Positions 1 to 51,130 of a stretch of DNA of 51,130 bases are shown piece by piece. Each line of letters starts with the position of its first letter. Positions within the stretch are counted from its first letter, which is position 1. The DNA is from Campylobacterales bacterium (GTDB lineage Bacteria; Campylobacterota; Campylobacteria; Campylobacterales; Sulfurospirillaceae). Location of the stretch: the NCBI GenBank assembly GCA_016930915.1, contig JAFGFU010000034.1, positions 1-51,130 of the forward strand. The letters are read 5' to 3'. Position numbers and translations under genes: made by a program. Below the pieces are notes generated by a model, which was given only the letters and a program-made list of their open reading frames with translations, was not told the DNA's origin and searched no databases.

Positions 1-87
1 GGGAAAAAAAAGGGAAAAAAAAGGGAAAAAAAAGGGAAAAAAAAGGGAAAAAAAAGGGAAAAAAAAGGGAAAAAAAAGGGAAAAAAA
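1..87. repeat. 11-bp tandem repeat of GGG plus eight A
   Basis: Eight head-to-tail copies of GGG followed by A-runs begin at 1, 12, 23, 34, 45, 56, 67 and 78. The period is exactly 11 and the last copy has seven A. The array runs off the left edge, so its real length is unknown. It abuts the rpsO terminator; read on the minus strand each unit is CCC plus a T-run. A-tracts spaced by about one helical turn are known to bend DNA. An assembly or sequencing artefact at a contig end cannot be excluded. Confidence 0.9.
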
Positions 88-109
88 GAAGGAGAAAAAC
101 TCTCCTTCT
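81..109 (-). terminator. Rho-independent terminator of rpsO
   Basis: Bases 87-94 (AGAAGGAG) pair with 102-109 (CTCCTTCT) around a 7-base loop. On the minus strand the hairpin is followed by a T-run (complement of 81-86), which then passes into the T-rich tandem repeat. It sits 14 bases beyond the rpsO stop codon. Confidence 0.85.
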
Positions 110-122
110 AAGAAAGCTCTGA

Positions 123-401
123 CTATTTTTTATTATCTCTAATAGAAAGCTCTTTAATAATTTTGCTGTATGTTGCAAAATCTTTACGTTTAAGATATGT
201 CATCAATCGTTTACGTTGACCAACGAGTTTAAGAAGTCCTAATCTTGATGAATGATCTTTTTTATTGATCTTAAGATGTTCTGTTAAATCTACAATTCTT
301 TTAGAAAGAAGTGCGATTTGTACCTCTGGAGAACCGGTGTCTCCCTCTTTTCTGCCAAACTGACTAACAATTACTTGTTTTTCCGCCGAACCTAAAGCCA
401 T
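123..401 (-). CDS. rpsO: 30S ribosomal protein S15
   Basis: S15 is a primary 16S rRNA-binding protein of the small subunit platform. The 92-residue product is close to the usual 89 and contains the family core GDTGSPEVQIALLS (residues 21-34), then the LTEHLK and DHSSRLGLL segments that contact helix h22. A strong AGGAGGT ribosome site lies just before the ATG at 401. The gene is transcribed alone, away from the Rrf2-flhA unit, and ends in a clear hairpin terminator. The rpsO-rrf2-flhA order is the one I recall from Campylobacter. Confidence 0.97.
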   Translation of the reverse strand: MALGSAEKQVIVSQFGRKEGDTGSPEVQIALLSKRIVDLTEHLKINKKDHSSRLGLLKLVGQRKRLMTYLKRKDFATYSKIIKELSIRDNKK

Positions 402-451
402 AATGACCTCCTGATTGGTATTAAATTTACTTTAAAAAATTAAAGCTTGAA

Positions 452-457
452 ATTTTA
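452..457 (-). promoter_or_regulatory. Probable -10 box of rpsO
   Basis: On the minus strand this reads TAAAAT, preceded by a T-rich stretch ending TTTTTTCGC. That resembles the Campylobacterota sigma-70 pattern, which relies on T-rich DNA rather than a -35 box. It lies about 50 bases before the rpsO start. No experimental support. Confidence 0.45.
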
Positions 458-538
458 GCGAAAAAAATCAAAATTGTCTACATGCTTTTTTTAGTCGTAG
501 AATTTTAGAAATTAAAGTAAAATATAACGTTTATTTAG

Positions 539-544
539 TACAAT
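539..544 (+). promoter_or_regulatory. Probable -10 box of the rrf2-flhA unit
   Basis: TACAAT preceded by TTTAG, about 44 bases before the Rrf2 start codon. The spacing suits a short leader. Rrf2 proteins often regulate their own promoter, so an operator may overlap this region, but I could not identify a clear palindrome. Confidence 0.5.
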
Positions 545-587
545 ATTTATCTTATTTTATATGCGATTTAATTTTTAGGAAAAACAA

Positions 588-992
588 ATGCTCTTAACTA
601 AAGCTAGCGAATATGCGCTTTTATCATTAATTATCATTGCACAAAAAAATGCACCTCAAGATGTCGATACACTTTCAACGCAACTTGGACTTTCCAAAAG
701 TTTTTTAGCTAAAATTCTTCAATCCCTTGCCAAAGGAGAAATCCTCTCCTCCTTTAAAGGAGCCCATGGTGGATTTATGCTAACCAAAAAACCTGAAGAA
801 ATCACTCTAAAGATGGTTGTTGAGTGTGCTGAAAAAAAACAAACAATGGTTTTTGAATGCGCTCCCTCGACGCAAAAGTGTCCTGGTGGTAAAGGAGATC
901 ACTGTCGTGTGTGGCCAATTTTAAACAAACTGCAATTAAAAATTGATATGTTTTTAGATACCATGACACTTAAAGATATTATCGAAAATTAA
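588..992 (+). CDS. Rrf2-family transcriptional regulator, Fe-S type
   Basis: A 134-residue winged-helix regulator of the Rrf2 family (IscR, NsrR, RirA relatives). The N-terminal helix-turn-helix spans roughly residues 1-60 (SEYALLSLI, then LGLSKSFLAKIL, then KGAHGGFML). Cysteines at 91, 98 and 106 fall where IscR and NsrR bind their iron-sulfur cluster; a fourth is at 80. The protein is therefore likely to sense iron-sulfur status, oxygen or NO, though the ligand is not shown. A good AGGA site precedes the ATG. Its stop codon overlaps the ribosome site of flhA, so the two are probably co-expressed. The target genes are unknown. Confidence 0.88.
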   Translation: MLLTKASEYALLSLIIIAQKNAPQDVDTLSTQLGLSKSFLAKILQSLAKGEILSSFKGAHGGFMLTKKPEEITLKMVVECAEKKQTMVFECAPSTQKCPGGKGDHCRVWPILNKLQLKIDMFLDTMTLKDIIEN

Positions 993-1001
993 GGGCATTG
1001 A

Positions 1002-3194
1002 TTGGCAAAAAATCAAAATTCGCTTCTTGCTAGAGTTATTCCTTATTTAGAACCTTTAGTTAAAGCAAAAGATCTTACCGTTGTTGTTTTTATCGTCTCT
1101 ATTTTAGCGATTATTATTGTTCCACTTCCTAGTGCTATACTCGATTTTTTTCTGGTTATTTCGCTTTCTGTTTCTGTACTTATTATTTTAATTTCTTTGT
1201 ACATCCCTAAACCGACTGATTTAACGACATTTCCAACACTGATTCTAATTATTACCCTTTTTAGACTTTCATTAAACATTTCTACCACTCGTATGATTTT
1301 AACCAATGGTCACGAAGGTCCTGATGCCGTCAGTGAGATTATCTCTAGTTTTGGGCAATTTGTTGTGGGTGGTAATTATGTTATTGGTATTGTGGTCTTT
1401 TCTATTCTTGTATTAATTAATTTTATGGTGATTACCAAAGGTTCTACACGGGTTGCGGAAGTTGCAGCGCGTTTTACACTTGATGCAATGCCTGGAAAAC
1501 AAATGGCAATTGATGCTGACTTAAATGCAGGGCTTATTGATGAAAAAACCGCACGAAAAAGGCGTGAAGATATTATTCAAGAGGCAAACTTTTATGGAGC
1601 CATGGATGGTTCGAGTAAGTTTGTTAAAGGAGATGCTGTTGCGGGTATTATTATTACCATTATTAACATCATTGGTGGCTTTCTTATTGGTGCATTTCAG
1701 CACGATTTAGATTTAGGTGTCAGTGCTCAAACCTATACTATTTTAACCATTGGCGATGGTCTTGTTTCACAGCTTCCTGCACTGATTAGCTCCACGGCGA
1801 CTGGTATTATTATTACACGGGCAAACAAAGCGGATGATCAAAGTTTCACCGATGGTGCTGTTGATCAACTTTTTGGAGAATACAAAACCCTCTTAATTGT
1901 AGGATTTATTTTAGTCATGTTTGCTCTCGTACCAGGTTTGCCAACCCTTTCTTTAGGCTTTGTAGGATTGCTCTTTTTAGGCTTAGGATATCTTGGAAAA
2001 CAAACGGCTGAAGGGCATTTTTCATTTCAAAAATTCTTTTCACAAACACCTGCTGCTATGCAAAAAGCAAAACAAGAAGCAGATACAAAAGCGCAAAGCG
2101 CACAAGCACAAAAAAAGAGCCCTGAAGAGCTACGCAAAGAAGAAGAAACAACCCTTAATGATATTTTAAAGCTCGAAATTTTAGAGCTTGATTTAGGCTA
2201 CCAGCTCATTAAACTTGCTGATCCTGCGCAAGGGGGTGATTTACTCGATCGTGTTAAAAGCATGCGTCGCAAAATTGCCTCAGATTTTGGTTATCTTATT
2301 CCTCAAGTTCGTATTCGTGACAATTTACACTTAAGTCCTAACCATTACCAACTTTTGCTTAAGGGCATTGAAATTGGTAGCGGTGAAATTTACCCTGACA
2401 AATTTATGGCTATGGACAGTGGACTCACCATTGATAAAGTACAAGGCATTCCAACCAAAGAGCCTGCATTTGGGCTTGATGCGATTTGGATTGAATCAAG
2501 TGCCAAAGAAGATGCCATTATTAAAGGCTACACAACCGTAGACCCTGCTACAGTTATTTCAACCCATTTAAGTGAACTGATTAAGCAGTATGCCGAAGAA
2601 CTTCTCACCCGCCAAGAAGTCCAAAGCCTTGTGGATAAACTCCAAAAAGATTATCCTGTCGTGGTTACAGATTGTCTTAAAGTTGCCAATATTGGCTTAA
2701 TTCAAAAAGTACTTAAAGCGCTTTTACATGAAAAAATACCCATTAAAGACCTTTTAACGATTGTGGAGACGATTAGTGACGTGGCAGAAGTCACCAAAAA
2801 CGTTACGATTATTGTAGAGCAAGTTCGTGCAAAACTCTCTCGTGTCATCACGAAACAATACAAAGATGAAAATGGCATTTTAAAACTGCTCACATTCAAT
2901 GCCGCAACCGAGCAAAAATTACTTGATGCCTTAAGAGAACGCGATGGTATACGAGATTTAATTTTAAACATTGGACAAATTAATACACTGGTTAAAGCAT
3001 GCAGTGATGAAGCCACAAAGCTTCTTCATAAAGGCATTGCTCCTGTCGTTATTATTGTTGATCCACTACTACGTAAGTCACTCTCAGATATTTTTGAGAA
3101 ATTTGGCCTTGATATTGTGGTGCTTTCTCACGCAGAAATTGATTCTAGCTCAAAATTTGAAGTGATGGGCTCCATCGAAATCGACAAACTCTAA
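1002..3194 (+). CDS. flhA: Flagellar export gate protein FlhA
   Basis: FlhA is the large membrane subunit of the flagellar type III export gate; its cytoplasmic domain docks chaperone-substrate complexes. The 730-residue product has about eight hydrophobic segments in residues 20-330, the FHIPEP-family signature around 163-177 (MPGKQMAIDADLNAG), a charged linker near 350-385 and a long soluble C-terminal domain. The start is a TTG at 1002: the upstream Rrf2 stop and AAGGG ribosome site lie at 990-995 and no suitable ATG is near. In this group FlhA is also needed for the RpoN-dependent flagellar gene cascade, which gives the Rrf2 linkage possible meaning. Confidence 0.97.
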   Translation: MAKNQNSLLARVIPYLEPLVKAKDLTVVVFIVSILAIIIVPLPSAILDFFLVISLSVSVLIILISLYIPKPTDLTTFPTLILIITLFRLSLNISTTRMILTNGHEGPDAVSEIISSFGQFVVGGNYVIGIVVFSILVLINFMVITKGSTRVAEVAARFTLDAMPGKQMAIDADLNAGLIDEKTARKRREDIIQEANFYGAMDGSSKFVKGDAVAGIIITIINIIGGFLIGAFQHDLDLGVSAQTYTILTIGDGLVSQLPALISSTATGIIITRANKADDQSFTDGAVDQLFGEYKTLLIVGFILVMFALVPGLPTLSLGFVGLLFLGLGYLGKQTAEGHFSFQKFFSQTPAAMQKAKQEADTKAQSAQAQKKSPEELRKEEETTLNDILKLEILELDLGYQLIKLADPAQGGDLLDRVKSMRRKIASDFGYLIPQVRIRDNLHLSPNHYQLLLKGIEIGSGEIYPDKFMAMDSGLTIDKVQGIPTKEPAFGLDAIWIESSAKEDAIIKGYTTVDPATVISTHLSELIKQYAEELLTRQEVQSLVDKLQKDYPVVVTDCLKVANIGLIQKVLKALLHEKIPIKDLLTIVETISDVAEVTKNVTIIVEQVRAKLSRVITKQYKDENGILKLLTFNAATEQKLLDALRERDGIRDLILNIGQINTLVKACSDEATKLLHKGIAPVVIIVDPLLRKSLSDIFEKFGLDIVVLSHAEIDSSSKFEVMGSIEIDKL

Positions 3195-3222
3195 CGTATT
3201 AAATTATGCATTAAGGAATTTC

Positions 3223-4248
3223 ATGAACTACAAAATACACCACCTCTCACATACTGATTTGGATGGCTATGGCTGTCAGATGGTGAGTGCCCATTTTTTT
3301 GATTCGATCAGTTTTTATAACTCCAACTATGGTAAAGAAATTAACGAATGTTTCAATCAAATCTTAGCCGATATTCAAACATCCACTTTAGAAAAACACG
3401 TGATTTTAATTACGGATTTAAATTTAACGATGGAGCAAGCTACAGAGTTTCAAGCTAAAGTCAATATCTGTGATAAAGAGATTATGCTACTTCTCTTAGA
3501 CCATCACAAAACAGGTGAAGAGTGTGCCAATACGTATGAATGGTACTTTTTAGATTCGAGTCGCTGTGCCACGAAAATTACCTATGACTTTTTCAGTGCC
3601 CTCTATGGTGAGAATGAGGCACTTGCACACTTTGTTAATGTGGTTAATGCTGTAGATATCTGGCTTGAAAATGACCCTCACTTTGAATTAGGAAAAGTCT
3701 GTATGGGATTGGTCAGTGGGGCTAAAGAAGTCAATAAAATCATGTTTCCTCGTGAAAATACAGCCTATATTTTTTCACTTCTTTCTCAAGCACAAAACTT
3801 TTTTACATGTAAAGATGCACATATTGCTTTAGACGATGCCATTCATGGAATTAAAAAAACGTATTTTAAAAACACAGACAATAATACACTCAGTAATCTT
3901 ATCTCGACTTACAACGTTATGTTACTGACACGTAACAAAGAAAGAATGCAAATTAACTATAAAGAGTATAAAGGTATTCTTACGTACAACATTGGCAACG
4001 TTTCTGTCATTGGCAATGACTTCCTAAGCGCTAACCCTGATTTTGATTTTTTTATGGATGTCACCTCTAAAAAGACCATTAGTTTACGCTCTAGTGGTAA
4101 AGTAGATGTCAGTAAAATTGCTGCACAAATTGCCAATGGTGGAGGACACCATAATGCAAGTGGAGGTCTTCTCAGCAACTTCAAAGACGCTTTTATTTAT
4201 GATAGCATCAAATCTCAAGTGATGAATATCATCGCTAACAAAGGATAA
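3223..4248 (+). CDS. DHH/DHHA1-family phosphoesterase
   Basis: A 341-residue protein with the DHH phosphoesterase layout: SHTDLDGYG (9-17) and DHH (93-95) supply metal-binding residues, and GGGHHNASGG (306-315) is the DHHA1 substrate motif. Relatives include nano-RNases, oligoribonucleases and cyclic-dinucleotide phosphodiesterases. It lacks the extra domains of RecJ or GdpP, so a small cytoplasmic phosphodiesterase acting on short RNA or nucleotides is most likely; the substrate cannot be read from sequence. An AAGGA site precedes the ATG. It follows flhA by 28 bases and the next gene by 3, suggesting one transcript. A copy of the TTACATGTAA word lies at 3803. Confidence 0.88.
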   Translation: MNYKIHHLSHTDLDGYGCQMVSAHFFDSISFYNSNYGKEINECFNQILADIQTSTLEKHVILITDLNLTMEQATEFQAKVNICDKEIMLLLLDHHKTGEECANTYEWYFLDSSRCATKITYDFFSALYGENEALAHFVNVVNAVDIWLENDPHFELGKVCMGLVSGAKEVNKIMFPRENTAYIFSLLSQAQNFFTCKDAHIALDDAIHGIKKTYFKNTDNNTLSNLISTYNVMLLTRNKERMQINYKEYKGILTYNIGNVSVIGNDFLSANPDFDFFMDVTSKKTISLRSSGKVDVSKIAAQIANGGGHHNASGGLLSNFKDAFIYDSIKSQVMNIIANKG

Positions 4249-4251
4249 ATA

Positions 4252-4518
4252 ATGGATACAAAACAACTTGAAAAAGAACTTCAAAATGCTAAAGATGAAA
4301 TTGAAGAAATGGCGATGCAACTAGCTGACATGCTGGGTGCTGCACTCTATTTTGCGGGTGTAAAGCAAGAGGATTTGCCAAAAGCGATTGATGTGTATGT
4401 TAATAGTTTAGATGAAGTCTTTGAAGATGAGGATGAAGAGAGTGAAATGGGTTTTGAAGAAGTCATTGAAGTGATTAATTTCATGAAAACCAAACACCCT
4501 AAACTCTTCCAAAAATAA
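4252..4518 (+). CDS. Small acidic hypothetical protein
   Basis: An 88-residue, strongly acidic protein that I do not recognise. The first 25 residues (KELQNAKDEIEEMAMQLADM) look like an amphipathic or coiled-coil helix. Residues 55-65 are a run of acidic residues (EVFEDEDEESE). There is no signal peptide or membrane segment. It starts 3 bases after the DHH phosphoesterase stop, so it is almost certainly co-translated with it, and a terminator follows at once. A partner or regulator of the phosphoesterase is possible but unproven. Confidence 0.75.
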   Translation: MDTKQLEKELQNAKDEIEEMAMQLADMLGAALYFAGVKQEDLPKAIDVYVNSLDEVFEDEDEESEMGFEEVIEVINFMKTKHPKLFQK

Positions 4519-4527
4519 CATTTCAAG

Positions 4528-4549
4528 AAGAAGGGGGTTACCCCTTTTT
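4528..4549 (+). terminator. Rho-independent terminator after the flhA-DHH unit
   Basis: The segment AAGAAGGGG pairs with CCCCTTTTT around the loop GTTA (4537-4540) and ends in a T-run. It overlaps the last codons of cmoA on the opposite strand. The T-run is only on the plus side, so it mainly serves the plus-strand unit. Confidence 0.75.
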
Positions 4550-5242
4550 CGCTATAAATGTCGCAAAATTCCCCCACTTAAAAACAGTTTCAATCGTTGT
4601 AAAACCAACACTTCTAAGCAGGGCTTTATTCTCTTCTTCGGTGTAAGGAATCAACACGTTCTCTAGGGCTTCCCTTTTTTGCGCAATCTCAAAATCACTA
4701 TACCCTTGTGTGCGTTTAAAGGCATAATATAAATCAATCATCTCTTTATTGAGTACCTTATCGTCAAAAACAATTTTTTCACTGAAAATAAAGAGTCCAT
4801 CGGGGTTTAGAGCATCATAGATTTTACGCACAAAATCGCCCCGTTGCAGAGGACGAATAAATTGAAGCATATAATTGGCAATAATCACATCTTGATGCAC
4901 TAAATCAACCTGTGTAATGTCTGCTTCTTGAAGCTCTATTTTTGCCCCATACGCATGCACTTTTTGCCGTGCAATGCGCAACATCGCCTCAGCATTATCA
5001 ATGCCTAAGAGATGATAGCTTTTATTCATTTTATGCAGGGCTAGAAGTGTATTTGCGGTGGAGCAGCCAAGATCTACCACATGCGCATGCTCTTTTACAT
5101 GTAAACAGATTATCTTACATGTAAGTTCTAAAACTTCTTTGTAAAAAGGGATAGAACGCTCTAGCATATCATCAAAAACGATGGCAACGTCTTCATCAAA
5201 TTCAAACTGTTTGGTAATGGGTTTAGTAAATACTTTATCCAT
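4538..5242 (-). CDS. cmoA: Carboxy-SAM synthase CmoA
   Basis: CmoA converts SAM plus prephenate to carboxy-SAM, used by CmoB to make cmo5U34 in tRNA wobble positions. The 234-residue product has the class I methyltransferase fold with VVDLGCSTANTL (55-66) as SAM motif I, IDNAEAM (81-87) and NYMLQFI further on, all typical of CmoA. I chose the ATG at 5242 rather than one 24 bases upstream because it overlaps the ribF stop codon (ATGGATAA), a normal coupling. Two TTACATGTAA words lie 20 bases apart inside the gene (5095 and 5115). cmoB is not in this window. Confidence 0.9.
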   Translation of the reverse strand: MDKVFTKPITKQFEFDEDVAIVFDDMLERSIPFYKEVLELTCKIICLHVKEHAHVVDLGCSTANTLLALHKMNKSYHLLGIDNAEAMLRIARQKVHAYGAKIELQEADITQVDLVHQDVIIANYMLQFIRPLQRGDFVRKIYDALNPDGLFIFSEKIVFDDKVLNKEMIDLYYAFKRTQGYSDFEIAQKREALENVLIPYTEEENKALLRSVGFTTIETVFKWGNFATFIAKKG

Positions 5243-6075
5243 GAGAGTTCTTTTTCGTAAAATCACCTAAATAAAAATAACATGTTTTTAAAAGCTTTTT
5301 TGCATTCTCTCTATCACATACAATTTGTGCCTTAAGGTCGCTGAGGGCATTAAATTTTTGATTTTCACGTAAAAAAGCAACAAAGAAAAGTTCCACAGGT
5401 GTTGTGACGTCCAAAATATCTTCCCCGATAATATGCGTCTCAACAGAAAACATTCCATCCGTACTGTGCCTTGTTCCAATGAATGAAACCGAATCATATA
5501 CGTTTTGCCCAATGCGTGAACGTGTGGCATACACCCCTTCATGCGGAATTAAATAATCTGAAATTTTTAAGTTTAAGGTCGGAACCAACTCTTTTTTTCC
5601 AATCCCTTGCCCGCTGACAATACTCCCTGTTATAGCGTATTCTCGACCTAAAAAACGGTTTGCCTCTTCAATCCTTCCCTCAATCAAATACGTTCGAATG
5701 AGACTTGAATGAATGGAAATCCCCTGATACATAAACTCTTCAACAACTTCAACTTCGCCATCAAATAATTTTTGCAAATCATAGGCATTACACGCACGGT
5801 GTTTTCCAAAGAAGAAGTCATACCCTACAACAATTTTCTTCAAGTTCACAAACTCTTTTTGAAGCAAGGCAATAAACTCTGCCCCACTTAAATGCTTTAC
5901 TTTTAAAAAATGCAAAAACATACAAGGACATCCTGCGTATTCGCTACGCTTAATCCCTGGTGTCAAGTTGGCTTCATCCTTGTCAATGACACATAACGCC
6001 CCATGAACGCCAAGCCTATTAATAAGCTGACGGTGTCCTACATGAATGCCATCAAAACTGCCAATGGCTAAGGTA

Positions 6076-9482
<3,407 letters not shown>

Positions 9483-9493
<11 letters not shown>

Positions 9494-10100
9494 CTTTTTT
9501 TACTTCCTCAGCCTTTGTATCACACGCTTCGACCTCTTGGGCATTGTTTTCATTCTCAGGTGTGCTAACTTCACCATCACCGCAAGGCTCAGCCATCTTC
9601 TGGCTTACCTCTTCTTGCGTTTCCAAAGAAGTATAAAGCTCCAATGCCCCTTTGGTGGCTGAGGAAACTTCATTGTAACTTCCATCACGAATGTGTCGCC
9701 AAATATCACGTTTGACAAGGCTTAAAACATAACGTCTATCGCCACCAACAACTCGTCCTAATTCATTGCCTCCACACTCATGGCAAATAAAAAAAGTGAG
9801 TTTATTCTGCAAATTTTCCTCAGAACGACAATTTTCATCATCGACCATGAGCATAGCCTGACATTTAGGGCAATAGCACCACAGCCCTATTACTTCACCT
9901 TTTTTATATTTCCAGCGCCATAAAACTTTAAATAAAATCATTTCACGAAATTTATAATATTTAGGTTGCATCAAATAACGCACAACAAAAGGAGAAGCAA
10001 TCAAAATTACAACAATTGCCACAGCACCGCTATTGACAATCCACTGAGGAATGTTATAGAGCGCACTTATGCGACTTAAAAGGTCTATTATTTTTTCCAA
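9483..10100 (-). CDS. Membrane-anchored zinc-ribbon protein, function unknown
   Basis: A 205-residue protein that I do not recognise. Residues 23-43 form one membrane helix. Next comes a zinc-ribbon-like pair of knuckles, CYCPKCQAML (about 75-84) and CHECGG (about 105-110). The C-terminal 50 residues are acidic and low in complexity (AEPCGDGEVSTPENE and onward). It starts with TTG; no better start is near. It sits between folP (9-base gap) and the permease (overlap), so it is co-expressed with both. The ribbon should face the cytoplasm if the positively charged flank (RYLMQPKYYKFR) stays inside. Confidence 0.75.
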
Positions 10101-10109
10101 AAGAGAATC

Positions 10110-11252
10110 CTATACAGTATGATGAAGTGCACGTAAAACGCTTAAAGCTTGCACATGCGCTTTGACATCATGAACACGAAGAATGGTTGCTCCATGCTCG
10201 TATGCCTTTAAATGAAGAGCTAATGTTCCTGGTAAACGCTCAGAAATTGGCGTAGGAATAATTTTATCAATCATTGATTTACGGCTTGCCCCGACAAGTA
10301 AGGGATACCCAAAATGTAAAAAATGTTCATGGTGTTGAAGCAGTTGTAAATTTTGCTCCAATGTTTTTCCAAAGCCAATTCCTACATCTAAAATAATATT
10401 TTCAATCCCAAAACGTTTTGCTTTTTCAATACGTTCCTCAAAAAAAGAATCTACGTCAAGCATCACATTATCGTAATGTGGCATCTCTTGCATTGATGAA
10501 GGTTCGCCTTGCATATGCATCAACACAACTGTGGCATGGTAACGTGCTACCACACGTGCCACATCATCGTTGGCAAGGGCTGTAATGTCATTGACAATGC
10601 TAAATCCCCTTGAAAGCGCATACTCTAAACACAAAGGAGAATAGCTATCGAGTGAAAATTTAGCTTTACATGTAAGATTGTTTTTAGCAATTAAATCCAC
10701 AATAGGCGCAATGCGAGAAAGCTCTTCCTCTTCACTCACCCCAAGACTTCCAGGACGACTCGAAACACCACCTAAATCAATAATGCCAGCCCCTGATTCT
10801 ATCATCTCTTCAATGTGCTTTAATGCCTTCTCACCGCTAAAACGACTTCCCTCGAAAAAACTATCTTCATTGGTATTAATGACACCCATCACTACAAAAT
10901 CATCTTTACATGTAAAAACAAATTCACTTAGTTTTTTTGCCAAGTCCTTAAGTCCAAAAGGTTGTATTTTTTCTTTTAAACTCAGCTCTTTAAGCTGTTT
11001 ATCATTTGCAATCAAAAGAGCATCTACCACTGGAGTTTTACATGTAATCGTCTCTTTTGGCACAGCTAAATCCGCACCAATAGAAAGAGCATCTTGTTTT
11101 AAAATATTAGCAGCAGGTGCTTTTAAATCTTTGATATACACAAAATTCACATGTGCCTTTTGCTTTAAAATCGAAATACCCTCTTTCGTAACACCTAAGG
11201 CATCAAACACTAAAGCCACATTTGTAGTTGATGAAAGTTTATAGCATTTCAT
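10110..11252 (-). CDS. folP: Dihydropteroate synthase, long Campylobacterota form
   Basis: FolP joins p-aminobenzoate to a pterin in folate synthesis and is the sulfonamide target. At 380 residues it is about 100 longer than the Escherichia coli enzyme: residues 1-118 are an extra N-terminal domain of unknown role. The TIM barrel follows, with VMGVINTNEDSFF (121-133, in place of the usual LTPDSFSDGG), DLGGVSSRPGS, GIGFGKTLEQN, LLVGASRKSMI and the closing RVHDV. Despite the altered first motif the other catalytic segments look intact. It overlaps holB by 4 bases. Three TTACATGTAA copies fall in this gene (10666, 10906, 11038), all read as TCK. Confidence 0.93.
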   Translation of the reverse strand: MKCYKLSSTTNVALVFDALGVTKEGISILKQKAHVNFVYIKDLKAPAANILKQDALSIGADLAVPKETITCKTPVVDALLIANDKQLKELSLKEKIQPFGLKDLAKKLSEFVFTCKDDFVVMGVINTNEDSFFEGSRFSGEKALKHIEEMIESGAGIIDLGGVSSRPGSLGVSEEEELSRIAPIVDLIAKNNLTCKAKFSLDSYSPLCLEYALSRGFSIVNDITALANDDVARVVARYHATVVLMHMQGEPSSMQEMPHYDNVMLDVDSFFEERIEKAKRFGIENIILDVGIGFGKTLEQNLQLLQHHEHFLHFGYPLLVGASRKSMIDKIIPTPISERLPGTLALHLKAYEHGATILRVHDVKAHVQALSVLRALHHTV

Positions 11253-11869
11253 TGGTATTTCCTAAGCATAATAGATAACAAAAGTGTTGTTAAAATCGTT
11301 TGTGCCCTAGCATTAAGCTCAACCAATTGCACTAATCTTTGAAACGCTTCTAGCTCTTTTTCACTAAAGCGCAGATGATGTTCATGAATCGCTTCATACA
11401 CAATAGCTTGAACCAACTCTTTTAAAACGCTTTTTTCACACGATTGATGTTTTTGTATAAAGGGATAAATATCACTTAAATCTAACTGCTTTAAATTAAG
11501 TCCTGAGTGTATCACCTCACGTTCAAATAAAAGCTCTTTTTGAACTAAACGAGATCGAATGGTAGGAAGTAACGCATTTTTAGAAGGGGCAACCACAATA
11601 AAAACAATGTGACGAGGAGGCTCTTCTAAAATTTTCAAAAGTGCATTTTGGGCTTCAACACGATACCCTTTTGCCACTAAAATCAAATATTTTTGTACGG
11701 ATTCTGCAATATATGCCTCGTTAATAACCTCTTTGGCATCTTCAAGTAAAAATTCATCTTTGACAAAAAAAAGATGACGCTCTTTGGCATACGTTTCTTC
11801 TAAACTCTCTTTGGCTTTCTCCACATTTTTTGAAATTAAAATATGGCTAAAAAGACCTTCATCACTCAT
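11249..11869 (-). CDS. holB: DNA polymerase III delta-prime-like subunit
   Basis: Delta-prime is part of the clamp loader. This 206-residue form is short, as is usual in the group: it keeps AQNALLKILEEPP and LPTIRSRL, the clamp-loader core, but has no Walker A site and only a short N-terminal part. I place the start at 11869, where the ATG overlaps the hobA stop codon (ATGAGTGA), rather than at an upstream ATG inside hobA. Neighbours hobA and folP match the Helicobacter order. It probably acts with HolA and DnaX encoded elsewhere. Confidence 0.88.
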   Translation of the reverse strand: MSDEGLFSHILISKNVEKAKESLEETYAKERHLFFVKDEFLLEDAKEVINEAYIAESVQKYLILVAKGYRVEAQNALLKILEEPPRHIVFIVVAPSKNALLPTIRSRLVQKELLFEREVIHSGLNLKQLDLSDIYPFIQKHQSCEKSVLKELVQAIVYEAIHEHHLRFSEKELEAFQRLVQLVELNARAQTILTTLLLSIMLRKYQ

Positions 11870-12413
11870 TATCAAAGGTAACCTCAGCAAAAAGCACGGC
11901 ATCAATACTTTTATCCAAGAGTCTAAAAAGCTGAATTAATTTTATATCTAAACTATCATCATCACTTAAAAGATAAAAGCTATTTTGAATATGCTCGTCC
12001 ATAATCCACATAAAACTATCATCTTTACGTTTGGCTATTTGCATTTTGATATCACTGTTTTTCCCTACATAAAAGAAGGTATATCCACTTGGAAAAACTT
12101 GTGAAAGCATATTTTCTAACAACTCAATGTCATCTTTTGTCTTCACTTGATACAAATTAGGATAGAGCGTTTGCAATGAGATAAACGGTAAAATAGGTCT
12201 GTTTTTACGATGATTGTTCAAGGCTCGTAGCATATAGTAGCAAAACCATTCTCTATCATCATCGGTAATGACAATAAAAGTGTGCCCATCTAAAAGATTT
12301 TTGAGCATGGAAGCACAAAGCGGTACCCATTCAAACCGCTTCTCTTCCATCCAACTCATAGATGAGCCATCTTTTCGTATCTGCTCTAACGTCCACGTTA
12401 AAAATTTTTGCAT
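11862..12413 (-). CDS. hobA: DnaA-binding initiation factor HobA
   Basis: HobA binds DnaA domain I and scaffolds the initiation complex at oriC; it is the Campylobacterota counterpart of DiaA. The 183-residue product shows the family N-terminus (MQKFLTWTLEQIR, then GSSMSWMEEKRFEWVP) and a Rossmann-like SIS-type fold with FTFIVITDDDREWF-like strands. Its place between lysC and holB is the same as in Helicobacter pylori, where the family was defined. It is strong taxonomic evidence, since HobA is known only from this group. Confidence 0.93.
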   Translation of the reverse strand: MQKFLTWTLEQIRKDGSSMSWMEEKRFEWVPLCASMLKNLLDGHTFIVITDDDREWFCYYMLRALNNHRKNRPILPFISLQTLYPNLYQVKTKDDIELLENMLSQVFPSGYTFFYVGKNSDIKMQIAKRKDDSFMWIMDEHIQNSFYLLSDDDSLDIKLIQLFRLLDKSIDAVLFAEVTFDNE

Positions 12414-12416
12414 TAA

Positions 12417-13619
12417 TTATTTATCCAATTGGTATGCACTGTGCAAGGCACGAACGGCTAATTCACCATATTTTGCTTGAATCACCATAGAAATTTTAAT
12501 TTCACTGGTACTAATCATTTCAATATTAATACCCTCTTTTGCCATTGTATCAAAGGCTTTACATGCTACACCACTGTGTGATTTCATACCCACACCAACA
12601 ATTGAAACTTTTACGATATCACTATCATATTCAACGCCTTCACTCGCTCGCAACTCATTCATAGCTGCTTTGGTCATTTCAAGCTCATTTTGAGGAACAG
12701 TAAAACCTAAATTAGTGGTGCCATCATGCCCTACATTTTGAATAATCATATCAACGTTGACATTACTGTCAGCCAATTTTTTGAAAATTTCAGCCGCAAT
12801 GCCTGGCTTATCTGTAACGCCACGAAGAGTGACTCTTGCTTGATTTTTATCGAGTGCAATACCGCTAACCAATGGTTGTTCCATAATGTTATCTTCCTTT
12901 GTAATAAGTGTTCCCTCATTTTTATTAAAACTGCTTCGTGTCACTAAATTGACATTCAATTTTTTAGCCATTTCAACGGAACGGCTTTGAAGCACTTTTG
13001 CTCCTAAACTTGCAAGTTCGAGCATTTCATCGTAACTGATTTTATCCAATTTTTTTGCTTTAGGCTCAATGCGTGGATCTGTGGTATAGACACCATCTAC
13101 ATCAGTGAAAATTTCACATAAATCCGCTTCAAGAGCTCCTGCAATAGCAACAGCGGATAGATCACTTCCCCCTCGCCCTAAGGTGGAAACCTCACCATCG
13201 TGTGTTACACCTTGGAATCCAGCCACGACAATAATTTTACCCTCAGCCAATGCATTTTTCATCTCTTGCGTATCAATATGCTCAATTCTCGCTTTCGTAT
13301 GGACATTATCTGTCACAATACCCGCACGTCTGCCACTCATAGAAATCGCAGGATATCCTTGTGCTTCAAGAGCAATGGCTAAAAGTGCACTAGTAACACG
13401 CTCACCAGAACTTAAAAGCATGTCCACTTCACGCACGTTAGGTGTTGTGCTAAAATGTGACGCGAAATCTAAAAGTTTATTTGTTTCACCGCTCATGGCA
13501 GAAACCACGACAACAAGATCATGACCTTCTTGTTTGCTTTCAATTACCCTTTTGGCAACAGCTTCAATACGCTCCACATTGCCGACACTTGTCCCTCCAT
13601 ACTTTTGAACAATCAACAT
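12417..13619 (-). CDS. lysC: Aspartate kinase
   Basis: LysC phosphorylates aspartate, the first step toward lysine, diaminopimelate, threonine and methionine. The 400-residue product has the amino-acid-kinase domain opening KYGGTSVG (6-13), the LGRGGSDLSAVAIA segment, and two ACT regulatory domains after about residue 260 (LRGVTDKPGIAAEIF and VSIVGVGMKSHSGV). It is of the monofunctional, ACT-regulated class, so feedback by lysine and/or threonine is expected. rppH ends 1 base upstream and hobA starts 3 bases downstream. Confidence 0.96.
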   Translation of the reverse strand: MLIVQKYGGTSVGNVERIEAVAKRVIESKQEGHDLVVVVSAMSGETNKLLDFASHFSTTPNVREVDMLLSSGERVTSALLAIALEAQGYPAISMSGRRAGIVTDNVHTKARIEHIDTQEMKNALAEGKIIVVAGFQGVTHDGEVSTLGRGGSDLSAVAIAGALEADLCEIFTDVDGVYTTDPRIEPKAKKLDKISYDEMLELASLGAKVLQSRSVEMAKKLNVNLVTRSSFNKNEGTLITKEDNIMEQPLVSGIALDKNQARVTLRGVTDKPGIAAEIFKKLADSNVNVDMIIQNVGHDGTTNLGFTVPQNELEMTKAAMNELRASEGVEYDSDIVKVSIVGVGMKSHSGVACKAFDTMAKEGINIEMISTSEIKISMVIQAKYGELAVRALHSAYQLDK

Positions 13620-13620
13620 C

Positions 13621-14091
13621 TTAGAGATACCCTTCTTTTTTAAAATATTCTAACACTTGCTTATAAACAGGTCGCTTGAAATAGGTAATAAAATCAAAAA
13701 CCTCTTCCAACCCCACAAACTTAAAATCACAAAATTCTGGCTCTTGGGTTGCAAGATTTATTTTATCATCATGCTTGAGTCGTACTAAAAAATATTTTTG
13801 GCTCTGTCCATCAAAAGGGTACATTTTCTGAGCAATTTTTTGAGGAAAATCGTATTGTAACCATTCAGGAAACTCTGCAATAATCTCAACATCTCCTGTG
13901 CCAATTTCCTCCTCTAATTCACGAAAAAGCGCTTCTTCAGGTGTTTCACCCTCATCAATGCCTCCTTGTGGAAACTGCCACGCACCTTCAATATCGCTAC
14001 GACTGGCAATAAAAAGCTCACACTGGAACGGATATCGAGAAGAGACGATCACAGCAGCAACATTGGGTCTGTATCGTTTTGGTGATTCCAT
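13621..14091 (-). CDS. rppH: RNA pyrophosphohydrolase (Nudix)
   Basis: RppH removes pyrophosphate from the 5' end of mRNA and so starts decay. The 156-residue product has an intact Nudix box at 43-65 ([20 protein letters not shown] then IG), all catalytic Glu residues present, and the RppH-type N-terminus [11 protein letters not shown] and WQFPQGG. It is the first gene of the long minus-strand run down to cmoA, and is divergent from hemW. The same gene precedes lysC in Helicobacter. Confidence 0.92.
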
Positions 14092-14116
14092 AATTGCGCA
14101 TTACCTCTATATTTTT

Positions 14117-14130
14117 GTTACAATGGTAAC
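14117..14130. promoter_or_regulatory. hemW promoter -10 box within an inverted repeat
   Basis: TACAAT at 14119-14124 is preceded by TTTTTG, the group's typical sigma-70 pattern. It would start transcription near 14131, which rules out an ATG at 14123 as the hemW start. The box lies inside GTTAC-AATG-GTAAC (14117-14130), a short inverted repeat that could be an operator or chance. Confidence 0.6.
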
Positions 14131-14167
14131 GAAAAAGTCATTAAACTTGCTTGATACAAGGAAATCC

Positions 14168-15223
14168 GTGCTTGCATATGTGCATATCCCCTTTTGCGAT
14201 AGTAAATGCCACTACTGCGCTTTTAACTCTTATACCAATCAAAGTGCTTTGAAACAAAAGTATATGCAAAGCATTACACAACAACTCTCTTTTGAACTTG
14301 AAAAATTCACCCCACAACACGGTGAAATCAGCTCTCTTTTTATTGGAGGAGGCACACCTTCAACCATTCCTGCTTCGTGGTACGCACCTTTTTTCGAGAT
14401 GCTCTCTCCTTATCTAAGCCAAGATGCCGAAATCACCTCCGAAGCCAATCCTCACTCTGCAACCAAAGCGTGGATGGCTGAGATGAAAAGCTTAGGATTA
14501 AACCGTTTAAGCTTTGGCGTCCAAAGTTTTAATAGGGAAAAATTGCATTTTTTAGGACGTAATCATACCCCTGAAATAGCAGAAGAAGCGATTTTAAATG
14601 CACATGACTTAGGTATACAAAATATTTCACTTGATCTTATTTATGGCACAAGCCTTGACACACCCATACTTTTACATGAAGACTTGCGCATGGCTACTTC
14701 TTTGCCCATCAATCATCTAAGTGCATATGCGCTCACCCTTGAAGAAAAAACCCCTTTTTATACTCGTAACGATGTGACCAATAGCTCTGAAAAACTGGCT
14801 AAAGACTTTGTCAATGCGATTATTCAAGCAGGATTCCCTCAATATGAAATTTCTAATTTTGGTACGTATCAAAGTAGGCACAATAAAGGCTATTGGGAAC
14901 AAAAAAACTATCTAGGTATAGGGGCTGGGGCTGTTGGTTTTTTAAAAAATAGACGATTTTATCCCTCTAAAAACATAGAGACATACATTCAAAATCCTAA
15001 CATGCAAGAGATAGAAGAACTCAGCACTGAAGATTTACATGTAGAAACTATTTTTTTAGGACTTCGAAGTATGATTGGGATTGATATAGAACATTTCAGC
15101 GTAAAAGAGAAAGAAAAAGTAGACCTTTTAGTGAAAGAAAATAGACTCATCTGCAAAGAAAATCGAATCTATAATAATGACTATTTTTTAAGCGATGAAA
15201 TAGCCTTATTTATCACTCAATAA
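14168..15223 (+). CDS. hemW: HemW-like radical SAM protein (heme chaperone)
   Basis: HemW proteins are radical SAM relatives of HemN that bind heme and deliver it to membrane cytochromes; most lack coproporphyrinogen dehydrogenase activity. The 351-residue product has the CxxxCxxC cluster site at C10, C14 and C17 (HIPFCDSKCHYCAF), LFIGGGTPS and SFGVQSFNREKL. I chose the GTG at 14168: an AAGGA site lies 5 bases before it (14158-14162), it gives the family start MLAYVHIPFC, and the promoter lies downstream of the nearest ATG. The gene ends inside kefB on the other strand, an 18-base tail-to-tail overlap. Confidence 0.87.
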   Translation: MLAYVHIPFCDSKCHYCAFNSYTNQSALKQKYMQSITQQLSFELEKFTPQHGEISSLFIGGGTPSTIPASWYAPFFEMLSPYLSQDAEITSEANPHSATKAWMAEMKSLGLNRLSFGVQSFNREKLHFLGRNHTPEIAEEAILNAHDLGIQNISLDLIYGTSLDTPILLHEDLRMATSLPINHLSAYALTLEEKTPFYTRNDVTNSSEKLAKDFVNAIIQAGFPQYEISNFGTYQSRHNKGYWEQKNYLGIGAGAVGFLKNRRFYPSKNIETYIQNPNMQEIEELSTEDLHVETIFLGLRSMIGIDIEHFSVKEKEKVDLLVKENRLICKENRIYNNDYFLSDEIALFITQ

Positions 15224-16837
15224 CGCTTCATCCTCTTCTTCCATTGCAACCTTCAAAAGAGCTTTAGCAGCTTCTCTTCCTTCGTTAACAATATGTTTTA
15301 CATGTAAAGATTTAAGCAACCTTTTTTCATCATAATCGCTGGCTTTTGCCACAATTTTAATCGAAGTATTAAATGATTTTAAAATTTCACACAACAAAAT
15401 CAATTTTTTTTCATTGTTAATGGCAATAATCACCGCTTTAGCATTTTCCACGAAAGCATTTTTTAAAATACTCTTCTCTGCGGCATTTCCAAAATAAACA
15501 GGCTCACCCCTGCTTTGTCCCAACTTGACTAAATTAATATCGTGTTCTAAAACCAAATAATTCACATTCATCTTTTTCAAACGATACACAATCTCTTGTC
15601 CTAATTTTCCATAACCACACACGATAATATGATCCTTAATTCCTGATGAGTGAATCATAAAATCTCCATTATTCGGTTCTGTGTTAACCGCATCAACAAT
15701 TTTTTTCAAATTTTTTAAAATAAAAGGGGTCATCACCATAGAAATAACCACCGTGACAATTAAAATTTGAGCAACCGTTGAACTGATAAGAGAACTTGAA
15801 CTTGCCAATGCTAAAATCGCCAATGAAAACTCACCGCCTTGACACAATGCCAATCCCGTTTTAAGGGCAACCCTTCCCCCTACAGAGAAAAAAAGAATAC
15901 TAAAAACAACCAATGTTTTAAACGCCATCATAAGGGCTAAAGAGAGCAAAATCATTGCATAATTTTCGATGATAAGACTCAAATCAATTTGCATCCCCAC
16001 CGTAATAAAAAAGAGTCCTAAAAGCAAATCACGAAACGGTACAAGGTCTGCTTCAATTTGATGTTTATACTGACTCTCAGACATCATCATCCCTGCTAAA
16101 AAAGCTCCTAGCGAGTAGGAAAATCCTAACATATGCGCTAAAAATGAGGCACCAACGACAAATAAAAGCACCGCAGCAATAAAAATTTCTTCCGTATCTG
16201 TCCAAACAACAAGCGATAAAAAGCGATTCAGCACATATTTACCAATGAGGAACATCAACCCTAAAATAATCACAACACTGTAAAAGGTTTGTAACAACAA
16301 TGTCGAGAGTGAACTTTCCTGATTGGAAAAAATATTAATCATCAATAAAATAGGAATAACTGCAATATCTTGAAAGAGTAAAATACCCAAAGCTTTTCGA
16401 CCATATACGGTATGAATCATACCTCTATCGTTGAAAATTTTAAGCACAATTACCGTAGAGGAAAGAGCTAAAGCGTAGCCAATAATGATGGCACTTTTTT
16501 TCTCAATACCAAAGAAGTACTCAGTACTTAATGCAATCACTCCACCCACCAAAGAGACTTGCAAAAGTCCAAAAAAGAAAACATCTTTTTTCATTGCCAT
16601 AAGATGTTTAATCGAAAATTCCAAGCCAATCGTAAACATTAAAAAAACAATACCAAACTCAGCAATGTGCGTTAAAGAATCATTATTGCGTCCTAATTCA
16701 AACAGATAAGCAATAGCAAAACCTGTAAAAATATACCCAATAATCGTGGGAATATTAAAACGTTTTAATAAAATATTTAAAAAAGTAGCTATGGCTGTTG
16801 CGCTGAGAATCACCGTCAATAAATTCTCCAAAATCAC
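15206..16837 (-). CDS. kefB: CPA2 cation:proton antiporter with TrkA-N domain (KefB-like)
   Basis: A 543-residue inner-membrane exchanger of the CPA2 family, to which KefB and KefC belong. Residues 1-385 hold about 12 membrane segments with the family motifs GYIFTGFAIAYLFE and LLFQDIAVIPILL. Residues from about 400 form a TrkA-N (RCK) nucleotide-binding domain with HIIVCGYGKLGQEIV. It should exchange K+ or Na+ for protons under ligand control. The start is GTG, overlapping the hspR stop. The cbpA-hspR-kefB order matches Campylobacter. A TTACATGTAA copy lies at 15298. Confidence 0.88.
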   Translation of the reverse strand: MILENLLTVILSATAIATFLNILLKRFNIPTIIGYIFTGFAIAYLFELGRNNDSLTHIAEFGIVFLMFTIGLEFSIKHLMAMKKDVFFFGLLQVSLVGGVIALSTEYFFGIEKKSAIIIGYALALSSTVIVLKIFNDRGMIHTVYGRKALGILLFQDIAVIPILLMINIFSNQESSLSTLLLQTFYSVVIILGLMFLIGKYVLNRFLSLVVWTDTEEIFIAAVLLFVVGASFLAHMLGFSYSLGAFLAGMMMSESQYKHQIEADLVPFRDLLLGLFFITVGMQIDLSLIIENYAMILLSLALMMAFKTLVVFSILFFSVGGRVALKTGLALCQGGEFSLAILALASSSSLISSTVAQILIVTVVISMVMTPFILKNLKKIVDAVNTEPNNGDFMIHSSGIKDHIIVCGYGKLGQEIVYRLKKMNVNYLVLEHDINLVKLGQSRGEPVYFGNAAEKSILKNAFVENAKAVIIAINNEKKLILLCEILKSFNTSIKIVAKASDYDEKRLLKSLHVKHIVNEGREAAKALLKVAMEEEDEALLSDK

Positions 16838-17208
16838 TCCCCAAACAAAATAATTTCGTAACTATTTTTGTGCTTCACTAAAGGATTTTTGGTTTGACTA
16901 TTTTTCTTTGAAAGTCCACTCACTTCTAAACGTAAGCTCTCAATTAACGATTCATACTCATCAATTTTGTCTTTAAGCTGCATAATAATATCTACACCTG
17001 CTAAATTAACACCTAAATCACGCGTTAAACGCTGAATCATTTTAATTTTATCAATATCCTGTTGCGAATAAAGTCTCATTTTTCCATCTGTTCGTGAAGG
17101 ACTAACTAATCCCTCTCTTTCATACTGACGTAATGTTTGAGGATGAATGGTTAAAACTTTGGCAACCACACTAATCAAATAAACTGGCTCTTCATAACCA
17201 TGATGCAT
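16834..17208 (-). CDS. hspR: Heat-shock repressor HspR (MerR family)
   Basis: HspR represses heat-shock genes in Campylobacterota and actinobacteria, usually with DnaK as co-factor. The 124-residue product has the MerR helix-turn-helix (VYLISVVAKVLTIHPQ then TLRQYEREGLVSPSRT) and a C-terminal coiled helix (LKDKIDEYESLIESLRLEV). It sits 13 bases after cbpA in the classical cbpA-hspR operon, so it probably controls its own synthesis. Likely targets in the window are cbpA itself and possibly htrA, clpB and htpG. Confidence 0.93.
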   Translation of the reverse strand: MHHGYEEPVYLISVVAKVLTIHPQTLRQYEREGLVSPSRTDGKMRLYSQQDIDKIKMIQRLTRDLGVNLAGVDIIMQLKDKIDEYESLIESLRLEVSGLSKKNSQTKNPLVKHKNSYEIILFGE

Positions 17209-17221
17209 AAAAGACTCCTTC

Positions 17222-18115
17222 TTAGTTTGGTAGTTTGGTTTCTAACACTGCTTTTAATTCACTATCAAGTGAAGACAAAGAGGGTAACACAATGTTAGCA
17301 ATCAGATACAAATCACCTTTGTTTTGCGTTTTACGGTTGAGTGCACCATACTCTTTAACCCTAAATTTTTGTCCATTTTTTGTATCTTCCTTAACCTTAA
17401 GTGTAATTTCCTTATAAAGCGTATCAACGGCTACTTTACCGCCAAAGAGTGCTGTCTTTAAAGGAATATCTATGCTTTTAATTAAATCATCTCCCTCTCG
17501 GGTATACTCAGGACTTGAAGCCACTTCAACACTCAAAATCAAATCACCCTTTTGCCCTTGAAAAGATTTGCCTTTATCTTTAACCCGCATTTTTTCGCCG
17601 TTTTTAATCCCTGCAGGTATCTTTACATCAAAGTTTTCATTGTTATAGGATAAAGAGTGTTTTCCTCCTAAAATTGCTACATTAAAAGGAATAATAATCT
17701 TTGCACTCACATCCAAATCAGGTTCACTAAAACCACCAAATCCACCGCCGCCAAAGCCAGCATTGCTAAAGCCTCCAAATCCACCTTGCCTACTACTAAA
17801 GCCACCAAAACCGCCACCACCACCAAAGATAGAACGTAAAATATCATCTAAATTTGCACCATTTTGAGCATGGGCAAAATCATGAAAATTTTGTCCGCCA
17901 AACATGTTGTCACCGTATTGGTCATACTGGCGACGTTTTTGCTCATCACTTAAAATTTCATAAGCAGCATTAATCTCTTTAAACTTCTCTTCCGCACCTG
18001 CATCTTTGTTAATATCAGGATGATACTTACGTGCTAAACGGCGATACGCTTTTTTTATCTCTTCCGCACTCGCATCTTGCGATATGTCTAATGTATCATA
18101 TAAACTCTTACTCAT
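17222..18115 (-). CDS. cbpA: DnaJ-family co-chaperone CbpA
   Basis: CbpA is a type II J-protein that stimulates DnaK. The 297-residue product has the J-domain (1-70) with HPD at 32-34, a Gly/Phe-rich stretch around 95-135 ([15 protein letters not shown]) and two C-terminal substrate-binding beta domains. There is no zinc-finger domain, which distinguishes it from DnaJ. It is the first gene of the cbpA-hspR-kefB operon, with its own promoter facing away from htrA. Confidence 0.93.
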
Positions 18116-18145
18116 AACCTTAAACCTCGTATAATATTTACTGCG

Positions 18146-18151
18146 ATTATA
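18146..18151 (-). promoter_or_regulatory. -10 box of cbpA-hspR-kefB
   Basis: On the minus strand the sequence is TATAAT, preceded by TTTTATGG, close to the Campylobacterota sigma-70 consensus with an extended TG element. It is about 31 bases from the cbpA ATG. A HAIR-like element lies upstream. Confidence 0.65.
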
Positions 18152-18181
18152 CCATAAAAGTTTAGTCTATATCAATCAACT

Positions 18182-18203
18182 TTGAAGAGTATTATGACTC
18201 AAC
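18182..18203. promoter_or_regulatory. Candidate HspR operator (imperfect HAIR element)
   Basis: GAGT (18187-18190) and ACTC (18197-18200) form a short inverted repeat with flanks TTGAA and AAC. The known HAIR consensus is CTTGAGT-N7-ACTCAAG. The right half fits well and the left half has a one- or two-base irregularity. It lies between the cbpA and htrA promoters, where HspR would be expected to act. Confidence 0.4.
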
Positions 18204-18230
18204 ATTTACTTTATGTTTACCTCGTTTTCT

Positions 18231-18236
18231 TATAAT
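18231..18236 (+). promoter_or_regulatory. -10 box of htrA
   Basis: Perfect TATAAT preceded by GTTTTCT, 32 bases before the htrA ATG. An AAGGAG ribosome site lies between them. No clear -35 box, as is usual for the group. Confidence 0.65.
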
Positions 18237-18267
18237 TTACAAGTATAAAATAATCAAGGAGTCTTCT

Positions 18268-19686
18268 ATGAATAAGGTTATCTACCTCTCATTATTTACA
18301 GCACTTTCTCTTTTTAGTGCAACGGTTAACATTGAACAGATGCCTCAAGATTCACAGCGCATTGATGCGACAGCACATAACGTCATTGTCTCTTATCACA
18401 ACGCTATTAAAGAGAGTAAAAACAGTGTCGTAAATATTGCAACAACTAAAAAAACAAAACAAAATGAGCAACTCAATGAACTCATGCAAAATCCATTCTT
18501 TAAAGAATTTTTTGGTAACCGTATGCCTGATTTTAAACAACAAGAACGAAAATCTCACTCATTAGGTTCAGGTGTTATTATCTCAAAAGATGGATACATC
18601 GTCACCAATAATCACGTGGTTGAGGGAGCAGATGAAATTGTGATTACCCTTCCAAATGACGAAAAAGAGTACAAAGCAAAAATTATAGGCGAAGATCCAA
18701 AAACAGACCTTGCTGTGGTTAAAATTGATGCCAAGAATTTACATGTAGCCAAATTTGGCGACTCTTCAAACTTGCTTGAAGGTGATTTGGTTTTTGCCAT
18801 TGGTAATCCATTTGGTGTGGGTGAGACCATTACGCAAGGTATTATTTCAGCGCTGAATAAAAGTAATGTAGGACTCAATCAATACGAAAACTTCATTCAA
18901 ACTGATGCATCTATTAACCCAGGAAACTCTGGTGGTGCGCTGGTTGATAGTCGTGGAGCGCTGATTGGTATTAACAGCGCTATTCTCTCCAGAAGTGGTG
19001 GAAATAACGGTATTGGCTTTGCAATTCCTTCCAATATGGTGCAAAAAATAGCAACCTCATTAATTGAGGATGGGAAGGTTGAACGTGGGTTTATGGGTGT
19101 TTCCATTTCTGATTTGACCAACGAACTCAAAGAACTTTATGAAAATAAGCAAGGTGCTCTTATTTTAATGATTGAGAAGGATTCTCCTGCCCAAAAAGCA
19201 GGACTTCAAATCTCTGATCTCATTATTGAAGTAGATGGCATTAAAATCAAAAATGCCAATGAGCTTAAAAACACTATTGCGTCTATTTCTCCTGAAAAAA
19301 ATATCACCATCACGTATGAACGCGATAAAAAAATCAAAACGACCAAAGTAAAACTCTCTAAAATGGATTCGGATATACTCATCAGTAGTGATGGTAAAAG
19401 CACATCAAGTTCTATTGAAGGATTAACCCTTGTTGAAATTAACGCTAAAACAAGGCAACAATACCAACTTTCAAAAGAGACAGAAGGCGTTTTAGTCCTT
19501 GACGTTAAAGAAGATTCTAAAGCTGAAAAGATGGGATTTAAAGAAGGAGATATCATTCTTCAAATTGAGCAACTACGTATCGACTCTCTCAAAGATTTAA
19601 ATACAGCACTCAAAGAGTACAAAAACAACAAAAAACGTGTTCTTATCAGCCGTAAAAATTATCGTGCCATTCTTGTAATGCCTTAA
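18268..19686 (+). CDS. htrA: Periplasmic serine protease/chaperone HtrA
   Basis: HtrA (DegP/Do) degrades or refolds misfolded envelope proteins. The 472-residue product has a signal peptide (cut near SLFSA, residue 18), a trypsin-like domain with His116 (TNNHVVEG), Asp147 (KTDLAVVKID) and Ser221 (NPGNSGGAL), and two PDZ domains (about 265-355 and 385-470). In some Campylobacterota HtrA is also secreted and cleaves host junction proteins. Divergent cbpA-hspR and downstream cprRS match Campylobacter, placing it in an envelope-stress cluster. Confidence 0.97.
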   Translation: MNKVIYLSLFTALSLFSATVNIEQMPQDSQRIDATAHNVIVSYHNAIKESKNSVVNIATTKKTKQNEQLNELMQNPFFKEFFGNRMPDFKQQERKSHSLGSGVIISKDGYIVTNNHVVEGADEIVITLPNDEKEYKAKIIGEDPKTDLAVVKIDAKNLHVAKFGDSSNLLEGDLVFAIGNPFGVGETITQGIISALNKSNVGLNQYENFIQTDASINPGNSGGALVDSRGALIGINSAILSRSGGNNGIGFAIPSNMVQKIATSLIEDGKVERGFMGVSISDLTNELKELYENKQGALILMIEKDSPAQKAGLQISDLIIEVDGIKIKNANELKNTIASISPEKNITITYERDKKIKTTKVKLSKMDSDILISSDGKSTSSSIEGLTLVEINAKTRQQYQLSKETEGVLVLDVKEDSKAEKMGFKEGDIILQIEQLRIDSLKDLNTALKEYKNNKKRVLISRKNYRAILVMP

Positions 19687-19689
19687 AAC

Positions 19690-19711
19690 AGGAGGTTTTT
19701 ACCTCCTATTT
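19690..19711. terminator. htrA terminator
   Basis: GGAGGT (19691-19696) pairs with ACCTCC (19701-19706) around TTTT, with an extra A-T pair outside, then ATTTT. A-rich DNA on the left makes it potentially bidirectional. Its T-run doubles as the upstream part of the next promoter. Confidence 0.8.
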
Positions 19712-19720
19712 TGTTATAAT
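19709..19720 (+). promoter_or_regulatory. Promoter of the cprRS unit
   Basis: TTTTGTTATAAT is essentially the full consensus of the group's sigma-70 promoters, with -10 TATAAT at 19715-19720. It starts within the T-run of the htrA terminator. An exact TTTACATGTAAA word (19725-19736) lies at the expected transcript start. Confidence 0.75.
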
Positions 19721-19753
19721 GCTCTTTACATGTAAAAAAGAAGCGAGTAGTGT

Positions 19754-20434
19754 ATGACAAAAATTTTGATGATCGAAGATGATTTAGAATTGGCTGAAAT
19801 TTTAACAGAGTATTTAGAGCAATTTGATATTACGATTACCGTTGCTGATGATCCTTATATTGGCTTATCAACCCTTGACACACACTCTTTTGATCTAGTC
19901 ATTTTAGACCTCACGCTTCCAGGCATTGATGGGCTAGAGGTATGTAAAGAAATTCGTAAACGTCATACACTTCCAATCATTATCTCCTCTGCACGAACAG
20001 ACATTACAGACAAAGTGACTGCACTAGAAAATGGTGCTGATGATTATTTGCCAAAACCCTATAATCCACGAGAACTTCAAGCACGCATTATGAGTTTGTT
20101 ACGAAGACAAAAGGGGGTTTTAGCAACAGAAAATCCTCTGCAAAAGACAAAAGCCTTTCATCTTAATGAACATCAAAGAAGCATTCTTTTTCAAAATAAG
20201 GAACTGCACTTAACAGCGGCAGAATATGGGATTTTAGCATACTTGATTAAAAAAGAAGGTGGCGTAGTATCACGAGAAGAACTGATTTACAATATTGAAG
20301 CCATCAGCGAAGAGACAACCAATAAAAGTATTGATGTCATTATTGGACGTATTCGCCAAAAACTAGGAGAAAATCCAAAAGAGCCCATTTACATTCATGC
20401 CGTAAGAGGCATTGGTTATAAGTTTTTACAATGA
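19754..20434 (+). CDS. cprR: OmpR-family response regulator, CprR-like
   Basis: A 226-residue response regulator. The receiver domain (1-120) has the acidic pocket IEDD (7-10), phospho-acceptor Asp52 and the conserved Lys in DDYLPKPYNP. The C-terminal winged helix (about 130-226) has the OmpR/PhoB pattern LTAAEYGILAYL and VDVIIGRIRQKLG. It lies downstream of htrA and overlaps the kinase by 4 bases, as does CprR in Campylobacter jejuni, where the system governs envelope and biofilm phenotypes and htrA expression. The symbol rests on this context and is less certain than the family. Confidence 0.85.
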   Translation: MTKILMIEDDLELAEILTEYLEQFDITITVADDPYIGLSTLDTHSFDLVILDLTLPGIDGLEVCKEIRKRHTLPIIISSARTDITDKVTALENGADDYLPKPYNPRELQARIMSLLRRQKGVLATENPLQKTKAFHLNEHQRSILFQNKELHLTAAEYGILAYLIKKEGGVVSREELIYNIEAISEETTNKSIDVIIGRIRQKLGENPKEPIYIHAVRGIGYKFLQ

Positions 20435-21666
20435 CAAAATCTTCTATTTTTTACAGCATTACCTTTATTTTTGCAACCAGTATAGTGAGTATTTTTTTAG
20501 CCCTTCTCTTTCTATTAGAATACGACAAACAAACCTATACAGAAAAACTCAATACAAAATACTCCATTATCTCCCGTGCAACTTTGTTTCATTTAAATAA
20601 TTTTATTACCAATGAAGAGTTGAAGCGACAAGTTCAGGGCTATCAGATGCGTGAAATTACGGATAAAGAGGTCAAACAATCTATTATTGCACGTGCTCAA
20701 ATTATCCAAAAAATTGCAGATAAAATTGGAACAAGTGCCATTTTACGTTATGAAAATGACCACTATTTACACATTGAAACCAAGTATTCATCTTTGCTTC
20801 TTAAAGATGAAGATTTTCAACCCTACCGTTACGATTTAATTAAAACCATCTTTGGTAGTGTCTTTGCTATTATTATTATCGCTTATATTTTGACTATTCG
20901 AAAATTAAAACCCCTTCGTAAACTCAAACGCCAGATGGATCGTTTTGCAAAGGGTGATTTAAAAATTGACTGTAAAGCAGATGGCGAAGATGAGATTTCT
21001 CAAGTAGCCAACTCTTTTCATAATGCTGTTGAACAAATCAATAAACTCAATCACTCCAGACAACTTTTTTTGCGAAATATTATGCATGAACTTAAAACAC
21101 CCATTACTAAAGGGCGCATTAGTGCCGAAATGCTTGAAAATAGCAAACAAAAAGAGCGCCTTATCTCAACATTTGAAAAACTTGAGTTACTCATTAATGA
21201 ATTTGCCTCTATTGAGCAAATAACGTCAGGAGAAGGACTCAAAAACGTCAAACCTTATCTCTTAGTTGATTTACTTGATGAGGCTATTGATCTTGCTATG
21301 ATCTTACCAGAACAAGTCGAAAATGAAATTATAGATGAAGAAATCATTTTACATGTAGACTTTAGACTCTTTACAACCGCCATGAAAAATGTCATTGACA
21401 ACGGTATCAAATATTCTTGTGACCAAAAAATAAAAATACTTGCAACACGCTCTAAAATCTCTTTTATCAGTCAGGGGAAGCCTCTTACTAAAGAGCTTTC
21501 GCATTACCTTGAACCTTTTGTTCAGGAAAAAAACTCACATCAAAGTTTTGGATTAGGTCTTTATATTGTTCAAAATATTATCAAAGCCCATCATCTTAAC
21601 TTTACCTATGAACACAAAGATGGCTATAATTATTTTAATTTTGAAAAAATTGAAACACTCATGTAA
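20431..21666 (+). CDS. cprS: Sensor histidine kinase, CprS-like
   Basis: A 411-residue membrane kinase. Two helices (about 8-29 and 138-156) frame a periplasmic sensor of roughly 110 residues, followed by a HAMP domain (RKLKPLRKLKRQM), the phospho-acceptor His219 in MHELKTPITK and an ATPase domain with NVIDNGIKYS and FGLGLYIVQN. It is coupled to CprR by an ATGA overlap. The signal sensed is unknown; linkage to htrA suggests envelope stress. A one-mismatch TTACATGTAG word at 21349 encodes LHV. Confidence 0.87.
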   Translation: MTKSSIFYSITFIFATSIVSIFLALLFLLEYDKQTYTEKLNTKYSIISRATLFHLNNFITNEELKRQVQGYQMREITDKEVKQSIIARAQIIQKIADKIGTSAILRYENDHYLHIETKYSSLLLKDEDFQPYRYDLIKTIFGSVFAIIIIAYILTIRKLKPLRKLKRQMDRFAKGDLKIDCKADGEDEISQVANSFHNAVEQINKLNHSRQLFLRNIMHELKTPITKGRISAEMLENSKQKERLISTFEKLELLINEFASIEQITSGEGLKNVKPYLLVDLLDEAIDLAMILPEQVENEIIDEEIILHVDFRLFTTAMKNVIDNGIKYSCDQKIKILATRSKISFISQGKPLTKELSHYLEPFVQEKNSHQSFGLGLYIVQNIIKAHHLNFTYEHKDGYNYFNFEKIETLM

Positions 21667-21675
21667 ATTTTAGAG

Positions 21676-21681
21676 TACAAT
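21676..21681 (+). promoter_or_regulatory. -10 box before the GGDEF-like gene
   Basis: TACAAT preceded by TTTTAGAG, 28 bases before the ATG, with AAAGGAG as ribosome site. It suggests the small gene has its own promoter as well as possible read-through from cprS. Confidence 0.5.
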
Positions 21682-21709
21682 TAAAACAAATAGGTCAAAA
21701 GGAGCCCTT

Positions 21710-22111
21710 ATGTCTGGAATTACATTTTCAAATAGTGATTTAACCCATTTTATTGATCATCATATCGCTTTATTAGAACGCTTTGGAATTAAAGATGAGG
21801 TTCCCTTTTCACTTATCTTTTTTTCATTAGACGATAAGAAAGAGATTGATTGCTTAAAAATGTTTCAAGATATTCTTCGAAAAACAGATGCCATTTTTAA
21901 TCACAGCAATCATTATGTTGTTATGCTGACAGGAACGGATTGGAATGGTGCCATGGAAGTTTTAAGTGGGATTCAGGAGTTTTTAGCTCAAGAACCATCT
22001 GAGACCATTGTCAGTTATCCTGAAGACGGAACAAATGCACAAATATTATTAAAGAAACTCCATGATAGTGTAGAAGATAATTGCAATATTACTTCAGAAC
22101 TTTTAAAGTAG
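21710..22111 (+). CDS. Small degenerate GGDEF-like protein
   Basis: A 133-residue cytoplasmic protein. Its strand-helix pattern resembles half of a diguanylate cyclase: FSLIFFSLDDKKEI (33-46) in the place of the metal-binding strand, LRKTDAIFNHSNHYVVML (56-73) where active enzymes have the GGDEF hairpin, and VSYPEDGTNAQILLKKL (101-117) in the place of the final segment. The catalytic GG-E-F residues are replaced by SNHYV, so it should not make c-di-GMP. It may be an adaptor or regulator. The assignment rests on pattern only. It follows cprS by 43 bases and ends in a strong terminator. Confidence 0.55.
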   Translation: MSGITFSNSDLTHFIDHHIALLERFGIKDEVPFSLIFFSLDDKKEIDCLKMFQDILRKTDAIFNHSNHYVVMLTGTDWNGAMEVLSGIQEFLAQEPSETIVSYPEDGTNAQILLKKLHDSVEDNCNITSELLK

Positions 22112-22133
22112 TAGGACAACCTACTACTTTTTT
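22105..22133. terminator. Strong terminator between the GGDEF-like gene and lolF
   Basis: An 11-bp perfect stem (22105-22115 with 22120-22130) closes on the loop ACAA and is followed by T on the plus side. A-rich flanks also suit the minus strand, so it probably serves both convergent genes. It begins within the last codons of the plus-strand gene. Confidence 0.85.
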
Positions 22134-23334
22134 ATTCATTACGTAACGTATCTAAAACGTTAATCTGCGTTGCTTTATACGCAGGATAATAAGACGAAAG
22201 TGCTACAATAATAGTTGTACCAACAACTGTAAGCCAAAAATCCAACATAGAAAGATCTAGTGGTAATTTAGCTGTTCCATACACATCAGCAGGAAGTGAA
22301 ATAAGATCAAAAGAACCCAAGAGAAAAAGTGCTAAAAATCCAAGAATAATGCCAAATAGCATTCCCCCGCCCCCAATAACAATACCTAAATAAAAAAATG
22401 TATTTTTAATTTCATGTTTATAGGCACCTAATGAGAGTAGCAAGGCTATCTCTTTACGTCTGTTCATAACTGTCATTAAAAGAGAACTAATAATATTAAG
22501 TGATGCAATCAAAATAATCAACATTAAAACAATGAAAAGTGCTCTTTTTTCAAGGGCAAGAGCTGCAAAAAAGTTTCCATTCATTTGCCACCAACCTACA
22601 ATACCTAAGTCATCTGGCAGCACACTTCGAATTTTCTCGATATCGGCAAAAGGATCCTCTGAATAAATATGAATACCATCATATTTTCCCTCTTCATACT
22701 GTAAAACTTGCGCTAAAGAATCAAGGGTGGTATACATATACGCTTTATCATATGCCATTAGTCCAGAACGAAATGAACCTTGATAATTAAAGCGTTTCAT
22801 TTTAGGAATTAAACTCATACCACCAGGATCATTTTTAGTAAAAATAAGTGTTGCTTTTTCATCAGCAGAAAACTGGTGTGTTTTTGCAATTTCACTACCC
22901 GTTATAAGGTCGTATTTGTCTAATGTTTTATCTTTAATAGCCTCTGCTAAAATAGTATTTATTTTTGCTTCTTGTTCAAAATAGACACCAAAAAGCATAC
23001 CACCTTCAAGCCTATTCCCTTTTTTAATAATAACTTGAGTTGAAATATAAGGACTAAACTTGAGTTGTGGGAATTGTGCTTCTAATCGTTGCAAATCCAT
23101 CTCACTCACAGGATTAAAACTACGAGAATAAATAGACAACGGATAGTTCATAGTGAAGAGTTTCTTTTCAAACTCTTTATCAAAACCATTCATAATGGCC
23201 ATAGCAACCATTAAAACCATCAGTCCAATCGCCACACCAAAAAATGCTAAAAAAGAAATAACAGTAATAAAAGGTTGCGACTTATCAAAACGCAAGTACT
23301 TTTTAACAAGGTAAAAACTAAGATTCTTTTGCAC
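22132..23334 (-). CDS. LolC/LolE-family lipoprotein-releasing permease (LolF-like)
   Basis: A 400-residue FtsX-type ABC permease with one helix near 22-45, a periplasmic domain of about 200 residues and three C-terminal helices. In the Lol pathway LolCDE extracts lipoproteins from the inner membrane and passes them to LolA; bacteria of this group usually have a single hybrid LolF instead of LolC and LolE. Context supports this, with lolA just beyond secA. The start is GTG at 23334, with an AAGGA site overlapping the secA stop codon 9 bases upstream. Confidence 0.85.
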   Translation of the reverse strand: MQKNLSFYLVKKYLRFDKSQPFITVISFLAFFGVAIGLMVLMVAMAIMNGFDKEFEKKLFTMNYPLSIYSRSFNPVSEMDLQRLEAQFPQLKFSPYISTQVIIKKGNRLEGGMLFGVYFEQEAKINTILAEAIKDKTLDKYDLITGSEIAKTHQFSADEKATLIFTKNDPGGMSLIPKMKRFNYQGSFRSGLMAYDKAYMYTTLDSLAQVLQYEEGKYDGIHIYSEDPFADIEKIRSVLPDDLGIVGWWQMNGNFFAALALEKRALFIVLMLIILIASLNIISSLLMTVMNRRKEIALLLSLGAYKHEIKNTFFYLGIVIGGGGMLFGIILGFLALFLLGSFDLISLPADVYGTAKLPLDLSMLDFWLTVVGTTIIVALSSYYPAYKATQINVLDTLRNE

Positions 23335-23343
23335 CCAAAGTCC

Positions 23344-25929
23344 TTATGCTAAAAGCCCTTTTTTAGGACCACTCTTGCCACAACACTGCTTATATTTTTT
23401 ACCACTTCCACAAGGGCACGGCTCATTACGAGAAGTCTTTTTTTCTTGATTATTTTCATCTTCTTCACTGCTAAAAGGACTTTGATGATGAAGTGTTGCA
23501 TTGGCATTTGCAGCTTCCATTTTACGAATCATTTCTTCCATGGCATGACGCTCTTCTTCCTCTTTGTTATCACGAAGCTGAACAATATGCAAGGTTCTAA
23601 AACTCTCAAATTTAATCTGTTCCACAAGCTCAATAAAGAGATTATAACTCTCTTTTTTATACTCTGTTAATGGATCTTTTTGATTGTATCCGCGAAGACC
23701 GATACCTGTTTTTAGAATGTCCATTTGATATAAATGTGCTCTCCAAGTGTTATCAATTACTTGAAGATATAAAATACGCTCAATTTCTTTACGTTGCACA
23801 TCATCTACTACGGACATTTTCATCTCAAAACTTTCAATCAGTTTCTCAATAATATGTGCACGCAAAGATTCAAAATCTAAACCTTGTAATGCATGCACAT
23901 CAAAGTCTTCATTTAATTCATCTTTAAGAAGAGAAACCAAACGCTCTATGTTATAGTCACTTTGAGTAGTCCCTTCATAAATCTCTGCTTTAAAAAGGGT
24001 ATTGGTTACAAATTCAAGACGAATATCTTTAATTTTATTTTCAATATCATATGCTGCACTTAAAAGCTCATTTCTAAAATTATAAATTGTCTTACGCTGT
24101 TTATTAGCGACATCATCGTACTCAAGAAGATGCTTACGAGACTCAAAATGAAGTGCTTCAACTTTTTTCTGTGCATTTTCAACGGCACGTGTCACCATTT
24201 TTGACTCAATATGTTCACCCTCTTCAATGCCTAAGCGTTCCATAATCGCTTTAATACGATCACTTCCAAAAATACGAAGTAAATTATCTTCAAGGCTTAA
24301 ATAAAAACGACTCTTTCCAACATCGCCCTGACGCCCAGAACGACCACGCAATTGATTGTCAATACGTCTGCTCTCATGGCGCTCTGTACCAATAATATAC
24401 AACCCACCTAGCGCTTTAATTTCATCGGTAATTTTAATATCGACACCACGTCCTGCCATATTGGTTGCAATTGTTACGGCTCCTTTAACCCCAGCGTCTT
24501 TAATAATTTGAGCTTCTTTTTCATGATTTTTTGCATTTAAAACAGAATGAGGTACTTTCTCTTTTTTGAGTAATTCATGCAAAAGTTCACTTTTTTCAAT
24601 CGATGCAGTTCCCACTAAAACAGGTTGCCCTTTTATATGACACTCTTTAATATCTTTAATTACTGCTTCAAATTTTTCACGCTCTGTCTTATAAATTAAA
24701 TCATTCATGTCTTCCCTACGCATCGGCACATTGGTTGGAATAGAAATAACCTCTAAATTATAAATTTGTGCAAATTCCGTTGCTTCTGTTTGTGCAGTTC
24801 CTGTCATTCCCGCTAATTTTTTATACAATCTAAAATAGTTTTGAAAGGTAATATCAGCCAGTGTTTGAGACTCTTCTTTAATCATTACACCCTCTTTAGC
24901 CTCTAAGGCTTGATGCAATCCTTCTGAAAAACGTCTTCCCTCACTCAAACGACCTGTAAATTCATCAACAATAACAATTTCACCCTCACGCACAACATAA
25001 TCAACATCAGCAGTAAAAAGATAATGTGCTTTAAGTGCTTGATCAAGATGATGCGATAAAACGGCATTTTCAAGACTATAAAGGTTATCTACACCAAAAA
25101 GTTTTTCAGCATTTCCAATTCCTTCTTCTGTCATTAAAATAGTACGATTTTTTTCATCAACAGTAAAATCACCCTCTTTAATCAACTTTTTCGCCACATC
25201 GTCTGCTAGTTTATAGCCATCTAATGTTCGATTAGAAGGTCCTGAAATAATTAAAGGGGTTCTTGCTTCATCAATTAAAATAGAGTCTACTTCATCTACA
25301 ATAACAAAATGATGAACACGTTGTACCTTCTCATCTAAAGAGTAGCGCATATTATCTCTTAAATAATCAAACCCAAATTCGTTATTTGTTCCATATGTAA
25401 TATCAGCATCATACTGTTCTTTTCGCTGTATATCATTTTCTAAATCATTCGTGACGATACCAACACTAAGCCCTAAAAAGTTATAAATACGTGACATGTC
25501 GCTTGCATCACGCTTAGCAAGGTAGTCATTGACGGTAACAACATGTACACCTTCTCCACTCATAGCATTTAAAACGACTGGCAACGTTGCAACAAGTGTT
25601 TTACCCTCACCTGTTTTCATTTCAGCGATATCCCCGCCATGCAAGACCAAACCACCAATCATCTGAACATCAAAATGACGCATTCCTGTGGTTCTCTTAC
25701 TTACCTCTCTTGTGATAGCAAAGACATCATTTAAAACATCATCTAATGATTTATTTCCTGATTGAACTTCTGTTTTTAGACTATTAAAGGCTTCTTTAAG
25801 AGCATCGTCACTCAATTTTTCATAGCTCAACTCTAAGGCGTTAATTTTTTTAACGCGCTGAGAAAGTTCTTTAATAACACGATCATTTTTCGTGCCAAAA
25901 ATTTTACGAATTAAATTACTCAATATCAT
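23344..25929 (-). CDS. secA: Preprotein translocase ATPase SecA
   Basis: SecA drives post-translational export through SecYEG. The 861-residue protein has Walker [14 protein letters not shown] (104-116), the DEVD box in [12 protein letters not shown], the preprotein cross-linking domain, [11 protein letters not shown] and [20 protein letters not shown] in the second motor domain, and a C-terminal zinc-binding tail [13 protein letters not shown] that contacts SecB or phospholipid. Length and motifs are complete. Confidence 0.98.
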
Positions 25930-25970
25930 GCGATTTCACCTCAATTTTTCTTTGCATTTACATTAATTTC

Positions 25971-26020
25971 TGATAAAACTTAGGATTTTATCATACTTTT
26001 ACTATCTATTTGATAAAACT
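25971..26020. promoter_or_regulatory. Inverted and direct repeats between secA and lolA
   Basis: TGATAAAA (25971-25978) and TTTTATCA (25986-25993) form a perfect inverted repeat with a 7-base spacer. TGATAAAACT recurs at 26011-26020. On each strand these AT-rich words look like -10 regions for the divergent secA and lolA genes. They may be overlapping promoters or a shared operator. Confidence 0.4.
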
Positions 26021-26053
26021 CCATATCTTAATTGCCTTTTATAGGAGTATTTT

Positions 26054-26569
26054 ATGCGAATCCCTCTCATTTTTCTCACGCTCACGTCACTCCTTTTTGC
26101 AAAGATTGACCATTTTAAAACAATACAAAGTGATTTTTTACAAACGCTTACCAATGATCAAAATAAGACCATTGTTTATGAAGGAACCTTATATGCAACG
26201 GATACTAAAAAAGCGCTTTGGATTTATGAAAAACCTGTGGCAAAAAAAATCTATTTTAATCACACTCGTGTCTTAATTATAGAACCCGAATTAGAACAAG
26301 CTATTATTACAACATTAGAAAATATTCCTAATATCACACAACTTCTTCAAGAAGCTCAAGAGATAAAACCCAATACATATGTAACTAAATTTATGGAAAC
26401 AACGTATACCATTGTTGCTACAAAAGAGCGTATTGAAAAAGTGACGTATAGAGATAAACTGGATAATGCTGTCGAAATTCTTTTTTCAAATCAGACAACA
26501 AATCTCTTTTTAGACGAAACCATTTTTAAGGCAGACATTCCAAAAGGTTACGATGTCGTACGTGAATAA
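26054..26569 (+). CDS. lolA: Periplasmic lipoprotein carrier LolA
   Basis: LolA ferries lipoproteins across the periplasm to the outer membrane. The 171-residue product has a signal peptide (MRIPLIFLTLTSLLFA, 1-16) and the beta-sheet half-barrel pattern: FKTIQSDFLQTL, GTLYATDTKKALWIYEKP and LFSNQTTNLFLDETIF. It is short for the family, as in other Campylobacterota. The lolF-secA-lolA neighbourhood is the one I recall from Campylobacter. A GGAG ribosome site precedes the ATG. Confidence 0.87.
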   Translation: MRIPLIFLTLTSLLFAKIDHFKTIQSDFLQTLTNDQNKTIVYEGTLYATDTKKALWIYEKPVAKKIYFNHTRVLIIEPELEQAIITTLENIPNITQLLQEAQEIKPNTYVTKFMETTYTIVATKERIEKVTYRDKLDNAVEILFSNQTTNLFLDETIFKADIPKGYDVVRE

Positions 26570-26587
26570 TCTTTACATGTAAAGATA

Positions 26588-26628
26588 AAAAGTTGACTTT
26601 TTTAAATATTTTAGAAAAGCCAACTTTT
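26588..26628. terminator. Bidirectional terminator between lolA and nhaA
   Basis: AAAAGTTG (26588-26595) pairs with CAACTTTT (26621-26628); after one mismatch CTTTT pairs with AAAAG. A- and T-rich flanks suit both directions. It lies between convergent lolA and nhaA, next to an 18-bp perfect palindrome (26569-26586). Confidence 0.7.
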
Positions 26629-26633
26629 AAAAT

Positions 26634-27812
26634 TTATGCTGTTTTTGTCACTCGATATAAAAATAAATAACCGATTAATCCCGATAAAAACGACCCTAGT
26701 AAAATAGCCAATTTATCTGCATAATGAAATAAATCTGTGTCATTGTATGCCAAAGTATTAACGAAAAGACTCATGGTAAAACCAATACCTGTTAAAATAG
26801 CAACACCATAGAGTTGTGCAAAGTTACTGCCTGAAGGAAGCTTAGCAATGCCTAATTTAATAGCAATATAACTAAAGACAAAAACACCTAATTGTTTTCC
26901 TAAAAAGAGTCCACACATGATGCCTAGTGATACATCCGAGAATAATGCAGAAGCTGATAAATTTCGAAGATCAACCCCAGCATTTACAAAAGCAAAAAGT
27001 GGCAGAATAAAAAATGCGACCCAATAATGTAAATCATGTTCTAATTCTTTAACCATAGAAAAACGCTCGCCTGTCTGACCAATAGAATATAAAGGAATAC
27101 TAAAGGCAATTAAGACACCTGCAATAGTCGCATGAACGCCCGATTTAAGAACACTCACCCATAAAACAATGCCAACTAAAATATAAGCTGCTTTTTTGGC
27201 TACATTCATTCTATTCATAAGAAAAAGAATTATAAGGGCAACCAGAGCAACACTGATGGAAAGAATAGATAAATCATTCGTATAAAAGAGTGCAATAATA
27301 ACAATAGCCCCAAGGTCATCAATAATAGCTAATGCCATCAAAAATATTTTTAACGAAGCAGGAACCCTTGTTCCTAAAAGCGAGATAATACCTAGTGCAA
27401 ATGCAATATCCGTTGCCGTTGGAATTGCCCAACCATTCATTGCAAAAGTATCTTTATAATTAAAAGCGATAAAAATAATAGCAGGCATCACCATTCCACC
27501 CAATGCAGCAATTGACGGAAGTGCAATTTGACTTTTAGTAGAAAGTTCTCCCTCTAAAACTTCACGCTTCACTTCTAGACCAATCAGAAAAAAGAAAATG
27601 GCCATCAAGCCATCATTCACCCACAAGAGCAGTGGTTTTGCAATACCAAACGTCCCAACACTCACTTGTACAGGCGTATGTAAAAATTGTGTATATATTT
27701 CAGCTAAAAAACTATTTTGTAAAAAAAGTGCACAAATGGTTGCAAGGATAAGAATGATTCCCGCTGAAGATTGCCGTTGAATAAACTCTTTTATCATCTT
27801 TTTAAACATCAA
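26634..27812 (-). CDS. nhaA: Na+/H+ antiporter NhaA
   Basis: NhaA exports sodium in exchange for protons and sets pH and salt tolerance. The 392-residue product has about 12 membrane helices. It keeps the unwound-helix motif WAIPTATDIAFALGI and the paired aspartates in AIIDDLGAIVIIALFY that bind Na+ or H+. The start at 27812 gives an initial MMFKKMIKEF; the second Met is equally possible. It stands alone between lolA and mnmE. Confidence 0.95.
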   Translation of the reverse strand: MMFKKMIKEFIQRQSSAGIILILATICALFLQNSFLAEIYTQFLHTPVQVSVGTFGIAKPLLLWVNDGLMAIFFFLIGLEVKREVLEGELSTKSQIALPSIAALGGMVMPAIIFIAFNYKDTFAMNGWAIPTATDIAFALGIISLLGTRVPASLKIFLMALAIIDDLGAIVIIALFYTNDLSILSISVALVALIILFLMNRMNVAKKAAYILVGIVLWVSVLKSGVHATIAGVLIAFSIPLYSIGQTGERFSMVKELEHDLHYWVAFFILPLFAFVNAGVDLRNLSASALFSDVSLGIMCGLFLGKQLGVFVFSYIAIKLGIAKLPSGSNFAQLYGVAILTGIGFTMSLFVNTLAYNDTDLFHYADKLAILLGSFLSGLIGYLFLYRVTKTA

Positions 27813-27956
27813 AAACCTCTCTTTTATATTAGACTTCTTGCACTATCTTTGATAAAAGCTAACGCAACAAGCCTATTTTTTTCATAGTATCACATTGAGG
27901 TAAATAGTTTATAAATTAAATATTAAGACACCCAAGCTAACAATAAAGAGTATGCT

Positions 27957-29294
27957 TTACTTTCCAAGGCAAAACTGCCCAAACATTTTATCCAAAATTT
28001 CATCCCTCTCAAATGCCATAGAAATAGAAGAAATAGCCATGATAGCATCATTTAAATGAAAAGCAAAGAGTTCTAGCTCCCCTTCTCCTAAAAGAGCATA
28101 CGACGCTTTAACATTTTCATATGTCTTACGTACAGCATCTATTTGTCTTTGTGATGTTAACAATAAATTATCTTCGTGTGTCGTTTGATCCAAAATACTA
28201 TGCAGAGCCTCTATAATATGCTGTGCATCTTTTTGGCACTCCAGGGCAATAAACTCTTTACCTAAACGTTTTGTGTCAAAACAACTGGCTAAATCCGTTT
28301 TATTAAGGACCATAAGAATTTTTTTATCAGCAGAATATTGACTTAGAAGATTTAAAATTTCTTCATCTTCATGATCACATACACGGCTATTATCAAACAT
28401 CGCAATCACTATTTCAGACTCTTCAATGGCTAAAATAGAACGCTCGATTCCAATTTTTTCGATGGCATCATGCGCTTGCCTAATACCCGCCGTATCGACA
28501 ATCTTTACCAAATGCGTTCCAATACGAAGCTCTTCTTCAATTGTATCGCGTGTGGTTCCTGCAATATTACTAATAATAGCCCTGTCATAACTTAAAAGTG
28601 TATTTAAAAGAGAACTCTTACCAACATTCGGTTTTCCAACAATTGCTATTTTAAAACCATTAATAAGCCCTTGACGCCGTTGACTACTCTCATATGTTTT
28701 GAGAAGATCTTTGGATAAAGCATCTAATTTTATTTTAATTTGATCCATCATATCTAACGGCAAATCTTCTTCAGCATAATCAATATTAACTTCTACAAAT
28801 GCAAGTATTTCAACCAAAAGATTTCTTACATGTAAAACAAAATTTCGCAGTTCGCCTTTAAGTTGGCGTGTCAACATTTTTGCAGCATCCACACTTTTTG
28901 TCTCAATTAATGCAGCAATCGCTTCTGCTTCACTCAAATCTATTCTGCCATTTAAAAATGCCCTCTTTGAAAATTCACCAGGATTTGCTAATCTCACCCC
29001 ATAATGAAGAAGTGTTTGTAAAACCATTCCAGCAACAACACTACCACCATGACACTGAAATTCAACAACATCTTCTGCGGTAAAACTATGCGGTGCTTTA
29101 AAATAAAGGACAATAGCCTGATCAATCGCTTCATCCATAAAATCATATAAAAAACACAGCGTAGCGACACGAGGCGTAAAACTCTCTTTATGAGAAAGCT
29201 TTTGAGCAAAAAAATAAGCTTCAGGTCCACTAACACGAACAATAGCAATGGACCCAACACCTGAGCTGGTGGCAATAGCAGCAATAGTATTTAT
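27957..29294 (-). CDS. mnmE: tRNA modification GTPase MnmE, AUA start
   Basis: MnmE with MnmG makes the cmnm5U34 wobble modification. From the ATG at 29138 the protein would lack its first 52 residues. The frame stays open to 29294 and encodes the classical N-terminus NTIAAIATSSGVGSIAIVR. The codon where Met is expected is ATA (29294-29292); stops lie just beyond and there is no ATG, GTG or TTG between. An AGGA site lies 7 bases before it. The product is then 445 residues, normal for the family. It has the N-terminal folate domain, a G domain with GKPNVGKSSLLN and DTAGI, and the C-terminal CLGK motif. Confidence 0.88.
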   Translation of the reverse strand: MNTIAAIATSSGVGSIAIVRVSGPEAYFFAQKLSHKESFTPRVATLCFLYDFMDEAIDQAIVLYFKAPHSFTAEDVVEFQCHGGSVVAGMVLQTLLHYGVRLANPGEFSKRAFLNGRIDLSEAEAIAALIETKSVDAAKMLTRQLKGELRNFVLHVRNLLVEILAFVEVNIDYAEEDLPLDMMDQIKIKLDALSKDLLKTYESSQRRQGLINGFKIAIVGKPNVGKSSLLNTLLSYDRAIISNIAGTTRDTIEEELRIGTHLVKIVDTAGIRQAHDAIEKIGIERSILAIEESEIVIAMFDNSRVCDHEDEEILNLLSQYSADKKILMVLNKTDLASCFDTKRLGKEFIALECQKDAQHIIEALHSILDQTTHEDNLLLTSQRQIDAVRKTYENVKASYALLGEGELELFAFHLNDAIMAISSISMAFERDEILDKMFGQFCLGK

Positions 29295-30250
29295 GCGTTT
29301 TTCCTATTAAAATCATTTACGACGATAAACTTACCGCCATCTTTTCCTGACTTAATTCCAACATATTTTTCAGGAAATGCTGCACGAAGTGCTTCAAGAG
29401 CAATTTTAATTAACACACCATCTAAAATCTTTGTTTGACCTTTTCCACTGTTACGAATACGCTCAATAACAGGTGCCAAATATTTTTCAATCATCTCTTC
29501 TTGATTTTTCAAAAATTCTGCAATTTCTAAACGAATATTTAGGCCATACTTTAGATTAATCCAATTGTAAAGAAGATAAGAAAGAGCCTTATAACGATAG
29601 CCCTCTTTTCCAATTAATAGTGCAGCATCTTCACCACTAAATTCAATGAGTATCGTATCATCATTGTACTTTGTCACGATAGGCGACTCAAGTGTAAAAC
29701 AACTGTATTTAAATAAATGCTTAATCTGAACGTTCACTTCATCAATAATATCATTCATTGAACGTTTTTCTTGATGAAAATTCTGATCAATAGCCGTTGA
29801 TACTACAAGCGTCTGCTTGAGCTCTTTTGAAGTATGTTTAACGATTTCTAAAGAAGGTTCTTCCTTAAAAAAAGAGTCCTCTTTAGGAGGAAGAGATGCT
29901 ATTTCTGGATTTTTTTCAGAATTTTCATGAGGAATAAAATCTCTATTTTTATTTTTAGCACGTCTGTTTTTGGCACGTCTATTTTTATCTTTTTTTTCAT
30001 CACAAGAAGAGACATCTATCTCTTTTTGACGCTCTTGATGAAAAGTAGAAGATGGCTTATTTTCCTTGAATTCTTTATGTTTATCGCCTTTACGTTGAAC
30101 ATCAATAATGGCATTTTTTTTAAATAAGCCTAAAAAACCATTGGAACCATTTTGGATAATATTTATATCCAATTCCACCACTGAACAAGACAACTCACTC
30201 GCAGCTTTAGAATAAGCTTCTTGGAGCGTTGATGCTTCAACTCTTATCAT
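29291..30250 (-). CDS. jag: Jag/KhpB-family RNA-binding protein
   Basis: Jag (KhpB) binds RNA and affects cell-wall growth and membrane protein insertion; it travels with yidC in many bacteria. The 319-residue product has the Jag-N domain (1-52, EASTLQEAYSKAASEL and GFLGLFKK), a long charged linker with the repeated basic word NRRAKNRRAKNK (about 93-104), a KH domain with GEDAALLIGKEGYRYKAL, and a short R3H-like end (ALEALRAAFPEKYVGIKSG). It overlaps yidC by 4 bases, and its stop codon TAA overlaps the ATA start of mnmE. Confidence 0.9.
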   Translation of the reverse strand: MIRVEASTLQEAYSKAASELSCSVVELDINIIQNGSNGFLGLFKKNAIIDVQRKGDKHKEFKENKPSSTFHQERQKEIDVSSCDEKKDKNRRAKNRRAKNKNRDFIPHENSEKNPEIASLPPKEDSFFKEEPSLEIVKHTSKELKQTLVVSTAIDQNFHQEKRSMNDIIDEVNVQIKHLFKYSCFTLESPIVTKYNDDTILIEFSGEDAALLIGKEGYRYKALSYLLYNWINLKYGLNIRLEIAEFLKNQEEMIEKYLAPVIERIRNSGKGQTKILDGVLIKIALEALRAAFPEKYVGIKSGKDGGKFIVVNDFNRKNA

Positions 30251-31833
30251 TTTTCAGCCTTTTCCTCTTCATGTTTTTTTGCGAAAAGTTTGTTGACATA
30301 AAACTGCTGTACGATTGATGCAAGATTATTCGTAAACCAATAAAGTGTTAAACCTGCGGGGAAGGTAACAAAAAAGAATGTAAAAATTAATGGTAAAAAC
30401 TTCATAATCTTCTCTTGCATTGGATCATTAAACGTTGTTGGTGTAATACGCTGATGTAAAAACATCGTAAGTCCCATAAGCACAGGAAGAATAAAATAAG
30501 GATCCATAATGGCTAAATCATGAACCCATAAAATCCACGCTGCACCTTTTAATTCAATAGCATTTTGTAAAACACGATACACTGCAAAAAAGACAGGAAT
30601 TTGAAGTAAGATTGGTAAACATCCACCCATGGGATTTGCGCCATGCTTTTTATAAAGTTCCATCATATGCATGTTAAGCTTTTGTTTATCATCACCATAT
30701 TTTTTCTGCAACTCTTTCACTTTTGGAGCAAGCTCTTTAAGCTTATTCATCGAAACCATACCTTTATAGGTTAAAGGATACAGTACCAAACGAACAATAA
30801 TTGTCATAGCAACAATCGCCCAACCCCAGTTACCAAAAATTCCATGCAAATACGAAAGCAATGTAAAAAGTGGTTTTGCAATAAAGGTGAAAAATCCATA
30901 TTCAACAACATCTGTTAATTCTGCATGAATCTCTTTGAGTTTAACATACTCTTTGGGGCCAACATAACCATTTAGTTGAAAATTATCATTTCCCTTAACG
31001 AATAAAAGAGGATTACTTTCTTTGCCTGGCAAAATAACTGTTTCAAGCCCTGTGTTTAATTCATAAAAAAATGTAGTGTAATATTTATCTGCCGCTGCAA
31101 CAATATGCGCATGAGAGAATCTTTCATCTCCTTTAGCATCGCCATCACTAATCGTTTGAATGGTACCATCTGCTTTTTTGATCAAAGCACCATGAAAAGT
31201 ATAGCTATCTACTGCAGCATTGGGTCTAAAGCCTGGAGAAATAAAATAATCTTTAGCTTGAGACAGCTTTACATGTAAATCATATTTTCCAGAAGGAAAG
31301 AATGTGACTGTTTTTGAAATGGTAACATCACCCAATTTTTGCGTTAAAATGACACTGCTACCACTTTCTTCAACATTTATAATGTTTTTATCTGCACTAT
31401 ATGACATTAAAAAAGCATCTGTATTTACAGATTTATCGCTAAAACGAACTTCTAAAGGCAATACACCTTGTGAAGCATCAATCAACTGTATTCTTTCTCC
31501 ATGATCATCTTTATATTTTGACTCACTAAGATAAAATTTTGCAATTCTTCCTAATCGATCAATCTGAAGTTCATAAGAAGGTGCTTTGACGGTCACTAAA
31601 ATTGTATTTTCACTTTTGAGCGATACAGGTGAATTGGAGATGTCATTACTGCTTGCAACCGTTGTCATGTCCGAAGAAGGAGAAGAAGTTATGTTTTGTT
31701 CAATTTTTGAACTATTATTTTCAGCAAGAGGAACGTTTTTGGGGATAAAAAAATGGTCATAAAGAGCAAAAAATAAAAATGATAAAACAGTAGCGATAAT
31801 AACTCGCACCTGAGGAGTAAGTTTATCTGTCAC
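30247..31833 (-). CDS. yidC: Membrane protein insertase YidC
   Basis: YidC inserts membrane proteins alone or with SecYEG. The 528-residue product has an N-terminal helix (9-25), a large periplasmic beta domain (about 60-330), and the conserved five-helix core with FGNWGWAIVAMTIIVRL, PKVKELQKKYGDDKQKL and MGGCLPILLQIPVFFAVYRV. It starts with GTG at 31833 behind an AAAGGGA site. yidD ends 11 bases upstream. A TTACATGTAA copy at 31269 encodes LHVK. Confidence 0.97.
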   Translation of the reverse strand: MTDKLTPQVRVIIATVLSFLFFALYDHFFIPKNVPLAENNSSKIEQNITSSPSSDMTTVASSNDISNSPVSLKSENTILVTVKAPSYELQIDRLGRIAKFYLSESKYKDDHGERIQLIDASQGVLPLEVRFSDKSVNTDAFLMSYSADKNIINVEESGSSVILTQKLGDVTISKTVTFFPSGKYDLHVKLSQAKDYFISPGFRPNAAVDSYTFHGALIKKADGTIQTISDGDAKGDERFSHAHIVAAADKYYTTFFYELNTGLETVILPGKESNPLLFVKGNDNFQLNGYVGPKEYVKLKEIHAELTDVVEYGFFTFIAKPLFTLLSYLHGIFGNWGWAIVAMTIIVRLVLYPLTYKGMVSMNKLKELAPKVKELQKKYGDDKQKLNMHMMELYKKHGANPMGGCLPILLQIPVFFAVYRVLQNAIELKGAAWILWVHDLAIMDPYFILPVLMGLTMFLHQRITPTTFNDPMQEKIMKFLPLIFTFFFVTFPAGLTLYWFTNNLASIVQQFYVNKLFAKKHEEEKAEK

Positions 31834-31844
31834 GAGATTCCCTT

Positions 31845-32183
31845 TTATTTCAATGTTTTAAAAGCTTTTACCACGTAAAAACTTTGCTTATCTTTTGGAA
31901 CAAACCAAAAAGTAATGTGGTGTTTATATAGTGATTTTGAGAGCAAAAGAAGAGGAAATGCAAATTCTTTTTTAACAACAGGATAATCAATCCCTCCAGC
32001 AAAAAGTTGATTGCATTTCAAAATTCGTATAAAACTATAAAAGAGAGCTTTTAAAAAACCATTGTGTAGAAGCTGCTCTTTAGCGTATTGTGAACACGTT
32101 GGATAATACCGACAACTTCCATAACCAATCAGTGTAAAAAACTTCTGATAAAGCTTTATTAAAAACAGCGCAAATTTTTTCAT
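31845..32183 (-). CDS. yidD: Membrane protein insertion efficiency factor YidD
   Basis: YidD is a small, membrane-attached protein that assists YidC-dependent insertion. The 112-residue product has the DUF37 pattern FLIKLYQKFFT, SCRYYPTCSQYAKEQL and RILKCNQLFAGGIDYP, with its conserved cysteines. I set the start at 32183, where ATG overlaps the rnpA stop codon (ATGA). The C-terminal 30 residues extend past the usual family end. Confidence 0.9.
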   Translation of the reverse strand: MKKFALFLIKLYQKFFTLIGYGSCRYYPTCSQYAKEQLLHNGFLKALFYSFIRILKCNQLFAGGIDYPVVKKEFAFPLLLLSKSLYKHHITFWFVPKDKQSFYVVKAFKTLK

Positions 32184-32518
32184 TCTTTGACACAGTTTAA
32201 TTTCTTCATTGACCATAAAATACCTTTTTTTAAAGTATCATAGGGTAAATGATTTATCTTCTCTTTTGCTACAAAAACATACACACCATCTGACAAAGTG
32301 TGTTGAATTTCTAAAAAAATAGCACGAAGTCGCCTTTTTGCTAAATTTCGCTTAATAGCATTTCCGACTTTCTTACTTGCCGTAAAGCCAACTTTTTTTG
32401 TTGTATCTTGATTGTAAAAGACCAAGGCACCTTCATAGTGCCATTTTTTTGCGTGATTATAAACGGATGAAAACTCTCGCGTTGTTTTGAGAGTTTCATA
32501 CTCTTTTAAACGGCCAAT
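32180..32518 (-). CDS. rnpA: Ribonuclease P protein component, AUU start
   Basis: RnpA is the protein subunit of RNase P, which matures tRNA 5' ends. The nearest usual start, a TTG at 32425, gives only 81 residues and cuts off the conserved N-terminal part. The frame remains open to 32518 and encodes [17 protein letters not shown], the expected beginning. No ATG, GTG or TTG occurs there; ATT at 32518-32516 is the only near-cognate in the right place, with AAAGG 9 bases before it. This yields 112 residues, normal for RnpA. The core [17 protein letters not shown] is intact. It overlaps rpmH by 13 bases. Confidence 0.85.
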
Positions 32519-32640
32519 CTTTTTCTACCTTTAGCACGACGTGCAGAAATAACTTTACGTCCACCTTTAGTTTTCATTCTAAGTCTAAAGCCATGTGTGC
32601 GCTTTTTAGGTGTACTATGTGGCTGATACGTTCTTTTCAT
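32506..32640 (-). CDS. rpmH: 50S ribosomal protein L34
   Basis: L34 is a 44-residue basic protein of the large subunit. The translation begins [18 protein letters not shown] and ends [12 protein letters not shown], matching the family over its entire length. An AAGGAAC ribosome site lies before the ATG at 32640. It heads the operon rpmH-rnpA-yidD-yidC-jag-mnmE. dnaA is not next to it, unlike in many bacteria. Confidence 0.96.
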
Positions 32641-32862
32641 CTAAAAGTTCCTTTATATAAAAAATAATTTAAGGTATGGATTTTACCTTAGCTTTACTTA
32701 AAATTGCATAAGCTTAAATTAAGAAGACCCCTTTATTTAAGCGTAGAATACTTTTTTATTCGTACTAAAATTGCCTGAATGCTATTAAGGTTTATATAAC
32801 CATTGTAATACTAAAATCACTTTTCATCTTAAAATACCAATTTGATTTTGAAGGCTCTACTC

Positions 32863-33216
32863 GTGTTTAAAAAAATATTGTTGCTCTTTGTTAGTGTTAG
32901 TTTACAAAATCTTCTCTTTGCTTGTGGAGGAAGTTGCCTAGAGTGCCATCCAAAGTTAAACCCTTATATTAATGATCAAGACCATCGAATTTTAAAAGAA
33001 TGCACATCATGCCACAACACCCCTTCAAAAAGTGGACAATGTGGGCAGGACTGTTTTGATTGTCACTCACGTAACAAAATTTATGCACAAAAAGATGTAG
33101 AAGCGCATCAAGCACTCAAAGCGTGTAAAGCATGTCATGAAGAAAAAGACAATTTTACACTTATTAAACCATCTACCTCACCAACGCAAGAGACATTAAT
33201 TGAACTGATAAAATAA
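32863..33216 (+). CDS. Small exported tetraheme cytochrome c
   Basis: A 117-residue protein from the GTG at 32863 (GAAGG site 8 bases before it; a TTG at 32842 would add seven residues). Residues 1-20 form a signal peptide (MFKKILLLFVSVSLQNLLFA). Four CXXCH heme sites follow: CLECH 25-29, CTSCH 47-51, CFDCH 64-68 and CKACH 88-92. Cys21 right after the cut could also be lipidated, though the lipobox is poor. It is presumably a periplasmic electron carrier; the partner is unknown and no reductase lies next to it. Confidence 0.85.
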   Translation: MFKKILLLFVSVSLQNLLFACGGSCLECHPKLNPYINDQDHRILKECTSCHNTPSKSGQCGQDCFDCHSRNKIYAQKDVEAHQALKACKACHEEKDNFTLIKPSTSPTQETLIELIK

Positions 33217-33221
33217 CCCAT

Positions 33222-33653
33222 TTATTGCGTAAAACAACATTCATGCATTATTTCTTTCCAATTTAAATTAAAACATTTATTCACAAATGCTTTTGTATGA
33301 GGAATAATGCATGCAGAACAGTCTAAATGCACCGACTTTTGATAGACAAAATTAGCACTATTTTTTGACCCAATCGCACATTCACTTTTAATGCACATTC
33401 CAAATTCTTCTCTTATCCCCAAATCATTAAAACGAAAATGAGGACACGCACATAAATAACAATTGAGATAATCTCGTTTATGACATTTTTCATAATGTGC
33501 ATATAAAGGACAAAAAGAAGGTTCCATTTTCACCATATTTTCATATACAAAATAATCAATAATTGCTTCTTTTTTATATCCCTTAGCTATCAATTTTTCA
33601 ACAATTGCATGGTGCTTTTTATTATGTTTAAAAAACCAGTCAAGATAAGTCAT
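33222..33653 (-). CDS. Cysteine-rich small-domain protein (zf-like, PF04071 type)
   Basis: A 143-residue cytoplasmic protein with 13 or so cysteines. The order FCPLYAHYEKCHK, YLNCYLCACPHFRF and LDCSACIIPHTKAF resembles the cysteine-rich small domain PF04071, whose usual form contains FNCLFCYCPLY and KDCSNCLIPH. That family occurs near cobalamin genes in anaerobes and its function is not established; metal or Fe-S binding is likely. Residues 1-45 form an extra helical lead. It converges with the cytochrome gene with only 5 bases between. Match made from memory. Confidence 0.6.
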   Translation of the reverse strand: MTYLDWFFKHNKKHHAIVEKLIAKGYKKEAIIDYFVYENMVKMEPSFCPLYAHYEKCHKRDYLNCYLCACPHFRFNDLGIREEFGMCIKSECAIGSKNSANFVYQKSVHLDCSACIIPHTKAFVNKCFNLNWKEIMHECCFTQ

Positions 33654-33715
33654 AAACTACATTTTCCTATTAAAAAATTAGTTATTTTATTGTAGAATTT
33701 AGCCAAAGGAAAGTT

Positions 33716-34138
33716 ATGAAAAAATTTTTAACCATTTTAACACTTATTTCAACACTCTTTGCTGATATCACTAACGATTTAGATGAAATTAGTGAGGAAG
33801 ATATTCCAAAAATCTTATCAATTATCAAAGATGGTACAAAAGAGCATTTACCCATGATGTTAGATGACTATACCACGCTAGTGGATATTGTGAGTGTGCA
33901 AAATGCAATCGAATACCGCAATCGTATCAACTCTGCAAACGAACACGTGCAAACCATTCTTAAAGCAGATAAGGGAACGTTAATAAAGACAACTTTTGAA
34001 AATAACAAAAGCTATTTGTGCAGTGATTACGAAACCCGTATGCTCCTTAAAAAAGGAGCCATTTTTATCTATGTTTTTTATGATTTAAGCGATACAGAAC
34101 TCTTTAAATTTTCTGTTCAAGAAAAAGATTGTGAATAA
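33716..34138 (+). CDS. Exported hypothetical protein
   Basis: A 140-residue protein with a signal peptide (MKKFLTILTLISTLFA, 1-16), so periplasmic. Mature residues 17-100 are predicted helical and acidic (DEISEEDIPKILSIIKDG). Cys101 and Cys139 could form a disulfide. The segment GAIFIYVFYDLSDTELFKFSV looks like beta strands. I do not recognise a family. It has its own AAGGAAAG ribosome site and ends in a terminator built from two TTACATGTAA words. Confidence 0.75.
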   Translation: MKKFLTILTLISTLFADITNDLDEISEEDIPKILSIIKDGTKEHLPMMLDDYTTLVDIVSVQNAIEYRNRINSANEHVQTILKADKGTLIKTTFENNKSYLCSDYETRMLLKKGAIFIYVFYDLSDTELFKFSVQEKDCE

Positions 34139-34182
34139 TATCTTTACATGTAAAATAATTCTTACATGTAAAGATAATTTTT
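34139..34182 (+). terminator. Terminator made of two TTACATGTAA words
   Basis: Bases 34139-34153 pair perfectly with 34162-34176 (15 bp) around an 8-base loop, followed by ATTTTT. The stem is made almost entirely of two facing copies of the palindromic word. It begins directly after the stop codon of the exported hypothetical gene. The minus side lacks a T-run, so it serves the plus strand. Confidence 0.75.
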
Positions 34183-34189
34183 CAAATGG

Positions 34190-36760
34190 CTAATGCGTAA
34201 TTACTATCTCATTATTTCTAGCATCAATAATAATACTCTCGCCTTCATGCAAAGTATCTTCTAAAATCATTTCAGCAAGTTTATCTTCTACAAGCTCATA
34301 CAATGCCCTCTTAAGAGGACGCGCACCATAAACAGGGTCAAATCCAGCCTCAGCTATCAATGCTTTTGCGGGATTTGTCAAGGTAGCTTTTATCTCTTTA
34401 TGGGCAAGCTTTGTTTCAATATCTTTAAACATGATGCTGACAATCTCACGCAAACCATCTTCACTTAGAGGATTAAAAATAATAATATCATCCAAACGGT
34501 TTAAAAATTCAGGCTTAAAGTGCATACGAAGCTCTTTCATAACCTCTTCGGTACGCTTTTCACCCTCAAACTCCATAATTTTGGCACTGGCAATATTAGA
34601 CGTTAAAATAATAATGGTATTTTTAAAATCAACTGTCACACCTTTATTATCCGTTAATCGCCCTTCATCAAGCACTTGAAGCAAAATATTAAAGACATCA
34701 GGATGCGCTTTTTCGATTTCATCAAAAAGGACGACACTATAAGGCTTCCTTCGCACCGCTTCGGTTAATTGTCCACCTTCATCGTAACCCACGTAGCCTG
34801 GAGGTGCCCCAACTAAACGACTGACGGAGTGTTTTTCCATGTACTCACTCATATCAAAACGGATGAGCGCTTTGGTGGTGTCAAACAAGAAATTGGCGAG
34901 TGCCTTCGCACTTTGCGTTTTACCCACACCTGTTGGTCCTAAAAAGAGAAAACTTCCGATAGGTTTATTTTGCTCACTAAGTCCTGCTTTATTACGTTTT
35001 ATCGCACGACCTATCGCCTTAATGGCAGCATCTTGCCTGACCACTTCTTTTTTGAGATACTCCTCTACATGTAAGACTTTTGCTTTCTCGCTTTGGAGCA
35101 TTTTATTCACAGGAATCCCCGTCCATTTACTCACAATAGTCGCTATCATCTCTTCATCGACGCTGTTTTTAAGGAGTGTCCCACTTTCAACCATCTTTTC
35201 CCATTTAAGTTTTAACTCTTCCTCTTTTTTGAGAAGCTCAGGAAGTTTGCCATACTCAATTTCAGCAGCTTTGTTAAATTCACTCTGTTTTTTCGCCATC
35301 TCAGCTTCTCTACGCAGGGCTTCTGCTTGTGATTTAATGGCTGCAATGTCGTTAAAAACCTGTTTTTCATTTTCAAACTGTGTCTCCAGGGAACGCATTT
35401 TCTCTTTAGCATCGCCTAGCTCTTTTTCAATGGCACTTAAACGCTCATCATTCTTCTTATTTTTCTCCATTAAAAGCGCTTCTTTTTCAACCATTAAAGT
35501 ACTAATAGAGCGTTTAATACGACTAAGCTCTGTGGGTTCACTCTCAATTTGCATTTTAAGCTCAGCCGCTGCTTCATCAATCAAGTCAATCGCTTTATCA
35601 GGTAAAAATCTATCAGAAATGTAACGAGAACTCAGCTTCGCCGCAGCAATAAGTGCGGAATCTTGAATACTCACATTGTGATGCGCTTCTAAATGCTCTT
35701 TAATCCCTCTTAAAATTTGCAACGCTTCATTAATGCTGGGTTCATTCACCGTTACAGGCTGAAAACGTCGTTGCAATGCTGCATCTTTTTCAAAATATTT
35801 GCGATACTCTTTGAGCGTTGTTGCACCAATCGTATGCAATTCTCCTCTAGCAAGAGCAGGTTTTAAGATGTTAGCCGCATCCATACTTCCCTCGCTTGCT
35901 CCCGCACCGACGATAGTATGAATTTCATCGATAAATAAAATAATATTGCCACTTTTTTTAACCTCGTCGATGACGGCTTTAAGACGATCTTCAAACTCAC
36001 CACGGTACTTTGCTCCCGCAATCAAAGCGCTCATATCCAAGGCCACGACACTTTTATTTTGTAAACTTAAAGGAACATCGTTGTGAGAAATTCTAAGTGC
36101 CAACCCCTCTGCAATAGCCGTTTTACCCGTTCCAGGTTCACCAATTAAAATAGGATTATTTTTCGTTTTTCGAATCAAAATTTGCATCATTCTTTGAATC
36201 TCTTCATCCCGCCCAATGACAGGGTCAAGTTTACCTTCGCTGGCGAGTTTGGTAAGATTAATGCCGTATTTTTCAAGCGATTCGAGATTTTCGTCAGCAC
36301 TTTGCTTATCTATTTTTTTACCGCCACGCAACGCTTCAAGATTTTTCTTAAATTGCAACACATCCAGATACTTGGCGAGTATTTTTTTTAGTGGATCTAC
36401 GTCGATATTCGCCAATAACCATGTATCCACAGAAAGATAACTGTCTCCTTTTTGTTTCATCAACCCTTCTGCTTTTTGTAATGATTCAACCAAACTTCTT
36501 GATAAGGTAATCGTTTCTTTGCTCACCTGTGAAACTGTTGGTAATTTTTGAACTTCACTTTTAATTTCTAGCTCGATGGCACTCTTGTCAATGTTCATTT
36601 TATTAAAAACTTGATTCAAAATCGAAGCAGAATTCGTTATTAATCCCCACGTTACATGTAAAGGTGTTGCTTCATTGTTTTTTGCATGCAAAGCAAGGCT
36701 AATAGCACTTTCAATTGCTTCTCGCATTTGGTTCGTTAATTGCTCAAAAAGTGAATTCAT
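34190..36760 (-). CDS. clpB: Disaggregase ClpB
   Basis: ClpB, with DnaK, dissolves protein aggregates. The 856-residue product has an N domain (1-145), a first AAA+ module with [13 protein letters not shown], a long coiled-coil M domain (about 400-530), and a second module with [15 protein letters not shown] and the sensor segment [17 protein letters not shown]. There is no ClpP-binding loop, as expected. It has a canonical promoter at 36809-36837 and a GGGAGAT ribosome site. Two LHV codon triplets come from the TTACATGTAA word or a near copy (36652, 35065). Confidence 0.97.
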
Positions 36761-36808
36761 TTCATCTCCCTTTGTATTGTTTTTATATAATTTTACTGCT
36801 TTCGTGGA

Positions 36809-36837
36809 ATTTTACAACTTTAGTCTATTGTTGTCAA
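36809..36837 (-). promoter_or_regulatory. Canonical sigma-70 promoter of clpB
   Basis: On the minus strand TTGACA (36837-36832) is followed after exactly 17 bases by TAAAAT (36814-36809). A full -35 box with ideal spacing is unusual beside the other promoters in the window, which rely on T-rich DNA plus a -10 box. No HAIR element was seen here. Confidence 0.7.
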
Positions 36838-36935
36838 GTTTATTTAGTCATACAGAGTCATTTTATAATTTATTCCCAAATATTTAAGTAACCAAAAAAG
36901 CTCTCTCTTTCATAGAAGTTTTAGGGAAACTGCAC

Positions 36936-36941
36936 TATAAT
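36936..36941 (+). promoter_or_regulatory. -10 box of the ctpA-pur operon
   Basis: Perfect TATAAT preceded by GCAC, 50 bases before the ctpA ATG. A GAGGAG ribosome site lies 12 bases before the ATG, slightly far. Confidence 0.55.
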
Positions 36942-36991
36942 CTCCCTCTTTGAGATACTAACGCATCCCATGCGAGGAGCATACACACATT

Positions 36992-38305
36992 ATGAAACAT
37001 TTACCCTTTGCCACGGTTGGCTTTATTGCTACTTTTGTAGGTATTACAAGCTTTTTTTCTTCCACACTTTTTGCAGATACTGCTGAGGGTGAAAAGAGTC
37101 GGCTTGCATCACTTGCTAAATTCACACGCGTTTTAGCTACCATTGAAAAATACTATGTTGATGACATTCAAATTGATGAAATTGTCAAAAAGTCTATTGA
37201 AGGGCTTTTAAATAACCTTGATGCGCACTCTGCTTATCTTGATGAAAAACACTTTAAAGATTTAAAAATCCAAACAGATGGTGAATTTGGAGGTCTTGGT
37301 ATTACCATTAGCCAAAAAGATGGTGCGCTTACGATTATTGCACCTATGGAAGGTACACCTGCGGATAAGGCAGGCGTTAAAGCTGGAGATATTATTTTAA
37401 AAATCAATAAACAATCTACCCTTAACATGACCATAGATGAAGCAGTAAACCTCATGAGAGGGAAGCCAGGAACAAATATTGAGCTTACAATTGTAAGAGA
37501 AGGGGAAGACAAACCTCTTATTATTCCAATTGTACGAGACATTATTAAAATTGAATCTGTCTATTCAAAAAAGTTCGAAAACGAAAATATACTTTATCTT
37601 CGTGTTGTTAATTTTGACAAGAATATTGTAGGTGATGTGCAAGAAGCCATTAATAAAAACAAAAAAGTACAGGGTATTATTTTAGATCTTAGAAACAATC
37701 CTGGTGGGCTTTTAAATCAAGCCGTTGGACTTGTAGATATTTTTGTTGAAGATGGCATTATCGTTTCACAAAAGGGGCGTTTAGAATCTGAAAATGAAGA
37801 GTATAAAGCTACCAAAGCAGGAACGCTTACGAAAACACCTCTTGTTGTACTCGTTAATGGGGGAAGTGCAAGTGCGAGTGAAATCGTCAGTGGTGCATTA
37901 CAAGATCATAAACGTGCAGTGATTATTGGTGAAAAAACCTTTGGTAAAGGAAGTGTACAAGCCGTTCTACCTGTGGTTGACAATGAAGCGATTCGTCTGA
38001 CCATCGCACGTTATTACCTCCCAAGTGGACGAACTATTCAAGCAGAAGGTGTTACTCCTGATATTCTTGTTTATCCAGGAAGTGTCCCTCATAAAAACAA
38101 TGAACAATCGCTCAAAGAAAAAGATTTAAAAAAACATTTGCAGAGTGAACTTAAAAAAGTCGACGAGAGCAAAAAAGAAAACAAAACAAAAGTAAAAGAG
38201 ACTCAAAAAACAGATAAAGAAATCATTAGTCAAGAGAGTTTATTTAAAGATTTACAACTAAAAAGTGCTGTTGATGCGATCAAAGTACTTGCAATCAAAA
38301 AATAA
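36992..38305 (+). CDS. ctpA: C-terminal processing protease CtpA
   Basis: A periplasmic S41 protease that trims C-termini and degrades envelope proteins. The 437-residue product has an N-terminal signal or anchor helix (8-28), a PDZ domain (about 97-170), the protease core with LDLRNNPGGLL (231-241), the catalytic serine region GGSASASEI (290-298) and Lys319 in EKTFGKGSVQ. The C-terminal 60 residues are lysine-rich and probably disordered. It leads the purC-purS-purQ genes, as in Campylobacter, though the functions are unrelated. Confidence 0.95.
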   Translation: MKHLPFATVGFIATFVGITSFFSSTLFADTAEGEKSRLASLAKFTRVLATIEKYYVDDIQIDEIVKKSIEGLLNNLDAHSAYLDEKHFKDLKIQTDGEFGGLGITISQKDGALTIIAPMEGTPADKAGVKAGDIILKINKQSTLNMTIDEAVNLMRGKPGTNIELTIVREGEDKPLIIPIVRDIIKIESVYSKKFENENILYLRVVNFDKNIVGDVQEAINKNKKVQGIILDLRNNPGGLLNQAVGLVDIFVEDGIIVSQKGRLESENEEYKATKAGTLTKTPLVVLVNGGSASASEIVSGALQDHKRAVIIGEKTFGKGSVQAVLPVVDNEAIRLTIARYYLPSGRTIQAEGVTPDILVYPGSVPHKNNEQSLKEKDLKKHLQSELKKVDESKKENKTKVKETQKTDKEIISQESLFKDLQLKSAVDAIKVLAIKK

Positions 38306-38318
38306 TTGAGGAGCAGAC

Positions 38319-39032
38319 GTGAACAAAGGTGCATTACTATACGAAGGTAAAGGGAAAAAACTTTTTTTAACCGATGATGAAAATCTTTTGGTTTCAGAGT
38401 TTAAAGATGATTTAACAGCATTTAATGCCGAAAAAAGAGGAAATGAAGCGGGTAAAGGTGCACTCAATTGTAAAATTAGTACACAACTTTTTCATCTTTT
38501 AGAAAAAAATGGTATTCAAACGCATTTGGTAAAAACACTTGACGATACACATCAACTCATCAAACGTGTTCAAATTATTCCTATTGAAGTTGTTGTCAGA
38601 AATATTGCGACAGGTTCATTATCCAAACGTCTTGGCATTGCAGATGGTACTGTTCTTCCTTTTACATTGGTTGAATTTTATTATAAAGATGATGCTTTGG
38701 GTGATCCAATCATTAATGATGAGCATTGTTTGCTTCTTAATCTTGTAAAAAGTGAATCTGATCTTGAAGAACTTAAACGTTTGGGTCGAGAAATCAATGT
38801 TATTATGAAAAGTTTCTTTGGTGAGCGCAAACTCAAATTGGTTGATTTTAAAGTTGAATTTGGTGTTGATACAGAAGGGAATATTTTACTCTCAGATGAA
38901 ATCAGTCCTGATAGCTGCCGTTTTTGGGATATGGACACTAATGAAAAATTAGATAAAGATAGATTTAGACAAGGTCTTGGTAACGTCAAAATGGCTTACG
39001 AAGAGGTCTTAAAACGTATACTAACGCACTAA
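38319..39032 (+). CDS. purC: SAICAR synthetase
   Basis: PurC joins aspartate to CAIR in purine synthesis. The 237-residue product begins [11 protein letters not shown] (6-16) and carries the family's [31 protein letters not shown] and [11 protein letters not shown] segments, all in the expected order. Length is typical. It starts 13 bases after ctpA behind a GAGGAG site and is followed by purS and purQ. Confidence 0.97.
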
Positions 39033-39052
39033 AAACAAAGGAAAAAGAAACG

Positions 39053-39298
39053 ATGAAAGTTATTGTCAATATTCAACTCAAAAATGGTGTTCTTGACCCA
39101 CAGGGTAAAGCTGTTCACCATGCACTCTCTTCTTTAAAATTTAATGAAATAAATGAAGTGCGTATTGGAAAACAAATTATTTTAGATATCGATGAAAATG
39201 ACAAAATAAAAGCAGAACAAAGAGTCACCACGATGTGTGATGAGCTTTTAGCCAATACCGTCATTGAAGACTACACCATTGAGTTTCCAGCATGCTAG
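39053..39298 (+). CDS. purS: Phosphoribosylformylglycinamidine synthase subunit PurS
   Basis: PurS is the 81-residue bridging subunit of the FGAR amidotransferase complex (PurL-PurQ-PurS). The sequence shows the family pattern KNGVLDPQGKAVHHALSSL and CDELLANTVIEDYTIEF. It overlaps purQ by 7 bases, consistent with matched synthesis. PurL is not in the window. Confidence 0.95.
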   Translation: MKVIVNIQLKNGVLDPQGKAVHHALSSLKFNEINEVRIGKQIILDIDENDKIKAEQRVTTMCDELLANTVIEDYTIEFPAC

Positions 39299-39963
39299 TA
39301 GCAGTTGCTGTATTTCCAGGAACGAACTGCGAAATCGATACAAAATATGCTTTTGAAAAATTAGGCCAAGACGTTGTCCTTGTTTTTCATAAAGAAGAAA
39401 AGCTCCCGGAGGGAACTGATTTGGTGGTTCTTCCTGGTGGTTTTAGCTATGGTGATTATCTACGAAGTGCTGCAATTGCTAAATTTTCGCCTATTATGAA
39501 AGCGGTGATTGACTTCGCTAATAATGGTGGTAAAGTGTTAGGTATTTGTAATGGCTTTCAAATGCTAGTAGAAGCCAAACTTCTCCCTGGTGCTATGAAA
39601 CGTAATGAGAGTGTACATTTTATCTCTAAATTTCATCCGCTTAAAGTGGTTGCGAATGACAATCTCTTTTTACAAAAATGTGCTATTGGTGAAGTTTTAA
39701 ATATTCCTGTTGCCCACGGAGAAGGAAGTTATTATATTGATGAAGTGGGATTAAAAGAGTTGTATGCTAATCATCAAGTACTTCTCACATACTGTGATGA
39801 AAAAGGAAATGTTCAAAATCCTAATGGCTCTATTGATGCTATTGCAGGCATCTGTAACAAAAAGAAAAATGTTTTTGGTCTCATGCCACACCCTGAACGT
39901 GCTATTGAGGAAATTTTAGGTTCAGATGATGGTGTTAAAATGTTACAGGGTTTTATTGCTTAG
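39292..39963 (+). CDS. purQ: Phosphoribosylformylglycinamidine synthase subunit PurQ
   Basis: PurQ is the glutaminase that feeds ammonia to PurL. The 223-residue class I amidotransferase has the oxyanion segment [14 protein letters not shown] (45-58), the nucleophile Cys86 in [10 protein letters not shown], and the His-Glu pair in [10 protein letters not shown] near the C-terminus. Everything needed for glutaminase activity is present. It overlaps purS and is followed 4 bases later by the next gene. Confidence 0.97.
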
Positions 39964-39967
39964 CCTT

Positions 39968-41056
39968 ATGAAGAAAATTTTAATACTTCTTGCACTCTCT
40001 TTAACACTTTTTCATTCCTCCATTGTTGCTGAAGAGAGTGCTTATCAGAATTACGCAAAATCCATTTTTCTCTCTGTTGAGCAGATGCCTCAAAAAGTTT
40101 ATGTAGGACAAGTATTTCCAATTAAAGTGAAAGCTATTGTTGCTCATTCAAATATAGATACCTTATCCACAACATTTTCAACACCAAATAGCATTGAGAT
40201 CATCAATCAACAATCACCTTGGGTTGTTTCAAGTAATAATACGTATGAAAATACATTTTATTTTAAAATAAATACAGCAAATGCCAAACTCCCTAGTATC
40301 AGTGTTTCACTGATAAAAAATAAAGAGCCCCTAGAAAGTGCCATACTGACACTCTCTACACCGAGCATCATTCAGCTAAAAAAAGAGGATTTTTTTAGCA
40401 ATGTCATTGCACAAACACTGGTTGTTAATAAATATAAAACAACAACATTTGATGCAAAAAATGTGATGACGGTCTTAGAAATTGAAGCGACAGAAGCAAA
40501 TCTCAAAGACTTTAAACTTAAAGGAATTACTAAAAGTGGTATAGACTCATTCTCCGATAATGGTAGCAGTCAAAAAATATATTATTATGCCATTTTGCCT
40601 AATTATCAAAAGAATTTTGAATTTACGTATTTTGACCTACGAGGCAATAAATTTACTAAAATTTCGCTTCCAATAATCATTGATAACGAAGAAGTAAGTA
40701 CTCAATTGGGATTAAATCCCAAAGAAAGTATTTTTGAATTTTATAAAAGTATTGCCTATGCTGTTTTAGCTTTTCTTTTTTTCATTATCGTATTAAAATA
40801 CCGTAAATGGTACTACTTCGTGGCTTCGCTTCTTTTTTTAGCACTTTATTTTTTAGATCAAAATCCGCTCAATCATATAAAACTCAAAGTGGGTAGTACT
40901 ATAAAAATTCTTCCAATGGAACACTCTACAATATTTTATACGAGTGAAAAAATTCTTAATGTTGAAAAATTGGGTGAAAGAGAAAATTATATTAAGATTT
41001 TACTTCCTGATGGAAAAATTGGATGGACAGAGTATGAAAATATTAGCAAGAATTAG
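39968..41056 (+). CDS. Membrane-anchored periplasmic protein with SH3-like end
   Basis: A 362-residue protein of unknown function. Residues 1-19 are a signal peptide (MKKILILLALSLTLFHSSI), 30-260 look like beta-sandwich modules (QMPQKVYVGQVFPIKVKAIV recalls BatD-type domains), two membrane helices lie at about 270-305, and the last 60 residues (LKVGSTIKILPMEHSTIF and GKIGWTEYENI) fit a bacterial SH3 domain. I chose the ATG at 39968 because it starts a proper signal peptide after purQ. The same slot between purQ and plsC is filled in Campylobacter. It overlaps plsC by 23 bases. Confidence 0.75.
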   Translation: MKKILILLALSLTLFHSSIVAEESAYQNYAKSIFLSVEQMPQKVYVGQVFPIKVKAIVAHSNIDTLSTTFSTPNSIEIINQQSPWVVSSNNTYENTFYFKINTANAKLPSISVSLIKNKEPLESAILTLSTPSIIQLKKEDFFSNVIAQTLVVNKYKTTTFDAKNVMTVLEIEATEANLKDFKLKGITKSGIDSFSDNGSSQKIYYYAILPNYQKNFEFTYFDLRGNKFTKISLPIIIDNEEVSTQLGLNPKESIFEFYKSIAYAVLAFLFFIIVLKYRKWYYFVASLLFLALYFLDQNPLNHIKLKVGSTIKILPMEHSTIFYTSEKILNVEKLGERENYIKILLPDGKIGWTEYENISKN

Positions 41057-41720
41057 AGCTATTTTTATTGCTATTGAATTTAGTATTACTGTTTTAATCA
41101 CCGTTGTTTTCATGTATATTTTTTCCAAAAACACACGACCCGTTCGTCGTTTTTGGGCAAAGCTACAAACCTACCTCATTGGTTTTACGATTCATACTAA
41201 AGGTGAACTTTGCGAGAAAACAACGCTTCTGGTGATGAATCATCAAAGTTTACTCGATATTGTCATCCTTGAAGCGATTCATCCTAAAGATTTGTGTTGG
41301 GTGGCTAAAAAAGAGATTGGTGATATTCCTCTTTTTGGGCATATTTTAAAAGCACCAAAGATGATTGCTATTGATAGAAATGATAAGCGCTCCATTGTAA
41401 AACTGATTAAAACAGGGCAAGACAGACTCAATCAAGGGCGTGTTTTGGCTATGTTTCCTGAAGGAACACGTGGGCGTGGAGACAAACTTCTTAAATTTCA
41501 AAGTGGTGCAAAAATTGTAGCGGAAAAGTTGAACCTTATTGTGCAACCTGCTGTGATTATTGGCGCACGCAATGTCCTTGATTCAAAGACACTTTTAGCC
41601 AATGGTGGCGATGTGCATGTTATCTTTTTAGACCCCATCAATCCCAACGAAGATGAACAGTGGTATGAAAAAATGCATGATGCAATGAGTAAAACCTTGC
41701 AAGAGCACACTTCTTCTTAA
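41034..41720 (+). CDS. plsC: 1-acylglycerol-3-phosphate acyltransferase
   Basis: PlsC adds the second acyl chain to make phosphatidic acid. The 228-residue product has an N-terminal membrane helix (about 10-30), the catalytic NHQSLLD (HX4D) motif and the substrate motif FPEGTRGRG, followed by VQPAVIIGARNVL. The ATG at 41034 lies within the end of the SH3 protein gene and gives the right length; an earlier in-frame Met would add 30 unlikely residues. Confidence 0.93.
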   Translation: MKILARIRAIFIAIEFSITVLITVVFMYIFSKNTRPVRRFWAKLQTYLIGFTIHTKGELCEKTTLLVMNHQSLLDIVILEAIHPKDLCWVAKKEIGDIPLFGHILKAPKMIAIDRNDKRSIVKLIKTGQDRLNQGRVLAMFPEGTRGRGDKLLKFQSGAKIVAEKLNLIVQPAVIIGARNVLDSKTLLANGGDVHVIFLDPINPNEDEQWYEKMHDAMSKTLQEHTSS

Positions 41721-41731
41721 TTAACTGCTAC

Positions 41732-41782
41732 AAAAGTGGCTTTTTTTCTTGGCTCTTTTTGATACAATAGCGCCACTTTTTT
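41732..41782 (+). terminator. Possible plsC terminator around the htpG promoter
   Basis: AAAAGTGGC (41732-41740) can pair with GCCACTTTT (41772-41780), followed by TT. The 31-base loop contains the htpG -10 box, so transcripts from plsC and from htpG would fold differently. The large loop makes termination uncertain. Confidence 0.4.
41763..41768 (+). promoter_or_regulatory. -10 box of htpG
   Basis: TACAAT preceded by CTTTTTGA, the group's usual pattern. Transcription would begin near 41775, giving a leader of about 80 bases before the ATG at 41855. Confidence 0.6.
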
Positions 41783-41835
41783 GGATTTTTCAAAGTGCTT
41801 TCTTCTTTACATGTAAAGCATTTGAAAAAATCCAA
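41781..41835 (+). promoter_or_regulatory. Long leader stem-loop upstream of htpG
   Basis: The arms 41781-41801 and 41815-41835 are near-perfect inverted repeats (21 bases each, one single-base bulge on either side), with a TTTACATGTAAA word at the loop edge. The structure ends 5 bases before the AAAGGA ribosome site. It could be a leader hairpin controlling stability or translation of a heat-shock mRNA. Confidence 0.6.
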
Positions 41836-41854
41836 TTACTAAAGGAAATATAAA

Positions 41855-43726
41855 ATGTCAAAACATCAATTTCAAACCGAAGTCACTCAACTTCTGGACC
41901 TTATGATTCACTCTTTGTATTCAAACAAAGAGATCTTTTTACGCGAACTTATCTCCAATGCTTCCGATGCACTGGATAAGTTAAATTATCTCACGTTAAC
42001 CGATGAGAAATACAAAGCACTCTCGTATGTGCCACGCATTGACATCGCCATCAACAAAGAAGCCAAAACACTCACACTGAGTGACAGTGGCATTGGTATG
42101 AACGAAGAAGATTTGGTTGAGAACCTTGGAACCATTGCAAAAAGTGGTACAAAATCCTTCTTACAAAACCTCAGTGGTGACAAAAAGAAAGATTCAAGCC
42201 TTATTGGTCAGTTTGGTGTTGGTTTTTACTCAGCGTTTATGGTTGCTAACAAAATTGAAGTTATAAGCCGCAAAGCAGGTGAAGAAAAAGCGTATATGTG
42301 GAGCTCAACCGCGGGTGCTGAGTATGAAATCACCGAAGTATCAAAAGAAAGCCACGGCACGTCCATTACCTTACATATGAAAGACGATGAAGATGAATTT
42401 TTAGAGTTTTACCGCATTCAAAGTGTCATCAAAAAATACTCAAACCACATTCCTTTTCCTATTTTTATGGATAAAGAAGTGAAAGAATTTGACGATGAAG
42501 GCAAAGAAAAAAGCGTTGAACTTAAAAATGAGCAAATCAACAAAGCAAGCGCTTTGTGGACGGTAGCAAAAAGCCAAATCAAACCTGAAGAGTACAAAGA
42601 CTTTTACCAACAAATCTCTCACGACAGTACCGATCCACTGCTTTGGAGCCACACAAAAGCTGAAGGAAAATTTGAGTACACCACCCTCTTCTACATTCCA
42701 TCCACACCTCCAATGGATTTGTTTAGAATGGACTACAAGCCAGGCGTTAAGCTCTATGTTAAACGTGTTTTCATTACGGACGATGAGAAAGAACTTTTAC
42801 CAACTTACCTTCGTTTTGTCAAAGGTATTATCGATGCGGAAGACCTGCCACTTAACGTCAGCCGTGAGATTTTACAACAAAACAAAGTGCTTGAGACCAT
42901 CAAAAAAGCTTCGGTTAAAAAAATCCTGAGTGAGCTGAAATCTCTCAAAGAAAAAGAGAGCGACAAATACCTAGAGTTTTACAAAAATTTCGGTCGTGTT
43001 GTTAAAGAAGGACTTTACAATGACTGGGAAAATAAAGAAGCACTACTAGAGCTTGTACTGTTCAAATCGTCAAAATGCGATGGCTTAGTAAGCCTTAAAG
43101 AGTATAAAGAAGCGATGAAAGAAGATCAAAAAAGCATCTACTACATCACGGGAGAGAATGAGAAATTATTGAAAAATTCTCCGCTTATTGAGCAATTTAA
43201 AGCCAAAGACATCGAAGTCTTGCTTTTGGATGAAGAAGTCGATGCCATCGTCTTCCCAATGGTGGGCGAGTACGATAAAACACCTATAAAACCTGTCAAT
43301 AACTCAGACATTGATGAAGAAATCAAAGAAGATAAAGCCAAAGTCGAAGAAGATGAAAAAACCTATAAAGAGATTTTGGTTAAAATGAAAGAAATCCTCA
43401 AAGACGATGCGAAAGATGTCAAAATTTCTAGCCGTTTGAGTGACTCTCCATCATGCCTCGTGTACGATAAAAACGACCCAGACTTCCAAATGCAACAGAT
43501 GCTCAAACAAATGGGACAAGACAATCTTCCAACCGTTAAACCTATCTTAGAGATCAATCCTGAGCATGAAATCTTCAAAAAGCTTAGCGCTAAAGCCGAT
43601 CTTTTAGAACTTAGTGACATCGCTTTTTTACTTCTTGATCAAGCAAAACTTCAAGAAGGCATGAAAATCGAAGATACAGCAGCGTTTGCTAAACGCTTGA
43701 ACCGTTTTATCGCTAAAGCGCTTTAA
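41855..43726 (+). CDS. htpG: Hsp90 chaperone HtpG
   Basis: HtpG is the bacterial Hsp90. The 623-residue product has the GHKL ATPase domain with [33 protein letters not shown] and [15 protein letters not shown], a middle domain with [11 protein letters not shown] and [16 protein letters not shown], and a C-terminal dimerisation domain. Length is normal for the family. It follows plsC after a 134-base gap holding its own promoter and a long leader hairpin. Confidence 0.98.
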
Positions 43727-43733
43727 AAACACT

Positions 43734-43765
43734 CTTACATGTAAGGATTTTTCCTTACATGTAAA
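43734..43765. repeat. Hairpin of two TTACATGTAA words after htpG
   Basis: Bases 43735-43747 pair with 43752-43764 (13 bp) around TTTT. Both arms contain the palindromic word. No T-run follows, so it is not a classical terminator; a third copy lies at 43814, within the presumed leader of the next gene. Confidence 0.7.
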
Positions 43766-43797
43766 CGTAAATCAACTCTGGGGTGATGTTTAATGGA

Positions 43798-43803
43798 TAC
43801 AAT
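43798..43803 (+). promoter_or_regulatory. -10 box of the response regulator-sensor pair
   Basis: TACAAT preceded by AATGGA. The expected transcript start near 43810 supports the ATG at 43834 as start codon rather than upstream ATGs at 43783-43786. Confidence 0.5.
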
Positions 43804-43833
43804 CATAGTTGCATTACATGTAAAAAGGCTTAC

Positions 43834-44487
43834 ATGCTAAAAGTAATGATTATTGAAGATGAACCTCTTATCGCCCTAAACCTTGAAAAGCTTTTAGAAA
43901 AAAAAGGCTTTGAAGTCACAGGACATGCTAGTAATTGGGAAGAAGCACACACACTTTTTCATGCCACTAAACCCCATATTGTCCTTAGTGACATCAAACT
44001 TGAAAATGACGAATCAGGCATTGACATTGTAAAGCAGTTAAAAAAAATGAATGATTTTTGCGTCATATATCTGACCTCCTATGGCGATGATGCGATGATT
44101 GAAAAAGCATTGAGCACCAATCCTGCTGCTTATATTACCAAGCCTTTTAAAGAAATTGACCTCAATGCTGCCTTAAAACTTGTTTCCTCAAAAATTAAAA
44201 ATAAAAACATCAATCCTGATTTTTACTACAATAAAGAAACACAATCCCTTTTTTATAAAAATGAGCAGATTATTTTATCTAAACAAGAAGCTGATCTTTT
44301 TCATATTTGCTATTTAAGCAAAGGCTTTTTTATTCCGATGTCTAACATAGAGTATTATATTTGGGGCAATGAACAGATAAGTGACTCAACACGAAGAGGC
44401 TTGATTCATCGTTTGCGCAAAAAATTAAACGATACCATCTTTGAGTATTCCAGTGGACTAGGGTGTAAAGTGGATGAAATAGCATGA
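43834..44487 (+). CDS. Response regulator with C-terminal winged-helix domain
   Basis: A 217-residue two-component regulator. The receiver has IIEDEP (6-11), phospho-acceptor Asp53 (LSDIKL) and Lys in ITKPFKEIDLNAAL. The C-terminal 80 residues (LSKQEADLFHICYL, RRGLIHRLRKKLND) resemble an OmpR-type DNA-binding winged helix, though shorter than usual. The ATG at 43834 has an AAAAGG site 5 bases ahead. It overlaps the sensor kinase by 4 bases. A target is not evident; the exoprotein gene downstream is a candidate. Confidence 0.85.
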   Translation: MLKVMIIEDEPLIALNLEKLLEKKGFEVTGHASNWEEAHTLFHATKPHIVLSDIKLENDESGIDIVKQLKKMNDFCVIYLTSYGDDAMIEKALSTNPAAYITKPFKEIDLNAALKLVSSKIKNKNINPDFYYNKETQSLFYKNEQIILSKQEADLFHICYLSKGFFIPMSNIEYYIWGNEQISDSTRRGLIHRLRKKLNDTIFEYSSGLGCKVDEIA

Positions 44488-46370
44488 AAACTCTATTTTT
44501 TATTTTTTTTCTAAGCGTTCATCTCTTCGCCGCAACATCCATTGCCGAAAAATCAGCACAACTCCACCTTACGCAAGAACAAAAGCAATGGCTTCTTGAG
44601 CATCCTCGTATCATCGTTGGGATGGATCCTGATTATGCACCGTATGAGTGGGTCGATGAGCAGGGCAATTTCATAGGCATTGTAGTTGATTATCTGCATG
44701 AACTTGAACAAATACTGGGTGTGCGCTTTGAGATCGTCAAAAACAAATCATGGGAGGAGTTGCTTCTTCTTGCCAAAAAGGGTGAGTTGGACATGCTAAC
44801 GAGCATTGTCAAAACGCCAGAGCGCTCCACATATCTGAGCTTTAGTGAGCCTTATCATAGCTCACCTACGATTATTGTCGATAATGGAAAAGGTGCGTTT
44901 ATAGGGAGTTTAAAACAACTCAACACCAAAAGAGTCGTTGTTGAAAAAGAGTATTTTATGGCGGAGTTTATCAAAAAAAAATACCCCCAAATTCTGCTTC
45001 TCTTAGCACCTTCCACCAAAGAAGCGTTAAAAATGGTACAAAATGGAGAAGCCGATGCCTATGTGGGTGATGCCAATCTTGTGGATTATGTGATTAAAAA
45101 AAACCATTTAAGTTCATTACGTTTTTCAGGACAAACAGAATACATCAGTCATCAAGCATTTGCTTTTACCAAGGGCAATGAAGCGTTAGCGCCTATTTTC
45201 AGCCAAGCGATGGCGACCATTCCCAAAGAGGAATTTGATGCCATGTTTCATTACTGGCTGAGTCTTGATTATGGGATAAATCGTGAAACGCTCATCACAT
45301 ACAGCCTCTTCATTGCGCTTATATTTACCGTGATAGGTTACTGGATTTATCGATTGCGCCAAGAGATTAACCAGCGAAAAAGTGCAGAGCAAAAACTTAA
45401 AACAAGTGAAGAGCTCTATCGTGAGCTCACCGAAGATGTCACCGATGTGATTTGGAAAGCCAATAGCCAGCATATTTTAACCTACATCAGCCCTAGCGTG
45501 GAAGATCAGTTAGGGTTTCGTCCTGATGAATTAGTGGGTCATCATGTGTTTGAAATGTTTACCGATGAGGGCATTGCTATCGTTATGGAGCGCATCAAAC
45601 AGAGAAAAGAGAGCAAAGAAGAAGCCGTAAACGATGTTTACTCCATATTTGAAGTGCAACATAAGTGCAAAGATGGCTCGTTTATCTGGGGAGAGGTTAT
45701 CTCAAAAGCAGTTTATGATGCAAACAAAAATATCATAGGTTACCACGGCATTAGCAGAGATACCACCGCACGTAAAGCAATGGAGCGAGAACAAGAGTTG
45801 TTGTATCAAGAGTTAGACCACAGGGTTAAAAATAACCTTCAAGTCATCTCTAGCATCATCTCATTACACTCGTTACAAGAAGATACATCACGCTCACTTG
45901 AAGACATTCACAACACCATCTTGGCTATCTCTTTAGCCCATGACAAACTCCATCAAAACGCAACACGCAAAACATTGGAGATTAAACAGTATGTCACCGC
46001 TTTGTTGGATAACCTACTTGCAAGTTCTGTCTTAGACATTCAAAAAGAGGTACACTCTCCTGAACTGTACCTAAGCGCACAATACTCCATCACCCTTGGC
46101 ATCATCATCAATGAATTTGTAAGTAACTCCATCAAATATGCCTTTAAAGGCATACGCTCACCGAAAATTACCGTGACCATTCAAAAAGAAGACGGTTTTA
46201 TTGCCATTTTAGTCTCCGATAATGGCATAGGTTTCAAAAAAGAAGAAGCACCCAATTCTGGCATTGGACTGGACATCATCACAACACTCATCAAAAGTAA
46301 ATTTAAAACCGATGTACGTTTTTTTAACAACAACGGGACATCTATGGCTCTAAAAATTCCTTACATGTAA
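44484..46370 (+). CDS. Hybrid-input sensor kinase: solute-binding, PAS and HisKA_2 domains
   Basis: A 628-residue membrane sensor. Order: signal peptide (1-17, ending HLFAA), periplasmic solute-binding domain of the SBP_bac_3 type (about 40-262, GMDPDYAPYEWVDEQGNFIG and DMLTSIVKTPERSTYLSFS), membrane helix (about 271-290), short coiled coil, PAS/PAC domain (about 308-432), then HisKA_2 with His446 in LDHRVKNNLQVISSI and an ATPase domain. It should sense a small periplasmic ligand such as an amino acid. The stop codon lies inside a TTACATGTAA word (46361), the only copy in that frame. Confidence 0.88.
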   Translation: MKTLFFIFFLSVHLFAATSIAEKSAQLHLTQEQKQWLLEHPRIIVGMDPDYAPYEWVDEQGNFIGIVVDYLHELEQILGVRFEIVKNKSWEELLLLAKKGELDMLTSIVKTPERSTYLSFSEPYHSSPTIIVDNGKGAFIGSLKQLNTKRVVVEKEYFMAEFIKKKYPQILLLLAPSTKEALKMVQNGEADAYVGDANLVDYVIKKNHLSSLRFSGQTEYISHQAFAFTKGNEALAPIFSQAMATIPKEEFDAMFHYWLSLDYGINRETLITYSLFIALIFTVIGYWIYRLRQEINQRKSAEQKLKTSEELYRELTEDVTDVIWKANSQHILTYISPSVEDQLGFRPDELVGHHVFEMFTDEGIAIVMERIKQRKESKEEAVNDVYSIFEVQHKCKDGSFIWGEVISKAVYDANKNIIGYHGISRDTTARKAMEREQELLYQELDHRVKNNLQVISSIISLHSLQEDTSRSLEDIHNTILAISLAHDKLHQNATRKTLEIKQYVTALLDNLLASSVLDIQKEVHSPELYLSAQYSITLGIIINEFVSNSIKYAFKGIRSPKITVTIQKEDGFIAILVSDNGIGFKKEEAPNSGIGLDIITTLIKSKFKTDVRFFNNNGTSMALKIPYM

Positions 46371-46425
46371 ATATCATTTAAGAAAATTATCAGTTTCATC
46401 AAACACCCTTCAAACTCTTATTTGT

Positions 46426-46431
46426 TATAGT
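46426..46431 (+). promoter_or_regulatory. -10 box of the exoprotein gene
   Basis: TATAGT preceded by TTATTTGT, 32 bases before the ATG at 46463, with AAGGA (46451-46455) as ribosome site. It fits the pattern of the other promoters here but with one mismatch. Confidence 0.45.
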
Positions 46432-46462
46432 AATAACAAGAAATTATGACAAGGAATTGACG

Positions 46463-49400
46463 ATGAAACATTCCCCCGATTTTAGTTCACGTTTTAGAAT
46501 CCTCAAAGGCGGAAAAATATCGCTTGTTGTCTCTGCTCTCATGGTAACAACAACCCTGCTTCATGCAGCCCCTAGTGGTGGCGTGGTCACCAGTGGTAGT
46601 GCGAGTATCGCCCACAGTGGCAGTGTCACCACCATTAACCAAAGCTCTCAAAAAGCCTCCATTAACTGGCAAAACTTCTCGATTGGTGCCACAGAAACTG
46701 TAAACTTTCATCAACCCAGTGTCAATGCCATTACTTTAAACAGGGCTGTGGGCAATGAAAAGAGTATTATCTCTGGAGCCCTTAATGCCAATGGACAAGT
46801 GTGGATTTTAAACTCCAATGGCGTGCTCTTTAACTCCAGTGCCAAAGTCAATACCGCAGGACTCTTAGCCACCACGATGCAGTTAAGCGATGAGGATTTT
46901 CAAAATGGCGTTTATAGTTTTAAAGGTGACTCTAGCGCTTCAGTCATAAACTTAGGGGAAATCACTATCCGTGATGGCGGTTACGCTTCACTTCTAGCCC
47001 ATAGCGTACAAAACGAAGGAACCATAAAAGCCATTCATGGAACGGTAACTTTAACAGGTGCACGTGAAGCAACGATAAATCTCAATGGCAACTCTTTAGT
47101 CTCTCTCAAAGTCGATAAAGGAGTCCTAGACGCTCTCGTTGAAAACAAAGGGGCGATTTACGCCGATGGTGGCGAAGTCTACCTTACGACTAATGCGGTG
47201 GGTGAACTTTTAAAAGGTGTCGTCAATAACACAGGCATTGTTGAAGCAAACTCTATCGATGATATCACAGGTAAAGTAGAACTGTATGCACACGGCGGAG
47301 CTTTACATGTAAGCGGAACGCTTGAAGCTGAGGGTGGTTTTATAGAGACTTCGGGAAAATCGTTACATGTGGAAGACTCAACCATCATCAAAACCAAAAA
47401 ATGGTTGCTTGACCCCGTCAACATGACCATTGAAAATACAGGTGGAGCGAGTTTAACAGGAGCAAGTGTGAGTGCAACTGCGATACAAAATGCGTTAAGC
47501 ACAGCAGATATAGAGCTACAAGCAACCACCAATATTACTGTCAATGAAAACATTACTTGGAGTACAGACAAACAGTTAAAATTATCAGCCGATAGTATAA
47601 ATGTCAACAAAACCATCGAAAACACCAATACCGCCAACGGCGGTGTTTACTTTAGTGCTACCAATGTCCGAGATAAAGTCGTCTTTGGAACAGATGGTAA
47701 AGTCATCATCCACAACCCGTATCAAATCCAATGGATGAATCAAGCGCTGGCTGGAAAGTATGAACTTGGAAGCGATATAAATTTAAACGGCTTTACATGG
47801 GTGCCTATTATTACAAGTGAAGTAAGTTCTATTGATGGTGAGACGATAACTAATTATTATGGCTTCTCAGGAACCTTTGATGGCTTAGGACACACCATCT
47901 CAAACTTAACTATCAGTGATGCTACAAAAGATAAGGTAGGATTTTTTGGAGAAACAACTGGTGCTACGATAAAAAATGTTGGTTTGGTAAATGTTAATAT
48001 CACAGGTAAAGATACTGTAGGAACATTGGTAGGATCAAATAATGGTACATCAACCATTGAAAACGCTTATGCCACAGGTTCTGTGAGTGGAGTTCGTTGG
48101 GTAGGTGGTTTAGTTGGAGAAAATATAAATTCTTCAACCATCAAAAACTCCTACGCCATCGTAACGGTAAGTGCAACTGTTGAACAAGTAAGTGGATTAG
48201 TAGGAAATCGTGGTTCAAATGCACCCATTATCAATTCGTATGCTTCAGGAACAGTGACTGGAACAACTACTGATGTGGGTGGTTTGGTAGGATATTATAG
48301 TGGTGGTACAGGTGGTGTCACGAACTCTTACTACGACAATCAAGCTAATACTGTAGGTACTATGGGTGATACTGGTTTTGGTAAAACAAAAAGTGAGATT
48401 ATCACTCTTGCAAAAGCAAATTGGAGTGATACTTTTTGGGGAACTTCGGGAGATACTATCGAGGGTTATACGACAGATATCATCGCCCTTCCAGTCCTAA
48501 AAACATTTTTTAAACCAACAGCAACTCTGTTTAATAGTGGCTATGGAACATCAGCAAACCCCTACACCATCACCAACTGGACACAACTGCAAAACATCAA
48601 CTACAACACCGCTACACTTAGCAAATACTTCACCCTCTCAAACAACATAGACAATACAACCGCAGGCTACACAAACAGCGGTGCAGGGTTTGTGCCGACT
48701 GGAACTCAAGCAAATCAATTTAAAGGAACCTTTGACGGCTTAGGGAATACCATCTCAGATTTGTATATTAACCGCCCAACTACGAACCATGTTGGATTAT
48801 TTGGTTTCGGAAATGGTGCTACAATACGCAATATTGGCATTGTCAATGCCAATATAACAGGCAACATTGGAACCGGTGGATTGGCGGGACTCGTCAATGA
48901 TGGAACCATCACCAATGCTTATGCTACTGGCAGTGTAACGGGAGAAGGTAATATGGTCGGTGGGCTTGTGGGAACGATTAGTGGTTCCACTATCACAAAT
49001 AGTTACGCTACGGTGGGTGTAATAGGTAGTGGCAATGAAGTCGGTGGGCTTGTGGGAGGTGCTTACTCCACATCATCGATCGCAAATAGTTACGCCACAG
49101 GAAGTGTGGAGGGAGTAAGTAATATCGGTGGACTTATAGGTGTACTTTACAACAGCTCAACGATTACAAATAGTTACGCCACAGGAAGTGTAACGGGAAC
49201 AAGTGTGTACGGTGGACTTTTGGGTGGGTTTAACAGCGGAGGCGCTGTCACTAACAGCTATTGGGATACCCAAACCTCTGGACAAACAAATTCAGCACGT
49301 GGTCTGGGCAAAACCACTGCCCAAATGCAAGATCCACTCCTGTACGCCAATGCAGGATGGAATAGCACAATATGGGCATATGGAAGTGGTAGTGGAGTAG

Positions 49401-50953
49401 CAGGCTATGGTATAGGATTAGCTTATCTTAAAAATGTCACTGCCATTGCCGATAGACCTGCTCAAACAACATTATTTGCTGGTGGCTATGGAACATCAGC
49501 AAACCCCTACACCATCACCAACTGGACACAACTGCAAAACATCAACTACAACATCCCTATACTTAGCAAATACTTTACCCTCTTAAACAACATCAACAAT
49601 ACAACCGCAGGCTATACAGACTTAGCAAGTGCTACAGCGAACAGCGGTGCAGGGTGGAATCCTATTGGAAATCAAGTTAATTCATTTAGCGGAAACTTCA
49701 ATGGAGCCAATTACACTATTGGCAATCTTTTTATCAATAATAGTACCGCTCAGCGAATAGGACTATTTGGACACACCTTGAATGCAACACTCGAAAATAT
49801 TGGCGTTATCGATGCAGACATAACGGGTAAGACATACGTTGGTATATTGGCTGGATGGGTCAATGGTGGTACTGTCAAAAATAGCTATACCAGTGGAATA
49901 GTAAAAGTGTCTTACCAGATTGGAGGAGGACTTGTAGGTCAAAATCAATCAACCATCGATCACTCTTATTCATTAGCACAGGTAGAGGGAAGTGGTATTT
50001 ATTTTGGAGGATTGGTAGGTGGCAATCAAGGAGTTATCCGTAATTCTTATGCAACAGGGAAGGTTATTGGCACTACTGCAGAGTTCGTTGGTGGTCTTGT
50101 TGGACTCAACAACTCTGACACTGCATCTATAGCCAACTCCTATGCTACAGGAGAAGTAACTGGCGCTAATAATGTCGGTGGATTGGCTGGAGAAAATCGC
50201 AGTGGCAGTATAATAAATTCCTATGCCACAGGAAAGATAACTGGTACTAAAAATGTTGGTGGATTGGTTGGCGAGAATCTAGGCGACATCAAAACCTCAT
50301 ACGCGATGGGTGAAGTAGCGGGTGGGACAAATGTCGGCGGGTTAGTCGGTAACGATACTGCTACTATAGGATTTACATCATACACTGGCACAATCGACGC
50401 TGTCTCTTTTTGGGATACCCAAACCTCAAAACAACCAACTTCAGTAGGAGGTGTGGGTAAAACCACCGCCCAAATGAAAGAAAGTGCTACCTATGCAGGC
50501 TGGGACATCTTAGAGGACAACACACTTAATTCAAACTATCCAACCCTTAGAATGGCAAGCAGTGGAACGGTGTGGGTTATGGGTACGAAAAGTACACCAA
50601 CACCAATACCAACACCAACAAACAACCCAACGCAAACCCCCAATGTAACAGCGATTGTCAATGGTACAGCCATAACACTACCCGTGATTCCAAACTTTAC
50701 GCCACCAACACCACCCACGCAAGCACCACAACAATTTAGCGTTGGCGGGCAAATGGTACAACTGGTTTCCATACCAAGTACAGATGTCGCAAGTCAGCTT
50801 GTAGGAACACCAGAAGCCAGAGTGATGATGCAAGGAGCAGATGTTGGAGACTTGAGAGTTCCACTAGGGCAAAACTCACAAATCCAGTTGGTTAACGGTG
50901 GGGTGAATTTACCAGCAGGCGTAGAGCAACAATATTTCATGGCACAACGATAA
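46463..50953 (+). CDS. Two-partner-secretion exoprotein with GLUG repeats (TpsA)
   Basis: A 1496-residue haemagglutinin-type exoprotein. It has an extended signal peptide (cut near LLHA, about residue 34) and a TPS secretion domain (about 38-290) with NQSSQKASINWQNFSIG and WILNSNGVLF. The rest is mainly beta-helix with three modules, each opening FxGxF(D/N)G..TI..L and followed by GLUG units such as NSYATGSVTG and VGGLVG. A Pro/Thr-rich spacer (TPTPIPTPTNNPTQTP) precedes the last 110 residues. I prefer ATG at 46463 (AAGGA 7 bases before) over a TTG two codons upstream. It should be a surface adhesin, exported by the next gene's product. Confidence 0.9.
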   Translation: MKHSPDFSSRFRILKGGKISLVVSALMVTTTLLHAAPSGGVVTSGSASIAHSGSVTTINQSSQKASINWQNFSIGATETVNFHQPSVNAITLNRAVGNEKSIISGALNANGQVWILNSNGVLFNSSAKVNTAGLLATTMQLSDEDFQNGVYSFKGDSSASVINLGEITIRDGGYASLLAHSVQNEGTIKAIHGTVTLTGAREATINLNGNSLVSLKVDKGVLDALVENKGAIYADGGEVYLTTNAVGELLKGVVNNTGIVEANSIDDITGKVELYAHGGALHVSGTLEAEGGFIETSGKSLHVEDSTIIKTKKWLLDPVNMTIENTGGASLTGASVSATAIQNALSTADIELQATTNITVNENITWSTDKQLKLSADSINVNKTIENTNTANGGVYFSATNVRDKVVFGTDGKVIIHNPYQIQWMNQALAGKYELGSDINLNGFTWVPIITSEVSSIDGETITNYYGFSGTFDGLGHTISNLTISDATKDKVGFFGETTGATIKNVGLVNVNITGKDTVGTLVGSNNGTSTIENAYATGSVSGVRWVGGLVGENINSSTIKNSYAIVTVSATVEQVSGLVGNRGSNAPIINSYASGTVTGTTTDVGGLVGYYSGGTGGVTNSYYDNQANTVGTMGDTGFGKTKSEIITLAKANWSDTFWGTSGDTIEGYTTDIIALPVLKTFFKPTATLFNSGYGTSANPYTITNWTQLQNINYNTATLSKYFTLSNNIDNTTAGYTNSGAGFVPTGTQANQFKGTFDGLGNTISDLYINRPTTNHVGLFGFGNGATIRNIGIVNANITGNIGTGGLAGLVNDGTITNAYATGSVTGEGNMVGGLVGTISGSTITNSYATVGVIGSGNEVGGLVGGAYSTSSIANSYATGSVEGVSNIGGLIGVLYNSSTITNSYATGSVTGTSVYGGLLGGFNSGGAVTNSYWDTQTSGQTNSARGLGKTTAQMQDPLLYANAGWNSTIWAYGSGSGVAGYGIGLAYLKNVTAIADRPAQTTLFAGGYGTSANPYTITNWTQLQNINYNIPILSKYFTLLNNINNTTAGYTDLASATANSGAGWNPIGNQVNSFSGNFNGANYTIGNLFINNSTAQRIGLFGHTLNATLENIGVIDADITGKTYVGILAGWVNGGTVKNSYTSGIVKVSYQIGGGLVGQNQSTIDHSYSLAQVEGSGIYFGGLVGGNQGVIRNSYATGKVIGTTAEFVGGLVGLNNSDTASIANSYATGEVTGANNVGGLAGENRSGSIINSYATGKITGTKNVGGLVGENLGDIKTSYAMGEVAGGTNVGGLVGNDTATIGFTSYTGTIDAVSFWDTQTSKQPTSVGGVGKTTAQMKESATYAGWDILEDNTLNSNYPTLRMASSGTVWVMGTKSTPTPIPTPTNNPTQTPNVTAIVNGTAITLPVIPNFTPPTPPTQAPQQFSVGGQMVQLVSIPSTDVASQLVGTPEARVMMQGADVGDLRVPLGQNSQIQLVNGGVNLPAGVEQQYFMAQR
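48537..48670 (+). repeat. Direct repeat copy 1 inside the exoprotein gene
   Basis: About 70 bases from 48537 are identical to those at 49482, and the similarity continues with scattered changes for another 65. It encodes YGTSANPYTITNWTQLQNIN and opens the second GLUG module. Confidence 0.85.
49482..49617 (+). repeat. Direct repeat copy 2 inside the exoprotein gene
   Basis: Second copy of the repeat at 48537, 945 bases downstream. The offset is a multiple of three, so recombination between the copies would delete or duplicate one GLUG module in frame. Confidence 0.85.
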
Positions 50954-50968
50954 GGAAAAGGGACAAGA

Positions 50969-51130
50969 ATGAGAACCGTAAAAATTATAACACTATCGCT
51001 AACAACTGCATCTTTCCTCTTTGGGGCGCCACCTACCGTGAGTGATATAGAAAGAAACGTACAACCTCCCAAAGAGGTCGAACGTGGGATGAATAATACC
51101 ATCCCAACACTTCCCACGCAAGAGCTAAAA
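50969..51130 (+). CDS. Start of probable TpsB outer-membrane transporter (partial)
   Basis: The frame opens at ATG 50969, 15 bases after the exoprotein stop, and runs off the window after 54 codons. Residues 1-19 form a signal peptide (MRTVKIITLSLTTASFLFG), followed by a proline-rich stretch (APPTVSDIERNVQPPKE) like the N-terminal helix and linker of FhaC/ShlB-type transporters. Position right behind a TpsA gene supports this, but no POTRA or barrel sequence is visible yet. Confidence 0.65.
   Translation, partial: MRTVKIITLSLTTASFLFGAPPTVSDIERNVQPPKEVERGMNNTIPTLPTQELK

Follow-up and report, generated by a model that had tools for sequence, protein, structure and literature searches.

The jag-mnmE junction of the window (the whole stretch of 51,130 nucleotides analysed here, contig JAFGFU010000034.1 from a Campylobacterales bacterium of the Sulfurospirillaceae) raises the question of where ribosomes begin to translate mnmE, as the position of the initiator methionine is occupied by an ATA codon. 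An earlier note, made from the sequence of the window, had taken this ATA for the start and had described an AGGA site 7 bases before it, an overlap with the jag stop codon in the form ATAA, and a conserved MnmE N-terminus running in frame for 52 codons before the first ATG. All of these features are found where they were described (Table 1). On the minus strand the 3' end of jag reads TTT AAT AGG AAA AAC GCA TAA, and the mnmE frame, which is the -1 frame relative to jag, reads TAG GAA AAA CGC ATA AAT ACT ATT GCT GCT across the junction. From just past this TAG the mnmE frame is open for 448 codons to the stop at 27957, and, in agreement with the note, it contains no ATG, GTG or TTG between the TAG and the ATG at 29138. 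The two genes form an overlapping pair, in which stop and start overlap and the Shine-Dalgarno sequence lies within jag.

Table 1 Features of the jag-mnmE junction and of the rnpA frame in the window.
Feature	Position	Strand	Remarks
mnmE	27957..29294	minus	445 codons counted from ATA; TrmE_N, helical and G domains complete; C-terminal FCLGK
Putative mnmE start codon ATA	29292..29294	minus	upstream stretch and first 52 codons free of canonical starts
jag stop codon TAA	29291..29293	minus	shares two bases with ATA (ATAA); ATAG in most relatives
AGGA Shine-Dalgarno core	29302..29305	minus	7 nt before ATA
In-frame TAG	29304..29306	minus	closes the mnmE frame 3 codons before ATA
First in-frame ATG of mnmE	29136..29138	minus	lies within TrmE_N; rejected as biological start
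jag/khpB-like gene	29291..30250	minus	carries Jag_N and HP1451_C domains; upstream member of the overlapping pair
rnpA frame (RNase P protein)	32180..32524	minus	N-terminus without canonical start; conserved ATT at 32518-32516

The protein encoded downstream from the junction has the domains and the C-terminal motif of MnmE, the tRNA cmnm5U34 GTPase. PF10396, PF12631 and PF01926 all match, TIGR00450 scores 383.6 bits against a cut-off of 252.6, and the C-terminal C-x-GK motif is present as FCLGK. The residues that follow from the ATA, (I)NTIAAIATSSGVGSIAIVRVSG, make up a complete MnmE N-terminus; the Pfam match to TrmE_N (PF10396) begins at model position 1, equivalent to MnmE residue 3, and solved MnmE structures align with the window protein from residue 2 or 3. 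A shorter MnmE beginning at a downstream ATG, GTG or TTG is what automatic gene callers would predict, and the ATG at 29138 is the only canonical in-frame start on offer. Such a protein would, however, lack the N-terminal strand of the TrmE_N domain, the first canonical codon ranges from +16 to +97 codons among relatives, and the region upstream of all these canonical codons is under strong purifying selection (pN/pS 0.15). We regard a downstream start as extremely improbable.

A comparison of the overlap among relatives, which the note had proposed, was made with 130 mnmE loci, 47 of which (42 distinct genomes) lacked a canonical start over the stretch that runs from the upstream stop as far as codon +4. 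Every one of these 42 genomes has ATA at the start position, and so does the sister genome G022, whose MnmE is 98% identical to that of the window. A sequencing or assembly error at 29292-29294 would need only one base, a true G, to restore ATGA, but with the same codon in 42 distinct genomes, including several complete single-contig assemblies, its probability is negligible. In a MnmE tree of 121 rows, 41 with ATA and 80 with a canonical start, there are at least 8 changes. ATA is carried by 32 of the 36 rows of the family (Sulfurospirillum and kin), by a five-row clade whose records are labelled Campylobacteraceae MAGs, and by four rows placed further away; L094 and L051 lie on long branches of this tree, where their placement is unsure. 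The 80 outgroup and other rows have ATG, GTG or TTG at or just before the equivalent position. When only family genomes were searched, the exact pattern GGAA-N6-ATA-MnmE matched 33 of 44, and the reversed control matched none.

The base following the ATA is G in 35 of the 42 genomes (ATAG) and A in the other 7 (ATAA), and a jag stop was present at the overlap position in all 31 genomes checked. It had been suggested in the note that a single G-to-A change converted ATGA to ATAA, and this part is not supported. Judged from the aligned junctions, ATA is ancestral in the genus in the form of ATAG, and since almost all relatives read ATAG, the lineage of the window, together with its sister G022, is the one that changed ATAG to ATAA and thereby mnmE codon 2 from GAT to AAT. 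By the same comparison AUA has been kept at the mnmE start position across the family for a long time. The phenomenon is also broader than the note supposed, being lineage-conserved and common to other genes (see below). The codon is dispensable, as it has been replaced by GTG in S. arcachonense and by ATG in two relatives (L027 and L043); in these three relatives (L026, L027 and L043) the AGGA is altered to AGAA or AAAA. The L038/L060 junction has an ATA 7 nt from AGGA, a GTG two codons further on and an in-frame TAG before them. The mnmE start of L038, where the AGGA is kept, is ambiguous and possibly represents an intermediate between AUA and GTG.

The spacing of the Shine-Dalgarno sequence points to the ATA as the site of initiation. 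The distance from AGGA to the ATA is exactly 7 nt in 39 of the 42 genomes, and in L036 and L061, where an insertion has moved the conserved ETIV/DTIA motif three codons further from the ATA, the spacing is still 7 nt, showing that the ATA is tied to the Shine-Dalgarno sequence and not to the protein motif. Codons 2-16, a stretch preceding every canonical codon in the 31 genomes compared, have a pN/pS of 0.148. In the same 31 genomes codon 1 is invariably ATA, while the isoleucine codon 4 varies among ATT, ATC and ATA. With an AUH codon (AUA, AUC or AUU) at the methionine position, a Shine-Dalgarno sequence at the proper distance and conservation in relatives, mnmE shows these three features of genes with near-cognate AUH starts (infC/pcnB/ccpN type).

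The -1 frame of mnmE and the A-rich run before the junction could also be read as signs that ribosomes slip back one base at AGG AAA AAC, shortly before jag ends, and so make a Jag-MnmE fusion (programmed -1 frameshifting). A conserved slippery heptamer joined to a frame open into mnmE was not found among the relatives, however. Conservation of the A-rich run breaks down in L025 (AGGAAAGCTCC) and L029 (AGGAAAAGCAA). The frame is closed by a TAG directly before the ATA in L038 and by a TGA two codons before it in L042, which excludes frameshifting from jag in these two. The fixed AGGA-ATA spacing of 7 nt and the different frame relations of the other ATH-start genes to their upstream genes also speak against frameshifting, which we find very improbable.

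The best reading of the comparative data appears to be genuine AUA initiation of mnmE, by reinitiation after jag, at a start that is intrinsically weak. We put at roughly 85% the probability that the AUA at 29294-29292 is read in this way by the ordinary initiator tRNA and is one of a set of AUH starts kept in the family. Ribosomes would finish jag at the overlapping UAA or UAG and be repositioned by the AGGA located 7 nt upstream from the ATA, whereupon the normal initiator tRNA with its CAU anticodon would reinitiate at AUA with a mispairing at the third base. Initiation of this kind would be expected to be several-fold weaker than from AUG, setting a low MnmE:Jag ratio, and to depend on initiation fidelity (IF3). 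Both effects, less MnmE and a dependence on IF3, had been suggested in the note and are plausible. The initiator tRNA of G015, a complete sister genome of 2.31 Mb, is ordinary in its CAU anticodon, its GGG/CCC stem and its C1-A72 mismatch. An altered initiator tRNA was considered and rejected, the G015 initiator being normal. The gene for IF3, infC, is the classic AUU-start gene. In G015 infC (L140, about 81716) appears to start with TTG (UUG), which means that IF3 may lack here the AUU/AUA-based self-control that it has elsewhere, and infC was dropped as a candidate AUH gene in this genome.

Other genes of this type were sought in G015 by a blind scan for coding signal upstream of the first canonical start. 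The scan gave 27 candidates, most of which were spurious upstream extensions; the only ones that looked genuine were mnmE, queA, tsaB, a DsbD-like gene, rnpA and a dCache sensor gene. This census refers to a single genome, and its threshold misses genes in which a canonical codon follows soon after the true start. A comparison of the window with G015 gave mostly antisense shadow ORFs, the only real cases being mnmE and rnpA.

For queA (queuosine synthesis; L282-L311) the starts in 27 family genomes are ATA in 15, ATC in 9 and ATT in 3, with ATG in none of the 27, and in most of them an in-frame stop lies two codons upstream. The tsaB-like gene (t6A synthesis; L312-L341), whose identity is based on a weak family match (E 9.5e-6) under the cut-off of the model, has ATA in all 24 family genomes with an aligned start, and the ATA always overlaps the upstream stop as ATAA. 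The DsbD-like gene, encoding a DsbD_2 membrane protein (L342-L371), starts with ATT in 12, ATA in 10 and ATC in 5 of 27 family genomes, again with ATG in none, and ATG occupies the aligned position in the outgroups G039 and G052. The genome from which the window derives has ATC in queA (L287) and ATA in both tsaB (L313) and the DsbD-like gene (L344). The pN/pS values in codons 2-16, 0.148 for mnmE, 0.203 for queA, 0.265 for tsaB and 0.160 for the DsbD-like gene, argue that these stretches are translated, the test being weaker for tsaB and the DsbD-like gene than for mnmE and queA because some genomes have a canonical codon within codons 2-16 (from codon 8 in tsaB and from codon 6 in the DsbD-like gene). 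A pattern restricted to ATH codons would also fit an internal isoleucine codon, a possibility opposed by the in-frame stops directly upstream.

The rnpA frame of the window runs in from the 3' end of rpmH and has there a conserved AAG ATT, which is also present in three genomes from other families of the order; the query sequence used for rnpA was approximate (82% to G015). Its start is probably the AUU given in Table 1, a position where the choice of base is constrained by rpmH. The dCache sensor gene (L148:1299-2234, minus; G015:C1:242234) has TAAGGAG 6 nt before an ATT. In G015 no canonical start follows this ATT for 12 codons, and homologues of the gene occur in most of the genus; an AUU start is possible. 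Collectively, the aligned starts indicate that the family holds a small set of AUH-start genes consisting of mnmE, queA, tsaB and the DsbD-like gene, with rnpA as a probable further member.

If these starts are weak, the weakness may have been selected or merely tolerated. For mnmE the junction reads ATAG in 28 of 31 family genomes, and an AUG at this position would destroy the jag stop, so that the overlap itself may be what locks the AUA in place, and for mnmE the case for a selected weakness is not proven. A frozen accident of this kind, in which a jag UAG across the mnmE start put AUG beyond the reach of one mutation and the weak start was tolerated without being selected, would account for the ATAG junctions, and MnmE is not a high-abundance enzyme. 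Three relatives have nevertheless regained GTG or ATG by shifting the start one or two codons, which shows that escape is possible, and the other genes are not locked. An AUG is one third-base change away, with the upstream stop left intact, for queA in 25, for tsaB in 24 and for the DsbD-like gene in 20 genomes; of the 71 resolvable cases in these three genes, 69 are one harmless change from AUG, and none uses it. For queA and for the DsbD-like gene, at least 5 changes each from one of ATA, ATC and ATT to another have nevertheless taken place. As a yardstick, third-base G is absent from only 12 of 146 conserved four-fold columns of queA, tsaB and the DsbD-like gene, and from 0 of 37 two-fold A/G columns of the same genes. 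In bacterial starts AUG is normally favoured by selection (PMC5622118). An AUG that is one harmless change away yet unused argues that weakness of the start itself has probably been selected in queA, tsaB and the DsbD-like gene, and the simplest account is that they are kept at a weak start. The company of these genes suggests that the same may apply to mnmE. A frozen accident at mnmE we consider possible but unlikely.

A wider proposal would be that Sulfurospirillaceae and some neighbours possess a regulon of deliberately weak AUH starts, rich in genes for tRNA maturation (mnmE, queA, tsaB and probably rnpA), the joint output of which would follow initiation fidelity (IF3 or the supply of initiator tRNA) and so tie tRNA modification to the condition of the translation apparatus. 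We hold this to be doubtful, and the tRNA theme may in part reflect ascertainment. A family with several AUH starts on tRNA-modification genes, none of them reverted to an AUG that is a single mutation off, would constitute a directly testable case of natural selection for inefficient initiation. In bacteria conserved AUH starts are known in very few cases, in the searchable literature mostly as single genes. Annotation limited to ATG, GTG and TTG would shorten MnmE, QueA, TsaB and RnpA in the Sulfurospirillaceae group, and the data suggest that AUA, AUC and AUU starts have been kept weak by evolution and missed by genome annotation. In a search to which most subscription literature was closed, no report of a non-canonical start in mnmE, queA, tsaB or Sulfurospirillum was found.

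As a kind, conserved non-canonical starts are already known from infC, pcnB, sigR, ccpN and cvfC1, as far as described in PMC5472188 and PMC13009471. What is new relative to the searchable literature is the family-wide set, the ATAG/ATAA overlap of stop and start, and a demonstrable avoidance of AUG. In Escherichia coli, infC has an AUU start through which IF3 is autoregulated, as mentioned in PMC5472188. It resembles mnmE in that a near-cognate AUH codon occupies the conserved start position behind a Shine-Dalgarno sequence, but gene, lineage and codon are different, and control by IF3 is demonstrated for infC and would be expected for mnmE. The E. coli pcnB gene likewise has an AUU start (Binns and Masters 2002, as cited in PMC13009471). 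Here, as in mnmE, an inefficient AUH start is placed on a gene of RNA metabolism, although pcnB is a single gene as opposed to a family set. We know of no overlap between the pcnB start and an upstream stop.

IF3 represses non-canonical starts, and the GTC start of Streptomyces sigR has been proven experimentally to be repressed in this way (PMC5472188). Like the proposed mnmE start, that of sigR is conserved and non-canonical and escaped annotation, and the balance with an operon partner may matter in both cases; unlike it, sigR has GTC in place of AUH, is a different gene and is backed by experiment. In Staphylococcus aureus AUA starts are used by infC, ccpN and citZ and an AUU start by cvfC1, and AUA starts give about 10% of AUG initiation, with ccpN attaining up to 30% when the medium is rich (PMC13009471), efficiencies which may not carry over to mnmE. 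The AUA start of ccpN is conserved among relatives, as is that of mnmE, but the S. aureus AUA and AUU genes have an extended Shine-Dalgarno sequence whereas mnmE has the AGGA core only. Moreover, the S. aureus starts were shown by Ribo-Ret and reporters, while that of mnmE is known from sequence comparison, and the overlap with the stop of an upstream gene sets mnmE apart from them. In that overlap jag-mnmE resembles the coupled gene pairs joined by ATGA, with two bases shared between stop and start and the Shine-Dalgarno sequence inside the upstream gene, but here the start would be AUA and the stop is UAG or UAA.

Follow-up and report, generated by a model that had tools for sequence, protein, structure and literature searches.

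A structured leader RNA of htpG in a Sulfurospirillum-type bacterium hosts one copy of a genome-wide palindrome, a possible DNA uptake signal

The USS of the Pasteurellaceae is a densely iterated uptake sequence whose flanks are A/T-rich at a distance of about one helical turn, and neither the USS nor the DUS of the Neisseriaceae is, to our knowledge, a perfect palindrome. The accessible parts of two papers on the DUS describe inverted pairs that serve as terminators and a spacing of about 1.1–1.5 kb (PMC2397512), as well as lineage variants known as dialects (PMC3630211). The available text of a further paper names these two families as the only ones known for sequence-specific uptake (PMC12616744). 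Cyanobacterial HIP1, a site associated with methyltransferases, is treated in PMC4390886. At the level of RNA, disruption of a stem-loop in the 5' UTR of Helicobacter pylori vacA was described to shorten the half-life of the mRNA (available parts of PMC4843948).

The stretch of 51,130 nucleotides analysed here (the window) contains a stem-loop in the leader of htpG, and the loop of this structure carries a copy of the 12-bp palindrome TTTACATGTAAA. The palindrome resembles the USS in its dense iteration and has slightly A/T-rich flanks about one helical turn off; the two motifs are presumably unrelated in sequence. Its likeness to the DUS comprises a length of about 10–12 nt, very numerous copies, both intragenic and intergenic, inverted terminator pairs at close spacing, a stop codon in one frame and lineage variants, as far as the accessible parts of PMC2397512 and PMC3630211 describe the latter. 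In contrast to the DUS, the motif is a perfect palindrome, it occurs in Campylobacterota, and a role in uptake is proposed from its anatomy. With HIP1 it shares the palindromic form, the genome-wide occurrence and exceptions among related species (available parts of PMC4390886), but no methyltransferase is common to the motif-rich genomes in the two families covered, and terminator-like pairs are present. Like the vacA element, as described in the available parts of PMC4843948, the htpG structure is a stem-loop in a 5' leader in the same phylum, but it belongs to another gene and differs in sequence. The joint explanation that we prefer, with a probability of about 0.45, combines a selected 5' RNA stem-loop with a loop copy of a genome-wide palindrome that would act as uptake signal.

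Position and fold of the htpG leader stem-loop

The htpG coding sequence (41855–43726, plus strand) encodes 623 amino acids, starts with ATG at 41855 and lies downstream of a plsC-like gene, which owes its name to the preliminary description of this DNA. The closest HtpG found is 97% identical, and the source genome is of the Sulfurospirillum type. On direct reading of the plus strand, a predicted −10 box of the htpG promoter, TACAAT, is located at 41763–41768, the place at which relatives have TACAAT or TAAAAT, and the ribosome-binding site AAAGGA at 41841–41846. On the assumption that transcription begins about 7 bases after the −10 box, the start would fall at 41775–41776. The leader stem-loop spans 41781–41835 on the plus strand, as supported by folding, covariation and covariance-model matches. 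Its ends are formed by TTGG (41781–41784) pairing with CCAA (41832–41835), and at 37 °C an outer stem of 10 pairs is separated by a 2x2 internal loop from an inner stem of 9 pairs, above which a bulge precedes a single closing pair. The preliminary description had announced a near-perfect 21-bp stem ending 5 bases upstream of the ribosome site; the stem and its distance from the ribosome site were confirmed, while "near-perfect" was slightly generous for about 20 pairs with an internal loop and a bulge.

Folding of positions 41776–41870 gave −19.4 kcal/mol (z −4.0), and none of 200 shuffled sequences was equally low; the hairpin folded alone reached z −5.5 against shuffles. A scan for ungapped hairpins with 20-base arms and at least 18 matches, a count outside of which the interrupted htpG stem falls, revealed three hairpins in 446 kb of the source genome and none in three shuffles. 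The window had no Rfam match at the gathering score, and below this threshold six matches of microRNA type and to rliD were found in the region. A covariance model built from eight leaders (see below) gave no second strong match in the 446 kb, the next best having E 0.12; on these grounds the idea that this genome has a larger set of similar leaders was rejected. On the minus strand of the window itself the model reaches E 1.5e-4, since the hairpin is an inverted repeat. As no T run follows the 3' arm on either strand, the hairpin was also rejected as an intrinsic terminator.

A hairpin resembling an intrinsic terminator belongs to plsC (41727–41748, plus strand). It consists of GCTAC-AAAA-GTGGC (stem 41727–41740) followed by a T run, and a similar GCCAC-AAAA-GTGGC is found in relatives. 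For RNA reading through from plsC, an alternative pairing of 41732–41740 (AAAAGTGGC) with 41772–41780 (GCCACTTTT) had been proposed. It exists in the letters, but is not conserved: of the relatives with the leader hairpin, only L021 and L023 have the partner, GCCAC or ACCAC before a T run, and the others have lost it. Since, in addition, most of 41732–41740 belongs to the 3' half of the plsC hairpin, the pairing was rejected.

Conservation and role of the stem-loop

From the species genomes 79 htpG loci were collected, and the leaders of 34 of them were compared with the window. A comparable hairpin was recognised by eye in 11 of the 34 (L021, L022, L023, L024, L025, L027, L029, L030, L033, L071 and L096), all of them from near relatives. 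The folding z-scores lay between −3.7 and −7.5 in all 12 hairpin leaders, the window included, and between −0.6 and −1.7 in four of four leaders without hairpin. L026 lacks the hairpin despite 89% HtpG identity. The predicted leader length was 73–93 nt in 11 hairpin-bearing sequences and 18–33 nt in eight sequences without hairpin; the value of 69 for L030, an artefact of a −10 box picked inside the stem, was excluded from this range.

Eight leaders (window, L021, L022, L023, L024, L027, L033 and L096) were aligned to assess covariation. Paired cells amounted to 95.0%, and double changes occurred at 5 of 15 pairs, a count reached by 85 of 500 shuffles. The covariation score of 0.288 was reached by none of the 500 shuffles, and slid versions of the alignment scored 0.043–0.117. 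The covariance model from these leaders matched the untrained L025 (E 2.8e-5), L029 (1.5e-4) and L071 (0.011); L030 was not matched on the plus strand, although it folds into a similar hairpin. Covariation across species, which the preliminary description had suggested as a check, thus spoke for the hairpin, with base pairs kept via compensatory changes and matches in untrained leaders. The htpG leader hairpin is a real, structured and selected leader RNA, and its structure and covariation are direct observations. It looks like an insertion in one Sulfurospirillum clade that is maintained by selection for pairing.

Among the three suggestions of the preliminary description, protection of the htpG mRNA by a 5'-terminal stem-loop is the most plausible mechanism, ahead of standby loading of ribosomes and of a response to temperature; the vacA stem-loop is an experimental parallel to it from this phylum. 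The predicted start site lies 7 bases past the −10 box, and therefore the stem would be situated within a few bases of the predicted 5' end. A stem-loop acquired at this place in one Sulfurospirillum clade would block 5'-end-dependent decay and presumably raise or stabilise the htpG mRNA, with the ribosome site staying open beside it. As such, the hairpin is a further example of the known 5' leader stem-loops and, taken alone, a modest addition.

Other explanations of the hairpin fared less well. An RNA thermometer governing htpG translation is very improbable. The computed accessibility of the ribosome site does rise between 15 and 42 °C in the window (from 0.28 to 0.56) and in L021 (from 0.02 to 0.40), where a U run pairs weakly with the ribosome site, and also in L029, L071 and L096. 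In all five, however, the rise is due to pairings outside the main stem, accessibility is nearly flat in L022, L023, L024, L025 and L033, and the ribosome site is not within the conserved stem. The temperature response suggested earlier was not borne out, and a conserved thermometer was rejected for want of a conserved, melting sequestration of the ribosome site. Its place at the promoter and predicted transcription start of a chaperone gene would also suit a heat-shock repressor that binds the inverted repeat as a DNA operator, which we consider highly improbable: in a window scan with what we take to be the CIRCE and HAIR consensus sequences, CIRCE had no match and the sole HAIR-like match, at 36818, was at chance level, and the compensatory changes alter letters, which suits pairing over a fixed protein site. 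Both operators were rejected for the htpG promoter, where their consensus is absent. It is hardly credible that the hairpin is a mere by-product of AT-rich sequence or of the arrival of a palindrome copy at this place. The inner stem does draw on the 3' end of the palindrome, but L022, L027 and L096, which are free of the motif, have kept the whole stem, and the outer stem, distant from the palindrome, carries compensatory changes as well.

The palindrome in the source genome and across Campylobacterota

A DNA search of the leader against its own genome returned four short secondary matches, from which TTTACATGTAAA was recognised, as seen in L002. The palindrome is a genome-wide repeat with 681 exact copies in 2.23 Mb, a fact that had escaped the preliminary description, and a reversed control had none. 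The leader copy (41806–41817) occupies the hairpin loop and the 3' shoulder of the stem, and its exact core was found in 7 of 18 relatives examined. The core TTACATGTAA is present 1127 times in the source genome and 22 times in the window; with at most one mismatch, TTTACATGTAAA occupies 24 places in the window against 0.64 expected. In an unbiased count over 395 kb of the source genome, TTACATGTAA was the most over-represented 10-mer, with 198 places or 289 times the expectation. The symmetrised consensus is TCTTTACATGTAAAGA, and positions 11–13 from the centre are slightly A/T-rich.

Genes were called by a simple ORF script in 446 kb of the source genome, and rates per kb were computed from site counts and bases. 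The 220 core sites comprised 141 in reading frames (64%; an exact copy at 3802–3813 of the window is an example), 6 over stop codons and 73 between genes. Genes carried 0.34 sites per kb; intergenic regions had 5.0 per kb where the neighbouring genes converge, 3.2 and 2.0 where they are co-directional and 1.0 where they diverge. The reading frame that places TAA inside a gene was unused, and the other two were used 89 and 52 times. In S. diekertiae, 400 kb held 199 sites, 130 of them in genes; the rate between convergent genes was 9.45 per kb, and the density in genes was 0.34–0.35 per kb in the two genomes. Across 20 stretches of S. diekertiae, the site counts did not deviate from evenness (variance/mean 0.58). 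The largest site-free gap in the stretches of the source genome measured 14.4 kb and held, as read from translations, parAB, ATP synthase and Tol-type genes; these are core genes, and the gap is therefore not foreign DNA. A scan of viral contigs for the motif gave scattered matches among the matches listed, and a search for phage integrases gave two matches.

Close pairs of palindromes, 13–36 bases apart, form strong hairpins in the source genome and in S. diekertiae. Directly past the htpG stop codon, two cores build a terminator-like hairpin (43734–43765; TTACATGTAAGGATTTTTCCTTACATGTAA), and 14 of 18 relatives examined have kept the two cores intact. This hairpin is conserved in most of the family, also where the leader hairpin is missing. 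A second paired hairpin is located between convergent genes at 34143–34172. The palindrome stood at the apex of longer stems at 4.2% of 72 intergenic sites, compared with 0.9% in the control, and at none of 147 coding sites; with so low an intergenic share, a general role as stem apex was rejected. At L108 1691–1770 (AAAAATCTTTACATGTAAAGATTTTT) the palindrome does form the tip of a longer inverted repeat, an unusual arrangement, as most copies have no extended arms.

In 60 genomes, the source genome included, the 12-mer was present in all 24 members of its genus (14–792 copies); five genomes of the sister genus g4 had 0–3 copies and 23 genomes outside the family 0–1. Core counts within the genus ranged from 49 to 1496. 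Outside the family, in a count over 397 genomes of the phylum, the core was abundant in scattered members of two families, f17 (G414 380, G181 367, G404 354, G192 340 and G356 194; 31–96 in G245, G377, G225 and G258) and f11 (G384 1059, G369 78), and the rest had 0–19 copies. Within single genera the counts swing from background to hundreds (g21) or up to 78 (g64), and gain and loss of the motif are therefore rapid. No other 10-mer ranks above TTACATGTAA in G192 and G384, and in G181 it shares the first place with a neighbour shifted by one base. The preferred flank at −6 is T in the source genome and in S. diekertiae (G023) and C in G181, the latter read from only 17 sites. In G192 and G181 nearly all sites are intragenic, and close pairs are absent. 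The f11 genome G384 (L184–L189), with 45% GC, combines this AT-rich palindrome with a mostly intragenic location of its copies. A 6-kb contig labelled Helicobacteraceae (L070, genome G075) contains 4 core copies, with 896 in the genome, and its HtpG, at 61%, is far from Sulfurospirillum.

The complete genome G008 (L150–L159), a member of the same genus, has lost the motif, with 49 core copies compared with more than 1000 in many relatives, and a replacement motif was not evident in its 10-mer counts. This loss is useful for tracing the reader of the palindrome through gene loss, and the search for that reader is made tractable by the uneven presence of the motif among members of one genus. In G026 of genus g4 (L160–L169), which is without TTACATGTAA, a weak palindrome TATCATGATA occurs 13 times in 200 kb, about 10-fold over expectation, and is likewise centred on CATG; it is possibly a dialect.

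DNA uptake and other readings of the palindrome

A search of open-access titles and abstract beginnings for the exact 12-mer gave nothing on these bacteria. Queries on palindrome, methylome, competence and uptake returned, among the open-access matches listed, no paper in which Sulfurospirillum is connected with the motif or with an uptake sequence. The accessible parts of the open-access literature on DUS and Epsilonproteobacteria, PMC2734928 included, do not describe the motif.

From its anatomy, the palindrome may be a DNA uptake signal, a tentative reading with a little less than an even chance. A receptor of the competence machinery would prefer DNA that carries the TCTTTACATGTAAAGA palindrome with its core TTACATGTAA, and recombination of such DNA would spread the motif to tolerant places, namely loops, terminators and permissive codons. 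The loop of the htpG leader would host one of these copies, with RNA hairpin and palindrome being two separate, overlapping things. The huge over-representation (681 12-mers against none of the control; 289-fold for the 10-mer) is as in an uptake sequence, and so are the spread in and between genes and the inverted terminator pairs in the source genome and S. diekertiae. Counting against uptake are the perfect palindrome, the lack of an emerging receptor, the core operon in the 14.4-kb gap and the intragenic, unpaired sites of G192 and G181. The wider proposal is possible, with the odds leaning against it: TTACATGTAA would mark a third way of recognising self-DNA during natural transformation, evolved independently and based on a palindrome, in Sulfurospirillum and in scattered members of the Campylobacterota. 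The lineages would use dialects (the T or C flank, possibly TATCATGATA in g4), and the putative receptor would be dimeric.

A serious if rather doubtful competitor is a HIP1-like site unrelated to uptake, kept by a DNA methyltransferase or by repair, or recognised by a chromosome-organising protein that binds as a dimer. A perfect palindrome iterated throughout the genome is what HIP1 would lead one to expect and suggests a dimeric or enzymatic reader; the even spread in S. diekertiae, the mostly intragenic copies of G192 and G181 and the cyanobacterial precedent with methyltransferases (available parts of PMC4390886) point the same way. However, the terminator-like pairs and the marked excess of sites between convergent genes are DUS-like, and no methyltransferase of PF02086 or PF01555, the two families covered, is common to the motif-rich genomes. 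Presence of these families did not track the motif count among the genomes tested, and the HIP1-like reading is weakened because G192, with 340 copies, has neither of the two. That the palindrome is mainly a building block of transcription terminators is quite improbable. Pairs do form strong hairpins past stop codons, and the rates between convergent genes (5.0 and 9.45 per kb) far exceed those in genes (0.34–0.35), but about two thirds of the copies are intragenic (141 of 220 in the source genome, 130 of 199 in S. diekertiae), and G192 and G181 showed no such pairs.

If the uptake signal is true, sequence-specific transformation would have arisen outside the two families named in the available text of PMC12616744, and in free-living bacteria, and the receptor of a palindromic signal would have to differ in geometry. 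If it is not, it would still have to be explained why a genome keeps the core of a 12-bp palindrome at as many as about 1500 copies.

With regard to a receptor for the proposed uptake signal, ComEC was present in 45 of 45 genomes tested, motif-rich and motif-poor alike, and tblastn detected pilins beside it in most genomes of either kind. No candidate stands out in the genomes examined, since presence or absence of ComEC and prepilins does not track the motif count. In L193, two small prepilin-like genes lie near priA-, ispG- and dnaB-like genes and comEC (12498–13448 and 6838–8103), an arrangement that is conserved across families of the phylum.
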